This document shows, piece by piece, positions 1 through 64,000 of a stretch of 64,000 nucleotides of DNA (its first letter is position 1; each line of letters begins with the position of its first letter). The DNA is from Terriglobia bacterium. Lineage in GTDB: Bacteria > Acidobacteriota > Terriglobia > Terriglobales > Acidobacteriaceae. The notes beneath the pieces are model-generated. The model did not search any database, was not told the DNA's origin, and worked only from the letters and a program-made list of their open reading frames with translations. A program made the translations under genes and the position numbers. Location: assembly GCA_020073525.1 (NCBI GenBank), contig JAIQFA010000001.1, positions 62,001 through 126,000 on the forward strand, written 5' to 3'.

Positions 1-82
1 CAAGTACATTGCGCGACCGCCGAAAGAACAATTCATTGAACGCGGTTGTTGGATCGTCGGGATACAGTGGCAGGTAACGGAT
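1..82 (-). pseudogene. In-frame continuation of PEP/pyruvate-binding protein beyond an internal TAG
   Basis: Reading on past the TAG at 85-83 in the same frame gives an open, protein-like stretch (IRYLPLYPDD, then an FNELFF segment) up to the window edge. From memory of the family, homologues carry this segment directly after the GTHFFQDLVEA block, with an acidic residue where the stop lies. The coding sense downstream therefore appears preserved. Either the gene is split by a recent nonsense change (GAG to TAG would be one base) or the base is a sequence error. Confidence 0.6.
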
Positions 83-2611
83 CTAGGCCTCGACCAGGTC
101 TTGGAAGAAGTGCGTCCCGAAGGAGAGTTCTGGAAGGTAATTTCCTCTCTGGCGCGCCACTTCGATCAACATTGCCGTGTTGTTGATATCGGAGTAGGTC
201 ACCGGAACCCCCAATTTGATGTCTCCCCGGCTACCCCAGCGTCCGGGCCCGACCAGAATGAACTGGCGTTTTGGCAATAGCTTGTTCAGTCTGCCGACCG
301 CACGCCCGACGTCGCGCATTGCCGTTTGATCAGGGAGTTGGCTGTAGCCCTCCAGATCGACATACACAATGTGTGTGATCTCCGGTACCTTGCCGTTCGA
401 AACGAAATGGGCTGCTGAAAAGATGACTTTGTCCGATGGCAGGTTCTGCGGGATCGCGACCGGAACCGCATCGGCGCCGTAGCTCTGGGGCCGGCACTGC
501 AGCAAATAAAAATCCTTTCCGTCGTAGGCGAACTCGATATCTACCGGCGTCCCGAGCTTGGATTGCAGCAGGGCCAACAATTCGCGGATACAGCCCACAA
601 AGGTTGTCTTTCGGATCAGTCCTTCAAAGGTGAAAACTGCATCCTCCGCGGTGAAGTCAGGCAGCGGTCCGATCAAGGGCTCGATCCGGTCATGGCTCAC
701 CACCGATACTAGGTTGCGAATCTGCGGGTACGTGGCGCCAGACTCGCGCAGGAGCTTGGTGGCATCCACGGTTTCGAAAGCATTGTTTTCCAGATCGATG
801 AGATCAACGCGCTTGGGCGAATACCTGAGTACTTCGTCGGCGGTCACATTGACACGCAAACTCGGCTGGCCGGGGGCGATCAGAACGGGGTAGTCATCGG
901 CAACACGGTCCACCGCTCGCGTTCCCAGCCCAGGCACGAGACGGATGAGGCCATCCTCACGCTTGATGCGGGCGGACCAGCGGAATTCATTGTGGCTGAA
1001 CGCGACCCCAGAGCACGCCGGCAGAAAGTACTTGCCCACGGCCCGGCCCACAACTTCCTGGATCATGATGCCCATCTCCTCGTGGACATCCAGCAGACCG
1101 CGCTCGGCACGGTACTCGGTCGGATCTGGGCCGAAGATCGAGGCGTACACCTCGGCGATAGCGTCCATCAATGCAGCCAGGCGTTCTTCCTTGGTTCCTC
1201 GGTTGCCCAAGAACAGGCTCTTGTACTTACCGGAGAAAGCGGATCCAGGACGGTCTTCCAGCAAACTCGAGCTGCGGACGATCAGTGGAACATCCCCAAG
1301 ATCGTCGAGCGCGAGTGCGAGTCCCTTGGCGAATTCCGACGGGAAAGAGGAACTCTTGAACAGAGCCACCAGGTGCGGATATTCCTGGCGAACCTGGTCG
1401 ACCTCCATGTATTTCCGGTTGAGAACGTCCTCCAGATCGTTATGGTGCACGAAGTTCTGAATCCAGTCGGAGGTGAGGTACCAAGTCCTGGGAACCTTGA
1501 CTTCGTGCAGAAAGGCGCTCGTTTCGGAAGCCTTGTCTATGATCTTCTTGGCCAGGAACAAGCCCGCGCTCTTACCGCCCAGCTTGCCGTGGCAGCCCGG
1601 CGGGAAGACGACTTTACCCAGCAGATCATAGAAATCCTCAACGTCGATGAAATTCTTGGCGACATTGATGAAATCTAAGTTTTCGGAAAAGAAACGGCGG
1701 ATCAGCGATACCCTGAGACCTTTCTGGGTATAGAGCGAAAGTTCGCCCTCCTCGACCCCGATGTGCCGATAGCGCTCGACACACTCCATGATCTCTCCCA
1801 GCGAAGTGTCTTGGTTTTCCAGGGCCCGCACTAGAAAGCTGGCCTTGTCCTCTTTGATCCATCGCGTCACACAATTGAGGATTTCGGTCTCGCTCAAATG
1901 CTCCCCGGCGATCCGCAGTGCCTGGGTAGTCAAGTCCGAGGAATGGCCGGGAGTGTCCTGCGGAAGAGGCCGGTTCTCGTCGGTGGAAAAGCCGGGCTCG
2001 GAAGGCACGATCGACCCAGCGCGCCGCAGCAAGTCCTTGGCCTCCTGGACTCCGCTCCAACTCAGGTGATTGATCAATTTGCGCGAAATCCGTTTCAACA
2101 GGGCAGGGTCGGTGTCGCGTAGGAACTCCAGGACAATGCGCCACTCCCCTTGCGCGGTCGCGGCGGCATCCGCCGCTGCCCAGCCCTCGAATGCGGCGCG
2201 CAGATGCCGTTGCGTGACCGCACTGGCGATGCGCTCGGCAATCGTCTCAATCAGCTTGCGCTCTTCCTTGAGAAACGGACCTTCGTCCGACTTCGGCATC
2301 TCTCGCCGGTAGGAAATCTCGACCGTTCCGACCGTCTCACCCTGCACCACGATGCTGGCCTTCTGAACCCAAGGCGTGGCATGGAAATCCGGTCGTTGGA
2401 TGGCCACGTTCTCAAAGATGATCCGCGCCTGACAGTCGGTGGGGTGTTGCCAGCCCAGCGGCAAGACTTCGATCATGAGGAAGAAAATCTCGTCCAGAGG
2501 CCGGGTGGACTGGCTCAGGAGTTCGCCAACCTGATAGAGGCAGTTCAATTCCTTGGCCCGCTCTTGCAGAGCGTGGAGCATGGTCCCGAATTGAGTATCG
2601 TCCGGCTTCAT
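83..2611 (-). CDS. GAF and PEP/pyruvate-binding (PPDK N-terminal type) domain protein, truncated by TAG
   Basis: 842 codons. Residues about 1-140 look like a GAF-type sensor domain (RAKELNCLYQVGELL start, ERIASAVTQRHL end). From about residue 330 there is a pyruvate phosphate dikinase N-terminal ATP-grasp region with the GGKSAGLFLAK, IVRSSSLLED and MIQEVVGR blocks. No phosphohistidine swivel domain or PEP-utiliser barrel is present, so it is not a complete PPDK or PEP synthase; its substrate is unknown. The start overlaps the stop of the upstream paralogue by 4 bp (ATGA), which implies translational coupling. The reading frame ends at a TAG in the middle of a conserved block, and the downstream sequence still reads as protein, so the natural product is probably longer. 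Confidence 0.8.
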   Translation of the reverse strand: MKPDDTQFGTMLHALQERAKELNCLYQVGELLSQSTRPLDEIFFLMIEVLPLGWQHPTDCQARIIFENVAIQRPDFHATPWVQKASIVVQGETVGTVEISYRREMPKSDEGPFLKEERKLIETIAERIASAVTQRHLRAAFEGWAAADAAATAQGEWRIVLEFLRDTDPALLKRISRKLINHLSWSGVQEAKDLLRRAGSIVPSEPGFSTDENRPLPQDTPGHSSDLTTQALRIAGEHLSETEILNCVTRWIKEDKASFLVRALENQDTSLGEIMECVERYRHIGVEEGELSLYTQKGLRVSLIRRFFSENLDFINVAKNFIDVEDFYDLLGKVVFPPGCHGKLGGKSAGLFLAKKIIDKASETSAFLHEVKVPRTWYLTSDWIQNFVHHNDLEDVLNRKYMEVDQVRQEYPHLVALFKSSSFPSEFAKGLALALDDLGDVPLIVRSSSLLEDRPGSAFSGKYKSLFLGNRGTKEERLAALMDAIAEVYASIFGPDPTEYRAERGLLDVHEEMGIMIQEVVGRAVGKYFLPACSGVAFSHNEFRWSARIKREDGLIRLVPGLGTRAVDRVADDYPVLIAPGQPSLRVNVTADEVLRYSPKRVDLIDLENNAFETVDATKLLRESGATYPQIRNLVSVVSHDRIEPLIGPLPDFTAEDAVFTFEGLIRKTTFVGCIRELLALLQSKLGTPVDIEFAYDGKDFYLLQCRPQSYGADAVPVAIPQNLPSDKVIFSAAHFVSNGKVPEITHIVYVDLEGYSQLPDQTAMRDVGRAVGRLNKLLPKRQFILVGPGRWGSRGDIKLGVPVTYSDINNTAMLIEVARQRGNYLPELSFGTHFFQDLVEA

Positions 2612-4386
2612 TTTCTTGCCTGGCTCGTATTGTCACTGAGCTGCGACAGGATTATTCCTCTCGCCGTTCGCCCATCGACGCGTACTGAGAGTCTTTCTGT
2701 CGGCCGCACATGGCGGATAAATTCCGTCTCGTGGACCAGGGGCTGGCAGTTCAGCCAATCCCAATTGACTCCAGGACGGCGCCCGTGTTGCACCATGAAG
2801 TAGCTTGCCCGAAAGCTCGACAAGTTGTGAAAAAAGTGCGAGCCCTGGCTTAACTCCACATTCATCTCCGGCAGCGTCGCCTCGACGATCGCCCGCGCCC
2901 CGGAGATCTGGCTCCAGTCGATGGGGATGCCCAGCGAGGGATGGGAACTACCCCAGCGGCCGAATCCAATCAGCAGGTAGGGCCGGTGCTGGTCTCGCAG
3001 TTCTCTATTTATCGACTCCAACTGTTGAGCGATAACCGGCGTGTGCATGGGGGAAAACTTGTCGGGCCGAACGAAGACAATATCTTGTATGTCATCCGCA
3101 GTCCCATTGCCCATCACCATGTCCGACGCAACGATGGCACGCGGATCAGAAAGATTGACATCTACTACCTGGTCGGAAACCACCATGGAGCGAACCTGCA
3201 GGAATCCGAGGCGCGCCCGAGTCCGTTCCCCACGTCGCCCTTGAAAGGTTATGGCGAACTCAATCTCGACCTTGGCCTTGACGGTCTTCTCCGATGCGTT
3301 CAACAGAGCTTTCGCTAGGTCGTTCAGGGGGAACTCCTCCCGCACCAGCAGGGGGGCAAAATTCAGGATCCGCGGCCCCCGAGATCCAATGCCTGGGACA
3401 ATTCGATCGCGTTCTGGATCGTAGGTGGAGGCAAGCAAAGACAACGCCTTGTCAGCTTCGGCATCGGCCAGATTCGCATGCACCATGTATTCGGTCTCAC
3501 TGACCGGATCGTAGGCGGGCGGCTTGCCCATGTTGACAGCCCAAAACTCTGTCTGGGTACCCTTCACCAACTCCTGCACCGTCGCGAATGGGGGCGGTTT
3601 CTCTGGATATGTCGGTGAAAAAGTCCAGGCCAGGCCGCCGTCCACAATCGTCTTCCCTAATCCCAGTGCCAGCGTGACTATGCCATCTTCAGGGCGCGCG
3701 GGTTCAAAGGCATAGAAATTGTAGGAACGCGCCACGCCGGAGATGTCCGGATAAAAGCGGTCTCCTCTGCGCTGGCCGACTACTTCCTGGATAATGACCG
3801 CCATCTTCTCTTCGCTGGGCTTGGTCCCGGTGGTCCGGATATAGTCTCGAGCCTCGCGGAAGTAGGTGGACGCGTAGACAAATTTGACAGCCTCCACCAG
3901 TCGGCGAAATCGTATATCCGGATCGAACTGGTTGTTCGGGATCATTTTGGTTGCGTAGACGCCTGCAAACGGACGCTCCAATGCATCCTCCAGCAGGCTC
4001 GAGGAACGGATCGCCAGGGGGGTTTTCACTTGAACAATCAACGCGCGGAGATCACCCAGCAGTTCAACCGGGAGGTCGCACTTCTGAAAGGCGTGGGCGA
4101 TGCGGTCGTCTGGCATTTCATCGAAGGGCAATCCAGCCAGATGGTTCTGGGCGATGAATTGATCAAAACAGTCGGTCGCGACGACCGCCATGGTTGGAAC
4201 GTTGATATCAACGTCCGGAAAGTACTTTGGGTCGATGCGCTTGGCCAGCAGATCCTTGATGAACACCAATCCGTTGGCCTTACCGCCGAGTGATCCCGAA
4301 CCGATTTGTGTGCAGCGAAAGGTACCATCCCAGAACTTGCGGTCGAAAACGGGCAACTCCGCAGCCAGAGGCTTCAGGACGCTCAT
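2608..4386 (-). CDS. PEP/pyruvate-binding (PPDK N-terminal type) domain protein
   Basis: 592 aa. It is a paralogue of the next gene without the GAF module. It has the GGKANGLVFIKDLL nucleotide-binding start, AIRSSSLLEDAL around residue 145 and VIIQEVVGQRRG around residue 200, and GSHFFHNL near the C-terminus. That last block aligns with GTHFFQDL in the neighbour, and here about 80 further residues follow it, supporting the view that the neighbour is truncated. A GGGAGG ribosome binding site lies 5 bases before the ATG. It lies 66 bp after gdhA and overlaps the next gene by 4 bp, so the three genes are probably one operon. Like the neighbour it lacks swivel and barrel domains, so a phosphotransfer activity cannot be assigned. 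Confidence 0.8.
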   Translation of the reverse strand: MSVLKPLAAELPVFDRKFWDGTFRCTQIGSGSLGGKANGLVFIKDLLAKRIDPKYFPDVDINVPTMAVVATDCFDQFIAQNHLAGLPFDEMPDDRIAHAFQKCDLPVELLGDLRALIVQVKTPLAIRSSSLLEDALERPFAGVYATKMIPNNQFDPDIRFRRLVEAVKFVYASTYFREARDYIRTTGTKPSEEKMAVIIQEVVGQRRGDRFYPDISGVARSYNFYAFEPARPEDGIVTLALGLGKTIVDGGLAWTFSPTYPEKPPPFATVQELVKGTQTEFWAVNMGKPPAYDPVSETEYMVHANLADAEADKALSLLASTYDPERDRIVPGIGSRGPRILNFAPLLVREEFPLNDLAKALLNASEKTVKAKVEIEFAITFQGRRGERTRARLGFLQVRSMVVSDQVVDVNLSDPRAIVASDMVMGNGTADDIQDIVFVRPDKFSPMHTPVIAQQLESINRELRDQHRPYLLIGFGRWGSSHPSLGIPIDWSQISGARAIVEATLPEMNVELSQGSHFFHNLSSFRASYFMVQHGRRPGVNWDWLNCQPLVHETEFIRHVRPTERLSVRVDGRTARGIILSQLSDNTSQARK

Positions 4387-4452
4387 GGATACCTCCCCGC
4401 ATCATCTAGCGGACGTGACGCGCGCATCGAGTTCAGAGCAGGCGACGGGGTC

Positions 4453-5817
<1,365 letters not shown>

Positions 5818-6023
5818 GGTCTCTCCTTCGTGTACAGGCGAATCCAATTATCGCTCCCGTGACGGGGGGGGCTAATGTGATCGGGCGCACATCAGCGAGT
5901 GACGGACGCACACCAAACCGGGAGATTCTGGAATTGTCCGTGTTCCCCCTGCGAGCACCATGTTGAGGTAGACAAGACTTGCCTCGGCAAACTTATTTTC
6001 AGCTATGGGGAGATCGCAGCGGC

Positions 6024-7550
6024 TCAGAAAGCCATTGAGATGTGCTGGTTAGTGCCAGCTACAGCGGCTTCCTCTTGAGTCTTGCCGGAAACCGGTTTGT
6101 TTCCACGAGGCGGGCGTTGGCTGGCGATTCTCCAAAGATACATGGCCGCGTAAGCGCGCCAAGGCCTCCAAGTCTCGGCCCGCTGCACAAGCTCAGGACC
6201 GTTTCTCAGAGCCATGGCGCGCAGCAGCCCGAGATCCGTGGAAGGAAAGGCATCGGGTTCACCGAGCGCCCGCATGGCCACGTACTGTGCTGTCCATTTC
6301 CCAATGCCAGGAATTTCGCACAGACGATTCAGAAAGCCGTCCGAGTCGACCACTCCCTCGAAGCTGATCTTGCCGCTGCAAACCGCGCGGGCTAGAGCTC
6401 GAATCGTTTCGGCTCGCGCCCCAGTCAGGCCAATGTCGCCGAGCCTGGCGTCCGCAAGAACCTCCGGGGAAGGGAAAAGATGAGTGAGGCCATCTGCACC
6501 AGAGAACTCTTTTCCAAAACTGCTTACAAGCCGGCCAGCCATGGCGGTCGCGCCTCTGACAGTAATCTGCTGGCCAAGAATGGCGCGCGTGGCAAGTTCG
6601 AAGCCATTCCAGCAGCCCGGTACCCGAACACCCGGATCGGCCTCAACACTCCCCCCCAATACTGGATCGCTTCTCAGGCTTTGCACGATGGCCGTCCAAT
6701 CAGCGCTCAGATCAAACATCGCGCGGATACGTTCGACAATAAGGAAGAGCGAGTGGGGATCGCCAAATTCAATCCGAACAACCAGTGCGTCGCGCTCCTT
6801 GTCGCAGGCAACCTCGAAATAGCCGTCGCGGCCGTTCAAAGAGATGGTCCGTCGATAAGTGCCCGATTCCACTACTTCGACACCCGGCGTCGCGCGCGCG
6901 GCCAGAAAGTCCAACATCCCCTGCCAGTGATACGGGGGCCGGAAGTGAAGACGGAAGCGATACTGATTTCCTGGCTGGACCCCCGTTTGCCGCATCAGGC
7001 GCCGGATTTGAGTCGGTGTTCGATGATAGACCTTGAGGATGCCGGCGTTAAACCGCCGCACGCATCCGAAACCGGAAGCAAGAGCCACCTGGCTCATGGG
7101 CAATGTCGTCTCGTCGATCAGCTTCTTCGCGAAGTGCAGCCGGCGAGTCTGCGCCACTGCCATTGGTGTTGCGCCCAGATGTCGCAAAAACAAGCGGCGA
7201 AGATGGCGCGACCCGACTCCCAGGCGCTCGGCAAGAACTTCTACCCCACCGTCCTCCAGACCGCTCTCCCCGATCAGCCGCAAGGCCCGCGAAACCGTGT
7301 TTGAAGTTCCTACCCATGCCGGAGTTCCGGGTGAACTCTCTGGACGGCAACGCAGGCATGGGCGGAAGCCAGCTTCCGCAGCGGCGGCAGCGCTTGGAAA
7401 ATAGCGGACGTTCTTCTCTTTCGCGGTCGGCGCAGGACAAATCGGACGGCAGTAAACGCCGCTGCCGATCACGCCAATGAAGAACTTGCCGTCGAAGCGC
7501 GCATCGCGCGACAACCGTGCTCGCGAACATACCTGCCAATCCAGATTCAT
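6024..7550 (-). CDS. alkA: Ada/AlkA fusion: Ada zinc domain, AraC-type HTH and 3-methyladenine DNA glycosylase II
   Basis: 508 aa. The N-terminus is an Ada metal-binding domain with paired cysteines (GVYCRPICPAP, later RPCLRCRPE) that in Ada accept methyl groups from phosphotriesters. Next is an AraC-type helix-turn-helix (about residues 85-185, ending VYHRTPTQIRRL). The C-terminal half is AlkA: HhH-GPD motif LPGIGKWTAQYVAMRAL followed by FPSTDLG, which carries the catalytic Asp. Such proteins sense and excise alkylated bases and control their own genes. The ATG at 7550 is preferred over a GTG six codons upstream because the family begins MxLDxxxCxRA. Its upstream region carries three copies of a GTCCGCNAACGTCC motif. 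The methylguanine methyltransferase domain of classical Ada is absent. Confidence 0.9.
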   Translation of the reverse strand: MNLDWQVCSRARLSRDARFDGKFFIGVIGSGVYCRPICPAPTAKEKNVRYFPSAAAAAEAGFRPCLRCRPESSPGTPAWVGTSNTVSRALRLIGESGLEDGGVEVLAERLGVGSRHLRRLFLRHLGATPMAVAQTRRLHFAKKLIDETTLPMSQVALASGFGCVRRFNAGILKVYHRTPTQIRRLMRQTGVQPGNQYRFRLHFRPPYHWQGMLDFLAARATPGVEVVESGTYRRTISLNGRDGYFEVACDKERDALVVRIEFGDPHSLFLIVERIRAMFDLSADWTAIVQSLRSDPVLGGSVEADPGVRVPGCWNGFELATRAILGQQITVRGATAMAGRLVSSFGKEFSGADGLTHLFPSPEVLADARLGDIGLTGARAETIRALARAVCSGKISFEGVVDSDGFLNRLCEIPGIGKWTAQYVAMRALGEPDAFPSTDLGLLRAMALRNGPELVQRAETWRPWRAYAAMYLWRIASQRPPRGNKPVSGKTQEEAAVAGTNQHISMAF

Positions 7551-7635
7551 ATCTTTCGCGAACCCCACGATCGCGAATCCATGATCGCCAGACCAAACTC
7601 GCTAGACCATCATAGTCGACCGTACCGAACATTCT

Positions 7636-7729
7636 GGACGTTTTCGGACCGCAATCAAAGCCCCTCACCGGTAGTAAGGAGTAAGGTCCGCAAACGTCCA
7701 GCCCTCGGGATAAGCGTCCGCGAACGTCC
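7636..7729. promoter_or_regulatory. Three copies of an operator-like GTCCGCNAACGTCC motif
   Basis: The sites are ggacgttttcggacc at 7636-7650, ggtccgcaaacgtcc at 7685-7699 and gtccgcgaacgtcc at 7716-7729. The first is an inverted copy of the other two, with one mismatch. They lie between the divergently transcribed alkA and the small ORF at 7772. Spacing of 49 and 31 bp and the repeat orientation suggest a regulator-binding region, but the protein is unknown. A dispersed repeat is the alternative. Confidence 0.45.
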
Positions 7730-7771
7730 AAGGTCGGCTGGCCAACAGATTTATCTTGACTGATATGTGCC

Positions 7772-8053
7772 ATGACACAACGTGTTCGCCATTGCGTCGA
7801 GTGCCCGAAATGTCTCGCTCGATATCTGGTTGGTTTCAGTCCTTATCGTAACGGATCGTACCTGCTGCCTATGTTTGCCGGATTCTCAGCGGAATGGACG
7901 CTGTCCTGGTCGTGTGGCAGGCCCCCAGTTTCCAGTCGAGGGACCTGGGACGAGTTGAAAATGTACGCGGTCTCCAATCGAGCTCATGACCGCGGTTATG
8001 GCCCGCCCGAGGAGATCGTGGCGGTAGGAAGGAAATCGCGGCACTCGAACTAA
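7772..8053 (+). CDS. Small conserved hypothetical protein with CPKC zinc-ribbon-like motif
   Basis: 93 aa. It has a VECPKCLARYLVGFSPYRNG block near the N-terminus and a second SWSCGRPP cysteine, then ELKMYAVSNRAHDRGYGPPE. I recall near-identical small proteins scattered through Acidobacteria genomes, often in many copies, with no assigned function. The single CxxC with a downstream cysteine could bind zinc. There is no clear ribosome binding site before the ATG and the codon use is unremarkable, so it could also be a remnant of a multicopy family. It stands alone between alkA and a broken membrane gene. Confidence 0.6.
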   Translation: MTQRVRHCVECPKCLARYLVGFSPYRNGSYLLPMFAGFSAEWTLSWSCGRPPVSSRGTWDELKMYAVSNRAHDRGYGPPEEIVAVGRKSRHSN

Positions 8054-8082
8054 TTGGTTACTTTGAATCCAATGCACTCAAA

Positions 8083-8088
8083 TATAAT
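8083..8088 (+). promoter_or_regulatory. Probable -10 box for the membrane pseudogene
   Basis: A perfect TATAAT lies 18 bp before the ATG at 8106. A weak -35 candidate (TTTGAA, 8062-8067) lies 15 bp upstream. Position relative to the GGAGAGGG ribosome binding site fits a short leader. Confidence 0.45.
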
Positions 8089-8105
8089 CTTGGCCGGAGA
8101 GGGTG

Positions 8106-8587
8106 ATGCATCCGCCGATCGCAGCATCCACTACACAAAATCCTCTACTGGCGATCGTGTGGGCGGGACTCGCGTGCGGTACGCTGGACATTACCGCTGC
8201 ACTCCTCGTCTATGGTCGTTTCGGCCGCCCGCCACTGCGCCTGCTACAAGGGATCGCCGCCGGCCTGCTCGGTTCGCGGGCCTTCGAAGGCGGTATCGCA
8301 ATCGCTGTGCTGGGACTCTTCTGCCACTATTTCATTGCATTTTCGGCATCTACTGTTTACTTCGCCGCGAGTCGCTGGCTCCCTTTTCTTCTGCAACACG
8401 CCTTGTGATCTCTGGCGTTCTGTTTGGTGTCGCGGTCTACTTTTTCATGAATCGCATCGTAGTGCCATTGTCGGGCGCCATAAAGTTTCCGTTTTCTTTC
8501 AAGATGACGGTCATCGGCGTTGTCATACACATCTTCTGTGCCGGGCTACCGATTGCGCTTGCGGTGCGGCGATTCTCAAGGATCTGA
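8106..8587 (+). pseudogene. Four-TM membrane protein (DUF1440/YagU-like) broken by a one-base frameshift
   Basis: The first frame gives about 100 residues with hydrophobic segments (LLAIVWAGLACGTLDITAAL, AIAVLGLFCHYFIAF) ending HAL-stop at 8406-8408. The next frame immediately continues VISGVLFGVAVYFFMN and ends with MTVIGVVIHIFCAGLPIAL before stop at 8585-8587. Joined, they match the layout I remember for small integral membrane proteins of Acidobacteria and Proteobacteria. Restoring one C in the run at 8401-8402 (GCC CTT GTG ATC) rejoins the frames exactly. GGAGAGGGTG precedes the ATG. Function of the family is unknown. This is either a decayed gene or a base-calling error in a homopolymer. 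Confidence 0.7.
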
Positions 8588-8658
8588 GCGTAGGCCAGCC
8601 CGCCGCTGGCAACCTTTCGGCGCAATTCCAATCGAACTTTGGAAAGAGAGAGATCAAA

Positions 8659-9603
8659 ATGCTCCCAATTGCTTTCTGGTCGAAGGTCGGTATCGTTTGC
8701 GGAGCAATTCTGCTCGCAGGAAGTTCCCTGGCGGGCGGCAGCGTCGCATCAGCAGAGTCGCCAAAATCGGCTTCCTGCGCGGCACCCGCATACCGGCAGT
8801 TTGATTTCTGGGCCGGTGATTGGGACGTGGTAGATGTCGGCAGCCCGGCCAAGGTCGCGCATGTCCGAGTCGACCTCATACTCGACGGTTGCGTCCTGCG
8901 GGAGGACTACCAAGGCGCCGATGGACACAAAGGGCAGAGCTTCACGATTTACGACGCGGCCAGAAATATCTGGCACCAGAGTTGGGTGACCAACCGAGGG
9001 CAGTTGCTTGAGATCGAAGGAAAAATCGAAGCTGGCGAAATGGTTCTTTCCGGCGAGGATCATGCCGCAGGCGCTCTGGTGCGCGGTACATGGAAGCCTG
9101 TGAACGGAGAGGTTCGAGAGACTGCAGTAACCTCGACCGATGCCGGCAAAACGTGGAAACCGTGGTTCGATCTTATGTTCCGTCCGGCGAGCGCAGCGGA
9201 TAACACGGGAGGGCCCTTTTCCGGCGATAGAAAGACTGTCGCTGCGCTCGACACCCAGTACCAGGTGGCGGTAAAGAAAAATGATGCCGACGGAATGGCC
9301 GCAATCTTGGCTGACAATTTCACGCTCGTGACCGGGTCGGGCAAGGTTTATTCGAAAGCCGATCTGCTAGAGGAAGCGCGGAGTGGGCGTATGCAATACG
9401 AACGTCAGGACGATAGCGATCAGAATGTGCGCGTTTGGGGAGATACCGCTGTGATCACCGCCAAGCTGGTGGAAAAGGGAACGGACGGCGGAAAGCCATT
9501 CGAATATACGGTATGGTTCAGCGATACTTATGTTCGGACTCCGAACGGTTGGCGATATGTGTTCGGCCAATCTTCGCTGCCGCTGCCAACCCCGGCGCGT
9601 TGA
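8659..9603 (+). CDS. Secreted protein with SnoaL-like/DUF4440 C-terminal domain
   Basis: 314 aa. A signal peptide (about residues 1-32, hydrophobic IVCGAILLAGSSLAGG, AESA-type cleavage region) is followed by a beta-rich domain of about 150 residues (FDFWAGDWDVVD, then LREDYQGADG) like the DUF1579-type lipocalin-like fold. The last 120 residues (LDTQYQVAVKKNDADGMAAI, later WRYVFGQSSLP) form an NTF2/SnoaL-like domain of the DUF4440 kind. The ATG at 8659 follows GGAAAGAGAG. The upstream gene is broken and the next is on the opposite strand, so it is probably transcribed alone. Ligand or enzymatic activity is unknown. Confidence 0.75.
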   Translation: MLPIAFWSKVGIVCGAILLAGSSLAGGSVASAESPKSASCAAPAYRQFDFWAGDWDVVDVGSPAKVAHVRVDLILDGCVLREDYQGADGHKGQSFTIYDAARNIWHQSWVTNRGQLLEIEGKIEAGEMVLSGEDHAAGALVRGTWKPVNGEVRETAVTSTDAGKTWKPWFDLMFRPASAADNTGGPFSGDRKTVAALDTQYQVAVKKNDADGMAAILADNFTLVTGSGKVYSKADLLEEARSGRMQYERQDDSDQNVRVWGDTAVITAKLVEKGTDGGKPFEYTVWFSDTYVRTPNGWRYVFGQSSLPLPTPAR

Positions 9604-9625
9604 AAAAGAGGCAATCCAGCCCCGT

Positions 9626-10279
9626 CTAACTTCTCGCGGACGACAAGCTGAGATGATCGAACTCGGCGTCGAATCCAAGGCCCTCGGGCGCCGCGCACAT
9701 GATGCCTGCCTCCGCGGTTGACGCTGGGAAGTATCCTTGGCGCACCGAGGTGAAATTCTTCCCATCCAGCGAACACAACGTCTCCAGCGATTCGCCTTTG
9801 CGTACAGCACGCCACCAAACAGGTCCCGAGTCAGTCAGGTCCGGCATTGTCGACCAGTCAGAGAATTCGCGCGTGAACACCACGCTGGCATGACGTTTTC
9901 CGTCAAAGAATTCGGTGCCGCACTTCATCCAGTTTTCGGCGTTTATGCGAACCATGAGACCGGCCTGATCGTAGAGCGCGGCATATTGGCCGTTGACGCG
10001 CGCCTCAAAGACGAAGTCGCCCTCCGCCTTCAGGCGCAGGAAATGGCCGTTGTCGGTGATGTAACCGTAGAAAGTTTTGCGCCAGAAATCGGTCTTCGCA
10101 CGGGAATGTACTACGAGCTTTTCTCCGACCCTCTTCGAAGAAGCGGGCTCGTTGAACCATGTCATGCGGGCGAGCAAATCACTATCAGCGGCTTCAGCAG
10201 GAATGGCTTTCGGGATGCTCAGCGCACCGACGAACATCGCGCCTCGAGCGATGAAAGACCGGCGGGTAGTTTTTAGCAT
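9626..10279 (-). CDS. DUF1349 family protein with Tat-type signal
   Basis: 217 aa. The N-terminus TTRRSFIARGAMFVGAL is a twin-arginine-like export signal. The mature part matches the DUF1349 beta-sandwich (LDFWRKTFYGYITDNGHF-type core, YDQAGLMVRINAENWMKCG, WWRAVRKGESLETLCSLDGKNF). The family is lectin/glucanase-like in fold and is thought to bind carbohydrate, but no activity is established. A GGAGG ribosome binding site lies upstream of the ATG. It ends 23 bp from the convergent SnoaL-like gene. Confidence 0.8.
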   Translation of the reverse strand: MLKTTRRSFIARGAMFVGALSIPKAIPAEAADSDLLARMTWFNEPASSKRVGEKLVVHSRAKTDFWRKTFYGYITDNGHFLRLKAEGDFVFEARVNGQYAALYDQAGLMVRINAENWMKCGTEFFDGKRHASVVFTREFSDWSTMPDLTDSGPVWWRAVRKGESLETLCSLDGKNFTSVRQGYFPASTAEAGIMCAAPEGLGFDAEFDHLSLSSARS

Positions 10280-10462
10280 TATGGGACCTCCGTTTCCTGA
10301 TTTCGACCGATGTGGAACGATTGTAACGTCGACCGAGGTTCGATTGCCGCAAGTTTGCGCTTGCGTTCATTGCCTTTCACGCATGTTCCAAGGCTTCTAC
10401 GCCCGTAGCGCAGCGCAGGCGCATCTCCGTCAGTCTGAGCGAATGGGTCTGACTTGGGACTA

Positions 10463-10905
10463 CTAGGGCTTCCATACTGAAAACTGTTTTGCCGTCTTGC
10501 TGTGCAGGGCCGAGTGGACTTTGGTGAGCAGCGAATTTCTCGTAAACGGGCTTTTCCAGAAACTCGTTCTCCGGCATCGCTCGGCCGCCCCGAGCAACCA
10601 GGTCGCGGCATATCCCGACATGAACAACACACGAAGATTCGGGTAGGCTTCCCTAGGTTTTTTCCGCAAGCCAACTTCCGTTTCTTTTCGGCATGATGAC
10701 ATCCGTGAGGAGCACATCGATTGCTGGTTTCGAAGCCTGAAGAATGTCTAGCGCCGTTTCCGGGGCCTTGGCCGCGATGACTTGGTAACCGGCACCTTGC
10801 AGCATGCCGACTATGAGTTCGCGCAAAGCGTCATCATCTTCCACCACCATGATCGTTTCCGATCCTCGCGGAAGGTCGGTCTTTTCGTGGGTTGGCACCA
10901 GATGG
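10463..10905 (-). pseudogene. Remnant of a hybrid histidine kinase receiver (REC) domain, multiply frameshifted
   Basis: One frame carries SETIMVVEDDDALRELIVGM and LLTDVIMPKRNG, the acidic pair and phospho-acceptor Asp of a receiver domain. A second frame continues REAYPNLRVLFMSGYAA. The conserved ENEFLEKP block with the key Lys appears in a third frame, and the second frame resumes with FTRNSLLTKVHSALHS. At least three frameshifts are needed to reassemble the domain. No kinase core lies upstream: the sequence breaks near 10905 into an opposite-strand sigma-54 activator fragment. A genuine decayed gene is more likely than three independent sequencing errors. Confidence 0.75.
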
Positions 10906-11565
10906 TCTCCATTTTTCTCGACGAGATCGGGGAGTTGTCGCCGGAAGCGCAAGCCAAACTGCTTCGAGTCCTGCAAGACCATCAGGTGCGAAGAGTCGGG
11001 TCACTCGTTTCCCGAAACATTGACGTGCGCGTCATCGCGGCTACGCATCGCAATCTGAAAACCATGGTCCGCGAGGGCAAATTCCGCGAGGACTTGTACT
11101 ACCGCCTGGCAGTGGCCGAAATTACGCTGCCGACCCTGGCCGATCGACGGGAAGACCTGCCGCTGCTGCAGAGGTACGTCCTGGAAAAGTTTGCAGCTGA
11201 ATATGAAAAGCCAATGGCCGCTATCGTCCGCAGGGCACAGACTCGTCTGGCAGCCTACCCGTGGCCGGGAAATATCCGGGAGCTCGAAAATGTGATCGAC
11301 AACGCTTGCATGATGGTGGATGGGTCCCTCATTGACATCAATGATCTTCCGGAAAGGTTTCGCGGTCCGCTTATCGTTGAGACCCCGGTAGACGAGAGCT
11401 ATCTCTCGCTGGAGGAGGTGCAGAGGCGTCACGTGCTGCGCGTGCTGGAGGGGGGTCGGCGGGAACAAAGCACGAGCTGCAGAAATCCTTGGTATCAGCC
11501 GTGCAACTATTTACCAACTTCTCTCCAGGATGAAACTTGAAGAACCGAAAGATGAAAGCGCGTAA
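10906..11565 (+). pseudogene. C-terminal half of an NtrC-type sigma-54 activator, truncated and frameshifted
   Basis: Coding similarity starts abruptly at the Walker B block (IFLDEIGELSPEAQAKLLRV), continues through the sensor and arginine-finger regions (NIDVRVIAATHRNL, REDLYYRLAV) and YPWPGNIRELENV, and ends in a Fis-type helix-turn-helix. The Walker A and sigma-54-contacting GAFTGA region are missing. At 11450-11455 a run of six G shifts the frame; with five G the HTH reads NKARAAEILGISRATIYQLL and stops at 11565. The piece abuts the opposite-strand REC remnant, so a rearrangement probably joined two truncated regulatory genes. Confidence 0.8.
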
Positions 11566-11645
11566 TGGCTGTATCACGCCTCTAGCTTCGATTGAATGGA
11601 CAGGTTTGCCCTACCAACTTTCTCTCTGGCTACCTTCGCCCCGGG

Positions 11646-12779
11646 TTACTTGATCGAAGCCTTCGTGGTCGTCGGCGCGGCTACCAGGTCCGGCGGCGGG
11701 CCGACGTTGTCGGGCAGCTTCCCGTTCAAGGAATCCAGGAACTGCAGCAAGTCATCACGCTCGTCAAAAGTGAGGAAGTCAAGCGCGTGGATTTGCTTGT
11801 CCAGATGATCGTTCATATTGCCGCCGCCAATGTAGTGCGCGAGCGCATCTTTCACCGTGGGGAAACTCCCGTCGTGCATGTAAGGCTCGCGGTGCGCGAG
11901 ATTGCGCAGCGTAGGGGTCTTGAACGAACCCATGTCCTCATCTTTCTTGGTTTGGCTGAAGCGGCCCACATCGTTCAGATGGCCGCGCGTGTCCGCTCCG
12001 ATGCCCAGGTTGTGGAACTTATTGTCGGTGAGGAGCGCGCTGGTCTTGCCAATCGTGTGGCATACCTCGCAGTTGGCTTTCTTCGGGTCGGTGAAGATTT
12101 TCAGGCCGCGCTGCGCCGCCGGGGAGAGCGCTTTCTTGTCGTGTCCATAGTAAAAGCGGTCAAAGGGTGAATCGCCTGCGATCACCGTCCGCTCGAACGA
12201 AGCAATGGACTTGGCCGCAAGGTCAATGTTGATCTGTTCCGTACCCCATGCCTGCTTAAAGAGCGCTACGTATTTAGGGTCCGCCTGCAGGCGCTTCACG
12301 ACTCCATCGAGCGAGTGCGCCATTTCCACAGGGTTAGCCATGGGCCCCTTCGCCTGTTCTTCGAGACTCGGGGCGCGGCCATCCCAGAATTGCAGGGCGT
12401 TGTAGGCGGAATTGATGACTGTGGGCGCGTGGCGATTGCCGGTTTTCTTGCCCACGCCGAACGAGACCTGGTTCTTATCGGAAAAGGCGAACTGCGGCGC
12501 ATGGCAGGAGGCACAGGAGATGGTGCCGTCCACCGAGAGTTGCGGGTCGTAATAAAGGCGGCGACCGAGGGCAATCGTGTCTTCGGTCGGAGGGTTATCC
12601 GCCGGAATCGGCACCGGGGGCAGACCAAGAGGTGCCTTGATCTGAATCGTCTTGCCTACCGGGAGAACCGCGGCACCTGCGGATGACTGGGCGTCCGCGC
12701 CCAAGACGAAACTCGCAGCAATCAGCGTCAGAACCACCACCGACAAGCCAAGGCACCACACTTTGCTCATGTTGTTCAT
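11646..12779 (-). CDS. Di-haem cytochrome c peroxidase (CCP/MauG family)
   Basis: 377 aa with an N-terminal signal/anchor. Two haem c motifs are visible, CASCH at residues 89-93 and CEVCH at 237-241, with a typical spacing and the family blocks FWDGRAPSLEEQA, NPVEMA and FKTPTLRNLA. These enzymes reduce hydrogen peroxide in the periplasm with electrons from cytochrome c. The ATG at 12779 is chosen because GGAGG lies 9 bases upstream; an extension of 16 codons with many basic residues is unlikely. It needs the cytochrome c maturation system encoded at 55.1-58.3 kb. Confidence 0.9.
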   Translation of the reverse strand: MNNMSKVWCLGLSVVVLTLIAASFVLGADAQSSAGAAVLPVGKTIQIKAPLGLPPVPIPADNPPTEDTIALGRRLYYDPQLSVDGTISCASCHAPQFAFSDKNQVSFGVGKKTGNRHAPTVINSAYNALQFWDGRAPSLEEQAKGPMANPVEMAHSLDGVVKRLQADPKYVALFKQAWGTEQINIDLAAKSIASFERTVIAGDSPFDRFYYGHDKKALSPAAQRGLKIFTDPKKANCEVCHTIGKTSALLTDNKFHNLGIGADTRGHLNDVGRFSQTKKDEDMGSFKTPTLRNLAHREPYMHDGSFPTVKDALAHYIGGGNMNDHLDKQIHALDFLTFDERDDLLQFLDSLNGKLPDNVGPPPDLVAAPTTTKASIK

Positions 12780-12876
12780 CGGAACAAACCTCCGCTTCTT
12801 TCGCAGGTTACGCTTCCGGGCGGCCAAAATTCAGTGACGAATGACACAGGGTTCGGCCCGTTTTTTCGCTGCAGGA

Positions 12877-13656
12877 TTACCCTACCTGCACGCTCAGCAT
12901 CGATATGGACCCTCCGTCGACGCCTTCGACGGGAAAAGTGATGACTTCCCCTTGCTGGCGGCTGCCCAGCACGTAAAGCAGCGGGAGGTAGTGATCCGGA
13001 GTCGGAATCGAAAGCTGCGCCTCGGGCCCGAGGTTCTCGTAATAGATGAGCGGCTGGTATTCGCCGGCGACCATCATCTCCCTGGCTTCTTTCTCGAAAA
13101 GGATCGCCCAATCGTACGGATCGGGCATGTGTCGTCCCCAGGCATAGGCGTGAAGATTGTGGACCAGATTTCCGCTGCCTACAATCAGAATACGTTCGCC
13201 CCGCAGTGGTGCCAGCCTTCTGCCGATCTCGAAGTGGAAGGATGCTGGCTGAGTTTCGTCAATACTAAGTTGTACGACGGGCACATCGGCGTCGGGATAT
13301 GCGTGCTTGAGCACAGACCATGTTCCATGATCGAGCCCCCATGAGCTGTCGAATCGAATCGGCAGAGGTTTCAGCATTTCCTGCACTCGACGGGCAAGGT
13401 CTGGATCGCCCGGGGCCGGGTACTCCACCTGGTAGAGTTCCCGCGGAAAGCCGCCGAAATCGTGAATCGTCTTCGGAGAGGTGCTGATAGTAACGCCCGT
13501 TCCAGGTACAAACCAATGCGCGGAGATTGACAAGATGGCCTTTGGCTTTGGCGTCTGCTTCCCGATTTGCCGCCATCCCGCGGTGTAGGCGTTATCCGAC
13601 AGGGCATTCATGGGATTTCCGTGTCCAAAGAATATTGCGGGCAATATTTCAGCCAT
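12877..13656 (-). CDS. ygiD: Class III extradiol dioxygenase, 4,5-DOPA dioxygenase family (YgiD-like)
   Basis: 259 aa, usual length. Metal-ligand histidines are recognisable: His12 in FFGHGNP, His47 in SISAHWF, and the later GLDHGTW and GSGNLVHNLHAY blocks. Family members open aromatic ring diols such as L-DOPA; the physiological substrate in bacteria is not known. GAAGGGATGC precedes the ATG as ribosome binding site. It is followed on the same strand by the di-haem peroxidase about 100 bp away, so co-transcription is possible. Confidence 0.85.
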   Translation of the reverse strand: MAEILPAIFFGHGNPMNALSDNAYTAGWRQIGKQTPKPKAILSISAHWFVPGTGVTISTSPKTIHDFGGFPRELYQVEYPAPGDPDLARRVQEMLKPLPIRFDSSWGLDHGTWSVLKHAYPDADVPVVQLSIDETQPASFHFEIGRRLAPLRGERILIVGSGNLVHNLHAYAWGRHMPDPYDWAILFEKEAREMMVAGEYQPLIYYENLGPEAQLSIPTPDHYLPLLYVLGSRQQGEVITFPVEGVDGGSISMLSVQVG

Positions 13657-14046
13657 TCGTGCATCCCTTCCATGTCGATTATATTTGGTCCAACCGGAGG
13701 TTTTTCCACGAGTGGCTTTTCAGGCAGGGGTGAAGGAAAAACGGCTTGGCTCTCGTTCTAGGGAATAAGGCTTGACGCGATAAATCGCGACGATCGTGAA
13801 ATGGCTGCCTTCCTTTCCGCACTATTCTTTACGGTAGTATGAGCGTCAAAAAGGATTCCCAGCACGGCTATCTTATTTCGTTCCAGTAGGAAGGGCAGGT
13901 TTGTGCAGTTCCGGGCACCCCGGACTGAACGTCTAACATCACAGAACTGAAGTCGATTTGCGCGAAGACTGCGGATTGAACCCGAAAGTAATTTCGGCGG
14001 CTGCTATCCCGTAGGTAGCAGTTTCCACGAAGTGAAGGAGGTCAAC
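13657..14046. other. 390-bp intergenic region between divergent genes
   Basis: No convincing ORF. Short hairpins occur (tccgggcaccccgga near 13906-13922, and ctgcta paired with tagcag near 14002-14020 just before the ribosome binding site of the next gene). A TTGACG hexamer near 13771 is a possible -35 without a good -10. I see no recognisable riboswitch. Confidence 0.4.
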
Positions 14047-15099
14047 ATGACCCGCAAGGCAACCAAAGAACATCGGCGTCCAATGAATGTGTATGTGCGG
14101 CGAGGCTCCCGAGCGGAGCACGCTTTCCGGAAACGCGCTCGGTCTGCCGTGCCCGAGGCGATTGTACCCGGCATTGCCCCGACTCCAGAACACGATCTCA
14201 AGTTTCAAGGCGGGAAAACAATTCAGGACCTTCGATTCATGAATTTCTATGTTGGCGGTGGTGCCTGGAACCAGGGCGATATCGCAAACATCGACAAAGC
14301 ATTGTCCGCGGCGATGTCCGACACGGATCTCAACAACGTGATGGTGCAGTACTTTCCCGGTCCAATTACCACCAATTTTGACGGTTCGCAGACGCTGCCC
14401 GGCGCCGGGCCGCAGGTCATGTCACAAGGGGATGTCGAGCAACTGGTGACGACGCTTCACACCGATGGAAAATTGGCCGGGCATGACCTGGTTTCGACGG
14501 TTTTCAATTTCATGCTCCCGCCCGGAACTGTGCTGAACACCGACACGACCACCACTGGTGGGGGGCAACAAGTGATCGCTGCAGTCAAGAGCCAGGCGAT
14601 CGCCAAGAAAACACACGTCATCGTTCCCAAAGATGAAGATGATTCGCTCAACGGACTGGGCGGCTACCACGGCTCCGTTCATGTCTCCGGTACCGACACT
14701 GTCTATTACGCGGTTGGCGTTTACTCACAGACTGAAGCGGACGGAACGGTGAACGGAATTCCGGTGTTCGACCAGTCTTGGAAAAATGTCGTCGCGACGT
14801 TCTATCACGAACTGAATGAGGCGCGAACCGATGCGGACGTGGAAGATGCCATCCGCGCCGGGAACGACCCCAATGCCGACTCCTTCCTGGGATGGGTGTC
14901 GGATCAAGGTGAAGAGATCGGCGACTTCCCAGTATCCGAGGCCGGGGGCGATTTGACGGAAGTATTTCAGGAGGTGGAACTGACTGACAACAGCGGCAAA
15001 GTTCCTATCCAGTTCATGTATTCGGATGCGATCCACGGCCCCGAAGGGCCGATCGCAAATCCGAATCCACCTGTCCAGGCCCTGAAACGCAGCGCATAA
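14047..15099 (+). CDS. Unrecognised protein with HELNE and EEIGD motifs
   Basis: 350 aa, without a classical signal peptide (the N-terminus is strongly basic). The central part (GGGAWNQGDIANIDKAL, DLVSTVFNFMLPPG, GLGGYHGSVHV) and the C-terminal HELNEARTD at residues 254-262 plus GEEIGDF at 288-294 suggest one globular protein. The HELxEAxTD and EEIGD pair resembles motifs I remember from predicted secreted metal-dependent proteins carrying SHELAEAVTDP and GEEIGDLC, so a metal site is plausible but not shown. The ATG at 14047 sits 4 bases after AAGGAGGT, one of the strongest ribosome binding sites in the window. It is monocistronic, ending in a repeat shared with msrA. Confidence 0.7.
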   Translation: MTRKATKEHRRPMNVYVRRGSRAEHAFRKRARSAVPEAIVPGIAPTPEHDLKFQGGKTIQDLRFMNFYVGGGAWNQGDIANIDKALSAAMSDTDLNNVMVQYFPGPITTNFDGSQTLPGAGPQVMSQGDVEQLVTTLHTDGKLAGHDLVSTVFNFMLPPGTVLNTDTTTTGGGQQVIAAVKSQAIAKKTHVIVPKDEDDSLNGLGGYHGSVHVSGTDTVYYAVGVYSQTEADGTVNGIPVFDQSWKNVVATFYHELNEARTDADVEDAIRAGNDPNADSFLGWVSDQGEEIGDFPVSEAGGDLTEVFQEVELTDNSGKVPIQFMYSDAIHGPEGPIANPNPPVQALKRSA

Positions 15100-15203
15100 C
15101 CACCACGAGGGCACAGAGGAACGCGGGGTACTACTTCGTATCCCTTCGTGCCCTTAGTGGTTAAAGGTTTCCTCCGTGTTCCCCCGTGCCCTCTGTGGTT
15201 AGG
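15099..15203. repeat. Three degenerate copies of a CCACAGAGGGCACG-type repeat between convergent genes
   Basis: One copy reads accacgagggcacagagg on the plus strand (about 15101-15118). Two inverted copies follow (ttcgtgcccttagtggtt about 15143-15160, and ccgtgccctctgtggtt about 15183-15200). Inverted copies can fold together and may act as a bidirectional transcription end. The pattern resembles a simple dispersed repeat seen in many soil bacteria. Confidence 0.6.
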
Positions 15204-15211
15204 AATTTGGG

Positions 15212-15889
15212 TTACTTACCAGTGTAAAGATCCGGAAACTGTTGCCGTAGATGCGTAACTTTTGGCGCGTCGTTGTAAGCGATGTAAGGGTTATCAGGAT
15301 GGCGCGTAGCGTAGTCCTGGTGGTAGGCCTCGGCCGGGTAGAACGCCTTCAGCGGAACGATCTGAGTCACAATCGGACGCGGGAAGACTCTGGTTTTGTC
15401 GAGCTGCGTAATGTAGGCCTCGGCAATTCGCTTCTGCTCCTCGTTACCAACGAAAATCGACGAACGATATTGCGTGCCGGTGTCCGGCCCCTGGCGGTTC
15501 AACTCTGTGGGATCGTGGGCGACGGAGAAGAACACCCGCAGCAGTTGGCCGTAGGTGATCTGCGAAGGATCGTAAGTGATCTTCACTGATTCCGCGTGTC
15601 CGGTATCGCCATTGCTGACCAATTCGTACTCCGCCGTATTGGAAGTACCGCCGGAGTAGCCCGATGTCGCGCTGATCACGCCTTTCACATGCTGGAAGAC
15701 GGCCTGAATACCCCAGAAGCAACCCCCGGCAATGACCGCGGTTTGCTGAGACTTGGTGGTCGCCAGCGCGGCGTCCACAGCGGGATTCGGGACAGCCGTA
15801 GCCGACCGCTCGCCGGCATTGCAGGCGACTACGCCCGCGAGGGTTACCATCAAGATCAGCGCAGAGATCCGCGAAGTAAAGCTGGACAT
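15212..15889 (-). CDS. msrA: Peptide-methionine (S)-S-oxide reductase, lipoprotein form
   Basis: 225 aa. The catalytic GCFWG is at residues 56-60 (Cys57 nucleophile), with the family blocks SGYSGG, GHAESVKITYDP and DPTELNRQGPDTGTQYRS. It repairs S-sulfoxide methionine in proteins. The N-terminus ends in a lipobox-like GVVAC with Cys at residue 23, so the enzyme is probably exported and lipidated, acting on oxidised envelope proteins. ATG 15889 is preferred because AAGGAG lies 6 bases upstream; an earlier ATG adds eight residues. Resolving cysteines near the C-terminus are not evident, so recycling may use another thiol donor. Confidence 0.92.
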   Translation of the reverse strand: MSSFTSRISALILMVTLAGVVACNAGERSATAVPNPAVDAALATTKSQQTAVIAGGCFWGIQAVFQHVKGVISATSGYSGGTSNTAEYELVSNGDTGHAESVKITYDPSQITYGQLLRVFFSVAHDPTELNRQGPDTGTQYRSSIFVGNEEQKRIAEAYITQLDKTRVFPRPIVTQIVPLKAFYPAEAYHQDYATRHPDNPYIAYNDAPKVTHLRQQFPDLYTGK

Positions 15890-15960
15890 AACGAACTCCT
15901 TCGAACCGCCCATGATTGTTATCGAGCGCCTGTTGAATAGAGTCGTCAGCGGCAGAAAAG

Positions 15961-16012
15961 TTTCGGGGGGGGGGTTGATGGTGGAGCGCCGGGCGCCCCG
16001 CCCGGCCTAAAT
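15961..16012. repeat. Ten-G tract and GC-rich palindrome
   Basis: A run of ten G begins at about 15965, followed at about 15985-16008 by gcgccgggcgccccgcccggc, which can form a strong hairpin of the same GCCGGGCG type as seen near 24345 and 47450. It lies between msrA and the anti-sigma gene. The G run is a likely place for length error. Confidence 0.5.
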
Positions 16013-16065
16013 CAAGGAGGCGAAATGGGACGGGGGAGATCACAGTTGCTGCCTCACGTGACTCA

Positions 16066-16608
16066 TTACGCTTTGACCAGGTACTTCCTCATGCAGCGCA
16101 CACAAGGCGCATACCCCTCCCGCGATGCTTCGGCGGCGGTGACCGTGCGTAGCTTGTTCTTCTCATGGATAAATTCGCATCCGGCGCGGTGAAACAGTTT
16201 CCCATCTTCCGAAACCACCACCATCATGTCCGGAGGCACTCCGCTGCCGGGCTGGGCGTGTTCCGAGCGGAGTTCCGGTTCGCGAAACGTGGAGCTACGG
16301 GCCACCTCCAGAGTGCCGACGACGAGGCATGCCGCGGCGGCAGCGACCATCCATCCTAAAAAGCTTCTCCGGCTGCTTGGCATATTCTGATCCAGCCGCC
16401 GATGTAGGCGCTGGCTGTATCCGAGCGGCACTTCGAGCATGCGTTCGTCGCCATAGAGCTCGATGACATTGCGCGTGCCGTTCACCACGGCGGCACAACG
16501 CGTGCATCCGCGAATGTGATCCTCGATCGCCACGCGCAAAGTGGGTTCGACTTCGCCATCGAGATAGTTTGAAACCTCGCGCCACACTTCTTCGCAGTTG
16601 ACTACCAT
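16066..16608 (-). CDS. Anti-sigma factor with zinc-finger (ZAS) domain and C-terminal cysteine domain
   Basis: 180 aa. The N-terminus has the anti-sigma zinc motif HIRGCTRC (His-x3-Cys-x2-Cys, residues about 31-38). A hydrophobic segment WMVAAAAACLVVG (about 86-98) is a membrane anchor. The outer part ends in FHRAGCEF and APCVRCMRK, a second His/Cys cluster that could bind metal or respond to redox state. It overlaps the sigma-factor gene by 7 bp, the usual arrangement for a cognate pair. It is predicted to hold the sigma factor at the membrane until a signal in the envelope releases it. The signal is unknown. Confidence 0.85.
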   Translation of the reverse strand: MVVNCEEVWREVSNYLDGEVEPTLRVAIEDHIRGCTRCAAVVNGTRNVIELYGDERMLEVPLGYSQRLHRRLDQNMPSSRRSFLGWMVAAAAACLVVGTLEVARSSTFREPELRSEHAQPGSGVPPDMMVVVSEDGKLFHRAGCEFIHEKNKLRTVTAAEASREGYAPCVRCMRKYLVKA

Positions 16609-17258
16609 GGCTTGGTCCCCTTTTCAAAAGACAACTTGCTGCTCCAGGCGCCGCCCAGTCCAGGTGCGAGCAGATCGCGCAGCATCAGCCGGGCCCGCAG
16701 TAATCGAGTCTTGACCGATGCGGTAGAGATGCCGAGGGTTTTGGCGGTCTCGTCGATACTGAGGTGCTGCATGTCACGCAGTACGAAAACTTCACGGTAG
16801 ATTTGTCCCAGCTTGGCCAGCGCCTCGGCAAGCTTTTGCCGAACCTCGTTGCGCTCCAGCGTTTCCGACGGAATCTCGCGCCAGTCCGCGAAGTCGCGTG
16901 GCGTGTAGTTGCCCTCTTCGTCCTGCCGGTCCGCGATCGGTTCCATGATGTTGGCGTGTGCTTTCCTTCTTCGCATGCGCGCCTCGTTCACGGTGATCTG
17001 GATGAGCCAGGTGCTGAAGCGCGCCTCTTCGCGAAACTGCCGGATGTGTTTGAAAGCCTTCAACACCGCCTCCTGGGCCGCATCCTCGGCGTCGGCTTCG
17101 TTCCTCAGAATCGCAAAAGCGGCGGCATACACGCGGCGTTCATAGGGGCGGATCAATTCATAGAAAAGTTCGTGTTCGCCGTCGCGGACGCGCCGGATCA
17201 GCATCGCTTCGTTCAATTGTTCGGCTGGACGTTCCAGCGAAATCAATTTTCCCGGCAT
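16602..17258 (-). CDS. ECF-type RNA polymerase sigma factor
   Basis: 218 aa. Region 2 is visible (YELIRPYERRVYAAAFAIL, DAEDAAQEAVLKAFKHI, FSTWLIQITVNEARM), then a linker rich in acidic residues and region 4 (VFVLRDMQHLSIDETAKTLG, ASVKTRLLRARLMLR). It belongs to the RpoE-like ECF group. The ATG follows GAGGAACG. The anti-sigma gene overlaps its 3' end. No GAACTT-type autoregulated promoter was recognised upstream; that region holds a palindromic repeat. Confidence 0.92.
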   Translation of the reverse strand: MPGKLISLERPAEQLNEAMLIRRVRDGEHELFYELIRPYERRVYAAAFAILRNEADAEDAAQEAVLKAFKHIRQFREEARFSTWLIQITVNEARMRRRKAHANIMEPIADRQDEEGNYTPRDFADWREIPSETLERNEVRQKLAEALAKLGQIYREVFVLRDMQHLSIDETAKTLGISTASVKTRLLRARLMLRDLLAPGLGGAWSSKLSFEKGTKPW

Positions 17259-17336
17259 CCGTTCCTCAGCGCACCACTGGATTCAACGTTGACCCGCCAG
17301 CATTATGCCCCATCAATCGAGCAATCAATATTTCCT

Positions 17337-17418
17337 GTAGAGACGCGGCTTGCCGCGTCTCCGCCGGCGCCTCCAGTTCTCCGATTAGGGCATGAGACGG
17401 CGCAAGCCCCGTTTCTAC
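17337..17418. repeat. Two halves of a GTAGAGACG(C/G)GGC palindromic element
   Basis: Left half gtagagacgcggcttgccgc with its downstream complement (17337-17362) forms a hairpin; right half gagacggcgcaagccccgtt plus tctac (17394-17418) is an eroded inverted partner. The same unit occurs near 44707-44771 and 49936-49966. The remaining 200 bp to the next start contain no gene I can support. Confidence 0.65.
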
Positions 17419-17622
17419 AAGCGGAGAAAACCTCGGATCGGCTTCTCCGGATTAATCTGATTCGCAAGTGCGAGGTAAGTTTCGGCTTTGCGTCGAATAT
17501 CGAGGTACGAGCACCCGCCACTTTTGTGCCATTTCGGCCCAATTCTCCACAGCCTTCCACTTGGTTGCCACTTGCATTCCCACATACAAGTTCCGGATAA
17601 TCATGGACGAGAGTTGAACCCC

Positions 17623-18513
17623 GTGTATCGCTACAGCCGTGCCGACTTGATGCGGATTCTCAGGCTTGCTCCTCGCCAGCTTCAAACCTGGGAGAAGGCG
17701 GGACTGGTAACGGCGGCCGAAGACTATTCCTTCGTCGATCTGGTGCAAATCAAGAAAGTGCGCGACCTCTGTGCCCAGCGGGTTCGTCCGGCCGTCATCC
17801 GGCAATCGCTGGAAGCCATGCAGAAACAGGTTGCCGGCATGGAGAATCCGCTGCTCGAGGCCGGCGCCTACCAGAGCGGACGCCGCATTGCTTTCCGGCA
17901 CCACGGGCGGCTAGTGGAGCCCATCGCCGGACAGTTCATGTTCGATTTCTCGTCCGAAGAAAGTAAGGTCGTGACCAGCCCGCCGCGAAACGGACCGGAA
18001 CTGGTGGTGACCGACGTTGCCGACTTGTTTGCGCGCGGGATCATGCTGGAAGAAAATCCCTCCACGCAGAGCGAGGCGATCGCTGTCTATCTAAAGGTTC
18101 TCGATATGGATCCCATTCACGCCGCCGCGCACATCAATCTGGGCACGCTCTACTACAACCGTCAGGAATATGCGCTCGCCGAAAGGCACTACCGTTCGGC
18201 GATTCAGATTGATCCGCGCTACGCGCTCGCCTATTTCGACTTGGGCAACGTGCTGGATGAGACCGGACGCGTCGAGGAAGCCATCAATACCTATAAGACC
18301 GCGATTCAGCTCGCACCCACCTACGCTGATGCGCACTACAATATCGCGCTGGCCTACGAAAAAATGCGCGAGCCTCGTAAAGCGCTGCAACACTGGCGCG
18401 CCTACGTGAAGCTCGACACCACCGGTCCCTGGACCGTACACGCCAAACACCAGATCCAGCGCATCCTGCAGGGCGATAGCCTGAAGCTGGTCCACTCCCG
18501 CAGGGCAAACTAA
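17623..18513 (+). CDS. MerR-type DNA-binding domain fused to TPR repeats
   Basis: 296 aa from a GTG start. The N-terminal 70 residues are MerR-like (YRYSRADLMRILRLAPRQLQ, WEKAGLVTAAEDYSF, LVQIKKVRDL). The C-terminal half has about four tetratricopeptide repeats (HAAAHINLGTLYYNRQEYAL, YALAYFDLGNVLDETGRVEE, YADAHYNIALAYEKMREPRK). It is probably a regulator with a protein-interaction module. GTG 17623 is chosen because the conserved family region begins at the YRYSRAD sequence; the GGACGAGAG ribosome binding site is a little distant. It is divergent from the sigma factor. Target genes are unknown. Confidence 0.8.
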   Translation: MYRYSRADLMRILRLAPRQLQTWEKAGLVTAAEDYSFVDLVQIKKVRDLCAQRVRPAVIRQSLEAMQKQVAGMENPLLEAGAYQSGRRIAFRHHGRLVEPIAGQFMFDFSSEESKVVTSPPRNGPELVVTDVADLFARGIMLEENPSTQSEAIAVYLKVLDMDPIHAAAHINLGTLYYNRQEYALAERHYRSAIQIDPRYALAYFDLGNVLDETGRVEEAINTYKTAIQLAPTYADAHYNIALAYEKMREPRKALQHWRAYVKLDTTGPWTVHAKHQIQRILQGDSLKLVHSRRAN

Positions 18514-18553
18514 GAAGCACACTCCAATCACTTGCGAAAAACTATCGTAGACC

Positions 18554-18590
18554 CTACAATAGGGCGCTATTGTAGAAAATCGATTTTCTA
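18554..18590. promoter_or_regulatory. Two adjoining perfect palindromes upstream of the GH3 gene
   Basis: First, ctacaatag-ggcg-ctattgtag (18554-18575, 9-bp arms). Second, tagaaaatcgattttcta (18573-18590, an 18-bp perfect palindrome) which shares three bases with it. They lie 80 bp before the GH3 start and 60 bp after the TPR gene. They could be an operator for the beta-glucosidase or a transcription end; there is no long T tract after the first hairpin, which favours an operator. Confidence 0.5.
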
Positions 18591-18671
18591 AAGAACCCAC
18601 GACGGTTTTGCGAAGTTTTTTGACAAACGGTTCCGTCATTCCGTCTCCGCGACGAGATTAAGAGGAGAACC

Positions 18672-20912
18672 ATGGACATGCCCCGTTGTCCCCGCCCAAT
18701 GAGCCTGCTGGTCTTCACTATCCTGATTGCCAGCCTTACACCATCCCTATCTACCGCGCAGTCGGGTTCATCCGACAAAGCTCCATGGATGAATACCAGC
18801 CTTTCGCCTGATGAGCGGGCGGCCATGGTCGTCAAGGAGATGACGCTGGACGAGAAAATCTCCATGCTGCACGGGACCGGAATGGAAGGCCTCAGCCCGA
18901 TCAGTCCTCTCGCCATCTATTCGGACGGCGGCGCGGGTTATGTCGTGGGCGTCCCGCGTCTTGGGATACCCGCAATCCAGATGGCCGACTCAGCCTACGG
19001 TGTCAGGAACAGCGGAGAGAATGGCCGCTACTCCACCGCGTTGCCCAGCGATCTGGGCGCGACGGCAAGCTGGGACCTGGATGCAGCCCACGAATATGGA
19101 GCGCTGATCGCTCGCGAATTGCGCGCGCAAGGTTACAACATGTCGATCGGAGGAGGCGTGGACCTGGCCCGCGAACCGCGCAATGGCCGAACGTTTGAGT
19201 ATATGGGCGAGGATCCCGTCTTGGCTGGGAAGATGATCGCATCGCTGATTCGAGGCGTGCAGGGTGAGCACGTGATGGGCGACATCAAGCACTACGCACT
19301 GAACGATCAAGAAAGCGGACGGAATGCTGTCAACGTCAACATCGACAAGCGGTCAATGCGGGAAAGCGACCTGTTGGCGTTCGAGATTGGAGTGCGCGAC
19401 GGGGATCCGGCCGGCGTGATGTGTTCCTACAACCGTGTGAATGGCGACTACGCGTGTGAAAACAAATACTTGTTGACCGACGTCCTGAAGAAAGACTGGA
19501 ACTTCAAGGGGTTTGTTTTATCGGATTGGCAGGGAACGCATAGCACCGCCAAAGCATCTGCGGCCGGCCTTGATCACGAGGAGCCGGGCGAAATCTTTTT
19601 TGGCGATGCCATGAAGGAAGCGGTGCAGTCGGGCCGAGTGCCAATGGCTGAAGTGGATGATCACGTTCGCAGAATTGTGCGCTCCATGTTTGCCTGCGGT
19701 GTGATCGACGATCCGCCGCTGAAGGGCGTTGTGGATGTGATGGGCGGCTTTGAAATCTCCAGGAAAATCGAGGAGCAGAGCATCGTTCTGCTGAAGAACG
19801 AACGGGCGCAACTTCCGCTGGATGCGTCCAAGATTCACAGTATCGCTGTGATCGGTCCGCACGCCGACGTGGGAATGATCTCGGGAGGCGGATCGGCGCA
19901 GGTAGATCCTCCCGGTGGAAATGCGATCATGCCGCCTGGTAAGGGGCAAACGCATTGGCAGGACCATATCTGGTTCCCCACCTCGCCACTCAAAGCCATT
20001 CGTGCCAAGGCACCCGGCGCCAAGGTCGAGTTCCTATCGGGTGAAGATTCTTCGGCAGCGGCCGCGTTGGCAAAGACTTCCGATGTCGCCATAGTCTTTG
20101 CCTATCAGTGGGAGAGCGAAGGCATGGACCTGCCAAGCCTCTCGCTTCCCGAACATCAGGATGAGTTGATCTCCGCCGTCGCCACTGCAAATCCGCACAC
20201 GATTGTTGTGCTCGAAACCGGTGGTCCTGTGACCATGCCCTGGGTCGATCAGGTGAGCGCCATCGCAGAAGCTTGGTACGCCGGATCACAGGGCCACAAG
20301 GCGGTAGCCAATGTGCTCTTCGGCGACGTCAATCCGAGCGCGAAGCTGCCAATCACATTTCCCAAGAGCGAAGCCGACTTGCCGCATCGCACCATCGTGC
20401 AACCGCCGCGCGAGTCCACCACCAATGGCGAGCCCGATGCCTGGAAGAAGATTGCCTCCGGTTTGCCCGCTTTTCAGACTACTTACGACGAAGGATTGAA
20501 GGTTGGATACAAGTGGTACGATGCCGAGAAAAAGCCAGTCCTGTTTCCTTTCGGATTCGGCTTGTCTTATTCGACCTATGGCTATTCGAATCTGAAAGTG
20601 ACGCCGGGTGGAAAAGTGCGTTTGACTTTCACCGTCACCAACACCGGCAAGCGCGCAGGGGCGGAGATTGCGGAAGTTTATGCGACTTTGCCCGCCACAA
20701 CGGCGGAACCACCAAAACGCCTCGTGGGCTGGAGCAAGATCAAATTGAATCCCGGAGAGAGCAGGGAGGTTGTGGTGGAAATCGACCCGCTTTATCTGTC
20801 GATTTTCAACGTCGACCAAAATGCTTGGCAAGTGGTTCCGGGTGCCTACACATTCCTGGTAGGGGGGAGTTCCCAGAGTTTGCCCCTGAAGCAATCGGTC
20901 AGCATGAAATAG
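18672..20912 (+). CDS. bglX: Secreted glycoside hydrolase family 3 beta-glucosidase
   Basis: 746 aa. A signal peptide (about 1-30) precedes the GH3 N-terminal barrel with MADSAYGVRN, KHYALNDQESGRN and the nucleophile block FVLSDWQGTH (Asp285). A GH3 C-terminal domain (IVFAYQWESEGMDLPSL, EAWYAGSQGHKAVANVLFGD) and a fibronectin type III-like domain (FTVTNTGKRAGAEIAEVY, PKRLVGWSKIKL) follow. Such enzymes release glucose or xylose from oligosaccharides. AGAGGAGAACC precedes the ATG. Two palindromes 80 bp upstream may control it. Exact sugar specificity cannot be read from the sequence; the bglX label is by general resemblance. Confidence 0.9.
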   Translation: MDMPRCPRPMSLLVFTILIASLTPSLSTAQSGSSDKAPWMNTSLSPDERAAMVVKEMTLDEKISMLHGTGMEGLSPISPLAIYSDGGAGYVVGVPRLGIPAIQMADSAYGVRNSGENGRYSTALPSDLGATASWDLDAAHEYGALIARELRAQGYNMSIGGGVDLAREPRNGRTFEYMGEDPVLAGKMIASLIRGVQGEHVMGDIKHYALNDQESGRNAVNVNIDKRSMRESDLLAFEIGVRDGDPAGVMCSYNRVNGDYACENKYLLTDVLKKDWNFKGFVLSDWQGTHSTAKASAAGLDHEEPGEIFFGDAMKEAVQSGRVPMAEVDDHVRRIVRSMFACGVIDDPPLKGVVDVMGGFEISRKIEEQSIVLLKNERAQLPLDASKIHSIAVIGPHADVGMISGGGSAQVDPPGGNAIMPPGKGQTHWQDHIWFPTSPLKAIRAKAPGAKVEFLSGEDSSAAAALAKTSDVAIVFAYQWESEGMDLPSLSLPEHQDELISAVATANPHTIVVLETGGPVTMPWVDQVSAIAEAWYAGSQGHKAVANVLFGDVNPSAKLPITFPKSEADLPHRTIVQPPRESTTNGEPDAWKKIASGLPAFQTTYDEGLKVGYKWYDAEKKPVLFPFGFGLSYSTYGYSNLKVTPGGKVRLTFTVTNTGKRAGAEIAEVYATLPATTAEPPKRLVGWSKIKLNPGESREVVVEIDPLYLSIFNVDQNAWQVVPGAYTFLVGGSSQSLPLKQSVSMK

Positions 20913-21017
20913 CTAACGTCGCGTATTTTTGGCGGGCCTCGGCTCTCGCCTGAACGACTGCGCAAAAAGTGTCGCAGTCGCTTGCGTCCGACCTCAGATT
21001 TCTTCGCGAACGGGAAG

Positions 21018-21040
21018 GGCACGGCTGAAGCCGTGCCGTA
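21018..21040. repeat. GGCACGGCTGAAGCCGTGCC hairpin
   Basis: A 9-bp perfect-arm hairpin (gcacggctgaagccgtgc) of the style found in many intergenic spaces here. It is followed by tgtgggctgtagccccgcc, another repeat fragment. It lies between the convergent GH3 and BON genes. Confidence 0.5.
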
Positions 21041-21144
21041 AAGATGCGATGAATATGTGGGCTGTAGCCCCGCCGGTCTGTTGCTCGCAGCGTGCCTCGG
21101 AAGACGGCGCCAGGTTGCGTATGCCTGAGAGAAAAATGACTCCC

Positions 21145-21175
21145 GAAAAAAATGGGCGCGGCTTGCGCCACGCCC
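21145..21175 (-). terminator. Rho-independent terminator of the BON gene
   Basis: On the minus strand a GGGCGTGGC-GCAA-GCCGCGCCC hairpin (one mismatch) is followed directly by ATTTTTTTC. It lies 19 bp after the stop of the BON-domain gene. Confidence 0.75.
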
Positions 21176-21193
21176 GAGGAGAGAGACTACTGG

Positions 21194-21934
21194 TTAGTTC
21201 ACGACCAGCTTGTTTTCGACGCTGAACGCGCCCGACACGCCATTTGCGCGCATTCCGGCAATGGTCTTGTCCATGGCGCTCTCAACTGTTCCGTAGAGCG
21301 TCACATGTCCCTTATCCACCACGATGCGGATCGGGTCGACAGGGTCGGTTCCATAGCGGCCGAGTTGGGAGTCGTGATAAATCGCGCGGGCGGTGCGTAC
21401 CCGGATCGAATCGTCGAACTGCGAAACCGGCAGTACCGTCACGTCGTTGACCACATCCTTGACGCCAGGCATACGCGCCACCGTGTCGAGCGCCCAGTCC
21501 TTCGGCACATCGTAGTAGGAGTAGCCGCTCAGGGTCGCAACGCCATCCTTCACGTCGACGGTAATGTAGTTGAAGGCGTTGTCGAAGTACCCGACGCGGT
21601 CATAGGCCAGCTTCTTTGCCAGTTTCTGCTGGAGTTGGCTATCGGGCACGTTTTCTCCCGCGACCACGATGTCATTGCGAACACCCGTCACGTTCGCAAG
21701 TTTCTTAACCTTCTTCGCCGCGTCGAGTTTGTCCTGATAAAGTCCGACCGTGCCGGTCAGGGTCACGATGCCATCGTCGACGCTCGAGTTGACGCTTTGC
21801 AGTTGCTTTGCATCACGAATCTTCGCGCTGACCGTCTGCTGAATCTGCTGATCATACCGGCCGGTTGAGGCCATTGCAGTCATACTCAGCAGGACGAGCA
21901 ACGCCAGAGTCACCGCAAATCCTTGCTTCTTCAT
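21194..21934 (-). CDS. Exported protein with three BON domains
   Basis: 246 aa. Signal peptide KKQGFAVTLALLVLLSMTAM, then three BON repeats of about 65-70 residues, each with the pattern V-DG-VTLTG-V and GV-DV---V (SVDDGIVTLTGTVGLYQDKL; VKDGVATLSGYSY; VDKGHVTLYGTVESAMDKTI). BON domains bind phospholipid or envelope surfaces and occur in OsmY-like proteins. The ATG 21934 is preferred since AAGG lies 8 bases upstream; an ATG three codons earlier is possible. It is divergent from the MarR gene, so co-regulation is possible. A role in envelope stress is an inference. Confidence 0.85.
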   Translation of the reverse strand: MKKQGFAVTLALLVLLSMTAMASTGRYDQQIQQTVSAKIRDAKQLQSVNSSVDDGIVTLTGTVGLYQDKLDAAKKVKKLANVTGVRNDIVVAGENVPDSQLQQKLAKKLAYDRVGYFDNAFNYITVDVKDGVATLSGYSYYDVPKDWALDTVARMPGVKDVVNDVTVLPVSQFDDSIRVRTARAIYHDSQLGRYGTDPVDPIRIVVDKGHVTLYGTVESAMDKTIAGMRANGVSGAFSVENKLVVN

Positions 21935-22078
21935 GGTTGCCATCCTTACTGGAATTCCGGTTCCCCACAGTATTAACCGGTTAGTTAAATAGATGCGATC
22001 GGGGACGGGAGAGATGCGTAGGCGGGCTCTTTTTACAAAATATTACAAGGCATTAAGTGGTGCTTTTCAGCCACTTGA

Positions 22079-22106
22079 TTGACAGATATTTGTCATAACG
22101 ACTAAT
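22079..22106 (+). promoter_or_regulatory. Promoter and overlapping operator-like palindrome of the MarR gene
   Basis: A consensus -35 TTGACA (22079-22084) is followed after 16 bp by ACTAAT (22101-22106). A 16-bp imperfect palindrome TGACAGATATTTGTCA (22080-22095) overlaps the -35, as expected for autoregulation by a MarR dimer. The ATG at 22115 follows closely with no clear ribosome binding site, so the transcript may be leaderless or nearly so. Confidence 0.55.
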
Positions 22107-22114
22107 CTCCAATC

Positions 22115-22600
22115 ATGGCCCGTGGTCTGCAAGCCGAGCTCAAACAAACCATCCCTTTCACCAGCCGGGAACAGGAAGCCTTTCTCTCTTTGATGCGCAC
22201 AGCGTCTGCTCTGCAGACGCAGATTGAAGCCTTCCTCAAAGAATTCGGCCTGACGGGGACACAGTACAACGCACTGCGCATCCTGCGCGGCGCTGGTCCG
22301 GAAGGCTTGCCGTGCCGTGAAATCGGCGAACGCATGATCACGCATGATCCCGACATCACGCGGCTCCTCAATCGCCTGGAAGATCGCGGCTTTGTCGAGC
22401 GCACGCGCGACAAACATGACCGCCGCGTGATCTACGGAAAGATCACCGCAACCGGGTTGAAACTTCTCAAGGAAATGGATGGGCCGATCGAAAAGCACAG
22501 CCGCGAAATGCTAAAGCACGTGGGGCAGGAAAAACTGAAGCAGCTGATCGATCTACTGGAGATGGTACGAGCGAAGGGGAACACCGCCGCGCGCGGATAG
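22115..22600 (+). CDS. MarR family transcriptional regulator
   Basis: 161 aa. Winged-helix MarR features: QYNALRILRGAGPEGLPCRE (helices 2-3), GERMITHDPDITRLLNRLED (recognition helix) and the wing GFVERTRDKHDRRVIYGKIT. The C-terminal helix (LKQLIDLLEMVRAKG) is for dimerisation. Members usually repress nearby genes and respond to phenolics or oxidants. It is divergent from the BON-domain gene and is followed by a small broken membrane gene on the opposite strand. No cognate efflux gene is adjacent. Confidence 0.9.
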   Translation: MARGLQAELKQTIPFTSREQEAFLSLMRTASALQTQIEAFLKEFGLTGTQYNALRILRGAGPEGLPCREIGERMITHDPDITRLLNRLEDRGFVERTRDKHDRRVIYGKITATGLKLLKEMDGPIEKHSREMLKHVGQEKLKQLIDLLEMVRAKGNTAARG

Positions 22601-22618
22601 GGCGCGGAACCCTCCCCC

Positions 22619-22798
22619 TCAATGGCGCCAGCCAAGCAGAGTCTGCAATCCCCACCATGCCGCAATGCCAAAGGCAGCGATAAACGCAACCCCGATCACT
22701 CGGCCTGACATGTCGCTCTTGCTCCAGCCCTGGAGCACAGCAATCACTCAAACCACGAAGAGCAGGATTGCGCCCGCTGCAAGACCTTTCATCCACAT
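22619..22798 (-). pseudogene. Small two-TM membrane protein with an in-frame TGA
   Basis: A 59-codon frame starts MWMKGLAAGAILLFVV after GGGGAAG, meets TGA at 22750-22748, and then continues in the same frame VIAVLQGWSKSDMSGRVIG to a membrane segment (VAFIAAFGIAAWWGLQTLL) and stop TGA at 22621. Both sides look like transmembrane helices of one small protein. A Trp codon (TGG) would restore it by one base. Recoding is unlikely, since TGA ends many genes here. It may also be a non-functional remnant or a sequence error. Confidence 0.5.
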
Positions 22799-22904
22799 GG
22801 CATCTTCCCCGATCCGCACAAAAAGGATAGAGCCTGGGACGCGGGTCGCGAAAGTACATGAGTCACACGGGAGAGTGATTGAAGGACGTGGCGCCGCCGT
22901 CGCA

Positions 22905-24269
22905 TCAGTGAGCGCGCTTCGCACTTCTCTTGCGACTGGCCACCTTGCCGGAACGGCTTGCCGACACTTTCTTCGTTGCCGGAAACACCCGAGCGAAAAT
23001 CTTGTCGATGTTTCTTAGTTGTCGCTTCAGATCAAATGCGTGCTCGATCTTCGCGCGCAGCACGCGCCTGCTGATCTCGGGATCGTTCACGATCAGTTCG
23101 TGAAAGTTGAGATCCTCTTTCCACGCGCGCATGGCGTGACCCTGCACCAGGCGATAGGCGTCCTCGCGCGAAATACCGCTCTCAACCAGGTCGAGCAGCA
23201 ACTGTCCGCTGAAGACGAGGCCGTGTGTGCTTTCGAGGTTCGCCCGCATGCGCTCGGGATAGACAAACATGGTCTCGATCAGGTTCGCCGTCTTGTTCAG
23301 CAGGTAGTCGGCGAGGGTCGTCGAATCCGGGATGATGACGCGCTCGGCCGACGAGTGCGAAATATCGCGCTCGTGCCACAGCGCGACGTTCTCGAATCCG
23401 GCCTGCGCATTGGCGCGCACCACGCGCGATAATCCGCTGATCTGTTCGCTGGTCACGGGATTGCGCTTGTGCGGCATCGCCGACGAGCCCTTTTGCTTCT
23501 CGCTGAAATATTCCTCCGCCTCGCGGACTTCGGTGCGCTGCAGGTGGCGGATTTCGGTCGCGATCTTGTCGAGCGTGGACGCGATCGTGGCCAGCGTTGC
23601 CAAGTAGTAGGCATGGCGGTCGCGCTGAATCACCTGCGACGACACGGCCGCAGCTTTCAGTCCCAGGCGCGCGCACATCTGCTCTTCAAGTTCCGGCGTG
23701 AGGTGGGCAAACGTTCCTACCGCTCCTGAGAATTTACCGACTCGAAGATCCTCGGCGGCGGCCCGGAAGCGGGCGATGTTGCGTTGTGTCTCCGAATACC
23801 AGTTCGCGATCTTGAAGCCAAACGTGATGGGTTCGGCGTGGATGCCGTGGGTACGCCCGATCATGGGAGTGTCCTTGAACTCCCAGGCGCGCCGCTCCAA
23901 CACCTCGGCGAGACGCTCCAGGTCACCGGCGATCAGCGACGAGGCTTGCTGGATGAGCAATGCCTGCGCGGTATCGACGACGTCGTTCGAGGTGAGGCCA
24001 TAGTGGAACCAGCGCGCATGCGGGCCCACGATCTCGGCCACAGCCGTGGTGAAAGCAATGACATCGTGTTTGACCTCGGCTTCAATCTGGAAGATGCGTT
24101 CGACATTGAAGTCGGCGCGCGCGCGAATCGCTTTGGCCGCTTCTTTCGGCACGATGCCGGCGGCGGCGAGAGTTTCGGTCGCGGCGACTTCTACGGCCAG
24201 CCAGGTGCGGAACCGGTTTTCGTCGCTCCAGATGCGGGCCATCTCCGGCCGGGTATAGCGTGGGATCAC
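22905..24269 (-). CDS. purB: Adenylosuccinate lyase
   Basis: 454 aa. The fumarase/aspartase signature GSSAMPHKRNPVTSEQ is intact, with RTHGIHAEPITFGFK (catalytic His) and the NDVVDTAQALL block. It removes fumarate from SAICAR and adenylosuccinate in purine synthesis. The GTG at 24269 is the likely start: AGGAGAG lies 6 bases upstream and the protein then begins with the family sequence IPRYTRPEM. Upstream codons read through low-complexity and repeat-derived sequence. The last 25 residues (SRSGKVASRKRSAKRAH at the end) are an unusual Lys/Arg/Ser-rich tail not needed for catalysis. Confidence 0.95.
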   Translation of the reverse strand: MIPRYTRPEMARIWSDENRFRTWLAVEVAATETLAAAGIVPKEAAKAIRARADFNVERIFQIEAEVKHDVIAFTTAVAEIVGPHARWFHYGLTSNDVVDTAQALLIQQASSLIAGDLERLAEVLERRAWEFKDTPMIGRTHGIHAEPITFGFKIANWYSETQRNIARFRAAAEDLRVGKFSGAVGTFAHLTPELEEQMCARLGLKAAAVSSQVIQRDRHAYYLATLATIASTLDKIATEIRHLQRTEVREAEEYFSEKQKGSSAMPHKRNPVTSEQISGLSRVVRANAQAGFENVALWHERDISHSSAERVIIPDSTTLADYLLNKTANLIETMFVYPERMRANLESTHGLVFSGQLLLDLVESGISREDAYRLVQGHAMRAWKEDLNFHELIVNDPEISRRVLRAKIEHAFDLKRQLRNIDKIFARVFPATKKVSASRSGKVASRKRSAKRAH

Positions 24270-24377
24270 GGCGCTCTCTCCTGTAGGGGGAACTGGGGAT
24301 TGTAAATCAGGCGGGGGAGTGCGCGCAGTGAAGCCAGTCGGTGGAGAGCCGGGCGCCTTCGCCCGGCCCTTCACAAC

Positions 24378-25592
24378 CTACTCCACCGTATGCTTTGCCG
24401 TGTACCCTTCGCGCGCGTAGATGACGTACTTCACGTCCTTGCCCTTCTGGTCGCGAATCTTCAGCGGGCCGCCGTCGGGCGCCTGGAGTTCCACTTTCAA
24501 CTTGCGGTACGTACCGTCCTGCTTGCTGTTGGTGGGGTGATACGTGATGTTGTACTGGTTGCGGAGGTCGGCCCCGATCTCATTGAAAATTCCCGGCAAC
24601 TCCCCATCGAACCGGGGAAAGTATGCGCGGCCTCCGGTCAAACTCGCGAACGTCTTCATCTCGTTATCGGCCTGCAAGTAGTCCATGTTGCTGACCGGGA
24701 TTCCCATGCCGTGCGGTGCGGCGCGTCCGTGCGACTCATAATATTCCCGTTCCGCGAAGCCGACGCTGATCGGGTAAATGGTGATGTCTTTCGTGGCTTT
24801 GATTTTCTTGAGGATCTTGTCCAAGGTGAGCTTGCTGAAAGTGTCGACTCCGGTGGTCACCAGAATGATGTACTTTTTGCCTTCGATGCGATCGAGCCGA
24901 TCGATCGTGTCAAACACCGCGTCGAACAGGTTGGTTTCCGCGAAACCGGGCATACGCAGTTGGTTCAGTGCCGCGTAGACGGCACGCTTGTCCTGGGTGA
25001 AATCGGCGAGAATTTGCGGCTTCATGTCGTAGGAAATCACTGCCACCCAGTCATCTTTTCTCAGGGTATTCGCGAACGCATACGAGGCATTCAAGGCGTC
25101 GACCATGAAGTAGTAATTCGTAGAGGCAAACTCCACCAGCAGCACGGCTGTGATCGGCGCATCGCTCCGATTGAAATTTGAAATCTTCTGCGGCGCGCCA
25201 TCTTCCAGAATCCTGAAATTTTCCTGCTTCAGCCCGGGAATGGTCTGGCCGTCCTTGGTGGTCACCAGCACGTCCAGGTTCACGAGCGGCACGTCGACCT
25301 TGATCGAGTAGTCGGGCATGTTCTCGATCTTCTTCGGCTTTTCCGGGGCCGGGGGTGGCGGTTCTTCCTTTTTCTTCGGGATCACATACGGGCCGGTGTC
25401 GTTCTGGGGTCCGCCGGCTTCGGGCGGAGCTTCCTGCTTGTTCGGGTTCGCCGGCGGTTGCTGCGACGTATCTTGAGCCTGCGCCACGAAGGTCGCAGCG
25501 GCCATCCAAAAGGCAACAAACCCCAACAGGACCAAAAGCTTACGGAAGGCTAATAGGGCGCGGTTTTGAGCGCCTAATACACCAGAAATCAT
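24378..25592 (-). CDS. VWFA-related protein of acidobacterial type (TIGR03436-like)
   Basis: 404 aa. Signal peptide (FRKLLVLLGFVAFWMAAATFV), a Pro/Lys/Glu-rich linker (residues about 48-92), an N-terminal beta domain (VPLVNLDVLVTTKDGQTIPG, ENFRILEDGAPQKI), then a von Willebrand A fold. The metal site expected as DxSxS reads LLVEFASTN (151-159), so the usual Asp and second Ser are missing. Later blocks TNLFDAVFDTIDRL and YIILVTTGVDTFSKLT are preserved. The protein is probably periplasmic and binds partners. Start ATG follows GAGGG. Function unknown; the family is strongly expanded in Acidobacteria. Confidence 0.88.
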   Translation of the reverse strand: MISGVLGAQNRALLAFRKLLVLLGFVAFWMAAATFVAQAQDTSQQPPANPNKQEAPPEAGGPQNDTGPYVIPKKKEEPPPPAPEKPKKIENMPDYSIKVDVPLVNLDVLVTTKDGQTIPGLKQENFRILEDGAPQKISNFNRSDAPITAVLLVEFASTNYYFMVDALNASYAFANTLRKDDWVAVISYDMKPQILADFTQDKRAVYAALNQLRMPGFAETNLFDAVFDTIDRLDRIEGKKYIILVTTGVDTFSKLTLDKILKKIKATKDITIYPISVGFAEREYYESHGRAAPHGMGIPVSNMDYLQADNEMKTFASLTGGRAYFPRFDGELPGIFNEIGADLRNQYNITYHPTNSKQDGTYRKLKVELQAPDGGPLKIRDQKGKDVKYVIYAREGYTAKHTVE

Positions 25593-25751
25593 GGGGAACC
25601 CTCGAAAACTCCTGTGCTAGTATAGATGCAAGAACTCTGCGGTTGGGATATTTTGCAGGTCCTAAGAACGCCGCCTCTCCCGGCAACACCTTTGGTAGCA
25701 CGCGGAGTCTTTACAAGCAGCAAGGTCATTTTCTGACCTCCGGGGTAGTTC

Positions 25752-27587
25752 ATGGGTATAGTTCCGCGCTCACTCGCCGTCCTCTTGTGTCTTTCTTCCT
25801 CCGTCTGGGTTACCGCACAAACCGTAACTGCACAAGTTGCCGCAGTCGACAAGCCGGCGCTTGCGGCCATTCTCCCTGCCATCATGCCGCTCGACCAGAT
25901 TCACGAAGGCATGAAAGGCACTGCGCTCACCGTCTTCCAAGGCGTGAAACCAGAATCCATGGACGTGGAAGTTCTGGGCGTGATGCACAACGTGAATGGT
26001 CCCAAGGGCGACATTATCCTAGTCCGTCTGCATGGCGCCAAGCCTGAATATACCGGCGTAGTCGCCGGCATGAGCGGGAGCCCTGTTTATTTCGACGGCA
26101 AGCTTGCGGGCGCGCTTGCCTTCCGCATCGGCGAATTTTCGAAAGAACCAATTGCGGGTGTGACCCCGATTGAGGAGATGTTAGAGATCAACGCGCTCGA
26201 CCATCGCCCGACGCCGGAGCCGATGCGTGCCAATGTTCCTAACCAAAAAGGAACCACGCAAACCGCGAGTCCCGGCGAAAGCCCAGCGCTCCCAGCTCAG
26301 AACTACAGCAACTATCTGAAGCCCATCGAAACGCCTCTCGTGTTCACCGGCTTCTCTGCCGACACACTGCAGCGGTACTCATCGCAATTCGCCGCGGCAG
26401 GCATCGTTCCGGTCATGGGCATTGGTTCGGCAAGCAATCGCAAACAGCCCGAGCCAATCGAGCCGGGATCCGCTGTCAGCGCCGTGCTGGTTCGCGGCGA
26501 TATGGATATTGCCGCTACTTGTACCGTGACCTACGTCGATCCGCAGCACTTGCTGGCTTGCGGACATCCGCTCCTGCAGTTTGGCGAAGTGGATTTGCCG
26601 ATGACCAAGGCGACGGTGCTGGCCACGCTGCCCTCGCCGATGAATGCCTTCAAGATCGTCAACACCACCGAGACCATCGGCGCCTTCGTGCAAGACCGCC
26701 AGAATGGCATCATGGGCGTGCCGGGCCGGGAGTCGAAGATGATTCCGGTGACCGTCGCGCTGCACAGTGGCGCGGCGACCAAGGAATTCCACTACGAAAT
26801 CCTGAACAACGCGCGGCTCAGCCCGCTCGCTATGATGGCGACCGTCTTCAACGCCCTGCATGGCACCAATGAATACGGCGAGGACATCACCTACCGCATG
26901 AATGGCATGCTCAGCGTAAAGGGTTATCCTGGCGTCACGCTGCGCAACATGTTTGCCCCGCTCGACAACGGACAGCCTGCCGCCGCTTTGGCTGCGGCCA
27001 CCATCGGCGAGCGCTTTGGCCGCATCTATACCAATCCTTTCGACGCTCCTGACATTCAGGGCGTGAAGCTCGATTTCGATCTCGTCCGCGAACGCCGCTC
27101 GGCGCGTCTGGAAGCGTCTCGCACCGATGTGACCGAAGCTCGTCCCGGCGAGCAGATTATGGTGGAGACCGTAATCCGTCCGTATCGTGGCGAACGCCTC
27201 GTGCGTCAGATTCCCATTCGGATTCCAACCTCCACTTCAAAGGGAACGCTGCGCATTCTGGTCAGCGACGGAGACACGCTCGACCGCATGCACCGCGGCA
27301 CACCGATGATGAACCGCGGCTTGGGCCTGGCGCCGACGATCGCCTTGCTGAACAAGGAACATGGCAATGATCGTTTGTATGTTTCGCTGCTTGGCTCCGA
27401 TCCTGAAGCCATGGTCGCCGACAAAGTGATGCCGACCCTGCCGCTTTCCATCATGAATGTCATGGACAACATGCGCGGCACGCAGGACATGATCGTGCTC
27501 GGCGAATCGTCGGTCAGCGAAGCGCACACCGATCCGCTCGACTATGTAGTCTCCGGCGCGCAGATGCTGACGATCAACGTCAAGTAG
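25752..27587 (+). CDS. Secreted SpoIVB-type (S55) serine peptidase domain protein
   Basis: 611 aa. Signal peptide (about 1-23) then the S55 peptidase region: IMPLDQIHEGMKGTALTVFQ and the catalytic-serine block GMSGSPVY at residues 106-113 (Ser108). The catalytic-His-like part lies in HLLACGHPLLQFG. In spore formers SpoIVB cleaves SpoIVFA; no sporulation genes are present, and in Acidobacteria this family is exported with unknown substrates. The C-terminal 300 residues are a further beta-rich region with no recognised domain. The gene is separated by a hairpin repeat from the propeller protein downstream on the same strand. Confidence 0.85.
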   Translation: MGIVPRSLAVLLCLSSSVWVTAQTVTAQVAAVDKPALAAILPAIMPLDQIHEGMKGTALTVFQGVKPESMDVEVLGVMHNVNGPKGDIILVRLHGAKPEYTGVVAGMSGSPVYFDGKLAGALAFRIGEFSKEPIAGVTPIEEMLEINALDHRPTPEPMRANVPNQKGTTQTASPGESPALPAQNYSNYLKPIETPLVFTGFSADTLQRYSSQFAAAGIVPVMGIGSASNRKQPEPIEPGSAVSAVLVRGDMDIAATCTVTYVDPQHLLACGHPLLQFGEVDLPMTKATVLATLPSPMNAFKIVNTTETIGAFVQDRQNGIMGVPGRESKMIPVTVALHSGAATKEFHYEILNNARLSPLAMMATVFNALHGTNEYGEDITYRMNGMLSVKGYPGVTLRNMFAPLDNGQPAAALAAATIGERFGRIYTNPFDAPDIQGVKLDFDLVRERRSARLEASRTDVTEARPGEQIMVETVIRPYRGERLVRQIPIRIPTSTSKGTLRILVSDGDTLDRMHRGTPMMNRGLGLAPTIALLNKEHGNDRLYVSLLGSDPEAMVADKVMPTLPLSIMNVMDNMRGTQDMIVLGESSVSEAHTDPLDYVVSGAQMLTINVK

Positions 27588-27634
27588 CTCACGTCGCTCT
27601 TCGCGAACGTGGGGGCTACATTTTTGAAAGCTTG

Positions 27635-27710
27635 TCATCCTGAGCGAAGCGAAGGACCTGTTGTTTCTCCGTGGCGAGGGAAAGCAGGTCCTTCGCTTCG
27701 CTCAGGACGA
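27635..27710. repeat. Long inverted repeat, 22-bp perfect arms (CCTGAGCGAAGCGAAGGACC type)
   Basis: Left arm 27639-27660 and right arm 27685-27706 are perfect reverse complements of 22 bp, extendable to about 26 bp with one mismatch. A 24-bp loop lies between. There is no T tract, so it is not a standard terminator. The sequence is a familiar dispersed repeat in Acidobacteria and some other soil bacteria. It lies between two same-strand genes and could stabilise or end the upstream transcript. Confidence 0.75.
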
Positions 27711-27769
27711 CAATTATAAGATCTTGATGACAGATTGAGATCCTGACTACCACGAACTGAGGGACAATT

Positions 27770-29983
27770 TTGGCTCGTAAGACGTTTGCTCTGTTACTCG
27801 CATCTACCCTTTCGTTATCCCTGTTCGCCCTCGCCGAGGGCACCCGCACTTGGGAGCAATCCAAGTTCGAAGAACTGACCAAGGGCACGGCCAAGGGCAT
27901 CGCCCTGCGCAGTGAGGGCGGCCTCGAACTCGCGCCAGCCTTCAAAGCCCTCACGACTACGCCTTCGACCTACATCTGGTCGATCGCATCCGACTCGGCG
28001 GGCAACATCTACGCCGCCACCGGATCTCCGGCCCGCGTCTATCGCATCACGCCGGACGGTCAAGCCACGACCATCTTCGAGCCGCAGGAATTGCAGGTGC
28101 AGTCTCTGGTCGTCGACAAGAGCGGCATCGTCTACGCGGCCACCGCCCCCGACGGCAAGGTGTATCGGCTTGAACCAGCCAAAGCCGGCGCCAAAACCTC
28201 CTGGAGCGCGACTCCCTACTTCGATCCCGGGTCCAAGTACATCTGGGACCTCGTTCTCGACCTTGCTGGCACGCTGTATGTCGCCACCGGCGATCGCGGT
28301 GAAATATTCAAAGTCGGCCCCAATGGCCAGCATTCGCTTTTCTTCAAGAGCGATGAGGTCCACATCCGCGCTCTTGCCCTCGATCCCAAGGGAAACCTGA
28401 TTGCCGGTTCTGATGGCAGCGGACTTGTGTACCGCATCGCGCCGAATGGCGAAGCCTTTGTTCTCTACAGCGCACCCAAGAAGGAAATTACCGCGCTCGC
28501 CATCGACGGTGCGGGCAACATCTATGCTGCTGGTGCAGGGGAGAAGCGCCCCGGAGGTACACCGCAGCAGATCGGCATTATGATCGGCCCTCCAGCGCAG
28601 AACGCGCCCGCCCCCGGCGGCAATATTAACCCTGCCGCGGTCCCCGGGGCGCCCGCAATGCCCTTTCCCGCGCCCGGACTCGGCGCTACCGGAGGCTCCG
28701 AGATTTACCGCATCGCGCCCGATGGCGCCCCTGCGCGCTTGTGGAGTTCCCACGACGACCTCGTCTACGCTCTCGGATTTGATCAGCATGGACGCCTTCT
28801 TGCTGGGACCGGCAATCGCGGCCACATTTTCGCCATCAACGGCGTTGACGATTTCACCGACTTAATCAAAGCGAGCGCCACCCAGATCACCGCATTCGCC
28901 GCCGCGCCCGGCGGAGGACTCTACGCCTCCAGCAGCAACCTGGGAAAGATTTTCGTGCTCGGCCCCGGCCCTGAAGCAGAAGGCATATACGAAAGCGATG
29001 TTTTCGACGCGCATGTCTTTTCGCTCTGGGGACGCGCCAGCGTCCGCGGCACCGGCAATTCCGCCAATTCCAAGGTGGAGTTCTATGCGCGCAGTGGCAA
29101 CGTCGATAATCCCGACCGCAACTGGAGTCCGTGGACGCGCGTCGATCTAGCCGCCGGTTCCGAACTTAAGGTTCCGCCGGCGCGCTTCGTGCAGTGGAAA
29201 TCCGTGCTGCGTGCCGGCAATCCCGCACCTCGGGTGGACGACGTCTTGCTGAACTACTTGCCCAAGAACGTCCCCCCCGAAATTGACGAAATCACGGTGC
29301 AGCCCGGATACCGCTATCAGCCCATTCCGCATGTGACCGGCAGCGAACCGCCCGCTCCCGGGCAGCCGCGTTTCGATCCGCCACCACCTGCGATTCGTGA
29401 TCGCGACTCGGTGGGCATTCGCTGGCAGGCGCATGATGACAACGACGATCAACTCGTCTACACCGTCTACTACCGCGGCGACGGTGAATCGCGCTGGCTG
29501 CTGCTGAAGTCGAATCTCTCCGACCGCTACTATTCCTTTGACGCCAGTCTCTTGCCCGACGGCGGCTACACCGTGAAGGTGATTGCTTCCGATGCACCCT
29601 CGCATTCGCCCGGAGAGGCGCTCTACGCCGATCGTGTCAGCTCCCGCTTCGAAGTCGACAGCACTTCGCCGGTCATCGACAACCTGACGGCCGCTCTCGA
29701 CGGAAAACGCATCCGCGTGCGTTTCCGCGCCAGCGATTCGTTTTCGCCGATCAAACGGGCGGAGTACTCGCTGGATGGCGGCGATTGGCAGTTTATCGAG
29801 CCGGCCGGACAGTTGTCGGATTCGAAGACGGAAGACTACGATTTTCGCGCGGATGTACCGCAACCGGAAACTGCGCCCGCTCCGATGGCTGAGAGCACCG
29901 GGAATGACCACGTCGTCGTGGTCCGCGCCTACGACCGGTTCGACAATCTGGCTACCGCGAAGACAGTGCTTCGCGGAAAGTAG
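27770..29983 (+). CDS. Exported beta-propeller (NHL/SMP-like) protein
   Basis: 737 aa from TTG, with GAGGGA upstream. Signal peptide TFALLLASTLSLSLFALA. Residues about 50-400 contain six or so propeller blades with the pattern SDSAGNIYAATG-P-RVYRI (DKSGIVYAATAPDGKVYRL; DLAGTLYVATGDRGEIFKV; GNLIAGSDGSGLVYRI). The C-terminal part has Ig or fibronectin-like regions (NRDSVGIRWQAHDDNDDQLV-type block, DGGYTVKVIASDAPSHS). No catalytic site is evident. It is probably periplasmic or surface-bound and may bind a ligand or another protein. It is convergent with the lipoprotein gene with only 18 bp between. Confidence 0.8.
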   Translation: MARKTFALLLASTLSLSLFALAEGTRTWEQSKFEELTKGTAKGIALRSEGGLELAPAFKALTTTPSTYIWSIASDSAGNIYAATGSPARVYRITPDGQATTIFEPQELQVQSLVVDKSGIVYAATAPDGKVYRLEPAKAGAKTSWSATPYFDPGSKYIWDLVLDLAGTLYVATGDRGEIFKVGPNGQHSLFFKSDEVHIRALALDPKGNLIAGSDGSGLVYRIAPNGEAFVLYSAPKKEITALAIDGAGNIYAAGAGEKRPGGTPQQIGIMIGPPAQNAPAPGGNINPAAVPGAPAMPFPAPGLGATGGSEIYRIAPDGAPARLWSSHDDLVYALGFDQHGRLLAGTGNRGHIFAINGVDDFTDLIKASATQITAFAAAPGGGLYASSSNLGKIFVLGPGPEAEGIYESDVFDAHVFSLWGRASVRGTGNSANSKVEFYARSGNVDNPDRNWSPWTRVDLAAGSELKVPPARFVQWKSVLRAGNPAPRVDDVLLNYLPKNVPPEIDEITVQPGYRYQPIPHVTGSEPPAPGQPRFDPPPPAIRDRDSVGIRWQAHDDNDDQLVYTVYYRGDGESRWLLLKSNLSDRYYSFDASLLPDGGYTVKVIASDAPSHSPGEALYADRVSSRFEVDSTSPVIDNLTAALDGKRIRVRFRASDSFSPIKRAEYSLDGGDWQFIEPAGQLSDSKTEDYDFRADVPQPETAPAPMAESTGNDHVVVVRAYDRFDNLATAKTVLRGK

Positions 29984-30001
29984 ACGCTCTTCTTGTTTCG
30001 C

Positions 30002-32092
30002 TTACTGCTGAGCGTGAATCACGAATGGATTCGTAACCGTTTTATCCACATCAATCATCTCGAAGTGGGACGCATCAATCGCATAGAGGACATAATTGGA
30101 CGCGGCTGGAGCTGTTAGCGCAATGGTGCCCGTACCGTTGAACGTCAACGTGTAGGTTCCAGTCATCGCCTGTGCTCCGGGATATTGCGTCCCGGCCACG
30201 TTGTGCGTGTTGGGGTCCAGCGAGGTCAGCAGCAGATTCGCTGCCATTGGTGTGACCGCGCTCGTGGCGCTGCTTAACGTCGCGGCCGCATATGTGCCCG
30301 GCAACTGCGATGGCGCCTGAACGTTGCCATCTTGAGGATCCATGGAGCCGGTCATAACCGCCGCGCTCGACTGATCCAGCAGGAACCCGCGATTTGTGCC
30401 GCTCGCATAAAGCACCACAGGGATTGAGCCGGTGCAGCTGGCGCCCGTGCCCAACATTGTAAGAACGTACCGCCCTCCGGTCCCGGTGGTGTAAGGGCAG
30501 GTAGACGCGGAAGCAGCTGCGGCTACGATTGTGCCTGCGTTGTTCGCGTCAAAAGTCTGGCTGATGTTGCCGTTGCCGTCTCCAGACCCAGCTGTCAGCG
30601 ACACGAGTGTGTTCGAGCCAGTGCTGTCCACACCGGTGAGATGGGAAACAGAGAAGGAGTTCAGAGCAGTCTTGTCATACGTCGTGCCCGGGTCCTGAAA
30701 CACCATTCTGCCCGAGAGCATCGGATGACTCGAATCAAAAACCGTGTTCGTTGAAATCGCATACAGCGTGAGTGGGGTCTTGGCGTTAGCCTGTCCCGAC
30801 CCGACATAAAAATCAAAATCTAACGGCTGGCTGCCTACTAGGAGACTCATCGTCCACACCCCGGCAACGACTTTGTAGGTACCAGTGACAGCGCAGGGCG
30901 GTGATGCGCACGCGCTGGTCGCGGCGCCGTTGTCGTTGGTGTCAGCTATTCCGCCACTGATGTTGCCATTGCCGTCAAGTGGCAGGAGCCCAGCATAACC
31001 GACCCTCTTCCCGCTCGAATCCACGCCGGTGAAACCAAAAACGAATTTCTGTGCGCCGTTGAACTGCGCCGGCACTGATTTCTCCATCGTGCCCGATCCG
31101 GTCCCGTTCCCATCCGACTCGATCATCCTCAGGTTGCCGAATGCGTCGAGAACCGAACTGTAAGCGTGCGCGGGCCCGCCGCTCGCGTTCAGAGTGAGTG
31201 TGCCGGCATTATTGTTATTGTTGTCGTTGAGTGTGCTGTGAGCGTAAGAGCCAGACACGGTCGTGTATTGCTGGTGTGTGCCATTGATGACTACATCTTC
31301 CACGCCGCTCGTGACATTGCCATTGGAATCAAACGTTACGCTGCCCGCGATAGTTACCGGGTGATGCGCGCTATCGAAACCCGAAAAGCGCATCGTATAT
31401 GTGCCGTTGACACGCGCGGCCACTACCGTGACCTTGGAAGAAGTGCAGTCTTTCGGAACTTCGGTACAGCCCCCGGGGGCGACGGATGAGACTGCAGAAA
31501 CCGTCACACAACCGTTGCACGCACTTTCGGCAGCCGTATAGACGGCTACTCCTGAATTGTTCGCAACGAAGTTGGCGCATGGCGTGCCGTTTTGTGTGCA
31601 GGTCCACGTGAAAGTCTGGGGAGCATCATCGGGGACTGCCGTGGCGGTAAATTGCTGCACCAATCCGTGTCCCACGTTAACCGGCGTCGGTGCCACCGTG
31701 ACGCCGACCACTACTATGTTGATGCCTGCCTCGCCCCTTGCCGTGGAGTCAGCCCTCGAAGTGGCTGTGATCGTTACTGACGATGGATTGGGTACCGTGG
31801 CAGGTGCGTGGTAGAGACCTGTGTCCACGTCAATCGTTCCGCACGGATTCGAACTGCCGGTGCATGCCTTGCCGCTAAGGGTCCAGGCCACTGCGGTATT
31901 CCCTGTACCCGACACCGTGGCCGTGAACTGTATCGATTGGTTTTCGTAGATTTGAGTAAAGTTGGCTCCGCTAGGGTTGTTGCTCACCACAATCGTAATT
32001 CCATTGCCCGCGCCATTGCCTCCTTTCGCGCAGCCAACAGCCAGCGCCAGACTCAGGAAGGCCACCGCCAACAAACAAGTTTTCATCATCAT
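30002..32092 (-). CDS. Large lipoprotein with Ig-like and repeated beta domains
   Basis: 696 aa. The N-terminus KTCLLAVAFLSLALAVGCAK has a lipobox with Cys at residue 21. After it come Ig-like segments (NQSIQFTATVSGTGNTAVAW, QQFTATAVPDDAPQTFTWTC) and then repeated units of about 120 residues with NGTYTMRFSGFDSAHHPVTI, FDSNGNVTSG and VTGTYKVVAGVWTMSLLV. A long Asn run (NDNNNNNAG) is present. It is likely anchored in the outer membrane and may be adhesive. The start at 32092 places the lipobox correctly; an in-frame extension upstream is not signal-like. Cysteine pairs in CTQNGTPCANF suggest disulphides. Confidence 0.75.
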   Translation of the reverse strand: MMMKTCLLAVAFLSLALAVGCAKGGNGAGNGITIVVSNNPSGANFTQIYENQSIQFTATVSGTGNTAVAWTLSGKACTGSSNPCGTIDVDTGLYHAPATVPNPSSVTITATSRADSTARGEAGINIVVVGVTVAPTPVNVGHGLVQQFTATAVPDDAPQTFTWTCTQNGTPCANFVANNSGVAVYTAAESACNGCVTVSAVSSVAPGGCTEVPKDCTSSKVTVVAARVNGTYTMRFSGFDSAHHPVTIAGSVTFDSNGNVTSGVEDVVINGTHQQYTTVSGSYAHSTLNDNNNNNAGTLTLNASGGPAHAYSSVLDAFGNLRMIESDGNGTGSGTMEKSVPAQFNGAQKFVFGFTGVDSSGKRVGYAGLLPLDGNGNISGGIADTNDNGAATSACASPPCAVTGTYKVVAGVWTMSLLVGSQPLDFDFYVGSGQANAKTPLTLYAISTNTVFDSSHPMLSGRMVFQDPGTTYDKTALNSFSVSHLTGVDSTGSNTLVSLTAGSGDGNGNISQTFDANNAGTIVAAAASASTCPYTTGTGGRYVLTMLGTGASCTGSIPVVLYASGTNRGFLLDQSSAAVMTGSMDPQDGNVQAPSQLPGTYAAATLSSATSAVTPMAANLLLTSLDPNTHNVAGTQYPGAQAMTGTYTLTFNGTGTIALTAPAASNYVLYAIDASHFEMIDVDKTVTNPFVIHAQQ

Positions 32093-32421
32093 CTGAATTC
32101 TCTGATCCAAGTGTTTCGGAACCTCTCTCGCGGGAAATCCGTCGCCCGAAAAGACCCCTTCAAAACTACCCATTGCTTTCCGGGACTTATTCTGATTTTG
32201 AGAGCAGCCAAAAGGCCAGTTTGCTATTCAAATCAGCAAGTTACAAATGTACCTGAATCCAAGGCACTTGTCTGCGTGGGAATAGGATTGCTCCGGCTTG
32301 GGGCCGAGTCGCCTGCGCAAAGAATTGCAACTTTCGGGAGGGCTTCCTGGCTGGTTTTGAGTCTGAAGAGAATCGGGCCAGAGCGGCTTTTATCGTGTCT
32401 TATGAGACAGATTCACTGCCG
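32093..32421. other. 329-bp intergenic region, nothing recognised
   Basis: Read on both strands. No protein frame with family features, no hairpin followed by T, and no match to a riboswitch core I know. It should hold the promoter of the large lipoprotein. Confidence 0.4.
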
Positions 32422-33393
32422 CTACTTCTGCGCGGATTGGACAATAGCAGCCGTTTCCAACGTCGCGTGTTTTGCCGTTTCCATCAGAGGCCGCAGTTCT
32501 GTGGCATTGATCCCCAACGTGCCGCCGGAGAAGCCGTCAATATAGGCGGAGTTGATGCCTACGACTTCGCCGTGCTGGTTCAGCACCGGGCCGCCACTGC
32601 CTCCGCGCGCCGTGGGAGCGTCGTAGATCAGTTTGTCGCCGGTTACGTCGCCGATGTGTCCAAACGTCGCCGAAGGCCGGATCAGTGATAGCGCGGCTAG
32701 TTCGCCAGCCGTCTCGGCGTCATCTGGATGCGACGCCAGCCGCTCATAGACCACCGCCGGCGACTTGGCCACCATGCCCGTGACTCCCATCGGATAGGCC
32801 AGCACGCTCACTGACTCGCCCACGTGCGGCGGGGTCTCAGACAACGTCAAGGGGCGCAGTGTCCTGGTGAAGTCGGTGTTTTCCAGGCGCAGCACGGCCA
32901 GATCGCCATGCGTGGCTACGACCGCAGTTTCCAGGCGTACCGGAAGCGGCGAGCCCGGAAAGTATGCCATCAGCTTTTCGAGCACCGGCGTTCCGCCCTG
33001 TCGCAATGCCACCGCGACTTCGCGATCTCCGTACCAGGGCTGGGCAACATGGCGATTCGTCGCCAGCAAGCCGGGCGCGATGACAAACCCCGTCCCCGCC
33101 ACACGAGCGCGAAAACTCTGTGCATGGCCGGACACGTGATAGATGCCATAGATGTAAGCCACCGAATCGCGCGCATCGTCCACGGCCGCCGACGAGAATG
33201 ATTGCTGCCGCTCCAGATCCGCCACCTGGCGCGAGAGTTGATGTACCTGCTGCTGGAGGCCTTCCGTCTCCGGGGGCGCATAGTAATGCGCCATCACTCC
33301 GGCGCCCACCAGTGCCAGCACGCCCAGCAGCCCTTGCACAAAGCGCTGCCAGGTCTCGACCACTTCGCCTTCTCGATTCTCGGAATTGAACAT
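32422..33393 (-). CDS. Membrane-anchored trypsin-like serine protease without PDZ domain
   Basis: 323 aa. One N-terminal transmembrane helix (GLLGVLALVGAGVMAHYY) and a short coiled coil (EGLQQQVHQLSRQVADLERQ) precede a DegP/HtrA-like protease domain. The catalytic triad is visible: His115 in ATNRHV, Asp164 in HGDLAVL, Ser266 in GGSGGPV. No PDZ domain follows; the C-terminus is short. It is likely in the periplasm cleaving damaged proteins, or a specific regulator protease. The start has no strong ribosome binding site. It is followed by the large lipoprotein and preceded by glutaredoxin, in the same direction. Confidence 0.88.
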   Translation of the reverse strand: MFNSENREGEVVETWQRFVQGLLGVLALVGAGVMAHYYAPPETEGLQQQVHQLSRQVADLERQQSFSSAAVDDARDSVAYIYGIYHVSGHAQSFRARVAGTGFVIAPGLLATNRHVAQPWYGDREVAVALRQGGTPVLEKLMAYFPGSPLPVRLETAVVATHGDLAVLRLENTDFTRTLRPLTLSETPPHVGESVSVLAYPMGVTGMVAKSPAVVYERLASHPDDAETAGELAALSLIRPSATFGHIGDVTGDKLIYDAPTARGGSGGPVLNQHGEVVGINSAYIDGFSGGTLGINATELRPLMETAKHATLETAAIVQSAQK

Positions 33394-33519
33394 GAGCTGT
33401 CAGGCCCGGCGAGGAGGGAGGTTCCCGGGATGCAGCGACTATCCTGACGTATTCGGGCGGAGGCGAATAGGGTACAGAAGTCGGGTGGCGGCGGGTCGAA
33501 GGTAACCGAGAAACCGCCT

Positions 33520-33774
33520 CTACGGCTCAATCCCCAGGCGCTTGACCATCTCTTCGTAGAGGAAGCCTTCTTCCGGAGTGTACGGTTGCACCCATTCTCC
33601 ATCGATCACAAACTGCGGGATGGCACGCTTGCCCGTCTGGTTGATGACCTCTTCGGCCGCTCCGGGCGTGGTCTCAATGTTGATGTCGGTGTAGGGCAGA
33701 TTGTGCTGGTCGAGGAAGCGCTTGGCCTTCCGGCAATCCGGACACCAGGGAGCGGAGTAGACGGTGATTTCCAT
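33520..33774 (-). CDS. Glutaredoxin family protein
   Basis: 84 aa with active-site CPDC at residues 11-14, cis-Pro block AIPQFVIDGEW and GxxxE turns typical of the thioredoxin fold. It probably reduces disulphides or glutathionylated proteins in the cytoplasm; the WCPDCR form resembles NrdH/mycoredoxin types that pair with thioredoxin reductase. It is 42 bp from the cupin gene and likely co-transcribed. Confidence 0.9.
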   Translation of the reverse strand: MEITVYSAPWCPDCRKAKRFLDQHNLPYTDINIETTPGAAEEVINQTGKRAIPQFVIDGEWVQPYTPEEGFLYEEMVKRLGIEP

Positions 33775-33816
33775 GTGGTGAGTTCGAGTTTCTAGGACAG
33801 ATTCTACTGGCGCGTG

Positions 33817-34176
33817 TCAAACTCGCTGCAGATCGCGCACCGTCCGTTCATTCTCGACATTGCCGGTGTTCAAGGTCGTGGCCGGTTCAAAGAGGACAAC
33901 CCAGCACTCTTCCTCCGCCACAGGACGGTGCTCGACCCCGCGCGGCACCACGATAAACTCGCCTTCTTCGATCCATTCATGGCGATCTCGGAATTCCATG
34001 CGGAAACGGCCTTTGACCACCAGGAACATCTCGTCTTCATTGTCGTGGTGGTGAAATACGAATGGGCTATCGAACTTGACGAACTTTACCTGCTGTCCAT
34101 TGAGTTCCGCTGCGATGCGGGGTTGGTAGTATCCGGTGATCTTGGCGAACTTTTCGGCGATGTTGACCTTGGACAT
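33817..34176 (-). CDS. Cupin domain protein
   Basis: 119 aa single-cupin protein. Motif 1 is FHHHDNEDEMFLVVKGRF (His ligands and Glu) and motif 2 is EFIVVPRGVEHRPVAEE. Metal binding is likely. Members are sugar isomerases, dioxygenases or binding proteins; none can be chosen here. GAGGATTTC precedes the ATG. It is probably in one transcript with the downstream glutaredoxin gene. Confidence 0.88.
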   Translation of the reverse strand: MSKVNIAEKFAKITGYYQPRIAAELNGQQVKFVKFDSPFVFHHHDNEDEMFLVVKGRFRMEFRDRHEWIEEGEFIVVPRGVEHRPVAEEECWVVLFEPATTLNTGNVENERTVRDLQRV

Positions 34177-34277
34177 GAAATCCTCAAAGGTGGGCTGGCT
34201 GCTAAGGTTTCAGATGGCGCAGCATGCCAGTGGGCCGCAGAAAAATTGTGCTGGTGGCAAACAAGGTTGCCGAGTTG

Positions 34278-34336
34278 ACGGGGCAGAGCCCCGTCTCCGC
34301 ACAAACAAAACAGCCGCCAGCTTTTGGCTGACGGCT
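34278..34336 (-). terminator. Terminator-like hairpin next to a GACGGGGC palindrome
   Basis: On the minus strand AGCCGTCAGC-loop-GCTGGCGGCT (34336-34312) is followed by GTTTTGTTTG, a plausible terminator 17 bp after the gene at 34353. On its far side gacggggcagagccccgtct plus ccgcacaaac (34278-34306) is a half copy of the two-hairpin repeat found elsewhere. Confidence 0.6.
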
Positions 34337-34352
34337 GAATGCTGATGGCTTT

Positions 34353-35354
34353 CTAGAATCCCGCCGATCCAGCGCCCGGATGTCCACCCCGCAGCGTTAC
34401 CCGCACGCCGCGTTGGCTGTTCACGCGAGTCGTTGCGCTCCAGTCCACTTCATCCGTGCTGATCACGCCGTTTCCGCCGCTGGCGAGTTCGTAGTTGATG
34501 CGGCCTTCTGAATAGGTGTAATTGCCCACCGCGAGAACCATGCCGGTCTTCAGGATAAACACCGGCACTCCAGACGCTGCGCCACCGCCACCTACTGCAG
34601 TCTTGGAAATGTAGTTGGCATAGGTGACCTGCGGAATTTCCTCGGCCGTCGGCTGTTCGCTGGCGGTGGCTTTGACATTGCGCACCGCTAACTGAGGAAC
34701 CGCGCTGTCGACCGGTCCGGCGCTAGCGCCTTGGTACGAGCCCTGGTAATAGGAATCTCTTTGAACCTCCGGACGTCCAAAGAAATGCCAGTCCGGCCCG
34801 TTGGTGGCCTGAACCTGCGGGATCTGCACATCATCCATCAGGCGCAGCGTGAGCATGCTTTCGCCCTTGAGTGTGGGACGCGGCCCGCGCGCGGGCAGCA
34901 TCATCACTTTCCATGGCCACAGCGGCGGCAGCATCCATTCCACGATGTCGCGCTTGGCATGCCCTTTGCCACGGATGTCGCCGTCTTTGTTGACCTTGTA
35001 TCCGCGCGTCGCGATCACCTTGGCGTCCAGTGGCATGTCGCCGTTGGGCAATCCGATGCGATCGAACTGCAGCTTCATGTTGCCCTTGCCCCAGAAATGT
35101 CCGGGATCCTGGGCCGATTCCAGATGTCCGACGAGGTAGCTGCCGCGCGGAAATGCCTGCTGGCCGAATTCGGTAACCGAGTGCAGGTGACAGAGCACGG
35201 GATCTCCGACCGCAACCGTCGAAGACGAAAAGTTCGGTTCATTCATGGTGCATTGCAGAAGGGTACCGGCGGGCAGGACCATTTCCCGCGCACTGGCACT
35301 CAGGGTCAAAGCTAGGAGGGATACCGCGAGGACTACATACCAGCTGGACTTCAT
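34353..35354 (-). CDS. Exported hypothetical protein
   Basis: 333 aa. Signal peptide SSWYVVLAVSLLALTLSASA. The mature part begins REMVLPAGTLLQCTMNEPNF, then VAVGDPVLCHLHSV and FPRGSYLVGHLES, a beta-rich pattern reminiscent of the C-terminal beta-barrel of TrbI/VirB10-type proteins (LPAGT and G-xx-V-G-L), but there is no secretion locus and I cannot assign a family. A C-terminal low-complexity region ends in RVTLRGGHPGAG. GAGGTG precedes the ATG. A terminator-like hairpin follows. Confidence 0.7.
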   Translation of the reverse strand: MKSSWYVVLAVSLLALTLSASAREMVLPAGTLLQCTMNEPNFSSSTVAVGDPVLCHLHSVTEFGQQAFPRGSYLVGHLESAQDPGHFWGKGNMKLQFDRIGLPNGDMPLDAKVIATRGYKVNKDGDIRGKGHAKRDIVEWMLPPLWPWKVMMLPARGPRPTLKGESMLTLRLMDDVQIPQVQATNGPDWHFFGRPEVQRDSYYQGSYQGASAGPVDSAVPQLAVRNVKATASEQPTAEEIPQVTYANYISKTAVGGGGAASGVPVFILKTGMVLAVGNYTYSEGRINYELASGGNGVISTDEVDWSATTRVNSQRGVRVTLRGGHPGAGSAGF

Positions 35355-35882
35355 GACTACACCTCGGTCTCACGCCCCGGAATTTTTGCTGCACTATTCC
35401 AAACTGTTGCGTTGAGCCCGCCCCGATTCCGAGGAGTTAATCACAAGTCTGTCCCGCGGTCAATCGACGTTTACGAGATCAAAGTGTGTCTTTCTTGCAA
35501 CTGACGACTTACGGCCCTCAATTAGTGTCGAGGCATAACTCTATTGGCTCATTGTTCCAAGCTTGTCGCGCCGTTTAGCGATCCGCCGATCGTATCCCCA
35601 AGGAGTACCCCCCCTACCCCCCCCTATTTCCTATACCTTTAGAATCATAGGGTTAGCTGCAGATAATACAAGAATAAGGACTTATATGCACATAATTCAT
35701 AAATAAGGACTTAGCCTCTCAAGGAGCGCTGAAAATGGTTTTGGGGCAGATTCGAGGGCTGTCTTGGGAGACGGACACACCTCTTCACTGCCCCATCAAG
35801 GGATTCATTGTCGCATTGGGGTGGAAACGGAGTCTGTGATGGCGAACACCGGGCGATTGTGATGAAAAATAAACGGATGGTG
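35355..35882. repeat. 528-bp intergenic region with C-tract and 29-nt-period repeat
   Basis: Two C runs (taccccccctacccccccc, 35606-35624) are followed by TTTAGAATCA (35638-35647) and two copies of aataaggactta (35673-35684 and 35702-35713), exactly 29 bp apart. The same architecture with the same period recurs at 62106-62221. The AT-rich flanks contain no supported gene; the last 170 bp before the cyclase stop hold no recognisable feature. Confidence 0.65.
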
Positions 35883-36575
35883 CTACGCAATTGCGAAAGC
35901 ACGTACCGGAAAAGTTCCAAACCCTTTCACCTTGACGGGCACGGCGAAGAACCTGAAATCCTTCGGAGGCGCAGCTGCCAGGTTGGTCATGTGCTCCACA
36001 ATCGGAATTTCTTGCTTCAGAAGAATGCTATGAACCGGCCGCCGCAAATCCTGAACGTTGTCAATATTGTGCGAATCGATGCCAACCAACGCCGCTCCGG
36101 AGTCTACTAGCAACCGCGCCGCGTCTTCTGTCAGGAACGGATGGCCCTCGAAATACTGATCCGTCTTCCAATGTCTGGACCATCCCGTTTCCACCAGCAC
36201 GGCCTTGCCTGCCAGATCCTCTCCGCGCGGAAAGCATGAGACATCGATCGCCTGTTTTTGCTGAGCGGATATTTTGATCGCGGGGAGGTTCGCCAGCTTT
36301 GTCAGTTCCAGTTGTGACAAGTCCTTGCCATCGGCATAGCGATGAAATGGAGAGTCTAGATATGTGCCGGTATTGGCGACCATTTCAATCTTGCCGATCT
36401 GAAACTCGGTTCCGGGCGCGTAGTGTTTGCGCGAGGCTTCGCGGCTCAGGTAGTCGCAGATGATGGGGGCGGGCAGGCCTTTGTAGGTCACGAGGCCGTG
36501 CTCGACGGTGTGGCTTAGGTCGATCAGTATTCTTGAGAGATTGCGGGGATCGGGCATCGGGATGGGACATTGTGC
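35883..36575 (-). CDS. Cyclase family metal-dependent hydrolase (kynurenine formamidase-like)
   Basis: 230 aa. The family core is present: LIDLSHTVEHGLVTYKGLP, NTGTYLDSPFHRYADG and GIDSHNIDN. The canonical HxGTHxDxPxH metal motif reads NTGTYLDSPFH, so two ligand-position His are Asn and Tyr; I recall a subgroup with this variation, so it may still be active. It probably hydrolyses an amide or lactone. The start is uncertain: ATG at 36575 is used, GTG at 36599 and ATG at 36554 are alternatives. It is divergent from the DUF4160 gene, and a palindrome lies between them. Confidence 0.82.
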   Translation of the reverse strand, partial: AQCPIPMPDPRNLSRILIDLSHTVEHGLVTYKGLPAPIICDYLSREASRKHYAPGTEFQIGKIEMVANTGTYLDSPFHRYADGKDLSQLELTKLANLPAIKISAQQKQAIDVSCFPRGEDLAGKAVLVETGWSRHWKTDQYFEGHPFLTEDAARLLVDSGAALVGIDSHNIDNVQDLRRPVHSILLKQEIPIVEHMTNLAAAPPKDFRFFAVPVKVKGFGTFPVRAFAIA

Positions 36576-36617
36576 CATACGGTCAAGGTAAAACCTCACA
36601 CGTTGGCAAAAGAGTCC

Positions 36618-36646
36618 TATAACCCAAGCGTCGCTTAGGTTATAAT
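36618..36646 (+). promoter_or_regulatory. 27-bp palindrome overlapping a TATAAT box of the DUF4160/DUF2442 pair
   Basis: tataacccaagcg-t-cgcttaggttata (36618-36644) has 13-bp arms with one mismatch. Its right end forms TATAAT (36641-36646), which stands 6 bp before the GTG at 36653. This geometry fits a leaderless transcript starting at or next to the GTG, and an operator on which a bound regulator would block RNA polymerase. It also lies in front of the divergent cyclase gene. Confidence 0.65.
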
Positions 36647-36652
36647 GACGCC

Positions 36653-36913
36653 GTGGGTTCGCTAAGGTTTGACGGCGTTCTATTTATCGCTTATGCGAAC
36701 GATCATCCGCCTCGTCATGTTCACGGTTTCGCCGGCGAGACGGAGGCGATTATCGATCTTCGTCTGGATGGAGCCGTTGCCTTGGCGGAACGGCACGACG
36801 CCGTCCGGCCCGCGAATGCGAAGCGGTCGGATGTGAAGAAGATCTTGAATGCTGCGGCCCTGCACTTTGAGGAACTGGCAGCGCTGTGGGAGGCCATGCG
36901 TGGCGAGGAGTGA
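36653..36913 (+). CDS. DUF4160 domain protein
   Basis: 86 aa from GTG. It matches the DUF4160 pattern: FIAYANDHPPRHVHGFAGETEAIIDL, with the His-Pro-Pro-x-His-Val-His core, and ends with an amphipathic helix (ILNAAALHFEELAALWEAM). The GTG is six bases after a TATAAT box and has no ribosome binding site, consistent with leaderless translation. The DUF2442 gene follows after 4 bp. This pairing is widely seen in mobile or accessory regions and has been suggested to act like a toxin-antitoxin module; that is an association, not a demonstrated activity. Confidence 0.8.
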   Translation: MGSLRFDGVLFIAYANDHPPRHVHGFAGETEAIIDLRLDGAVALAERHDAVRPANAKRSDVKKILNAAALHFEELAALWEAMRGEE

Positions 36914-36917
36914 GAAC

Positions 36918-37385
36918 ATGCGAAATGGGAACGCTCGACGTAAGACTGTCCAACATACGATCATCACCAGCGATGCCGAGATCGATCGCGCCATCGAACG
37001 AGCCAGGAAGGTGCGAGCTCAGCCGCTCGTAGCGGAGGTGGAATATAAACCCGGTGCGGGATTGGACCTGCTGATCCTCAAGTTGACCGATGGCCGCCGT
37101 CATGTAATTCCACGCGAAGAACTGCAAGGCCTGCAATCTGCCCCGAAGGATCAGATCGCACTGGTCGAAATTGTTGGTGGAGGAACAGGTCTCCACTGGC
37201 CGTCTCTGGATGTCGACTTCTACGTTCCCGGCTTGCTTCGGGGCATCTATGGCACAAAGAAATGGATGGCGGAGATCGGACGCAGCGGAGGGTCGGTTAC
37301 GAGCGCTGCGAAGAAACGGGCGGCTCGGGTTAATGGGTTGAAGGGCGGACGGCCGAGACAGAAGGTGGTTGCGGCGGGGGACTAG
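36918..37385 (+). CDS. DUF2442 domain protein
   Basis: 155 aa. The DUF2442 core is TDGRRHVIPREELQGLQSAP and GTGLHWPSLDVDFYVPGLLRGIYG. The C-terminus is basic (AAKKRAARVNGLKGGRPRQK), suggesting DNA binding, so it may be the autoregulator acting at the palindrome upstream. The ATG at 36918 follows the DUF4160 stop by 4 bp; GAGGAGTGAG near the stop serves as ribosome binding site. Function of the pair is not established. Confidence 0.8.
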   Translation: MRNGNARRKTVQHTIITSDAEIDRAIERARKVRAQPLVAEVEYKPGAGLDLLILKLTDGRRHVIPREELQGLQSAPKDQIALVEIVGGGTGLHWPSLDVDFYVPGLLRGIYGTKKWMAEIGRSGGSVTSAAKKRAARVNGLKGGRPRQKVVAAGD

Positions 37386-37511
37386 GGCGTTGGAGTCGAT
37401 CAACCCACCAAGTGACTAACAGCTTGGCAGAACACCTTGAAGAGTATCGCGCGCAAGCACGGGGCTAAACCTCGTTCTAGAATCAGAGATATAGACCGAG
37501 GAAGTTTTCGA

Positions 37512-38915
37512 ATGCGTGCTCACCTAAAATCGAGGGTTCTGGCTGCTCTGCTGACGAGTGCGTTTTGCTTACCCTGGGCAAACGCTCAGGTTTCCGCAAG
37601 CGGTAGTGCAGGTCTCGCTTCCGGTACGCTGAATCTGATCCTGGCTAACAAAAATGGATTTGTCATCGCCGCCGACAGCAGGATGTCAAGCGATACGCCG
37701 TTTGAGTGTGAAAAGGGCTTGCCGAAGCGGCTGTATTGCGACAACAGTCAAAAGCTCTTCAAAACGGGCAATCGCTCCGCGATGGTCATCGCTGGCTTTG
37801 CCGCTGGACGGGCGGAGCCGCCGAGTCCTTTTGATCTTGTAGTTGCAAGTGTTCTTCGAAAAAGTTTTGGCCCTTGCGGCCAGCGAATTTTCCAAGTGAC
37901 TACCGGCCCTGAGCCGAAAGGAGAGGTGGTCTGTGCTCCTGACGCTATGGCGCTCCCCGTATGGGCTCAGATTGACCTAGTTCCTGCGTTGACAGCGGTG
38001 GCTTCACTCTATGACCCGGAACACCTCCCGTCTGACAAGATGTTTTTCGTGACGTCATTCGCAAGTATTGACAAGCAAGGGAAAATTTCAATCCAGCAGC
38101 AGTATTTCAATGGGCACTGGGTGTACGCGAGCGGCAATGTTCCCGTCCCGGTGTACAGCGTCTCGCGCACGCCGGGCGATGTGGTGGACCGGTTCTACCC
38201 GGTTGCTGAGGGCATTAACGACATTGCACTTCAAGTCTTGCGCGGTCAGTACGAAAGCCCCGATCCGACTATCCGAAGCTACTACCGCAGACTCCTTGCC
38301 GGGCCCTCCGGAAGAGACTCAATGACCGTAAGCGAAATGAGGGAACTTGCTCGCGTGATCCTGCGTGAAACGAGGAAGGCCCATAGGAACTTTGTAGGTG
38401 GCCCTGACCAGATTGGTGTATTCCCGGTAAAGGGGCAGCCATCAATTAGTGGGCTTGCTGGCCTATCGAAGGACAAGCAGTTGACTCCTCGTTTTTTCCT
38501 AAACTCTTGTCTCGTTTACGACAAAGATCATCGGGGGTCCAATGGGCCCTGTATGAATGGCACACTTCATGAGGACTTTATGCGTCCCTTGGATGAAGTG
38601 ATCGCGCAGTTTTTCCTTGCCAGCAGATTCAAAGACGTGTCAGTGGCTATTGATAACAACTACTTCGTCCGCAGCGAGTTTGACGGGGTAACGTTCAAAT
38701 ACACCGGCAAGAAACCGCCATTCGCTTTGGGCAATACATACAACGATTGCTCGGTCGAACTGCCGGAGGGCGTCGACTTCAACAGTCCTGAGATTTCGGC
38801 GCACTGTCGTCTAATTAGGATGAAAAACGTCAGCCTGGATCAGAGCACCTTGGGTCGGCCAGTGCAATATCAGAAAGTCGGCGGCTCAATTCGTCTGACT
38901 CTTCCGAATCGTTGA
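37512..38915 (+). CDS. Exported protein with proteasome/HslV-like Ntn-hydrolase N-terminal region
   Basis: 467 aa. A signal peptide (AALLTSAFCLPWANA, cleavage after residue 25) is followed 13 residues later by GTLNLILANKNGFVIAADSR. If Thr39 is Thr1 of the proteasome fold, Asp55 and Arg57 fall exactly at positions 17 and 19, and Lys81 (NSQKLFK) corresponds to Lys33 with an insertion of about 10 residues holding two Cys (66 and 76). SAMVIAGFAAGRAEP resembles the HslV/beta-subunit block IAGFAGGTAD. The remaining 370 residues are unrecognised. GAGGAAG precedes ATG 37512. It lies alone downstream of the DUF2442 gene. Assignment is by motif only. Confidence 0.65.
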   Translation: MRAHLKSRVLAALLTSAFCLPWANAQVSASGSAGLASGTLNLILANKNGFVIAADSRMSSDTPFECEKGLPKRLYCDNSQKLFKTGNRSAMVIAGFAAGRAEPPSPFDLVVASVLRKSFGPCGQRIFQVTTGPEPKGEVVCAPDAMALPVWAQIDLVPALTAVASLYDPEHLPSDKMFFVTSFASIDKQGKISIQQQYFNGHWVYASGNVPVPVYSVSRTPGDVVDRFYPVAEGINDIALQVLRGQYESPDPTIRSYYRRLLAGPSGRDSMTVSEMRELARVILRETRKAHRNFVGGPDQIGVFPVKGQPSISGLAGLSKDKQLTPRFFLNSCLVYDKDHRGSNGPCMNGTLHEDFMRPLDEVIAQFFLASRFKDVSVAIDNNYFVRSEFDGVTFKYTGKKPPFALGNTYNDCSVELPEGVDFNSPEISAHCRLIRMKNVSLDQSTLGRPVQYQKVGGSIRLTLPNR

Positions 38916-38980
38916 TCTGATCCGGCGGCCGACACAAGTTCGCGTCTGGACGGGTGCCCGTCCGCACAGAATCAGGTCAT

Positions 38981-39011
38981 AAACAAAAGCCGCCAGCTTT
39001 CGCTGACGGCT
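38981..39011 (-). terminator. Terminator of clpC
   Basis: On the minus strand AGCCGTCAGC-GAAA-GCTGGCGGCT is followed by TTTTGTTT. It lies 60 bp after the clpC stop and between convergent genes. Confidence 0.7.
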
Positions 39012-39033
39012 TCAAACCTCGCTTGCTTCGCTG

Positions 39034-39067
39034 CGCGGGGACAGCCGAGGGCGGCTGTCCCTACGCG
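39034..39067. repeat. GGGACAGCCG palindromic repeat
   Basis: cgcggggacagccgagggcg followed by gctgtccctacgcg folds into a GGACAGCC/GGCTGTCC hairpin. An inverted copy is at 52487-52516. It ends 4 bp from the clpC stop codon. Confidence 0.65.
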
Positions 39068-39070
39068 AGC

Positions 39071-41518
<2,448 letters not shown>

Positions 41519-41701
41519 ATACAACTCCCCCCGACTTCCTGCGAAAGGACCCACCCTCCGCCAAACCCTGGACCAACCCCTAATTATGCATTTATATCGC
41601 CAAATCTCCCAGCGATATCCGCCTTCTGGTAACCGCGAACCGCCTTACGTCCGGGCCTTTTCAACTTCCACTCTCTAATCGTGCGTCTGGTCTGCCTTTC
41701 G

Positions 41702-42454
41702 TTACGCCGGAAGCGACTCGGGCGCGACTTCTTCTATTTTGCCCTGATCCAACCGTAAAACGCGATGGCACCGTCGTGCAAATGCCAGGTTGTGCGTAGC
41801 AATCAGAGACGTCAACTGATGCTCGCGGTGCAAACGCGCGACCAACTCGAAAACCAATTCGCCGGTTCGCCCGTCGAGATCGCCCGTCGGCTCATCGGCC
41901 AGCAGGACTTGAGGTTGGGTGATGAGTGCCCGTGCCAGAGCCAGCCGTTGCTGCTCGCCTCCGGAAAGCTCGCCCGAACGATGATGTCCGCGCTGCTCCA
42001 GTCCCACCTCGCGCAACCACCGCGAAGCTTCCTGTTCTGCTGTAGATAGCGGTTGCCCGCGGGTTAGCAGAGGCATCGCCACATTTTCCAACGCGGTGAA
42101 TTCCGGCAGCAGATAGTGGAACTGCCACACATAGCCGATTTCGCGGTTACGAAACTCGGCGGCATCATCCTCGGAAAGCGTATTCACGTGGGAGTTGGCG
42201 CAGTATACGGCACCGGCGGAAGGACGATCAAGGGCTCCCAGGATGTGCAACAAGGTACTCTTTCCCGCACCCGATTGTCCCACGATCGCCAGCATCGTTC
42301 CCTTCGCGACCTGGAAAGACAGATTCTCAAAGAGCACCAGTTCGGCCTCGCCTGAGCGAAAGACCTTGCTTAACCCTTCGACCCTCAAAAGAGGATCTTT
42401 AGCTATTGGATGCAAACTCCCCCTCCCAAGTATCAAGGCCGCCTCCCGTTGCAA
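41702..42454 (-). CDS. lolD: LolD-like ABC transporter ATP-binding protein
   Basis: About 250 aa. Walker A GQSGAGKST, signature LSGGEQQR, Walker B VLLADEP and H-loop ATHN are intact. By neighbourhood with a LolC/E-type permease it powers extraction of lipoproteins from the inner membrane, or export as in MacB relatives. The true start is uncertain: conserved sequence begins at LLRVEGLSKVF, and TTG at 42415 right after GGGAGGGGGAG is an alternative to 42454. It is 204 bp downstream of the permease on the same strand, with a two-hairpin repeat in the gap. Confidence 0.9.
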   Translation of the reverse strand: MQREAALILGRGSLHPIAKDPLLRVEGLSKVFRSGEAELVLFENLSFQVAKGTMLAIVGQSGAGKSTLLHILGALDRPSAGAVYCANSHVNTLSEDDAAEFRNREIGYVWQFHYLLPEFTALENVAMPLLTRGQPLSTAEQEASRWLREVGLEQRGHHRSGELSGGEQQRLALARALITQPQVLLADEPTGDLDGRTGELVFELVARLHREHQLTSLIATHNLAFARRCHRVLRLDQGKIEEVAPESLPA

Positions 42455-42597
42455 CCTGAGGAGATGACCCTTGATCCATTAGACCATGAGGAAGAGCAAG
42501 CCGTTCCCGCGCGATTCCATTTTCGGGAGCGGCTATGCGGAAACTGTATACCCCTGGAAAACAAATGCAATGTGACGGTGGTCACTGATGGGAGATC

Positions 42598-42650
42598 GTG
42601 TGGTGGCGGGGCTTCGCCCCGCTGGACGGGGCACAGCCCCGTCACCACAC
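42598..42650. repeat. Two-hairpin palindromic element (GTGTGGTG ... CACCACAC)
   Basis: Terminal inverted repeat gtgtggtg/caccacac encloses two hairpins, gcggggc-ttc-gccccgc and gacggggc-aca-gccccgtc. It begins 8 bp after the permease stop. The same layout occurs at 43506-43560 and 58409-58462. Confidence 0.8.
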
Positions 42651-42658
42651 AAAACTGC

Positions 42659-43990
42659 CTATTCGTAGCGCAGCGCCTCGGCAGGCAGGATTCGAGCGGC
42701 TGACCACGAAGGATAGATCGTTGCCACAAAGGAGATACCGATAGAAACCAGCGCTACGATCAGTCCATCGATCAGACGCGGCGCGAAGGGCACATAGTCA
42801 ATCGAATAGACTTCGGGCGAGAGCGAAATGAAGTGGTAGTGTCCGCCGGCCCACGAGACGGCGTATCCGAGCACGAGGCCGATCGCCGTTCCAATCACGC
42901 CGATCAGCACGCCTTGCGCTATAAAGACACGACGGATCTGTTTCTTCTTTGTTCCGAGCGACATGAGGACGGCGATATCTTTCGTCTTCTCCATGACCAT
43001 CATGATCAGCGAGATCAGAATGTTGAGCGCGGCCACGAACACGATCAGCCCGATGGTGATGAAGGTCACCACGCGCTCCAGTTTCAACGCGTGGAACAGA
43101 GGCTTGTTCTGTTCCATCCAACTGGTGGCCATGAAGCCGTGTCCGGCGGCCTGTCCGAGCGCGCGCGCCACGTCGCCCGCCAGGTAAATATCGTCGAGCT
43201 TGAATTGAATGACCGAGATCACGTCTCCCAACCCAAACAACGACTGCGCGTCGGCCAGCCGGATGAATGCCCAGGAAGAGTCGTAGTCGAAAAATCCGGA
43301 ATTGAAGATTCCCGCGACGCGAAAACGAATGTACTTCGGCACCATGCCAAACGGAGTCAGCTCGCCCTGCGGAGAAGTTACCAGCACCACCGACCCCACG
43401 GTCGCGCCAATCTCTTCGGCCAAGTCCTTGCCGAGAATAATCGGAGGCATAGCCGCGACGCGCTGCTGCACTCCGTTCAAATCGTCAGGCGATTGGGCAG
43501 TGTCTGTGTGGAGACGGGGCTCTGCCCCGTCTAAGCCGGGTCGAAGACCCGGCTCCACACTTGTCTCTTCCAACGCCGCCGCCGATCCGAGCGTCACGGT
43601 CTTGAGCAGATCGCTGACCTTCCGCTCATACTGCGGCAGCATCCCTTTCAGCACCGCCCCGCGTGCCCGCGGTCCACGCGAGATCAGAACCTGTTCGTAA
43701 ATGGCCGGAGCCGCCGCCACAACGTGCGGCTGCTTTGATAATTTGTCGAGCAGCGGGCGCCAATCGCGTATGCCATCACTTTCCACCCGCAGCAGACTGA
43801 TGTGCGCCGTTGAACCGAGCAGCCGCGCCTGCAAATCCTGCCGGAAGCCGTTGTTGATGGCGAGCGCGACGATCAGCGAAGCGACGCCAGCCGCCACTCC
43901 CAGGATGGAGATCCCAGTGATGACGCCGATGAACGCCTGGCGGCGCTTGGCGCGAAGATACCGAGTTGCGACGAAAAGTTCGAAGCGCAT
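42659..43990 (-). CDS. lolC: LolC/LolE-type lipoprotein-releasing permease with translated repeat insert
   Basis: 443 aa. Four transmembrane segments in FtsX/MacB order: one after the start (AFIGVITGISILGVAAGVAS), three near the C-terminus (FITIGLIVFVAALNILISLI, GVLIGVIGTAIGLVLGYAVS, LIDGLIVALVSIGISFVATI). The middle is the periplasmic domain. Residues about 144-162 (EPGLRPGLDGAEPRLHTD) do not look like the family and are encoded by a 55-bp palindromic element (43506-43560) that preserves the reading frame. The C-terminus (SWSAARILPAEALRYE) is standard. The ATG has no strong ribosome binding site. It pairs with the downstream LolD-like ATPase. Confidence 0.9.
   Translation of the reverse strand: MRFELFVATRYLRAKRRQAFIGVITGISILGVAAGVASLIVALAINNGFRQDLQARLLGSTAHISLLRVESDGIRDWRPLLDKLSKQPHVVAAAPAIYEQVLISRGPRARGAVLKGMLPQYERKVSDLLKTVTLGSAAALEETSVEPGLRPGLDGAEPRLHTDTAQSPDDLNGVQQRVAAMPPIILGKDLAEEIGATVGSVVLVTSPQGELTPFGMVPKYIRFRVAGIFNSGFFDYDSSWAFIRLADAQSLFGLGDVISVIQFKLDDIYLAGDVARALGQAAGHGFMATSWMEQNKPLFHALKLERVVTFITIGLIVFVAALNILISLIMMVMEKTKDIAVLMSLGTKKKQIRRVFIAQGVLIGVIGTAIGLVLGYAVSWAGGHYHFISLSPEVYSIDYVPFAPRLIDGLIVALVSIGISFVATIYPSWSAARILPAEALRYE
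43506..43560. repeat. Two-hairpin palindromic element inside the lolC-like gene
   Basis: gtgtggag/ctccacac ends enclose gacggggc-tct-gccccgtc and gccgggtc-gaa-gacccggc. TGTCT occurs directly on both sides (43501-43505 and 43562-43566), possibly a short target duplication. The element lies in the periplasmic domain and reads through in frame. Confidence 0.8.
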
Positions 43991-43996
43991 GAGAAG

Positions 43997-44027
43997 CAGC
44001 TGTCAGCTCTCAGCCGTCAGCTTTCAG
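43997..44027. repeat. CAGCTCT heptamer-type tandem repeat
   Basis: cagctgtcagctctcagccg followed by tcagctttcag is a degenerate tandem repeat with a period of 7-8 bases. Similar tracts lie near 47367, 49187, 50972, 51466, 58869 and 58921. Confidence 0.65.
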
Positions 44028-44037
44028 TCAAACCGGA

Positions 44038-44634
44038 TTATAGCTGGCGCTGGGCGAACACTCGCGGCAGAACCGCTGGCACGGATCTGCGATATGCGCG
44101 GTACGGGTCGCCAAACCTCTTCTCCAACTCCGCATCCTCCATCTGGACCATCACCGCTCCCGTGATCATTGCGAACGCCGTCAGGCCCCAGCACACCGCG
44201 ACTCCGGTCCCGAGACTCCATGCCAGCATTTCGCACAGGTGCGCCAGGTAGACGGGATGCCGTACCCGCGAACGGATTCCATCCGTTACCAGTCGCTGCT
44301 CGCGATTTCTGCCATGAACTTCGGGCAGGCCGCCGAGTTGCTTCGCGCTGAAATTCTTCCCGGACTGCGAATACAAATAAACCCCGCAAGCGAACAGCGG
44401 GACCGCCACGCCCCATTCCCAGCCGGATCGATAAAGCAAAGTGTCTCGCCACGGTCGGGTGGCCAGCGCGACCACGATCCACATCGCGATCCACGCAGGC
44501 AACAGCACTATATATGGAGATCGATGTCGCGCCCGCCACCGCTCGGCAAATGGATGAATCATGAACCAGAAGGCAGGGATGGTCGAATACACGACGCAGG
44601 CCAGCCATCCGATCAGTTGTAGCCAGTGAAGCAT
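44038..44634 (-). CDS. Isoprenylcysteine carboxyl methyltransferase (ICMT/PEMT)-like membrane protein
   Basis: 198 aa with about five hydrophobic segments. The C-terminal catalytic region has RSRVRHPVYLAHLCEMLAWS (SAM-binding RHPxY motif) and AELEKRFGDPYRAYRRSVP, matching the ICMT/PEMT methyltransferase family. Bacterial members methylate unknown lipids or small molecules; prenylated proteins are not expected. The start has no strong ribosome binding site. Confidence 0.85.
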   Translation of the reverse strand: MLHWLQLIGWLACVVYSTIPAFWFMIHPFAERWRARHRSPYIVLLPAWIAMWIVVALATRPWRDTLLYRSGWEWGVAVPLFACGVYLYSQSGKNFSAKQLGGLPEVHGRNREQRLVTDGIRSRVRHPVYLAHLCEMLAWSLGTGVAVCWGLTAFAMITGAVMVQMEDAELEKRFGDPYRAYRRSVPAVLPRVFAQRQL

Positions 44635-44706
44635 GTGGATTTTCGTCGTCCGCCCTTCGACAGAATCTTAGCAGCGCGATGTTGCAACCGTAGTGCACAC
44701 TTTTAA

Positions 44707-44771
44707 CGTAGAGACGGGGCTTGCCCCGTCTCCCGCCGCGACGTAGAGACGCGGCAAGCCGCGTCTCTACG
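44707..44771. repeat. GTAGAGACGGGGC palindromic element upstream of the ZIP gene
   Basis: cgtagagacggggcttgccc and the inverted gcggcaagccgcgtctctac form two hairpins joined by a short spacer, with the ends cgtag/ctacg complementary. Same family as 17337-17418 and 49936-49966. Confidence 0.75.
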
Positions 44772-44820
44772 AGAATGCAGTGGTGAGAGCGGCCCCTGCA
44801 ACCTGTTATTCTTCTCCCGC

Positions 44821-45552
44821 ATGTCTCCCATCCTGACCAGTGTGCTGCTGGGGCTAACCGCAGCTGCCGCGAACGTGTTCGGCGGCGCCATCATCGTCCA
44901 GCGGAATTGGGAGCGCTCCTACCTCCGCTACTTCGTTGCGCTCGGAGCAGGTTTTATGCTGGCGACAGCTCTGGTCGAAATGGTGCCGGAGAGCATTCAT
45001 CTGCGGGGCGCGTATGCCGGGTTTCTCATCCTCCTCGGATACCTGCTCGTCCATTTCTTTGAGCACACCGTCACCCCGCATTTCCACTTTGGAGAAGAAA
45101 CCCACGCCGACGAGTTCGTCCATGCTCACAAGGGGTATTCGGTTCTGATCGGCTTGCTGATCCATACGTTCTTCGATGGCATCGCCATCGCCTCGGGATT
45201 CCTGGTTTCACAGGCGCTCGGCTGGATCATTTTCGTGGCGGTTTTTCTGCACAAGATTCCGGAAGGTTTCACCATCTCGTCGGTGATGCTGGCGAGCGGC
45301 CGCAGCCGCGCGTTTGCCTGGGGAGCGTCAGTAATGCTGGGCGTGGCAACCGTGGCTGGAGTGATGACGATGGCCGTCTTCCGCCACGAAGTAAGCTTCG
45401 GCTTGCCACTGTCGGCGGGCGTCACGATCTACGTCGCCGCTTCGGATCTGATCCCGGAAGTGAATAAAGAACCCGGAGTGAAGATGGCGCTGCTGGTCTT
45501 CGTCGGAGCGGCGTGCATGTTCTTGCTGGATCACTTTTTTCACGTGCACTGA
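44821..45552 (+). CDS. ZIP family divalent metal transporter
   Basis: 243 aa with eight predicted transmembrane segments. The two metal-path helices are seen: VLIGLLIHTFFDGIAIASGF (HxxxDG) and IIFVAVFLHKIPEGFTISSV (HKxPEG). A His-rich loop (HTVTPHFHFGEETHADEFVH) lies between TM3 and TM4, as usual for the family. It probably imports zinc or iron into the cytoplasm. The start ATG has no good ribosome binding site. No metal-regulator box was recognised upstream. Confidence 0.93.
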   Translation: MSPILTSVLLGLTAAAANVFGGAIIVQRNWERSYLRYFVALGAGFMLATALVEMVPESIHLRGAYAGFLILLGYLLVHFFEHTVTPHFHFGEETHADEFVHAHKGYSVLIGLLIHTFFDGIAIASGFLVSQALGWIIFVAVFLHKIPEGFTISSVMLASGRSRAFAWGASVMLGVATVAGVMTMAVFRHEVSFGLPLSAGVTIYVAASDLIPEVNKEPGVKMALLVFVGAACMFLLDHFFHVH

Positions 45553-45600
45553 TCCAATCGTGCCGGTGGAGAGTGCCCGGCCAGGTACATTCGCACCACG

Positions 45601-46221
45601 TCAACCGCGCGCCGGGGTTCCGTGCTGCAACAAAGTCAAGCCGTAGGTCATCGGAATGACGATGTCGGCCGCGCCACGATATCGTTCGGCGCGCTCCAAC
45701 GCCACTTTGCCTTGGCAAGACACTTTTTCAACAAGCTGCCGATACTCCGGGAAGCGCTGATCGGTGCGGAACGCCTGACGTCGCGTGCAGGCAAAGTCCG
45801 CCAGCGCGTCCGTGCTGCGCCGGACTTTATCTTCCTCGGCGGCGTGGAAAGCCCATTCCGAATCCGGCAGATGATCGAAGATCAGCACTTCGGGAGCCAG
45901 CGTCAACGCGTGTCGCAGGGCCTGTCCGGGATCATTCATTTCGTGCAGACAAAACTCGAAGTACACAACATCCCCGTGTGGCGAAGTTTCACAGAAGTCC
46001 GCATGAATAACATCTACTCGACCTTGTAACCCCGCGGCGGCGACCTTTGCCTCCCATTGGCGAATCGCGGCAGGGTCTTTGTCAATGACAATCAGTTTCC
46101 TGGATTCGAGAACGAGATCGGTAAGCGGCCCGCCGCCGGCTCCTACTGCTAGAACTTTTTTGCCGGAAAAACTGTAGAACTGCCTGATGTTCTGCCCCAT
46201 TTGCACGTAATCGGCGGCCAT
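45601..46221 (-). CDS. Class I SAM-dependent methyltransferase
   Basis: 206 aa. Motif I is VLAVGAGGGPLTDLVLES, the acidic loop LIVIDKDPAAIRQWEAKV and the later block VVYFEFCLHEMNDP. The substrate is not evident; the size suggests a small molecule. ATG 46221 follows AAGAGGG; upstream in-frame sequence is antisense to nothing meaningful and overlaps ychF. It lies 56 bp downstream of ychF on the same strand. Confidence 0.8.
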   Translation of the reverse strand: MAADYVQMGQNIRQFYSFSGKKVLAVGAGGGPLTDLVLESRKLIVIDKDPAAIRQWEAKVAAAGLQGRVDVIHADFCETSPHGDVVYFEFCLHEMNDPGQALRHALTLAPEVLIFDHLPDSEWAFHAAEEDKVRRSTDALADFACTRRQAFRTDQRFPEYRQLVEKVSCQGKVALERAERYRGAADIVIPMTYGLTLLQHGTPARG

Positions 46222-46277
46222 GGCATACCCTCTTACATCGCAAGTAGATCCGGACGGTTCCAACTGAGAACTGAAAA

Positions 46278-47363
46278 CTAGCCGCTGTGCCTGATGTGCA
46301 TCACATCCCCATCCTGCACGATGTAGTCTTTCCCTTCCAGCCGCAGCGTGCCCTTGGCGCGGGCGTTGGCCTCGGAGCCGGCTTCCAATAGCTGATCCCA
46401 GCGGATCGTCTCTGCGCGGATGAAGTGTTTCTCCAGATCGGAGTGAATGGCGCCGGCGCCGTTCTGCGCCCGCGTATGCAGCGGAATCGTCCAGGCGCGG
46501 CATTCATCTTCGCCGGCGGTGAAAAACGAGATCAGGCCCAGCAGGTGATAGCTCTTGCGGATCAGCCGCGCGAGGCCACTATCGGTCAGTCCATAACTCC
46601 CTAGAAATTCGGCCGCGTCTTCGTCACTCATCTCCGCGAGTTCCGCTTCGACTTTGCCGCAGATTGCGCTTGCTCCGGCATTGGGACGCGCGGCCACTTC
46701 GGTTAGGTTATATTTCGCAACCGCGGCTTCCAGGTCTTTGCCGAGTTCCGTGCTCTCGCCGATATTGAGCACGTAGAGCATCGGCTTCTCACTTAGAAAC
46801 ATGAAGCCGCGGATGCGCTTCTTGTCCTCGGGCGTCATCTCCATTTCGCGCAGAGGCTTCTCGGTTTCGAGATGGGCTTTGGCCTTGATCAGAAGCTCGT
46901 TTTCCTTTTCCAGCTCCGGCGTCTTCATCTTCTTCAAGTCTTTTTCCAGACGCTCGAGCCGCTTTTCGATCTGGCCCAGATCGCTCACCATGAGATCGAA
47001 TTCGACATTCTTGATGTCGCGCAGGGGATCGATGGGACCGACATGAGGAACCTCGTCGTTCTCAAACGCCCGGAGAACGTGAATCAACGCGTCCACCTGG
47101 CGCAGGTGGCCGATGTAGGCAGTCTCTTTTAGTGCGTCCTGGCCGATTGCGCCAACGTCCACATACTCGACCGAGGCGTGCGTCAGTTTCTTCGGCTTAT
47201 AGAGGGCAGCCAGCTTATCGAGGCGCTCGTCAGGCACCTTCGCCACTCCGATGTGGGCCTCACGCGGATTGGAGTATGCCTGTTCGGAAAGATTTACCTT
47301 GGTCAGAATGCGAAAAAGAGATGTCTTGCCGACCTGCGGCAGACCGATGATGCCAGTTTTCAT
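46278..47363 (-). CDS. ychF: Redox-regulated P-loop ATPase YchF (OLA1 family)
   Basis: 361 aa, full length. The G-domain has the P-loop GLPQVGKTS, the switch region EYVDVGAIG and the NIGE variant (LNIGEST) of the usual NKxD, which in the family gives ATP preference. A coiled coil (IEKRLERLEKDLKKMKTPEL) follows, and the C-terminus is a TGS domain (RAWTIPLHTRAQNGAGAIHS, DYIVQDGDVMHIRH). It associates with ribosomes and affects stress responses. The start has only a weak ribosome binding site. Confidence 0.95.
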   Translation of the reverse strand: MKTGIIGLPQVGKTSLFRILTKVNLSEQAYSNPREAHIGVAKVPDERLDKLAALYKPKKLTHASVEYVDVGAIGQDALKETAYIGHLRQVDALIHVLRAFENDEVPHVGPIDPLRDIKNVEFDLMVSDLGQIEKRLERLEKDLKKMKTPELEKENELLIKAKAHLETEKPLREMEMTPEDKKRIRGFMFLSEKPMLYVLNIGESTELGKDLEAAVAKYNLTEVAARPNAGASAICGKVEAELAEMSDEDAAEFLGSYGLTDSGLARLIRKSYHLLGLISFFTAGEDECRAWTIPLHTRAQNGAGAIHSDLEKHFIRAETIRWDQLLEAGSEANARAKGTLRLEGKDYIVQDGDVMHIRHSG

Positions 47364-47366
47364 GAA

Positions 47367-47399
47367 GTCAGCTCTCAGCTCTCAGTTGTCAGCTATCAG
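47367..47399. repeat. CAGCTCT heptamer-type tandem repeat upstream of ychF
   Basis: tcagctctcagctctcagtt and gtcagctatcag repeat with a period of 7-8 bases. It directly precedes the ychF start, so it lies in its leader. Confidence 0.65.
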
Positions 47400-47481
47400 T
47401 GCAGTCAAAAGAATAAATCATCGTGGTCGGTGCGCGTTGAAGGGAAGACCGGGCGGGGACGCCCGGCTCTCCACCAGAAAC

Positions 47482-47964
47482 TCACCGGAATGCTTGCGCG
47501 GTCGTGTACAACGCCACCAGGCCCAACAACAGCACCGCTTCCTCGAAGTTCTCCGACCACACGTGCAGGCGATTGAATTCCCTGCGCGCCGGATCGTCGA
47601 GAGGGACGTTGTCGATCACGCCCACCTCGGCACGAATGGCATGCAGCTTCGGGGAAATAGCGAATTGCGAGATCACCGTCAGCAACAGCATGAGCACGAT
47701 CAGAAGGTGACGCGCCGCCAGTGGCCGCGCATTTCCCGCGGTCATTCGACTGTAGAGCATGGACGTGACCAGGAAGACAATTCCGGAAATGATGGCCATG
47801 TAGTGCAGCAGATCGAGCGACCGGCCCACGATCGATCCGGCCATGTGGCGGGTGGGAAGAAGTCCGGGAGCGAAGGCAGTGGGAGCGAGTACGAAGGCTA
47901 GGAAAATCAATCCGCCGAGCCAGACCACCAGCGACAACAGCATGAGGAATCGGAGAAAGGACAT
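47482..47964 (-). CDS. DUF4149-type four-TM membrane protein
   Basis: 160 aa with four hydrophobic segments (FLMLLSLVVWLGGLIFLAFV, HYMAIISGIVFLVTSML, HLLIVLMLLLTVISQFAI, FEEAVLLLGLVALYTTA). The FLAFVLAPTAF pattern and the conserved RLHVWSENFEEAVLL near the end match DUF4149/TMEM205-like proteins. Function unknown. ATG 47964 is preferred; a TTG nine codons upstream is possible. A GCCGGGCG hairpin lies between its stop and ychF. Confidence 0.78.
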   Translation of the reverse strand: MSFLRFLMLLSLVVWLGGLIFLAFVLAPTAFAPGLLPTRHMAGSIVGRSLDLLHYMAIISGIVFLVTSMLYSRMTAGNARPLAARHLLIVLMLLLTVISQFAISPKLHAIRAEVGVIDNVPLDDPARREFNRLHVWSENFEEAVLLLGLVALYTTAQAFR

Positions 47965-47991
47965 AGCCGGATTATAGATGTGCTCGGGCAA

Positions 47992-48351
47992 CGCCTAAAG
48001 GCGCATTCATGTGTCGTGGGGTTGCGGCATGCCTGAACAGGCTGCGGAAAAACTCGTTCTCGAGCAAGACATGTAGCCTCAGCGGCTAAAGCCGCGTTTA
48101 GAACAATGTACCCATCGCAGCGGTGAACCGTTGCGCCACTCAAAATCAAGTGCAACACCAATTTTTCCTGCAACCTCTAAAGGCGAGCCCTGATACGAAT
48201 CGCACTTCCACAACGCGCAAGTCCCGCATCCGGCGGAATTTTCGATGTTGTCGACTAGTTATCCACAGGCTGAACCAGCGCTGTCACTTACCCGTGTACA
48301 AACGAGTGTTTACCCTCATCCTTCCTCATCCGTCCGGAGGGAATCATCCAA
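47992..48351. repeat. Intergenic region with CTCAGCGGCTAAAGCCG repeat
   Basis: At 48078-48139 ctcagcggctaaagccgcgt leads to cgcagcggtgaaccgttgcg ending in ccac. This is the same two-part repeat as in the ccmH N-terminal region (56141-56200). Other fragments (cgcctaaaggcg near 47992-48003, cctgaacaggctgcgg near 48030) flank it. The remaining 200 bp before the GAF gene hold no supported feature beyond its GGAGGGA ribosome binding site. Confidence 0.65.
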
Positions 48352-49254
48352 ATGCAGCGCTCGTTGACGGTCGCCGACGTGAATTTTGTGTCTTTGCAGT
48401 CGGCAGTGTTTTGCGTGCAGTGTGAATTGCTGAGTGACAACAACACGCCGCGGTGCCTGGCCTGCGGCAGCCTGGCGGTGTTGAGTCTTTCGCGCGTGCT
48501 GGGAGGATCGCTTCGCGGACAGCAGACCGCGCACCTCATTGCGGATGCGGAGTTGGACCGGCTGGTGCGTTCACTGCTCTATACGGTTCCGCAAGTTGCC
48601 GAAGCCGGCGAAGATCAGGACGAGTATCGCGTCGGCGAAAATCAAATTGAATTTCCTGCGGCCGCCAACTTTTCCCCTCGCCATCGCATGCGCCCGCGCC
48701 ATCATGGTCCTGCCCCCGCGCCGCATCCGCTCATTAATGCCGGAGAGTTGGACCTGGAGCCGGGCATCAGCATCATTGCGGAAAAGGCGCAGGTGTTGAC
48801 CGGCGCCACCGGGGCGGCCATCGCGCTGCGCCGTGGTAACGAGATTATTTGCCGGGCGCGTACGGGACGCACGGCTCCGGACATTGGTGTTCGCCTGCAA
48901 ACCGATAGCGGCCTCTCCGCGGAATGTGTGCGCACGGGCGAAGTGCTGCTATGCAACGACGCCGAGTCGAACCCGCGCGTGGATTGGGCGACTTGCCGTC
49001 GGATGGGTGTGCGCTCGATTCTGGTCGCTCCACTGCGACATTTCCGGCGGACGCTTGGAGTCTTCGAAGTGCTGTCGTCAACGCCCCACGCGTTCGACAA
49101 TAACGACGTAGCCACCATGCAATTCCTCTCCGGAATGATGGTGGCGACGATTTCGCGTCTTTCCAGTCTGCAACCAGCGGGAAACAGCTCGCAGCTCTCA
49201 GCTGTCAGCTCTCAGGATGGAAGTTCTCAATTTCCGGTTGCCGGTTCTCAGTAA
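48352..49254 (+). CDS. GAF domain protein with repeat-derived C-terminus
   Basis: 300 aa. An N-terminal part with two CxxC pairs (VFCVQCELL, RCLACGSLAV) looks like a zinc ribbon. Residues about 130-265 form a GAF domain (ISIIAEKAQVLTGATGAAIA, GVRSILVAPLRHFRRTLGVF, FDNNDVATMQFLSGMM). Ligand unknown; such proteins sense small molecules or redox. The last 22 residues (SSQLSAVSSQ, then SSQFPVAGSQ) come from the CAGCTCT heptamer repeat (49187-49250) and probably add a disordered tail. GGAGGGA precedes the ATG. Confidence 0.82.
   Translation: MQRSLTVADVNFVSLQSAVFCVQCELLSDNNTPRCLACGSLAVLSLSRVLGGSLRGQQTAHLIADAELDRLVRSLLYTVPQVAEAGEDQDEYRVGENQIEFPAAANFSPRHRMRPRHHGPAPAPHPLINAGELDLEPGISIIAEKAQVLTGATGAAIALRRGNEIICRARTGRTAPDIGVRLQTDSGLSAECVRTGEVLLCNDAESNPRVDWATCRRMGVRSILVAPLRHFRRTLGVFEVLSSTPHAFDNNDVATMQFLSGMMVATISRLSSLQPAGNSSQLSAVSSQDGSSQFPVAGSQ
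49187..49250. repeat. CAGCTCT-type repeat encoding the GAF protein tail
   Basis: gctcgcagctctcagctgtc, agctctcagg and the related ttctcaatttccggttgccg plus gttctcag are degenerate 7-8 base repeats that run to the stop codon at 49252-49254. Confidence 0.65.
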
Positions 49255-49371
49255 AATCTCCGGAGACATGCTACTTCTCGTGCACAATAGGAGGGAGAGA
49301 GGAATTCTCTATCCAAGAGAGTTCGGACGGACCTCGGACTTCAGTCTGCCCTGAACCAGGGAAAGATTCCG

Positions 49372-49878
49372 ATGAAATATGTTTTCTGGATCGCCGTTGT
49401 GGTGGCGGCGGTGATGGCGGCGTGGGCGATTCTTGAGCCCGAAGTCACCAACGTTGTGTTTCAAGACGAACTGAAGGACACGGCCGCACAACTGGGCGGG
49501 CGCACGGGAATGACTCCGGTGAATTCGGACGAGGAGTTGCGTAACATCGTGATTCGCAGAGCCGCGAACCATGACATTGTGCTCGCGCCGGAGCAGGTGA
49601 CGGTGCGGCACAGCGGCACGGGAGAATATACGTATTGGTACATCGCGGTCGACTATGCGGTCCCCGTGAATCTGCTCGTCTATTCGTTCGACTTGCACTT
49701 CAATCCCACGAGCACGGGCGGAAAGTTCGGGGGAATAGTGGTTTCAGAACCGGCGAGTTTCCCCCGTCCTGCGAAAGCTCTTCCGAAGCCGGGCCAGCAA
49801 AGAACAGATCGCCCGCGGGATCCGCAGCAGACACCCGAATTGAAAGAAATCCCGCCGAGTCTCAAGCGACCGCAATAA
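49372..49878 (+). CDS. Membrane-anchored hypothetical protein
   Basis: 168 aa. One N-terminal helix (YVFWIAVVVAAVMAAWAIL) is followed by an extracytoplasmic alpha/beta part (ELRNIVIRRAANHDIVLAPE, YTYWYIAVDYAVPVNLLVYS) and a Pro-rich tail (DPQQTPELKEIPPSLKRPQ). The middle resembles DUF4845-like proteins, but I cannot name the family. AGGGAAAG precedes the ATG. Confidence 0.7.
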   Translation: MKYVFWIAVVVAAVMAAWAILEPEVTNVVFQDELKDTAAQLGGRTGMTPVNSDEELRNIVIRRAANHDIVLAPEQVTVRHSGTGEYTYWYIAVDYAVPVNLLVYSFDLHFNPTSTGGKFGGIVVSEPASFPRPAKALPKPGQQRTDRPRDPQQTPELKEIPPSLKRPQ

Positions 49879-49935
49879 CTTCCGCAATCACGCCAACACG
49901 TCCCGAATTGGCCAGTGAGATGGTGAGACGCACAG

Positions 49936-49966
49936 AGGTGAGACGGGGCAAGCCCCGTCTCTACAC
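49936..49966. repeat. GTAGAGACGGGGC palindrome supplying the moxR stop codon
   Basis: gaggtgagacggggcaagcc with ccgtctctacac forms a GACGGGGC/GCCCCGTC hairpin. Read on the minus strand it begins GTGTAGAGACGGGGC, and the last Val (GTG) and TAG stop of the MoxR gene lie in it. Confidence 0.7.
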
Positions 49967-50920
49967 GGGGACCGGGACGCTCTCCACAATCTCGCGCAGC
50001 ACTTGCTCGGCTTGCTCGGACTTCTTCAGGGTAGACGTGTACAGCGAGCTAACCACTACGCGGTGGGCGAAGACAGAGACAACTAGCGGCTTGAAGTCTT
50101 CGGGAGTGCAGTAATCGCGGCCTTCGAGGAACGCCATCGCCTGGGCAGCGCGGTAGAGCATCTGCGAGCCTCGGGGCGAAACTCCGAGCGAGAGATACTC
50201 CGACTCGCGGGTCCTGGTGACAATGTTCAGCAGGTAGGTGATGAGCGATTCGTCCACGTGGACTTGTTCTACCGTCTGCTGAATTTCGACTACATCGGCG
50301 GCGTTGAGGACTGGGCGCAGGTTTTCGAGTTGGGTGACGCCCGCTTCGGCGCGGAGGATCTCGCGCTCGGCGTTGCCCTCGGGATACCCCATGCGAATTC
50401 GCATCAGGAAACGATCGAGTTGCGACTCGGGCAGAGGATAAGTGCCATGGTGCTCGATCGGATTCTGCGTGGCCAGGACCAGGAACGGCTGCGGCAATGG
50501 ATAGGAATGCGCGTCGACGGTGACTTGCCCCTCGTTCATGGCTTCGAGGAGGGCCGATTGCGTCTTTGGAGTGGTGCGGTTGATTTCGTCGGCCAATAGA
50601 ACATTAGCGAACACCGGCCCGCGCTTGAATTCGAATTTCTGCTCGATGGCGGAGTAGATCGAGATGCCCAGGACGTCGGAGGGCAACATGTCGCTGGTGA
50701 ACTGGATGCGCTGAAACGTACAGTCGATGGCGCGGGCGATCGCCTGGCCGAGCGTAGTCTTGCCGACTCCGGGGACCCCTTCGATCAGCAGGTGGCCTTT
50801 GGCAAAAATGGAAACCAGCGCGAGGCGCAGAACATCGTCTTTGCCGCGAATGACGCGGCGCAGACTGTTCTCAAGTTCCGCCGCGCGGCGAGAAGTCGCT
50901 ACCAGAGTTTCGGGAGCCAT
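49961..50920 (-). CDS. MoxR family AAA+ ATPase
   Basis: 319 aa. Walker A GVPGVGKTTLG near residue 42, Walker B VLLADEINR near 108, sensor 1 VLATQNPIEHHGTYPLPE and the lid domain RMGYPEGNAEREIL. MoxR proteins are chaperone-like and usually work with VWA-domain partners; no adjacent VWA/DUF58 gene is present. The stop codon is in a palindromic repeat, so the last residues (ESVPVPV) may differ from relatives. It is 101 bp after the four-helix-bundle gene in reverse orientation order. Confidence 0.93.
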   Translation of the reverse strand: MAPETLVATSRRAAELENSLRRVIRGKDDVLRLALVSIFAKGHLLIEGVPGVGKTTLGQAIARAIDCTFQRIQFTSDMLPSDVLGISIYSAIEQKFEFKRGPVFANVLLADEINRTTPKTQSALLEAMNEGQVTVDAHSYPLPQPFLVLATQNPIEHHGTYPLPESQLDRFLMRIRMGYPEGNAEREILRAEAGVTQLENLRPVLNAADVVEIQQTVEQVHVDESLITYLLNIVTRTRESEYLSLGVSPRGSQMLYRAAQAMAFLEGRDYCTPEDFKPLVVSVFAHRVVVSSLYTSTLKKSEQAEQVLREIVESVPVPV

Positions 50921-50971
50921 TGGGGCGATTCTACTATGTGAAAGGCGGAGCCGGGGGTTACGGCGGTCATC

Positions 50972-51006
50972 GACCAGTTCTCAGTTCCCGGTTCTCAGTT
51001 CTCAGT
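50972..51006. repeat. CAGTTCTC tandem repeat
   Basis: cagttctcagttcccggttc followed by tcagttctcagt has a 7-8 base period. It stands in the 101-bp gap between two minus-strand genes. A related tract (actgagaactgagaaccggg) is at 51466-51497. Confidence 0.65.
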
Positions 51007-51021
51007 AAACACAAACCCTGA

Positions 51022-51387
51022 TTATGCAGCGCGGCTCTTGATTGAGGCGATCAGTCCATTCAGGACTCTGCCCAGTTCGTCGGCTGCAGCCAGCAGGATG
51101 TCTGCTTTCGCCGGTTGGAGGTATTTCAGATCTCTGGCGATGAGAAGCTGAGTCTCAATTTCGACCAGCGAACCACGTGCCTGACTCAGGAAGTGATGGA
51201 ACTCCCTTTGCGAAAAGCGGGCTTGCCCTTCAGCAATATTACTGAGTACCGAAACTGCCGCTCGTCGCAATTGATTCGTGATTCCATAACGTTCTTCGAT
51301 CGGAAATTGTTGCGTCACCGCGTAGATGTCGGTGACAAACTTCATGGCTTTCTGCCAAGCGATCAGATCACGATAAGAGCGTCCCAT
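51022..51387 (-). CDS. Four-helix-bundle protein (S23/IVS type)
   Basis: 121 aa. It matches the family: YRDLIAWQKAMKFVTDIYAV, QLRRAAVSVLSNIAEGQARF and FLSQARGSLVEIETQLLIA. Originally found in intervening sequences of 23S rRNA genes; function unknown, possibly RNA- or protein-binding. ATG 51387 follows GGAGG at good spacing; an upstream ATG is less likely. Flanked on both sides by simple repeats. Confidence 0.88.
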   Translation of the reverse strand: MGRSYRDLIAWQKAMKFVTDIYAVTQQFPIEERYGITNQLRRAAVSVLSNIAEGQARFSQREFHHFLSQARGSLVEIETQLLIARDLKYLQPAKADILLAAADELGRVLNGLIASIKSRAA

Positions 51388-51498
51388 AGTGCCTCCAAAG
51401 AGGTTTATTGTCGAACGCACAATGGGGAAAATCTGTGATCGCCAACCAAGAGAACTGTTCGGTTTTAACTGAGAACTGAGAACCGGGAACTGAGAACC

Positions 51499-52362
51499 TT
51501 ATTGAAAGAATTCCGCCGGTCTTCCTGTCAACCGCTCGATCCTCTTCGCCGTCGGCGGATGGGTCGAGAACAGATTGCCGAAACTCATTCCACCCAGGAA
51601 CGGCTGAATGATGAAAAGATGCGCGGTCGATGGACTTGCCACCAGCGGGCGCTGGCGGGAATAGGCTTCGATTTTTGCCAGGGCGCTGGCCAGGGCGTAG
51701 GGATTGCCGGTCCAGTGAGCTCCGGTGTCGTCGGCTCCGTATTCGCGGGAGCGCGAAACGGCCAACTGAATCAACATGGCTGCGAAGGGGGCAAGGAAGA
51801 TCATGGCAATGGCGGCAATGCCTCCGCCGTCACGATCGTCGCGGCCGCCGCGCCCGCCGCCAAAAATCATTCCCCAACGAGCTATGTGGGCGAGGAAGGT
51901 GATGGCGCCGGCTAAGGTCGCTGCAATCGAACTGATCAGGATGTCGCGATTGCGCACGTGTCCGAGTTCGTGGGCCAGCACACCTTCCAGTTCGTCGTCG
52001 GTGAGCAGCCCGAGAATACCTTGGGTTACGGCCACGGAGGCATGGTTCGGATTGCGTCCGGTAGCGAAAGCATTCGGCGAGTCAGTCGGGATGACGTAGA
52101 CCTTGGGCATCGGGAGGCTGACTTTTTGCGCCAGGCGCTCGACGATGTTATAGACACGCGGCAAGTCTTCACGCGTGATGGGTTGCGCGCGGTACATGGC
52201 GAGCGCGATCTTGTCCGAAAAGAAGTACGAAACGAAGTTCATGACAGCGGCGAAGGCCAGCGCCATCAGCATGCCGTTCTGTCCGCCGAAAGCGCGGCCG
52301 GCCAGCATGAGCAGCAGCGTCATGACGGTGAGCAGAAGTGTGGTCTTAAAGATGTTGCTCAT
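51499..52362 (-). CDS. htpX: Zinc metalloprotease HtpX
   Basis: 287 aa. M48 family with HELGH at residues 131-135, two N-terminal and two internal hydrophobic segments (TTLLLTVMTLLLMLAG, MALAFAAVMNFVSYFF, SSIAATLAGAITFLAHIA) and SREYGADDTGAHWTG, which holds the third zinc ligand. It degrades misfolded membrane proteins in the inner membrane. AGAGGCAATCC precedes the ATG. Simple-repeat tracts flank it. Confidence 0.95.
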   Translation of the reverse strand: MSNIFKTTLLLTVMTLLLMLAGRAFGGQNGMLMALAFAAVMNFVSYFFSDKIALAMYRAQPITREDLPRVYNIVERLAQKVSLPMPKVYVIPTDSPNAFATGRNPNHASVAVTQGILGLLTDDELEGVLAHELGHVRNRDILISSIAATLAGAITFLAHIARWGMIFGGGRGGRDDRDGGGIAAIAMIFLAPFAAMLIQLAVSRSREYGADDTGAHWTGNPYALASALAKIEAYSRQRPLVASPSTAHLFIIQPFLGGMSFGNLFSTHPPTAKRIERLTGRPAEFFQ

Positions 52363-52486
52363 AGGATTGCCTCTAGTTATGAACGATACATTATTAGATG
52401 CGGACGGGGTTGGTTCGGCTCAGCGCAGCTCTCAGTAAAACCATAGGGATGATGCGATCGAGATTTTGTTTGGATACATCACACAA

Positions 52487-52516
52487 CGCGTAGGGACAGC
52501 CGCCCTCGGCTGTCCC
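52487..52516. repeat. GGGACAGCCGCCCTCGGCTGTCCC hairpin
   Basis: Perfect 9-bp stem (gggacagcc/ggctgtccc) preceded by cgcgta. It is an inverted copy of the element at 39034-39067. It stands between htpX and the following gene. Confidence 0.7.
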
Positions 52517-52543
52517 ATGCAACCGAAGTAATGCCATCTGGCC

Positions 52544-53866
52544 TCAGCCTTGGCGTTTCAATGCTCGTTCCAGCGTCTGGTCGAGGGCGGCTCTGGCCTT
52601 GTCATACTCCGCCGTCGTGATCTTGCCTTGCTTGCGTTCCACTTCGAGCTGGAACATTTCCTCTTTCAGCGCTTCCAGCAGCATCGATGACTTTGCAGTC
52701 GGCGCGGTGGTCGCGGGTGCGGGCGCATTCACAGGCGGACGCAACGCCGCGCTCCTATCGATGGATGCGGCAATGGATGCGGCAGCCGACGTCGTGGTGG
52801 AGGCCCCGGTCGCCACCGGCGCGGCTTGTCGTTTTGTGACCATCCATCCGCCAACCGCCAGCAGCACGGCAAATCCCCCAAGAATGGGCCAGCGATATTT
52901 CTGCAGCGCGTCGGGCGCATCGATGGGGACGCCGAGGCCGCCACCGGGTCGATTGTCGGGACCTCGCTGTTGTTCCTGCTGTTGAGCGGCGCCGGCAGCG
53001 ATTTGTCCGGGCGAATCGTTGATCGTTCCTGTGCCTTTCAGGGTGAAACCGAGCGGCTGGCCAGGCTTCGTCTGTTGCGCCACCTCTACTATGGTGTCGC
53101 CCTGACTGGGATCCTGCATCGACTGAAAGCTTGGAGGATTCGCGGCCGTGAACTGCATCGTCTTGGGAAGAACCACTACCAGGTGTTCTGCGGGATAGAG
53201 CGGCTTGGGATCGACCTTGACCTCGCCCGTGTAGGGCAGAGTGAACTCCAACTGGAACTGCGTTTCTCCGGGACGGAGCGGGAAGGCGATGGCGTAGCGG
53301 TTCTTCTCCGCCTGGGGAGTGGCTTCGGCAGCGATTGGCTGGCCGTTCGGAGCGCGCGCCTGCACTTGTTCAATCTTTGCGCCGGGCGGCAGATAGAACT
53401 CGAAGTTATGATCGTTCATCTGCGTCTTCGCCGGAGAAGACGTGTTGCTGACCACGAACAGGCGGATGCCCTGCATCGATCCGCTGTCGGCCTGCACGCG
53501 AAGCACGTCGGCGGTCACGCTGAGCCCTTCGACCTTGGTCGCGGCATCATAGACGTTCAAATCAACCGAACTGACGCCGGGAGGAGCCATCTGATGATAA
53601 GTGACTCCCTCATGCACGGCGCGGATGAGATGCGGGCCTCCAGGGCCGTCCTTGAGCGTGAAGCTGAATTTGCCAGCGGAGTCGGCCTTGGTCTTGTCGG
53701 CAACCTCCATGCCGTTGCTGAGGTTGATGAGGATGACCTGATCTCCGGTGGCGGGCTTGTTGGTGGTGCCGTTGGTGACGGTGCCGGTGAGGGTCTGGGC
53801 GGATGCCGAGGCGAGGGCCATCGAGAAGATCGCGGCCAGCAGGGCGGACTGTGTGAGTTTGGTCAA
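52544..53866 (-). CDS. Carboxypeptidase-regulatory-like envelope protein with SHOCT-like tail
   Basis: 440 aa from TTG after AAGGAG. Signal peptide (LLAAIFSMALASASA), a carboxypeptidase-regulatory-like beta domain (LTGTVTNGTTNKPATGDQVI, KFSFTLKDGPGGPHLIRAV), a second beta-rich domain (NFEFYLPPGAKIEQVQARAP), a Pro/Gln-rich linker, one transmembrane helix (WPILGGFAVLLAVGGWMV) and a cytoplasmic C-terminal helix pair like SHOCT (LKEEMFQLEVERKQGKITTA). It follows the ccm genes and the RES-like gene in the same direction and may be in that operon; I recall this protein next to ccm genes in Acidobacteria. Confidence 0.8.
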   Translation of the reverse strand: MTKLTQSALLAAIFSMALASASAQTLTGTVTNGTTNKPATGDQVILINLSNGMEVADKTKADSAGKFSFTLKDGPGGPHLIRAVHEGVTYHQMAPPGVSSVDLNVYDAATKVEGLSVTADVLRVQADSGSMQGIRLFVVSNTSSPAKTQMNDHNFEFYLPPGAKIEQVQARAPNGQPIAAEATPQAEKNRYAIAFPLRPGETQFQLEFTLPYTGEVKVDPKPLYPAEHLVVVLPKTMQFTAANPPSFQSMQDPSQGDTIVEVAQQTKPGQPLGFTLKGTGTINDSPGQIAAGAAQQQEQQRGPDNRPGGGLGVPIDAPDALQKYRWPILGGFAVLLAVGGWMVTKRQAAPVATGASTTTSAAASIAASIDRSAALRPPVNAPAPATTAPTAKSSMLLEALKEEMFQLEVERKQGKITTAEYDKARAALDQTLERALKRQG

Positions 53867-53911
53867 AACAACTCCTTGAGAATTGCGAATGGTAGAGCTC
53901 CTTTAGGGATG

Positions 53912-55117
53912 CTAGTTCTCTTCGACGGGTCCACAAAAACCTCGATTTTCGATTACCCCAAGCTTCCTCTCCGCCATGAAAAATCCCGTGTTGCTATAAA
54001 AAGCCCGATAATCATCACTCATCTTGATGACCGCTTGAGCATTCGACAGCCCGTAATAGGGTTCGTTTATATCAAGGAATTGAAGGAGTTCCCAAGAGAA
54101 TGGCGCTGTCAGATGGAACTTCTTCCGCAAATATGAACAGTGACCAGAACTGCTTACGTTTCTCGCGGGAAAAACACAGCTAGAATGCGCCCAAACATCG
54201 GCATCTTCGGGTGAGGTTCGTGTAGAGAAATAACGAATCCCATCTACTTTTTGCTCCTTGGTTACCCACTGTAGAAGAATCTGCGGAACGATATATTGTG
54301 GGAAAAATGAGCCCTCGCTATATTCGACCTTTATGGAGCTTGCTGCAATTAGTGGCCAGCACAGAATGTACGATGCAATGAATCGCTCGTCGAATCGGTC
54401 CAGCAATTCCTTAGGCGAGCTACGACCTTCCGTATTGTTTGAGTTGTTCAACAGCACTCCGAACAAATGCCAAGCGAGAAATGGTGGAAACTGGAAATCG
54501 AGAACCCTGACTCCCTCGGCAAAACTAAAACGGGAAACCCAAACACGATCAAGTTCGGGTCGGTTAAGCTCCTCCCAACATATCCAGATCGAACTGCCTA
54601 GGTAAAGGCAGGGCAGGCCAGCGATACTGTAACGCTGATTTTCGACATGACGTCGCTTCTCGAACGGAACGTGGAAGATGTCTTTTCGTTTGGTCGCCGC
54701 TGCGCTTCTATCGGCCCGAATCCTATAAAGTGGCGGATGTAATGCACACTCCCCAAAGAATTCCAAGTCATTTGGGAAACCACCCACGTGGGTACTACGA
54801 CTTAAACACGAAATGAGCTTTTCGAGACTGACGAGTGCGAGCGACTTTTCGATTTCGTCGTAAGCAAGGTAAGGGTAGCCGTCGAGGTAGTGCTTCACGG
54901 CTGCGACGATCCGCTTGGCCAACTGATCGAGCGTTCCCAGAGAATGCTCGATTTCGGAGCAAATGCTCCGGAACTCGGGGTCATCTATCGATCTAACCTC
55001 TGCGATATACCTTTGGAATACATCTTCAAGGAAGAGGTCGAATGTAGTCTCGCCTTCACGGAACCTCCCTTTTGGCAGCGAAACCGCTGCTGACCTGAAG
55101 AACACCTGGAGGTTCAT
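53912..55117 (-). CDS. RES-domain-like protein, probably horizontally acquired
   Basis: 401 aa. The C-terminal two thirds resemble long RES family (NAD+ phosphorylase-type) proteins: LYRIRAD (Arg132/134), FHVPFEKRRHVENQRYSIAG, CLYLGSSIWICWEELNRPEL (Glu182/183) and ASYILCWPLIAASSI. The N-terminal 110 residues are helical and unrecognised. RES toxins usually have an Xre-type antitoxin next to them; none is present. The start overlaps the stop of the CcmI-like gene by 4 bp (ATGA), so translation is coupled. Sampled GC is near 48 percent against about 65 percent in ccmF, suggesting transfer. NAD degradation is inferred, not shown. Confidence 0.6.
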   Translation of the reverse strand: MNLQVFFRSAAVSLPKGRFREGETTFDLFLEDVFQRYIAEVRSIDDPEFRSICSEIEHSLGTLDQLAKRIVAAVKHYLDGYPYLAYDEIEKSLALVSLEKLISCLSRSTHVGGFPNDLEFFGECALHPPLYRIRADRSAAATKRKDIFHVPFEKRRHVENQRYSIAGLPCLYLGSSIWICWEELNRPELDRVWVSRFSFAEGVRVLDFQFPPFLAWHLFGVLLNNSNNTEGRSSPKELLDRFDERFIASYILCWPLIAASSIKVEYSEGSFFPQYIVPQILLQWVTKEQKVDGIRYFSTRTSPEDADVWAHSSCVFPARNVSSSGHCSYLRKKFHLTAPFSWELLQFLDINEPYYGLSNAQAVIKMSDDYRAFYSNTGFFMAERKLGVIENRGFCGPVEEN

Positions 55118-55398
55118 CCCACAACCTGCCCACCGGCCTGCTCCAATCGGGCAATCTCCGCCATGACTGCCGCCGCTTCCTCTTCGAGCGAGGTGCGCAG
55201 GGACTGATAATCCGCATCCGGCACTTTGCCGGCTTTGTATTCGAAATTCAGATCGCGCAAGTTGTCGTAGACGGCTTCCTTGCGCTCGCGGAGATAGCCG
55301 AGCCGGGTTTTTTCTTCGCCGGTAAACATTTCTCCGGGAAAGAGGAAGACGTAATAGAGAGCGGCCACGGTGACGGCGGCGCAGACGAAAAGGGTCAT
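55114..55398 (-). CDS. CcmI-like small membrane protein
   Basis: 94 aa. One transmembrane helix (LFVCAAVTVAALYYVFLFPG) is followed by a coiled-coil-prone region (LGYLRERKEAVYDNLRDLNF, ADYQSLRTSLEEEAAAVMAE). This is the layout of the N-terminal part of CcmI or of the short proteins following ccmH in Acidobacteria. It probably helps CcmF/CcmH present apocytochrome. The stop overlaps the start of the RES-like gene. A 253-bp gap of repeats separates it from ccmH. Confidence 0.7.
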   Translation of the reverse strand: MTLFVCAAVTVAALYYVFLFPGEMFTGEEKTRLGYLRERKEAVYDNLRDLNFEYKAGKVPDADYQSLRTSLEEEAAAVMAEIARLEQAGGQVVG

Positions 55399-55651
55399 GG
55401 GCGGCAGCCTTTCTTTCGCCCCTCCGGGGCTCGGTCGTTTGCGGATTGGAACCCACGGCTGGCGCCGTGGGCTGTATTCTTACGCCGCTTCGCGGCTCTG
55501 GTGTAAGCGCCGATTCCCTTCGGGGCTAAAGGCCCGAGGATTGCGGCATCGTGACGGCCCGGCTGAAGCCGGGCCCTTTCGAAGCTCCCGGCCCTGAAGT
55601 GTTTTGCGGATCGCAGCTTTTCGCGGACAGGAGTGTCCGCGCCACACGTGC
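55399..55651. repeat. Cluster of palindromic repeats in the ccm operon
   Basis: Several hairpins occur in a row: cccacggctggcgccgtggg (about 55451-55470), gccgcttcgcggc (55481-55495), cccttcggggctaaaggccc (about 55514-55534), ggcccggctgaagccgggcc (about 55557-55576), and gcggacaggagtgtccgcgc (about 55622-55642). All resemble dispersed intergenic repeats of this genome. No gene can be supported. Confidence 0.7.
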
Positions 55652-56230
55652 TCATAAGTCGGTCTCCTTGCGGGCTCGCTCGCGGAGTTCATCCAGTTCG
55701 TGCCCGTGCGGAATGCTAATGCCGTCGGCGAGGGCCGGTGCCGGACGATCTTTCCAGGCGCGCACCACATAAACGACGAAGCTGATGCCGAACGCCAGCG
55801 CGACGAAGGGCATAATCCAAGCGACGCGGTTGAAGCCGGTGGCGGTGGGCGCGGCAATCACGGTCGGTCCATAGTTTTGCACGAAGCCTTGCAGAATGAG
55901 GTCGTCGTTATCGCCTTTGTCGAGGGCGGCCAGCAGTTCATTGCGCATCTTGTCGGAGGACTGGCAGCCGACGTGATTGCATTCGAGGAGCACCTGACCG
56001 CATCCGCAGGTGCACATCATGCGGTGGCCCAGGTCTTTGAAGCGCGCGGAATCGTCCCCGGCGCCCATGAAGAGGAAGACGGCGGCGATGAGGATAAATG
56101 CGTGGAATAGACGGCGGGCAGATTTCCCAAGCGGCTGGCCCTCAGCGGCTAAAGCCGATGATAAGGGTGTGCTTATCGCAGCGCTAAAGCGCTGCGCCAC
56201 CCCTAAGCGAAATCGAATAGGAAAATTCAT
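55652..56230 (-). CDS. ccmH: Cytochrome c maturation protein CcmH/NrfF type with repeat-derived N-terminus
   Basis: 192 aa. The redox motif region reads MMCTCGCGQVLLECNHVGCQ in place of the usual LRCxxCQ, a form seen in Acidobacteria; two membrane helices (FHAFILIAAVFLFMGAG, VAWIMPFVALAFGISFVVYV) bracket it. It reduces apocytochrome cysteines for haem attachment. The ATG overlaps the ccmF stop by one base (TGATG) and AGGTGA lies upstream, so the start is well supported. Residues about 11-30 (VAQRFSAAIS, then TPLSSALAAE) are encoded by a 60-bp palindromic repeat and precede the signal/anchor helix. Confidence 0.88.
   Translation of the reverse strand: MNFPIRFRLGVAQRFSAAISTPLSSALAAEGQPLGKSARRLFHAFILIAAVFLFMGAGDDSARFKDLGHRMMCTCGCGQVLLECNHVGCQSSDKMRNELLAALDKGDNDDLILQGFVQNYGPTVIAAPTATGFNRVAWIMPFVALAFGISFVVYVVRAWKDRPAPALADGISIPHGHELDELRERARKETDL
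56141..56200. repeat. CTCAGCGGCTAAAGCCG repeat translated in CcmH
   Basis: ctcagcggctaaagccgatg leads to gcttatcgcagcgctaaagc and gctgcgccac. The hairpins are cggctaaagccg and cgcagcgctaaagcgctgcg. It is exactly 60 bp and lies in frame near the ccmH start. A copy is at 48078-48139. Confidence 0.75.
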
Positions 56231-58269
56231 CAGTCACCTGCTCCCACATGAGCCGGAGTCCGAACCGGCGTGGTTGCGGCCACGGGAACGATGGCGGCAT
56301 TCGGCACGAGGGCGACGATGGTGCCGAAGACCATGATGATCAGCCCAATCCAGATCCATGGGACCAACGGATTCACGTGCGCCTTGATAATGGGCCGCCC
56401 CGTGGTGTCGTTCTTGCCTTCATAGACCAGGTAGAGGTCGGTCACCAGGAAAAGATCTTCGCGGAAGCTGGGGTAGATGCGAGGCAGAGTCTGCGGCTGT
56501 CCGCTGGCTTTGTAGAAGCGGCGCTCCGGGAACATGGTCGTGACCTGCTTGCCGCCGCGGAACACGTTGATGATGGCCCACTCGTTGCCGTAGTTGGGAT
56601 TGTCATCCTGCGTGTAGGACTGGCAGACCAGCGTGTACGGGCCAATGTTGATCTTGTCGCCAAAGCCCATTTCCTTTTCAACCTCTTTGTTGAAAGGCGT
56701 CCCGAGAATTCCAATGACGACCAGGGCGACCCCGAAATGGACGATGTAACCGCCGTAGCGACGTGTGTTCCGGTGATAGAGCTGAACCATGGCGGCGATC
56801 AGGTTCTGCCGGCTCTTGCCGGCGATGACGCGGCCTCCGCGGAGGAACTCGGAAATCACGGTAAACATCACCAGCGCCGATAGAACCGCGGCCATGATGG
56901 CGTAGAAGTAAGAAGGATCCTCCCAGGGACGAACACCGAAAACAATCATCATCACGCCGATCGCAACCGCGCCAATCGCCGGGAACAGAAAGTTTCGCTT
57001 GATGCTTTCGAGCGAAGTCTTACGCCAGGCCAGCAGCGGCCCTACGGCGGTCAGCAGCAGAAGCAGCAACGCAACCGGGACGGCCACGCGATTGAAGAAA
57101 GGCGGCCCAACCGTGACTTTATGCCCCTGCACGAATTCCGAAATAATCGGGAAGAACGTGCCCCACAGGATGGTGAAGCACACGACCAGCAAGAGAAGAT
57201 TGTTGAACAAGAAACTGGATTCGCGCGAAACCAGCGATTCCAATTTGTGCTCGGTCTTGAGGTGCGACCGGTTCGCGATCAGGAAAAAAGTACAAACCGC
57301 GATCGTCAGCCCGATGAAAACCAAAAACCATGTGCCGATCGAGGACTGTGCGAAGGCGTGCACCGAACTGATCACGCCCGAACGCGTAAGGAACGTCCCC
57401 AGCATTGAGAGCAGGAACGTCGCGAAGATGAGCGACATGTTCCAGACTTTCAGCATGCCGCGTTTTTCCTGCATCATCACGGAATGGAGAAACGCTGTGC
57501 CCGTGAGCCAGGGCATGAGGGAGGCATTTTCCACTGGGTCCCATCCCCAGTATCCGCCCCACCCCAGTACCGCATATGCCCAGTGCGCGCCGAGGAAGAC
57601 TCCGATGGTGAGGAAGCACCAGGTCACCATGGTCCAGCGGCGCGTAATCTGAATCCATTTTTCGCCGGGATACTTCATGATGAGCGCGCCCAGCGCGAAG
57701 GCGAAGGGCACGGTGAAGCCGACGTATCCCAGGTAGAGCATGGGCGGGTGGATGACCATCTCGGGATACTGCAGCAGTGGGTTCAGTCCGGTACCATCCT
57801 GGGGAAGCGCGCCCTGCATGACGCCGAATGGCAGCGCCGCAAAATTCAGAATCAGCAGAAAGAAAACCTGCACCGAAGCGATGACCACCGAAGCATAGGC
57901 GAACAGCCGCTGATCGGTCTTGTAGCGCAGGCGGAGAACGAAGCCGTAGCCCGCCAGCAGCAGCGACCAGAACAGCAGCGAGCCTTCTTGTCCGGACCAG
58001 AGCACGGCGAATTTATACGCAGCGGGCAAGTCGCGGTTGCTGTGGTGGAAAATGTATGCAATCGAGAAGTCGTCGTTGAATGCGGCCGTTACCAGAACGA
58101 TGGCAGCGAGCAGGACGGCACCAAAGGTGGCGATTCCGGCGCGCCGGGCAGTCTCACCCAGACGAGCCGAAGCGGCATTCTTGCCGAACAACGCAAAAAA
58201 ACCTGCCAGAAAAGAGTACGCACTCAAGCCGAGCGCCAACAGCAGCGCAAAGCTTCCGATTTGAGACAT
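56230..58269 (-). CDS. ccmF: Cytochrome c haem lyase subunit CcmF
   Basis: 679 aa with about 14 transmembrane segments. The WWD haem-handling motif is WAYAVLGWGGYWGWDPVENA, and the family blocks GQEGSLLFWSLLL and EMVIHPPMLYLGYVGF are present. It transfers haem from CcmE to apocytochrome c. GAGGG precedes the ATG. CcmA-E are not in the window. It heads a cluster ccmF-ccmH-ccmI-like (then RES-like) that would serve the di-haem peroxidase at 11.6-12.8 kb among others. Confidence 0.96.
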   Translation of the reverse strand: MSQIGSFALLLALGLSAYSFLAGFFALFGKNAASARLGETARRAGIATFGAVLLAAIVLVTAAFNDDFSIAYIFHHSNRDLPAAYKFAVLWSGQEGSLLFWSLLLAGYGFVLRLRYKTDQRLFAYASVVIASVQVFFLLILNFAALPFGVMQGALPQDGTGLNPLLQYPEMVIHPPMLYLGYVGFTVPFAFALGALIMKYPGEKWIQITRRWTMVTWCFLTIGVFLGAHWAYAVLGWGGYWGWDPVENASLMPWLTGTAFLHSVMMQEKRGMLKVWNMSLIFATFLLSMLGTFLTRSGVISSVHAFAQSSIGTWFLVFIGLTIAVCTFFLIANRSHLKTEHKLESLVSRESSFLFNNLLLLVVCFTILWGTFFPIISEFVQGHKVTVGPPFFNRVAVPVALLLLLLTAVGPLLAWRKTSLESIKRNFLFPAIGAVAIGVMMIVFGVRPWEDPSYFYAIMAAVLSALVMFTVISEFLRGGRVIAGKSRQNLIAAMVQLYHRNTRRYGGYIVHFGVALVVIGILGTPFNKEVEKEMGFGDKINIGPYTLVCQSYTQDDNPNYGNEWAIINVFRGGKQVTTMFPERRFYKASGQPQTLPRIYPSFREDLFLVTDLYLVYEGKNDTTGRPIIKAHVNPLVPWIWIGLIIMVFGTIVALVPNAAIVPVAATTPVRTPAHVGAGD

Positions 58270-58408
58270 CGCAGGACCCTCACACTTATGTGTAGCTGTA
58301 TTTTTTCAGAGAAACAGGGGGTATGCAATCCGTCGGCCTCTCCGGAAGTGCAATTTCCGTGATGGAATCCGGACGAACTGGGGCGGATTGGGGACAGCGG
58401 TGGGTCAA

Positions 58409-58462
58409 TGTGGGGACGGGGCTCCGCCCCGTCCAAGCGGGGCAAAGCCCCGCCTCCACACA
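58409..58462. repeat. Two-hairpin palindromic element (TGTGGGG ... CCTCCACACA)
   Basis: Outer arms tgtgg/ccaca enclose gacggggc-tcc-gccccgtc and gcggggc-aaa-gccccgc. Third copy of the element at 42598-42650 and 43506-43560. It ends 2 bp from the rhodanese stop codon. Confidence 0.8.
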
Positions 58463-58463
58463 A

Positions 58464-58838
58464 CTACCTTTCCAGCGGGTAGCCTTTTTCGCGCCAATCG
58501 CGGATGCCGCCATCCATGGAAATAACGTTGGTATAGCCCATTTTCTGCAGGTTATCAGCCGCCATCGCGGAACGGAAACCGCCGCCGCAATAGAGAATGA
58601 GTTCGGTGTTCAGGTCGGGATACTTGCCCTCGATGTCGCGCTCGATCACGCCCTTGCCAAGATGGACGGCTCGGGGCAGGTGGTCGGCGTCGAATTCGCG
58701 GTCTTCGCGAACGTCGACGAGGACGAATTTCTCGCCCCGATCGAGCCGAGCCTTGACGGCGTCAACGCTGGTTTCGCGGACGCGCTGCTTGGCGTCGTTA
58801 ACAATCCTCAAAAAACGTGGTGGGTGCTGATGAGCCAT
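58464..58838 (-). CDS. Rhodanese-like sulfurtransferase domain protein
   Basis: 124 aa single rhodanese domain. The conserved start VLVDVREDREFDADHLPRAV and the active loop LILYCGGGFRSAM (catalytic Cys, near residue 85) are intact, followed by LQKMGYTNVISMDGGIRDW. It probably carries persulfide sulphur. GGAGATTCCCC precedes the ATG. No sulphur-metabolism neighbour is visible. Confidence 0.93.
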   Translation of the reverse strand: MAHQHPPRFLRIVNDAKQRVRETSVDAVKARLDRGEKFVLVDVREDREFDADHLPRAVHLGKGVIERDIEGKYPDLNTELILYCGGGFRSAMAADNLQKMGYTNVISMDGGIRDWREKGYPLER

Positions 58839-58868
58839 GGGGAATCTCCGGGTAAGAATATAGCGGAA

Positions 58869-58944
58869 GAGCTCTCAGCTGTCAGCTCTCAGCTCTCAGG
58901 AAAGGCCCAAGGGTTTTTGAGTGAGAACTGAGAACCGAGAACTG
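58869..58944. repeat. CAGCTCT and GAGAACT heptamer tracts
   Basis: gctctcagctgtcagctctc with agctctcagg (58869-58900) and gtgagaactgagaaccgaga (from 58921) are degenerate 7-8 base tandem repeats in opposite sense. They lie in the divergent promoter region of the rhodanese and SET genes. Confidence 0.65.
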
Positions 58945-58998
58945 CAGTTCCGCACTTGCCTTCTCCCGTACCTCGTATGCAAAGATAATGAACGCTCT

Positions 58999-59451
58999 AT
59001 GACGCTCATCATCCGCCAGTCTCGCATTCACTCCTATGGCTGCTACACCACGCGGCCGATTCGCAAAGGAACGCTGATCGTGGAATACGTAGGCGAGTCC
59101 CTGACCTACGAACAGGCCGACGATCTCTATGACGATTTTCCGAATACGTATTTGTTTGGCCTGGACGGCGGCAAGAAGATCATTGACGGGTTCGGTGTGG
59201 CGGCGTTCGTCAACCATTCCTGCCAGCCGAACTGCGAGACTGACCAGATCCGGGGCAAGATGTGGATCATCGCGCTGCGCGACATCGAGGCGGGAGAGGA
59301 ATTGACCTATGACTACAACCTCTATGACGGCGAAGATGACGCGCCGTGCTTGTGTAGGATGAAGCGCTGCCGGGGAAGCCTGTATTCGGCAGCGCATCTG
59401 CGCAAACTCGCCAAGAAGCGCGCAAAAATTGCCGCGACCGCGGTCGCATAA
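58999..59451 (+). CDS. SET-domain protein
   Basis: 150 aa. Complete SET fold with post-SET: RIHSYGCYTTRPIRKGTLIV, VNHSCQPNCE (72-80, NHSCxPNC), ELTYDYNLYD (101-110) and a CLCRMKRCRG post-SET cysteine cluster (Cys117, 119, 124). SET proteins transfer methyl groups to lysine; bacterial members are rare-to-scattered and their substrates are mostly unknown. The ATG 58999 is chosen because upstream in-frame codons are a simple repeat. It is followed by a repeat-rich gap and then DUF721. A ribosomal or other abundant protein substrate is speculation. Confidence 0.9.
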   Translation: MTLIIRQSRIHSYGCYTTRPIRKGTLIVEYVGESLTYEQADDLYDDFPNTYLFGLDGGKKIIDGFGVAAFVNHSCQPNCETDQIRGKMWIIALRDIEAGEELTYDYNLYDGEDDAPCLCRMKRCRGSLYSAAHLRKLAKKRAKIAATAVA

Positions 59452-59734
59452 CCCGTAAGAAGAATGACTCTGTGAGAATGCGTCCGCCGAAAACGTTTGT
59501 GGAACGAGCCTTGGGAAACTCAGCCCCCGACGACATTGAGACCGTAGCGTCGGAAAATGAGCCCCGAAGTGCGACCGAACTTAGCCCAGCGCTTCAGCGC
59601 TGGGACAAGCGAAAGAAATTCTTAAAGTCCCGGAGGGACGACCGGGTTCTCGCGCACAATCGTAAAGAGACGCAACATTTTCCGATGCTACAATCAACAT
59701 TGTTTTGATTCCGCACCCGCCCCTGGAGTCAACC
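59452..59734. repeat. Intergenic repeat region with cttagcccagcgcttcagcg type palindrome
   Basis: A small open frame exists here but it runs through repeat text (agcccagcgcttcagcgctg near 59582-59602, then gtcccggagggacg near 59628-59641), which is a known style of intergenic repeat in this group. I see no family features, so I treat it as non-coding. The distal part contains CTGGAG, the ribosome binding site of the next gene. Confidence 0.55.
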
Positions 59735-60013
59735 TTGAATCGCGCTTCCGCCGGCTTGGAAACCATCATCGCCAAAGCTCTTCACCGCGCACCCGCGAGC
59801 GAGAGCGCGTTGCTGGCGTGGCCCGTTGCCTGCGGTAGTGCAGTGGCCGAGCGGACGCGGGCGCTCAGTTTTTCCGACGGGATTCTCCGAGTGGAAGTTG
59901 CCGACGCGGGATGGCGGCGTGAACTGTCGAACCTGGCACCGCGCTATGTGGCTGTGATCAACAAGTATGCCGCGGCTTCGGTGAAGCGCATTGAATTCGT
60001 GGTGAAGGCGTAA
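59735..60013 (+). CDS. DUF721/DciA-like protein
   Basis: 92 aa from TTG, 8 bases after CTGGAG. It matches the DUF721 pattern: LLAWPVACGSAVAERTRALS, FSDGILRVEVADAGWRRELS and NLAPRYVAVINKYAAASVKR. In many bacteria lacking DnaC, DciA-like proteins help load the replicative helicase; a short form such as this may have the DUF721 domain alone. An upstream TTG (59705) would add ten residues of unlikely sequence. Its place before gatCA is not explained. Confidence 0.8.
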   Translation: MNRASAGLETIIAKALHRAPASESALLAWPVACGSAVAERTRALSFSDGILRVEVADAGWRRELSNLAPRYVAVINKYAAASVKRIEFVVKA

Positions 60014-60163
60014 GACCCGAAGCGCAGCAGAAAGGTAGAACAATCTACGGCTCGAGCCGCGGAGCGGCAGCACAGGAAAGCCCGGCACGTGAGTGCCGGG
60101 TAAGGGAAAGCGGAAGAGATCGGGTCCCGCAAGGGACGGTACTCCGGCGATTGCGCCTGACTT
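60014..60163. repeat. Intergenic hairpins before gatC
   Basis: cccggcac-gtga-gtgccggg (60081-60100) and gtcccgcaagggac (near 60124-60137) are palindromic repeats; ggctcgagcc also occurs near 60050. No gene. Confidence 0.55.
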
Positions 60164-60502
60164 ATGAAAGTTACCGACAAAGACGTTGCCTACGTAGCCG
60201 ATCTGGCCAACCTCGAATTGACCGAGGAAGAGCGCGCTCACATGCTGCGCGATCTGAACTCCATTCTTGAATACATCGAACGACTCAGCGAATTGGAGAC
60301 CGACAACGTCGCGCCCATGGCCCAGGTCTCGGACCGCTACGGCGTGGACGAGTCGCGGCAGGGAAGCGACCGTTTCGCCTACGCCATCCGCGAGGACGTG
60401 AAGGATGGCCTGCGGAAGTCGCTGCTGCACGATGTCGCCGTGAAAAATGCTCCGGACACGGACGGGACATTTTTCGAAGTGCCGAAGGTGATTGAGAGAT
60501 AG
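60164..60502 (+). CDS. gatC: Aspartyl/glutamyl-tRNA amidotransferase subunit C
   Basis: 112 aa. GatC pattern: DVAYVADLANLELTEEERAH, LNSILEYIERLSELETDNVA and a tail AVKNAPDTDGTFFEVPKVIE. It stabilises GatA in the amidotransferase that makes Gln-tRNA(Gln) or Asn-tRNA(Asn) from mischarged precursors. The start has no strong ribosome binding site. gatA follows after 93 bp with a palindromic repeat in between; gatB is not in the window. Confidence 0.95.
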   Translation: MKVTDKDVAYVADLANLELTEEERAHMLRDLNSILEYIERLSELETDNVAPMAQVSDRYGVDESRQGSDRFAYAIREDVKDGLRKSLLHDVAVKNAPDTDGTFFEVPKVIER

Positions 60503-60507
60503 TTCGT

Positions 60508-60578
60508 GTGGCGCGGACACTCTTGTCCGCGTTCTTGCAGATTAGACGCGGCTGCGCGGACAAGAGTGTTCGCACCAC
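60508..60578. repeat. GTGGCGCGGACACTCTTGTCC inverted repeat between gatC and gatA
   Basis: gtggcgcggacactcttgtc paired with cgcggacaagagtgttcgca and ccac gives two internal hairpins and matching ends. A related fragment (gcggacaggagtgtccgcgc) lies at 55622-55642. Confidence 0.75.
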
Positions 60579-60595
60579 CTGTTGAGAGATCATTG

Positions 60596-62044
60596 ATGCC
60601 GTCTGCATTGACCATTGACCAAGTTCGGAGCGCGATCGCGAACCGGCAGACGACCGCGACCGCGCTGGCTCACGAGTTCTACACGCGCATCCGGCAGGAA
60701 GATTCCGAAATTGGCGCCTTCCTGACGCTTTGCGAGGAGCGCGCGCTGACGCAGGCCGCGCGGATCGACGCGATGGCCGCTGAAGGCAAGCCTTTACCGC
60801 CACTCGGGGGAGTTCCGGTTGCGATCAAAGACGTGATGGTCACGTCCGGAGTCCGCACCACTGCCGGTTCGAAGATTCTCGACAATTTCATTCCACCGTA
60901 TGACTGCACGGCGGTGGCGCGCCTGGAAGCCGCGGGCGCGGTGATCTTGGGCAAGCTCAACTGCGACGAGTTTGCCATGGGATCGTCCACGGAGAACTCG
61001 GCGTATGGCGCGGTGCACAATCCCCGCGATAAGAGCCGTGTTCCGGGTGGGTCGTCGGGCGGATCGGCGGCAGCGGTTGCGGCGCAGATGGCGGTGGCGA
61101 CGCTCGGCTCCGATACCGGCGGCTCGATTCGCCAGCCAGCATCGTTTTGTGGTGTGGTTGGGTTAAAGCCGACTTATGGACGGGTGTCGCGCTATGGCCT
61201 GATTGCGTTTGCTTCGTCGCTTGACCACATTGGCCCGTTTGCAAAAACGGTGAAGGAAGTCGCGCTGGTCCTGCGCACGATTGCCGGCCGCGATCCCATG
61301 GATTCGACATCCGCCGAGGTGCCGGTTCCCGACTATGTCGCGGAACTCGAGAAGCCGGTGGAAGGTTTGAAGGTCGGCGTCGCCAAGGAATACTTCGGCT
61401 CGGGACTCGATCCGGAAGTCCGCGCTGCGGTTGAAGCCGCGATTCAGAAACTGGCTGAACTCGGATGCGAGGTTGTTCCGGTGAGTTTGCCGCATACCGA
61501 GTACGCGATTCCCACGTATTACATCGTGGCCACTGCGGAAGCGTCGTCGAATCTGGCGCGCTTTGACGGGGTGCGCTACGGCTTTCGCGCCAAGGCAACC
61601 AATCTTTCTGAGATGTACCGGCTGAGCCGCGACGGCGGATTCGGCATGGAAGTCAAACGCCGCATCATGCTCGGAACCTACGCGCTGAGCGCCGGATACT
61701 ACGACGCCTACTACCTGAAGGCGCAAAAAGTGCGCACGCTGCTTACTCGCGATTTTCATGAAGCGTTCAAGAAAGTGGATGTGATCGCCGCGCCGACCTG
61801 CCCGACGGTGGCGTTCCGGCTAGGCGAGAAGGTGAATGATCCGCTGGCCATGTATCTCGCCGATATCTACACCGTAACTGCGAACCTGGCGGGCATTCCG
61901 GGGATTTCAATTCCCTGCGGCGAGAATCACGAGAAGCTGCCGATTGGTTTGCAGTTATTCGCGCGGCAGTTCGATGAGGCTACGCTGCTGCGCGTAGCGC
62001 ACGCCTATGAGCAGGAGAGATCGTCGTTGGTCGTTCGTCGTTAG
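60596..62044 (+). CDS. gatA: Aspartyl/glutamyl-tRNA amidotransferase subunit A
   Basis: 482 aa. Amidase signature region with the Ser-cisSer-Lys triad: Lys78 (VPVAIKDVM), Ser153 ([12 protein letters not shown]) and Ser177 ([12 protein letters not shown]). It liberates ammonia from glutamine or amidates the tRNA-bound acid with GatB. The ATG at 60596 begins right after a repeat and has a weak ribosome binding site (GAGAG). The final residues (RSSLVVRR) run into a tcgtt-rich simple repeat, so the C-terminus may differ from relatives. Confidence 0.96.
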
Positions 62045-62066
62045 TCGTTCGCTGTTTGTCGTTCGC
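62021..62066. repeat. GTCGTTCG-type simple repeat at the gatA 3' end
   Basis: tcgtcgttggtcgttcgtcg, ttagtcgttcgctgtttgtc and gttcg are degenerate repeats of a GTCGTT unit that span the gatA stop codon (62042-62044). Confidence 0.6.
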
Positions 62067-62105
62067 CCTGAGGTCGCAGCTCTCGACCTGTAGTTCTTCC
62101 CCTCA

Positions 62106-62221
62106 GGGGGTACCCCCCTCCCCCACCCGGTATATTAGAATCAAGACTTTAGGGGAAATTTCCAGCCAAAGTCTTGAGTGCAAGGGAGTTAGAGGTAAAA
62201 TCTTGGCAATAAAGGAGTTAG
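62106..62221. repeat. Second C-tract element with 29-nt-period repeats
   Basis: gggggtacccccctccccc (62106-62124) is followed by TTAGAATCA (62135-62143) and a tandem array. aaagtcttg/aaaatcttg (62168 and 62197) and ggagttag (62185-62192 and 62214-62221) each recur after exactly 29 bp. The first copy is at 35606-35713. The gap from 62222 to 62418 shows no supported gene. Confidence 0.65.
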
Positions 62222-62418
62222 GATTGACTTTTCAGAAAGCCAAACAGCCTAGCCCAGGTTATCCCTTCTTAGTAAGTTGTCAAAGACCGAGCGACTGCGG
62301 TGCGCTGAGCACTTACTTCTATTTTAACAAATGGTGTCAAGAGGGATTCGACAGTTTTGGTTCTTGATGTCTGCGTGAGTGACTTCTGGCGGCTCGGGGC
62401 CACCTGCGGTGATGACAC

Positions 62419-63204
62419 TCACACTAGCTTTTCTAGGGTCTTTTGACAGAGCATGTTCAATCGGGCCGGAGAGTCTACGTTCATCCCGAAGAGGGCGTAG
62501 CCGATGGAGCTGCGGACAGAGACTGTGATGACGAAAAGAGTGGAACGGCACGTGTTGCGCAAACCAGATGAGGACGACAGCCGAAACGGCGTTCCCTCAT
62601 CGGGGCAGTAGCAGTCGATTGCCGGGCTAGAGCAATGCACGAACTGAGACGCATAATAGTAGTTGGCCGCATGCTCGGCTTTTCTGTGCCTTTGCGTCAT
62701 CGTGCCGTCTAGGGGATGATCAGAGATTGCGACCTTCCAGACAAATCCGTCCTCACCGGACCAGTGGCGGCGAGCAGGCTTAGTATCCGCGACAATTCCT
62801 TCGCGTTTCATATACTGCCTTATTTCGGATTCCTTCTCCATCCCGGTAGAGTGTTCGAGGGCGTAGTGAGCCCAGAACGCCTTATCAGCCATTGCGAAGT
62901 TCGCAAAATCCCTTGAGCGCCGATACTGGAGGGCTGGTTCACCGGTCAAATATCGGAGGATAGTCGCACATTCGACGATGGACCTGCTAAGGCCGAACGC
63001 TTCGTCTGGAAAGTCAAGGACCAGCAGCTTTAGGCAGGCTCGTGAAAGTGCGAACACTTTGGACACCATCGCCAATCCTAGAATATCAAACGGGTGCCGA
63101 TAGGGGAGACGCGGGACGATTCCGAGCCTATTAACCTCAGCTTCGGCCCCTTTCAGGTAAACCTGCACCTTTCGTATCTCAGTTCCGTTATTAGGATGAG
63201 CCAT
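62419..63204 (-). CDS. DUF5677-like hypothetical protein
   Basis: 261 aa, helical. Segments FDILGLAMVSKVFALSRACL, GLSRSIVECATILRYLTGEP and RDFANFAMADKAFWAHYALE resemble DUF5677-type proteins, which have an Arg-Ser-xx-Glu helix and often occur with defence or accessory genes. Assignment is tentative. The ATG at 63204 is chosen because the upstream in-frame part overlaps the fmdE gene antisense-like and is low complexity; the ribosome binding site is weak. Local GC is lower than in the neighbours, and a repeat lies 200 bp downstream, so it may be acquired. Confidence 0.6.
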   Translation of the reverse strand: MAHPNNGTEIRKVQVYLKGAEAEVNRLGIVPRLPYRHPFDILGLAMVSKVFALSRACLKLLVLDFPDEAFGLSRSIVECATILRYLTGEPALQYRRSRDFANFAMADKAFWAHYALEHSTGMEKESEIRQYMKREGIVADTKPARRHWSGEDGFVWKVAISDHPLDGTMTQRHRKAEHAANYYYASQFVHCSSPAIDCYCPDEGTPFRLSSSSGLRNTCRSTLFVITVSVRSSIGYALFGMNVDSPARLNMLCQKTLEKLV

Positions 63205-63292
63205 CGTTGTAAGCCCACATACAACTACAGTGTAATGGCTGGCAAGGGGTTTCAGTTTAGGGGTGGCCAATGGAGGCGCGGCGGCAGCTGCT

Positions 63293-63871
63293 CTACAGCG
63301 GTTCGTAGTACTTTTCTCCTGCGCATGCTCGGCATAGCACGCGCCCGTCGCGCAGGACTTCGCGGCGGAAGTTGATGCCTTCGCCGCACTCGGCACAGAC
63401 AATGCGCTCGCCCTTGTATCCGGGGAATTCTTCCGCGGGGAGTTCGACCTTCACCCACTGCTTGGTAAACAAATCGTCTTCCGCCATCTCGCGATAGGCG
63501 AGCATCTGCTGCTGGTTCTTGCTTTCTAGTTCGGGATGCATGGTGCGGGCCAGCGCCTTGGACGATTCTTTGGCGGCGATGCGGATGGCTTTGCCGGTGC
63601 TCACGTCAACGAAGGTCGCGGCCATCTTTCCCCAGTCGCGAAATTTCAGGGCGCGCTTGCCGAGACGGCATCCGGTGACCAGGGCTATGGCGTCGGTGGC
63701 GCAGCGATCGATTTCGACGAACGTTACCAGACGTTTGCGTTCTTTACCACGTGGGTCTTCGATGCCCAGCTTGGCGAGGCCGAGCATAGCCATGCGCACG
63801 CCGAGGACTTGTCCCGCGCAGAGATGGCCGTGGGCCTGTTCGGCTTCGCGAAGATAGTCATCGAGCGTCAT
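63293..63871 (-). CDS. FmdE family protein with C-terminal zinc ribbon
   Basis: 192 aa. FmdE pattern: AEQAHGHLCAGQVLGVRMAM and ATDAIALVTGCRLGKRALKF (conserved His and Cys residues), followed by a C-terminal ribbon with two CxxC pairs (VCAECGEG, LCRACAGE). FmdE-like proteins accompany formylmethanofuran dehydrogenase in methanogens, but in bacteria they are linked to molybdenum/tungsten enzymes and small-molecule metabolism with no clear role. GAAAGATTC precedes the ATG. Confidence 0.88.
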   Translation of the reverse strand: MTLDDYLREAEQAHGHLCAGQVLGVRMAMLGLAKLGIEDPRGKERKRLVTFVEIDRCATDAIALVTGCRLGKRALKFRDWGKMAATFVDVSTGKAIRIAAKESSKALARTMHPELESKNQQQMLAYREMAEDDLFTKQWVKVELPAEEFPGYKGERIVCAECGEGINFRREVLRDGRVLCRACAGEKYYEPL

Positions 63872-63889
63872 GAATCTTTCGTTCCGTAG

Positions 63890-63985
63890 CGCCGCCGTCC
63901 CGGCGGCTGTCCGGCGGGCGTCATCGCCCGCCGCGCCGAGGGCGGGACGCCCTCGGGACAGCCGGCAAGATGCCGGCGCTACTTT
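63890..63985. repeat. Nested GC-rich palindromic repeat at the right edge
   Basis: gtagcgccgccgtcccggcg with inverted gcatcttgccggctgtcccg-type partners (cgccggcatc at the far end) form nested hairpins, with inner arms ggcgggcgtcatcgcccgcc and gagggcgggacgccctcggg. No gene. It probably belongs to the same class of intergenic repeats as those in the gaps above. Confidence 0.6.
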
Positions 63986-64000
63986 CTCCTCCAGCGTACC

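Follow-up and report, generated by a model that had tools for sequence, protein, structure and literature searches.

An exported-looking, probable Ntn hydrolase of the proteasome-like kind and its relatives, found mostly in one family of Acidobacteriota

The beta subunits of the 20S proteasome (PF00227) work in a cytosolic ring; their autolysis attacks Gly(-1), with His(-2) occurring in beta5, and a second triad of Ser129, Asp166 and Ser169 is a 20S beta feature that is important for both autolysis and catalysis (passages of PMC4792962). Anbu is without a propeptide and has its start Met removed (passages of PMC5666114). HslV, a further proteasome-like homologue, is the two-ring partner of HslU; most beta and HslV subunits have propeptides, which no other homologue has; and connectase, a monomeric ligase, carries a two-helix insertion between S3 and S4 and is without H1/H2 (as the main text of PMC8665760 describes them). 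That paper (Fuchs, Alva and Lupas, 2021) reported 22 new proteasome-like families, which are divergent, several of them with insertions or C-terminal domains, and which the protein studied here resembles in these respects when set against their main-text descriptions.

The main text of PMC8665760 makes no mention of signal peptides, secretion, the periplasm, Acidobacteria or an exported member, and a term search of a 2026 review (PMC13022661) turned up none of the words periplasm, signal peptide, secreted and extracellular. The literature does describe extracellular 20S proteasomes of animals and parasites, which is a different matter. A search for an exported bacterial proteasome-like protein found none described, one possible prior mention aside: the title of Coluccia and Besaury 2023 reportedly has the words 'secreted proteasome repertoire' with reference to Acidobacteria. 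We take that title to mean secreted proteases, and it could be a prior mention.

The gene under study lies at 37512..38915 (+ strand, as are all features of it given below) in a 64,000-nucleotide stretch of DNA from a Terriglobia bacterium (the window) and, judging from its ORF, translation and homologues, codes for a proteasome-like Ntn hydrolase of 467 aa that is predicted to be exported. The ORF starts at ATG 37512, and a ribosome-binding-like GAGGAAG (37498..37504, read by eye) stands 7 nt before this codon. The translated N-terminus consists of MRAHLKSR, VLAALLTSAFCL and PWANA, followed by the likely cut (ANA/Q) and then QVSAS. By eye and by hydropathy scan it resembles a classical signal peptide whose A-x-A site follows residue 25, and the signal peptide that an earlier note on this DNA had placed ahead of Thr39 is accordingly predicted for residues 1-25 (37512..37586). 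A putative pro-segment (residues 26-38; 37587..37625), with Ser-Gly38 at its end, completes the 38 residues that stand before Thr39. Third-position GC is 0.585 in the gene vs 0.629-0.736 in six neighbouring ORFs, which fits an accessory gene; a promoter and terminator scan around the gene was uninformative.

Thr39 (37626..37628), the putative N-terminal nucleophile, Asp55 and Arg57 fall exactly on positions 1, 17 and 19 of proteasome numbering, with Ser56 on position 18 (Asp55 to Arg57, 37674..37682). Profile alignment to 1pma puts Lys81 (37752..37754) on Lys33 and Gly95 (37794..37796), which lies in the stretch VIAGFAAG, on Gly47 of the oxyanion hole. Ten extra residues are present ahead of Lys81 in the window protein, and in P0002 (the product of the L031 gene) the Lys33 equivalent is the 34th residue. 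We then compared 14 aligned homologues (A4; 14 rows, 390 columns), collected by homology and not by their catalytic residues, with only rows that have the N-terminal domain kept and L021 and L024 left out as incomplete. The sole fully invariant columns are Thr1, Asp17, Ser18, Lys33 and Gly47, each 14/14, while Arg19 is kept in 12/14 rows and Gly(-1) in 13/14. Both the assignment of Thr39, Asp55 and Arg57 to positions 1, 17 and 19 and the choice of Lys81 as the Lys33 candidate, made in the earlier note from the single sequence, are borne out by this spacing, alignment and conservation, all of Thr39, Asp55 and Lys81 being retained throughout. Homologue conservation, together with the profile and fold matches given below, leads us to reject a chance motif. 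Departures elsewhere in the family are a Ser at residue 1 in L058, L061 and L062, which are of the exported type and still have it behind Gly, and a change of Asp17 to Glu in the split L066.

Searched alone, the window protein has no match in Pfam or NCBIfam, and at E up to 10 NCBIfam (HslV and 20S beta models included) offers no family for it, P0002 or P0003. Four further exported-type members score 11-13.5 bits against NCBIfam equivalogs for bacterial or archaeal 20S beta, where the cut-off is 224. Pfam Proteasome matches P0002 (E 0.04) and P0003 (E 0.013) below threshold and is listed for 7/10 further members (E up to 1), with L034 (24.5 bits) and L033 (22.6) above its cut-off of 22.4 and the other 8/10 below. 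A 6-row family profile (A2), whose PDB matches have Thr1 in register, retrieved 57 distinct PDB sequences at E up to 10; 55/57 are proteasome subunits (best E 2.6e-6). With the A4 profile, the best 60 of 105 PDB matches are all proteasome.

AlphaFold, given the mature protein with four homologues, returned a model of modest confidence (mean pLDDT 59.2; pTM 0.57; 171/442 residues <50), in which the core is good, model residues 71-129 are poor, the H1 region is of low confidence and the S2-S3 stretch is longer than in 20S beta. Foldseek on this model gave 43 matches at E <= 0.001, all of them proteasome chains (best E 1e-5), with taspase, another Ntn fold, appearing only at E 0.078; in a viral fold library one proteasome-like phage protein matched at E 2e-6 and the rest lay above 1e-3. 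VIA-align gave Z 15.3 for Anbu 5nyw (5nyw_L; 188 residues, 3.5 A) and about 14 for 20S beta, a difference of about 1, so we do not choose between them. The first aligned residue, model residue 14 (Thr39), falls on residue 1 of both Anbu and 20S beta. Thus the predicted structure is proteasome-beta-like, in line with the fold proposed in the earlier note. The aligned span ends at model residues 290-291 (residue 316) and takes in residues 295-297 (VGG, see below) and the next strand; together with the profile alignment, this delimits a proteasome-like Ntn domain from residue 39 to about 316 (37626..38459; model 14-291). The 370-residue extension that the earlier note described therefore shrinks to about 150 residues after the domain. 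Its homologues and predicted fold lead us to assign the window protein to the proteasome-like Ntn family (PF00227, taken broadly), and computation gives good support to both fold and catalytic layout.

Compared with the described systems, the window protein shares with Anbu the fold and the placement of Thr39 on Thr1, and Anbu has the top VIA-align score, though so little above 20S beta that no particular closeness to Anbu follows; the predicted signal peptide, the pro-segment and the C-terminal module belong to the window protein and set it apart. Its likeness to 20S beta extends over Thr1, Asp17, Arg19, Lys33, Gly47, a pro-segment ending in Gly(-1), and profile as well as fold matches, whereas the predicted signal peptide, Val at the Ser169 place, the longer S2-S3 stretch and the extra C-terminal residues are differences. 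HslV has an AGFA-type sequence at Gly47. The earlier note had likened the IAGFAAG block to HslV: the block does contain the Gly47 equivalent, but the resemblance is not specific to HslV, and an HslV-like assignment in particular is unsupported, with Anbu and 20S beta leading the structural list and no NCBIfam match. The predicted signal peptide also speaks against a cytoplasmic partner of HslU.

Fold does not settle substrate, and the same fold and export would also suit an exported small-molecule amidase or acylase built on a proteasome-like scaffold, by the logic of AHL acylases, penicillin acylases and gamma-glutamyl transpeptidase. Penicillin G acylase, AHL acylases and gamma-glutamyl transpeptidase are well-known exported, self-processing enzymes with an N-terminal Ser or Thr, although they belong to other sequence families and have other chain layouts. 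Nothing in our analysis indicates a ring or pore, which favors this reading; on the other hand, the matches at the head of the structural and profile lists are proteasome-like and not acylases, taspase comes in only at the E value given above, and none of these three enzyme groups is among the A2 or Foldseek matches listed. We regard an amidase or acylase of this kind as rather unlikely. An exported connectase-like peptide ligase or transpeptidase, in which one specific envelope protein would be bound by Thr39 as an acyl-enzyme and passed to an amine rather than to water, would likewise keep the same fold and export. Connectase being a proteasome-like homologue (main text of PMC8665760), and the window protein having additions to the core in its long S2-S3 stretch and C-terminal module, are in keeping with such an enzyme, but where connectase has its insertion, between S3 and S4, the model shows none (E57-61, E64-73), the H1 region, the other feature compared, being of low confidence; we consider this reading quite improbable. 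Our preferred reading, an exported proteasome-like threonine hydrolase, is one we hold to be likely, and that it would be a peptidase rather than a ligase or acylase is an evenly balanced call.

Behind the Ntn domain, a beta-helix-like C-terminal module of short strands is predicted at about residues 365-440 (38604..38831). When the C-terminus alone was given to AlphaFold, it formed the single confident patch (10-residue block means 63-88). Its Foldseek matches, to SV2 luminal domains and pentapeptide-repeat proteins, are weak (best E 0.029), too weak to assign a function from them. By profile match, some small or membrane proteins also have the module on its own (L020, L023, L026, L027 and L030), and Pfam gave no name for the three of these that were scanned (L023, L026 and L030).

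The relatives of the window protein are sparsely distributed. As a single query it matched 4/298 genomes of its order, itself included; a match in G188 was read as chance. The A1 profile matched 4/396 genomes of the phylum, one of which (L009) was read as chance, and 20/398 genomes of the family, four of them (G749, G751, G698 and G266) only via the C-terminal module. Using the A4 profile, 7/396 genomes of the phylum matched, and using the A6 profile, 37/398 genomes of the family in 12/79 genera, as well as 12/80 genomes in the genus of G002; three of the 37 (G022, G694 and G704) match only by Met-Ser forms that we read as cytoplasmic. Left out of the family counts were the five loci with the C-terminal module only (L020, L023, L026, L027 and L030) and two read as chance (L003 and L009). 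A scan of the contigs of named genomes yielded 4 loci out of 13 candidates, in a Terriglobia MAG (L031), an Acidobacteriaceae bog MAG (L034), a Chitinophagaceae MAG (L032) and the cultured Acidicapsa dinghuensis 4GSKX (L033, homologue at 5980-7224), the last being identical in sequence to the G130 locus, which lies within the family that the window comes from. The Chitinophagaceae gene (L032, 6055-7239) shares the two-part layout; the N-terminus of its product is extended by 15 residues and shows no clear signal peptide. Viral contigs and plasmids yielded no relative of the window protein. Going by sequence, the branch is accessory and looks exported, and it occurs mostly within a single family of Acidobacteriota.

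The host genome itself holds further proteasome-like genes. Locus L043 (G000:C117) appears to be a second exported-type member, interrupted or truncated about 40 residues past Thr1; L006 (1426-2397 of G000:C30) codes for 323 aa without a signal peptide and scores 27.1 bits, above the Pfam Proteasome cut-off; and G000:C65 gives a strong PF00227 match of 92.2 bits, which we take to be the host HslV.

To compare N-termini across the family, we took its ORFs at 82 loci plus the window and reduced them to 49 distinct rows in which residue 1 could be placed (L016 and the latter half of L066 are without a Thr1 register; L056 and L075 were counted despite a wrong or doubtful one), and a stretch was called signal-peptide-like when its 11-residue hydropathy mean was above 1.8. 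Such a stretch stands before residue 1 in 39/49 rows, L076 falling below the threshold though its N-terminus is hydrophobic by eye. These 39 exported-like rows comprise 24 Gly-Thr, 11 Ala-Thr and 3 Gly-Ser forms and one doubtful case (L075), residue -1 being Gly in 27/39 and Ala in 11/39 (38/39 together). The other ten rows are five Met-Ser, one Met-Thr, three Gly-Thr (L032, L039 and L076) and one mis-registered (L056). The export of a proteasome-like hydrolase, as put forward in the earlier note, gains support from these hydrophobic stretches, and for the window protein export, probably to the periplasm, is strongly suggested. Eight cysteines follow residue 25 of the window protein, seemingly in near pairs; as the cysteine number is even in only 19/39 exported-like rows, we make no claim of export from disulfides.

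The hydrophobic stretch might instead be an uncleaved anchor or the product of a misread start, in a cytoplasmic or membrane-anchored protein whose Thr39 is never freed. That export is judged by sequence only leaves room for this, as do the relatives without a clear signal peptide (L032 of the Chitinophagaceae MAG, and L039), the cytoplasmic-looking Met-Ser and Met-Thr forms (L008, L040, L078, L079, L081 and L082) and a possible upstream TTG start at 37437. Yet a good ribosome-binding sequence precedes ATG 37512, the stretch recurs in 39/49 rows, and 11 of these have an A-x-A-like site immediately before Thr1, consistent with cleavage; we judge such an anchored or cytoplasmic protein to be very unlikely.

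In the exported protein that we prefer, how the threonine would be freed seems to depend on residue -1. In the 11 Ala rows, Thr1 directly follows a -3/-1 site (with Ala at -1 and A, V, S or L at -3), and the gap from the end of the hydrophobic stretch to Thr1 is 4-8 residues, vs 6-35 in the 27 Gly rows (Mann-Whitney p 6.4e-6, the rows not being independent). L037 provides an example of a short Ala(-1) form. A loose -3/-1 pattern is present in 22/23 sequences scanned, including two that have no hydrophobic stretch, and by itself therefore says little. On the tree, the Ala(-1) state requires a minimum of 4 changes, of which well-supported branches force 2; 8/11 Ala rows form one clade, and the three extra origins are due to L021, L066 and L068, rows of unsure placement that are long or interrupted by gaps. 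The simplest reading is that the threonine is freed by Met removal in the cytoplasmic relatives (by analogy with Anbu), by signal peptidase in the Ala forms and by Gly-Thr autolysis in the Gly forms, and with its Gly38 the window protein would join the last group. The earlier note had pointed out that 13 residues would have to be removed before Thr39 is free; a Gly(-1) like that of self-processing 20S beta pro-segments is a plausible answer, and His-Gly-Thr is present in 6/14 A4 rows. Autolysis at Gly38-Thr39 is the outcome we lean towards. L019 (gene start 1764, - strand) has an LSAC stretch ahead of its pro-segment that resembles a lipobox, and it is possible that this protein is first anchored to lipid and later released by autolysis.

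At the Ser169 place at least, the second triad of 20S beta seems to differ here. A weak second segment of the 1pma alignment places a VGG motif (residues 295-297; 38394..38402) at the Ser169-Gly-Gly place of 20S beta, and by this weak placement Val295 replaces Ser169 in the window protein. Val or Ile occupies this place in 22/49 rows, which are those where a pattern search found the motif (a spurious second match in L073 was ignored), and the Asp166 place was read by eye as variable among the aligned rows. With Val at the first place and variation at the second, autolysis may run differently from that of 20S beta or need another protease. A catalytically dead binding protein that merely retains the fold, a reading to which Val or Ile at the Ser169 place lends something, is most improbable given that Thr1, Asp17, Lys33 and Gly47 and almost nothing else are invariant in the 14 A4 rows.

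The surroundings of the gene were compared among the window, L031, L033 and L034 (mostly by ORF reading, with full translations for L033 and the first 60 residues for the others), and no shared neighbourhood was found. In the window, DUF4160 and DUF2442 genes lie upstream on the same strand, and a ClpC-type AAA+ ATPase with Clp_N and ClpB_D2-small domains (39071-41554, - strand) is convergent with the gene. We rejected a functional link to this ATPase, since it is convergent and no such neighbour was found on reading the ORFs of L031, L033 and L034; its position beside the gene is probably a coincidence.

We propose the following course of events for the threonine hydrolase. Sec would export the protein and signal peptidase I would cut after Ala25; after folding, Thr39 would attack the Gly38 carbonyl (an N-to-O acyl shift) and the 13-residue pro-segment would be shed; the free Thr39, with Lys81 and Asp55, would then act as an ATP-independent amidase or peptidase, and the beta-helix-like C-terminal module may serve to bind the envelope or a partner. 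Where A-x-A stands directly before Thr, as in sister lineages, signal peptidase alone would expose Thr1. As to substrates, we would guess that the enzyme acts on peptides or on a single dedicated envelope protein and not in general degradation. For the extracytoplasmic branch as a whole, the proposal that Thr1 is freed by signal peptidase I in some lineages and by Gly-Thr autolysis after export in others, the window protein included, giving an ATP-free, threonine-based peptide chemistry in the envelope, may hold or fail with about equal chance.

What the comparison suggests as new is an exported-looking branch of the proteasome-like family. Such a branch would be of practical interest as a source of threonine hydrolases or ligases active outside the cytoplasm. 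Descriptions of the proteasome make it a machine of the cytosol; with an exported branch, its fold would be shown to work without an ATP-driven unfoldase. Moreover, its members would amount to natural experiments on how a catalytic threonine is freed, seemingly by Met removal, by signal peptidase and by Gly-Thr autolysis.
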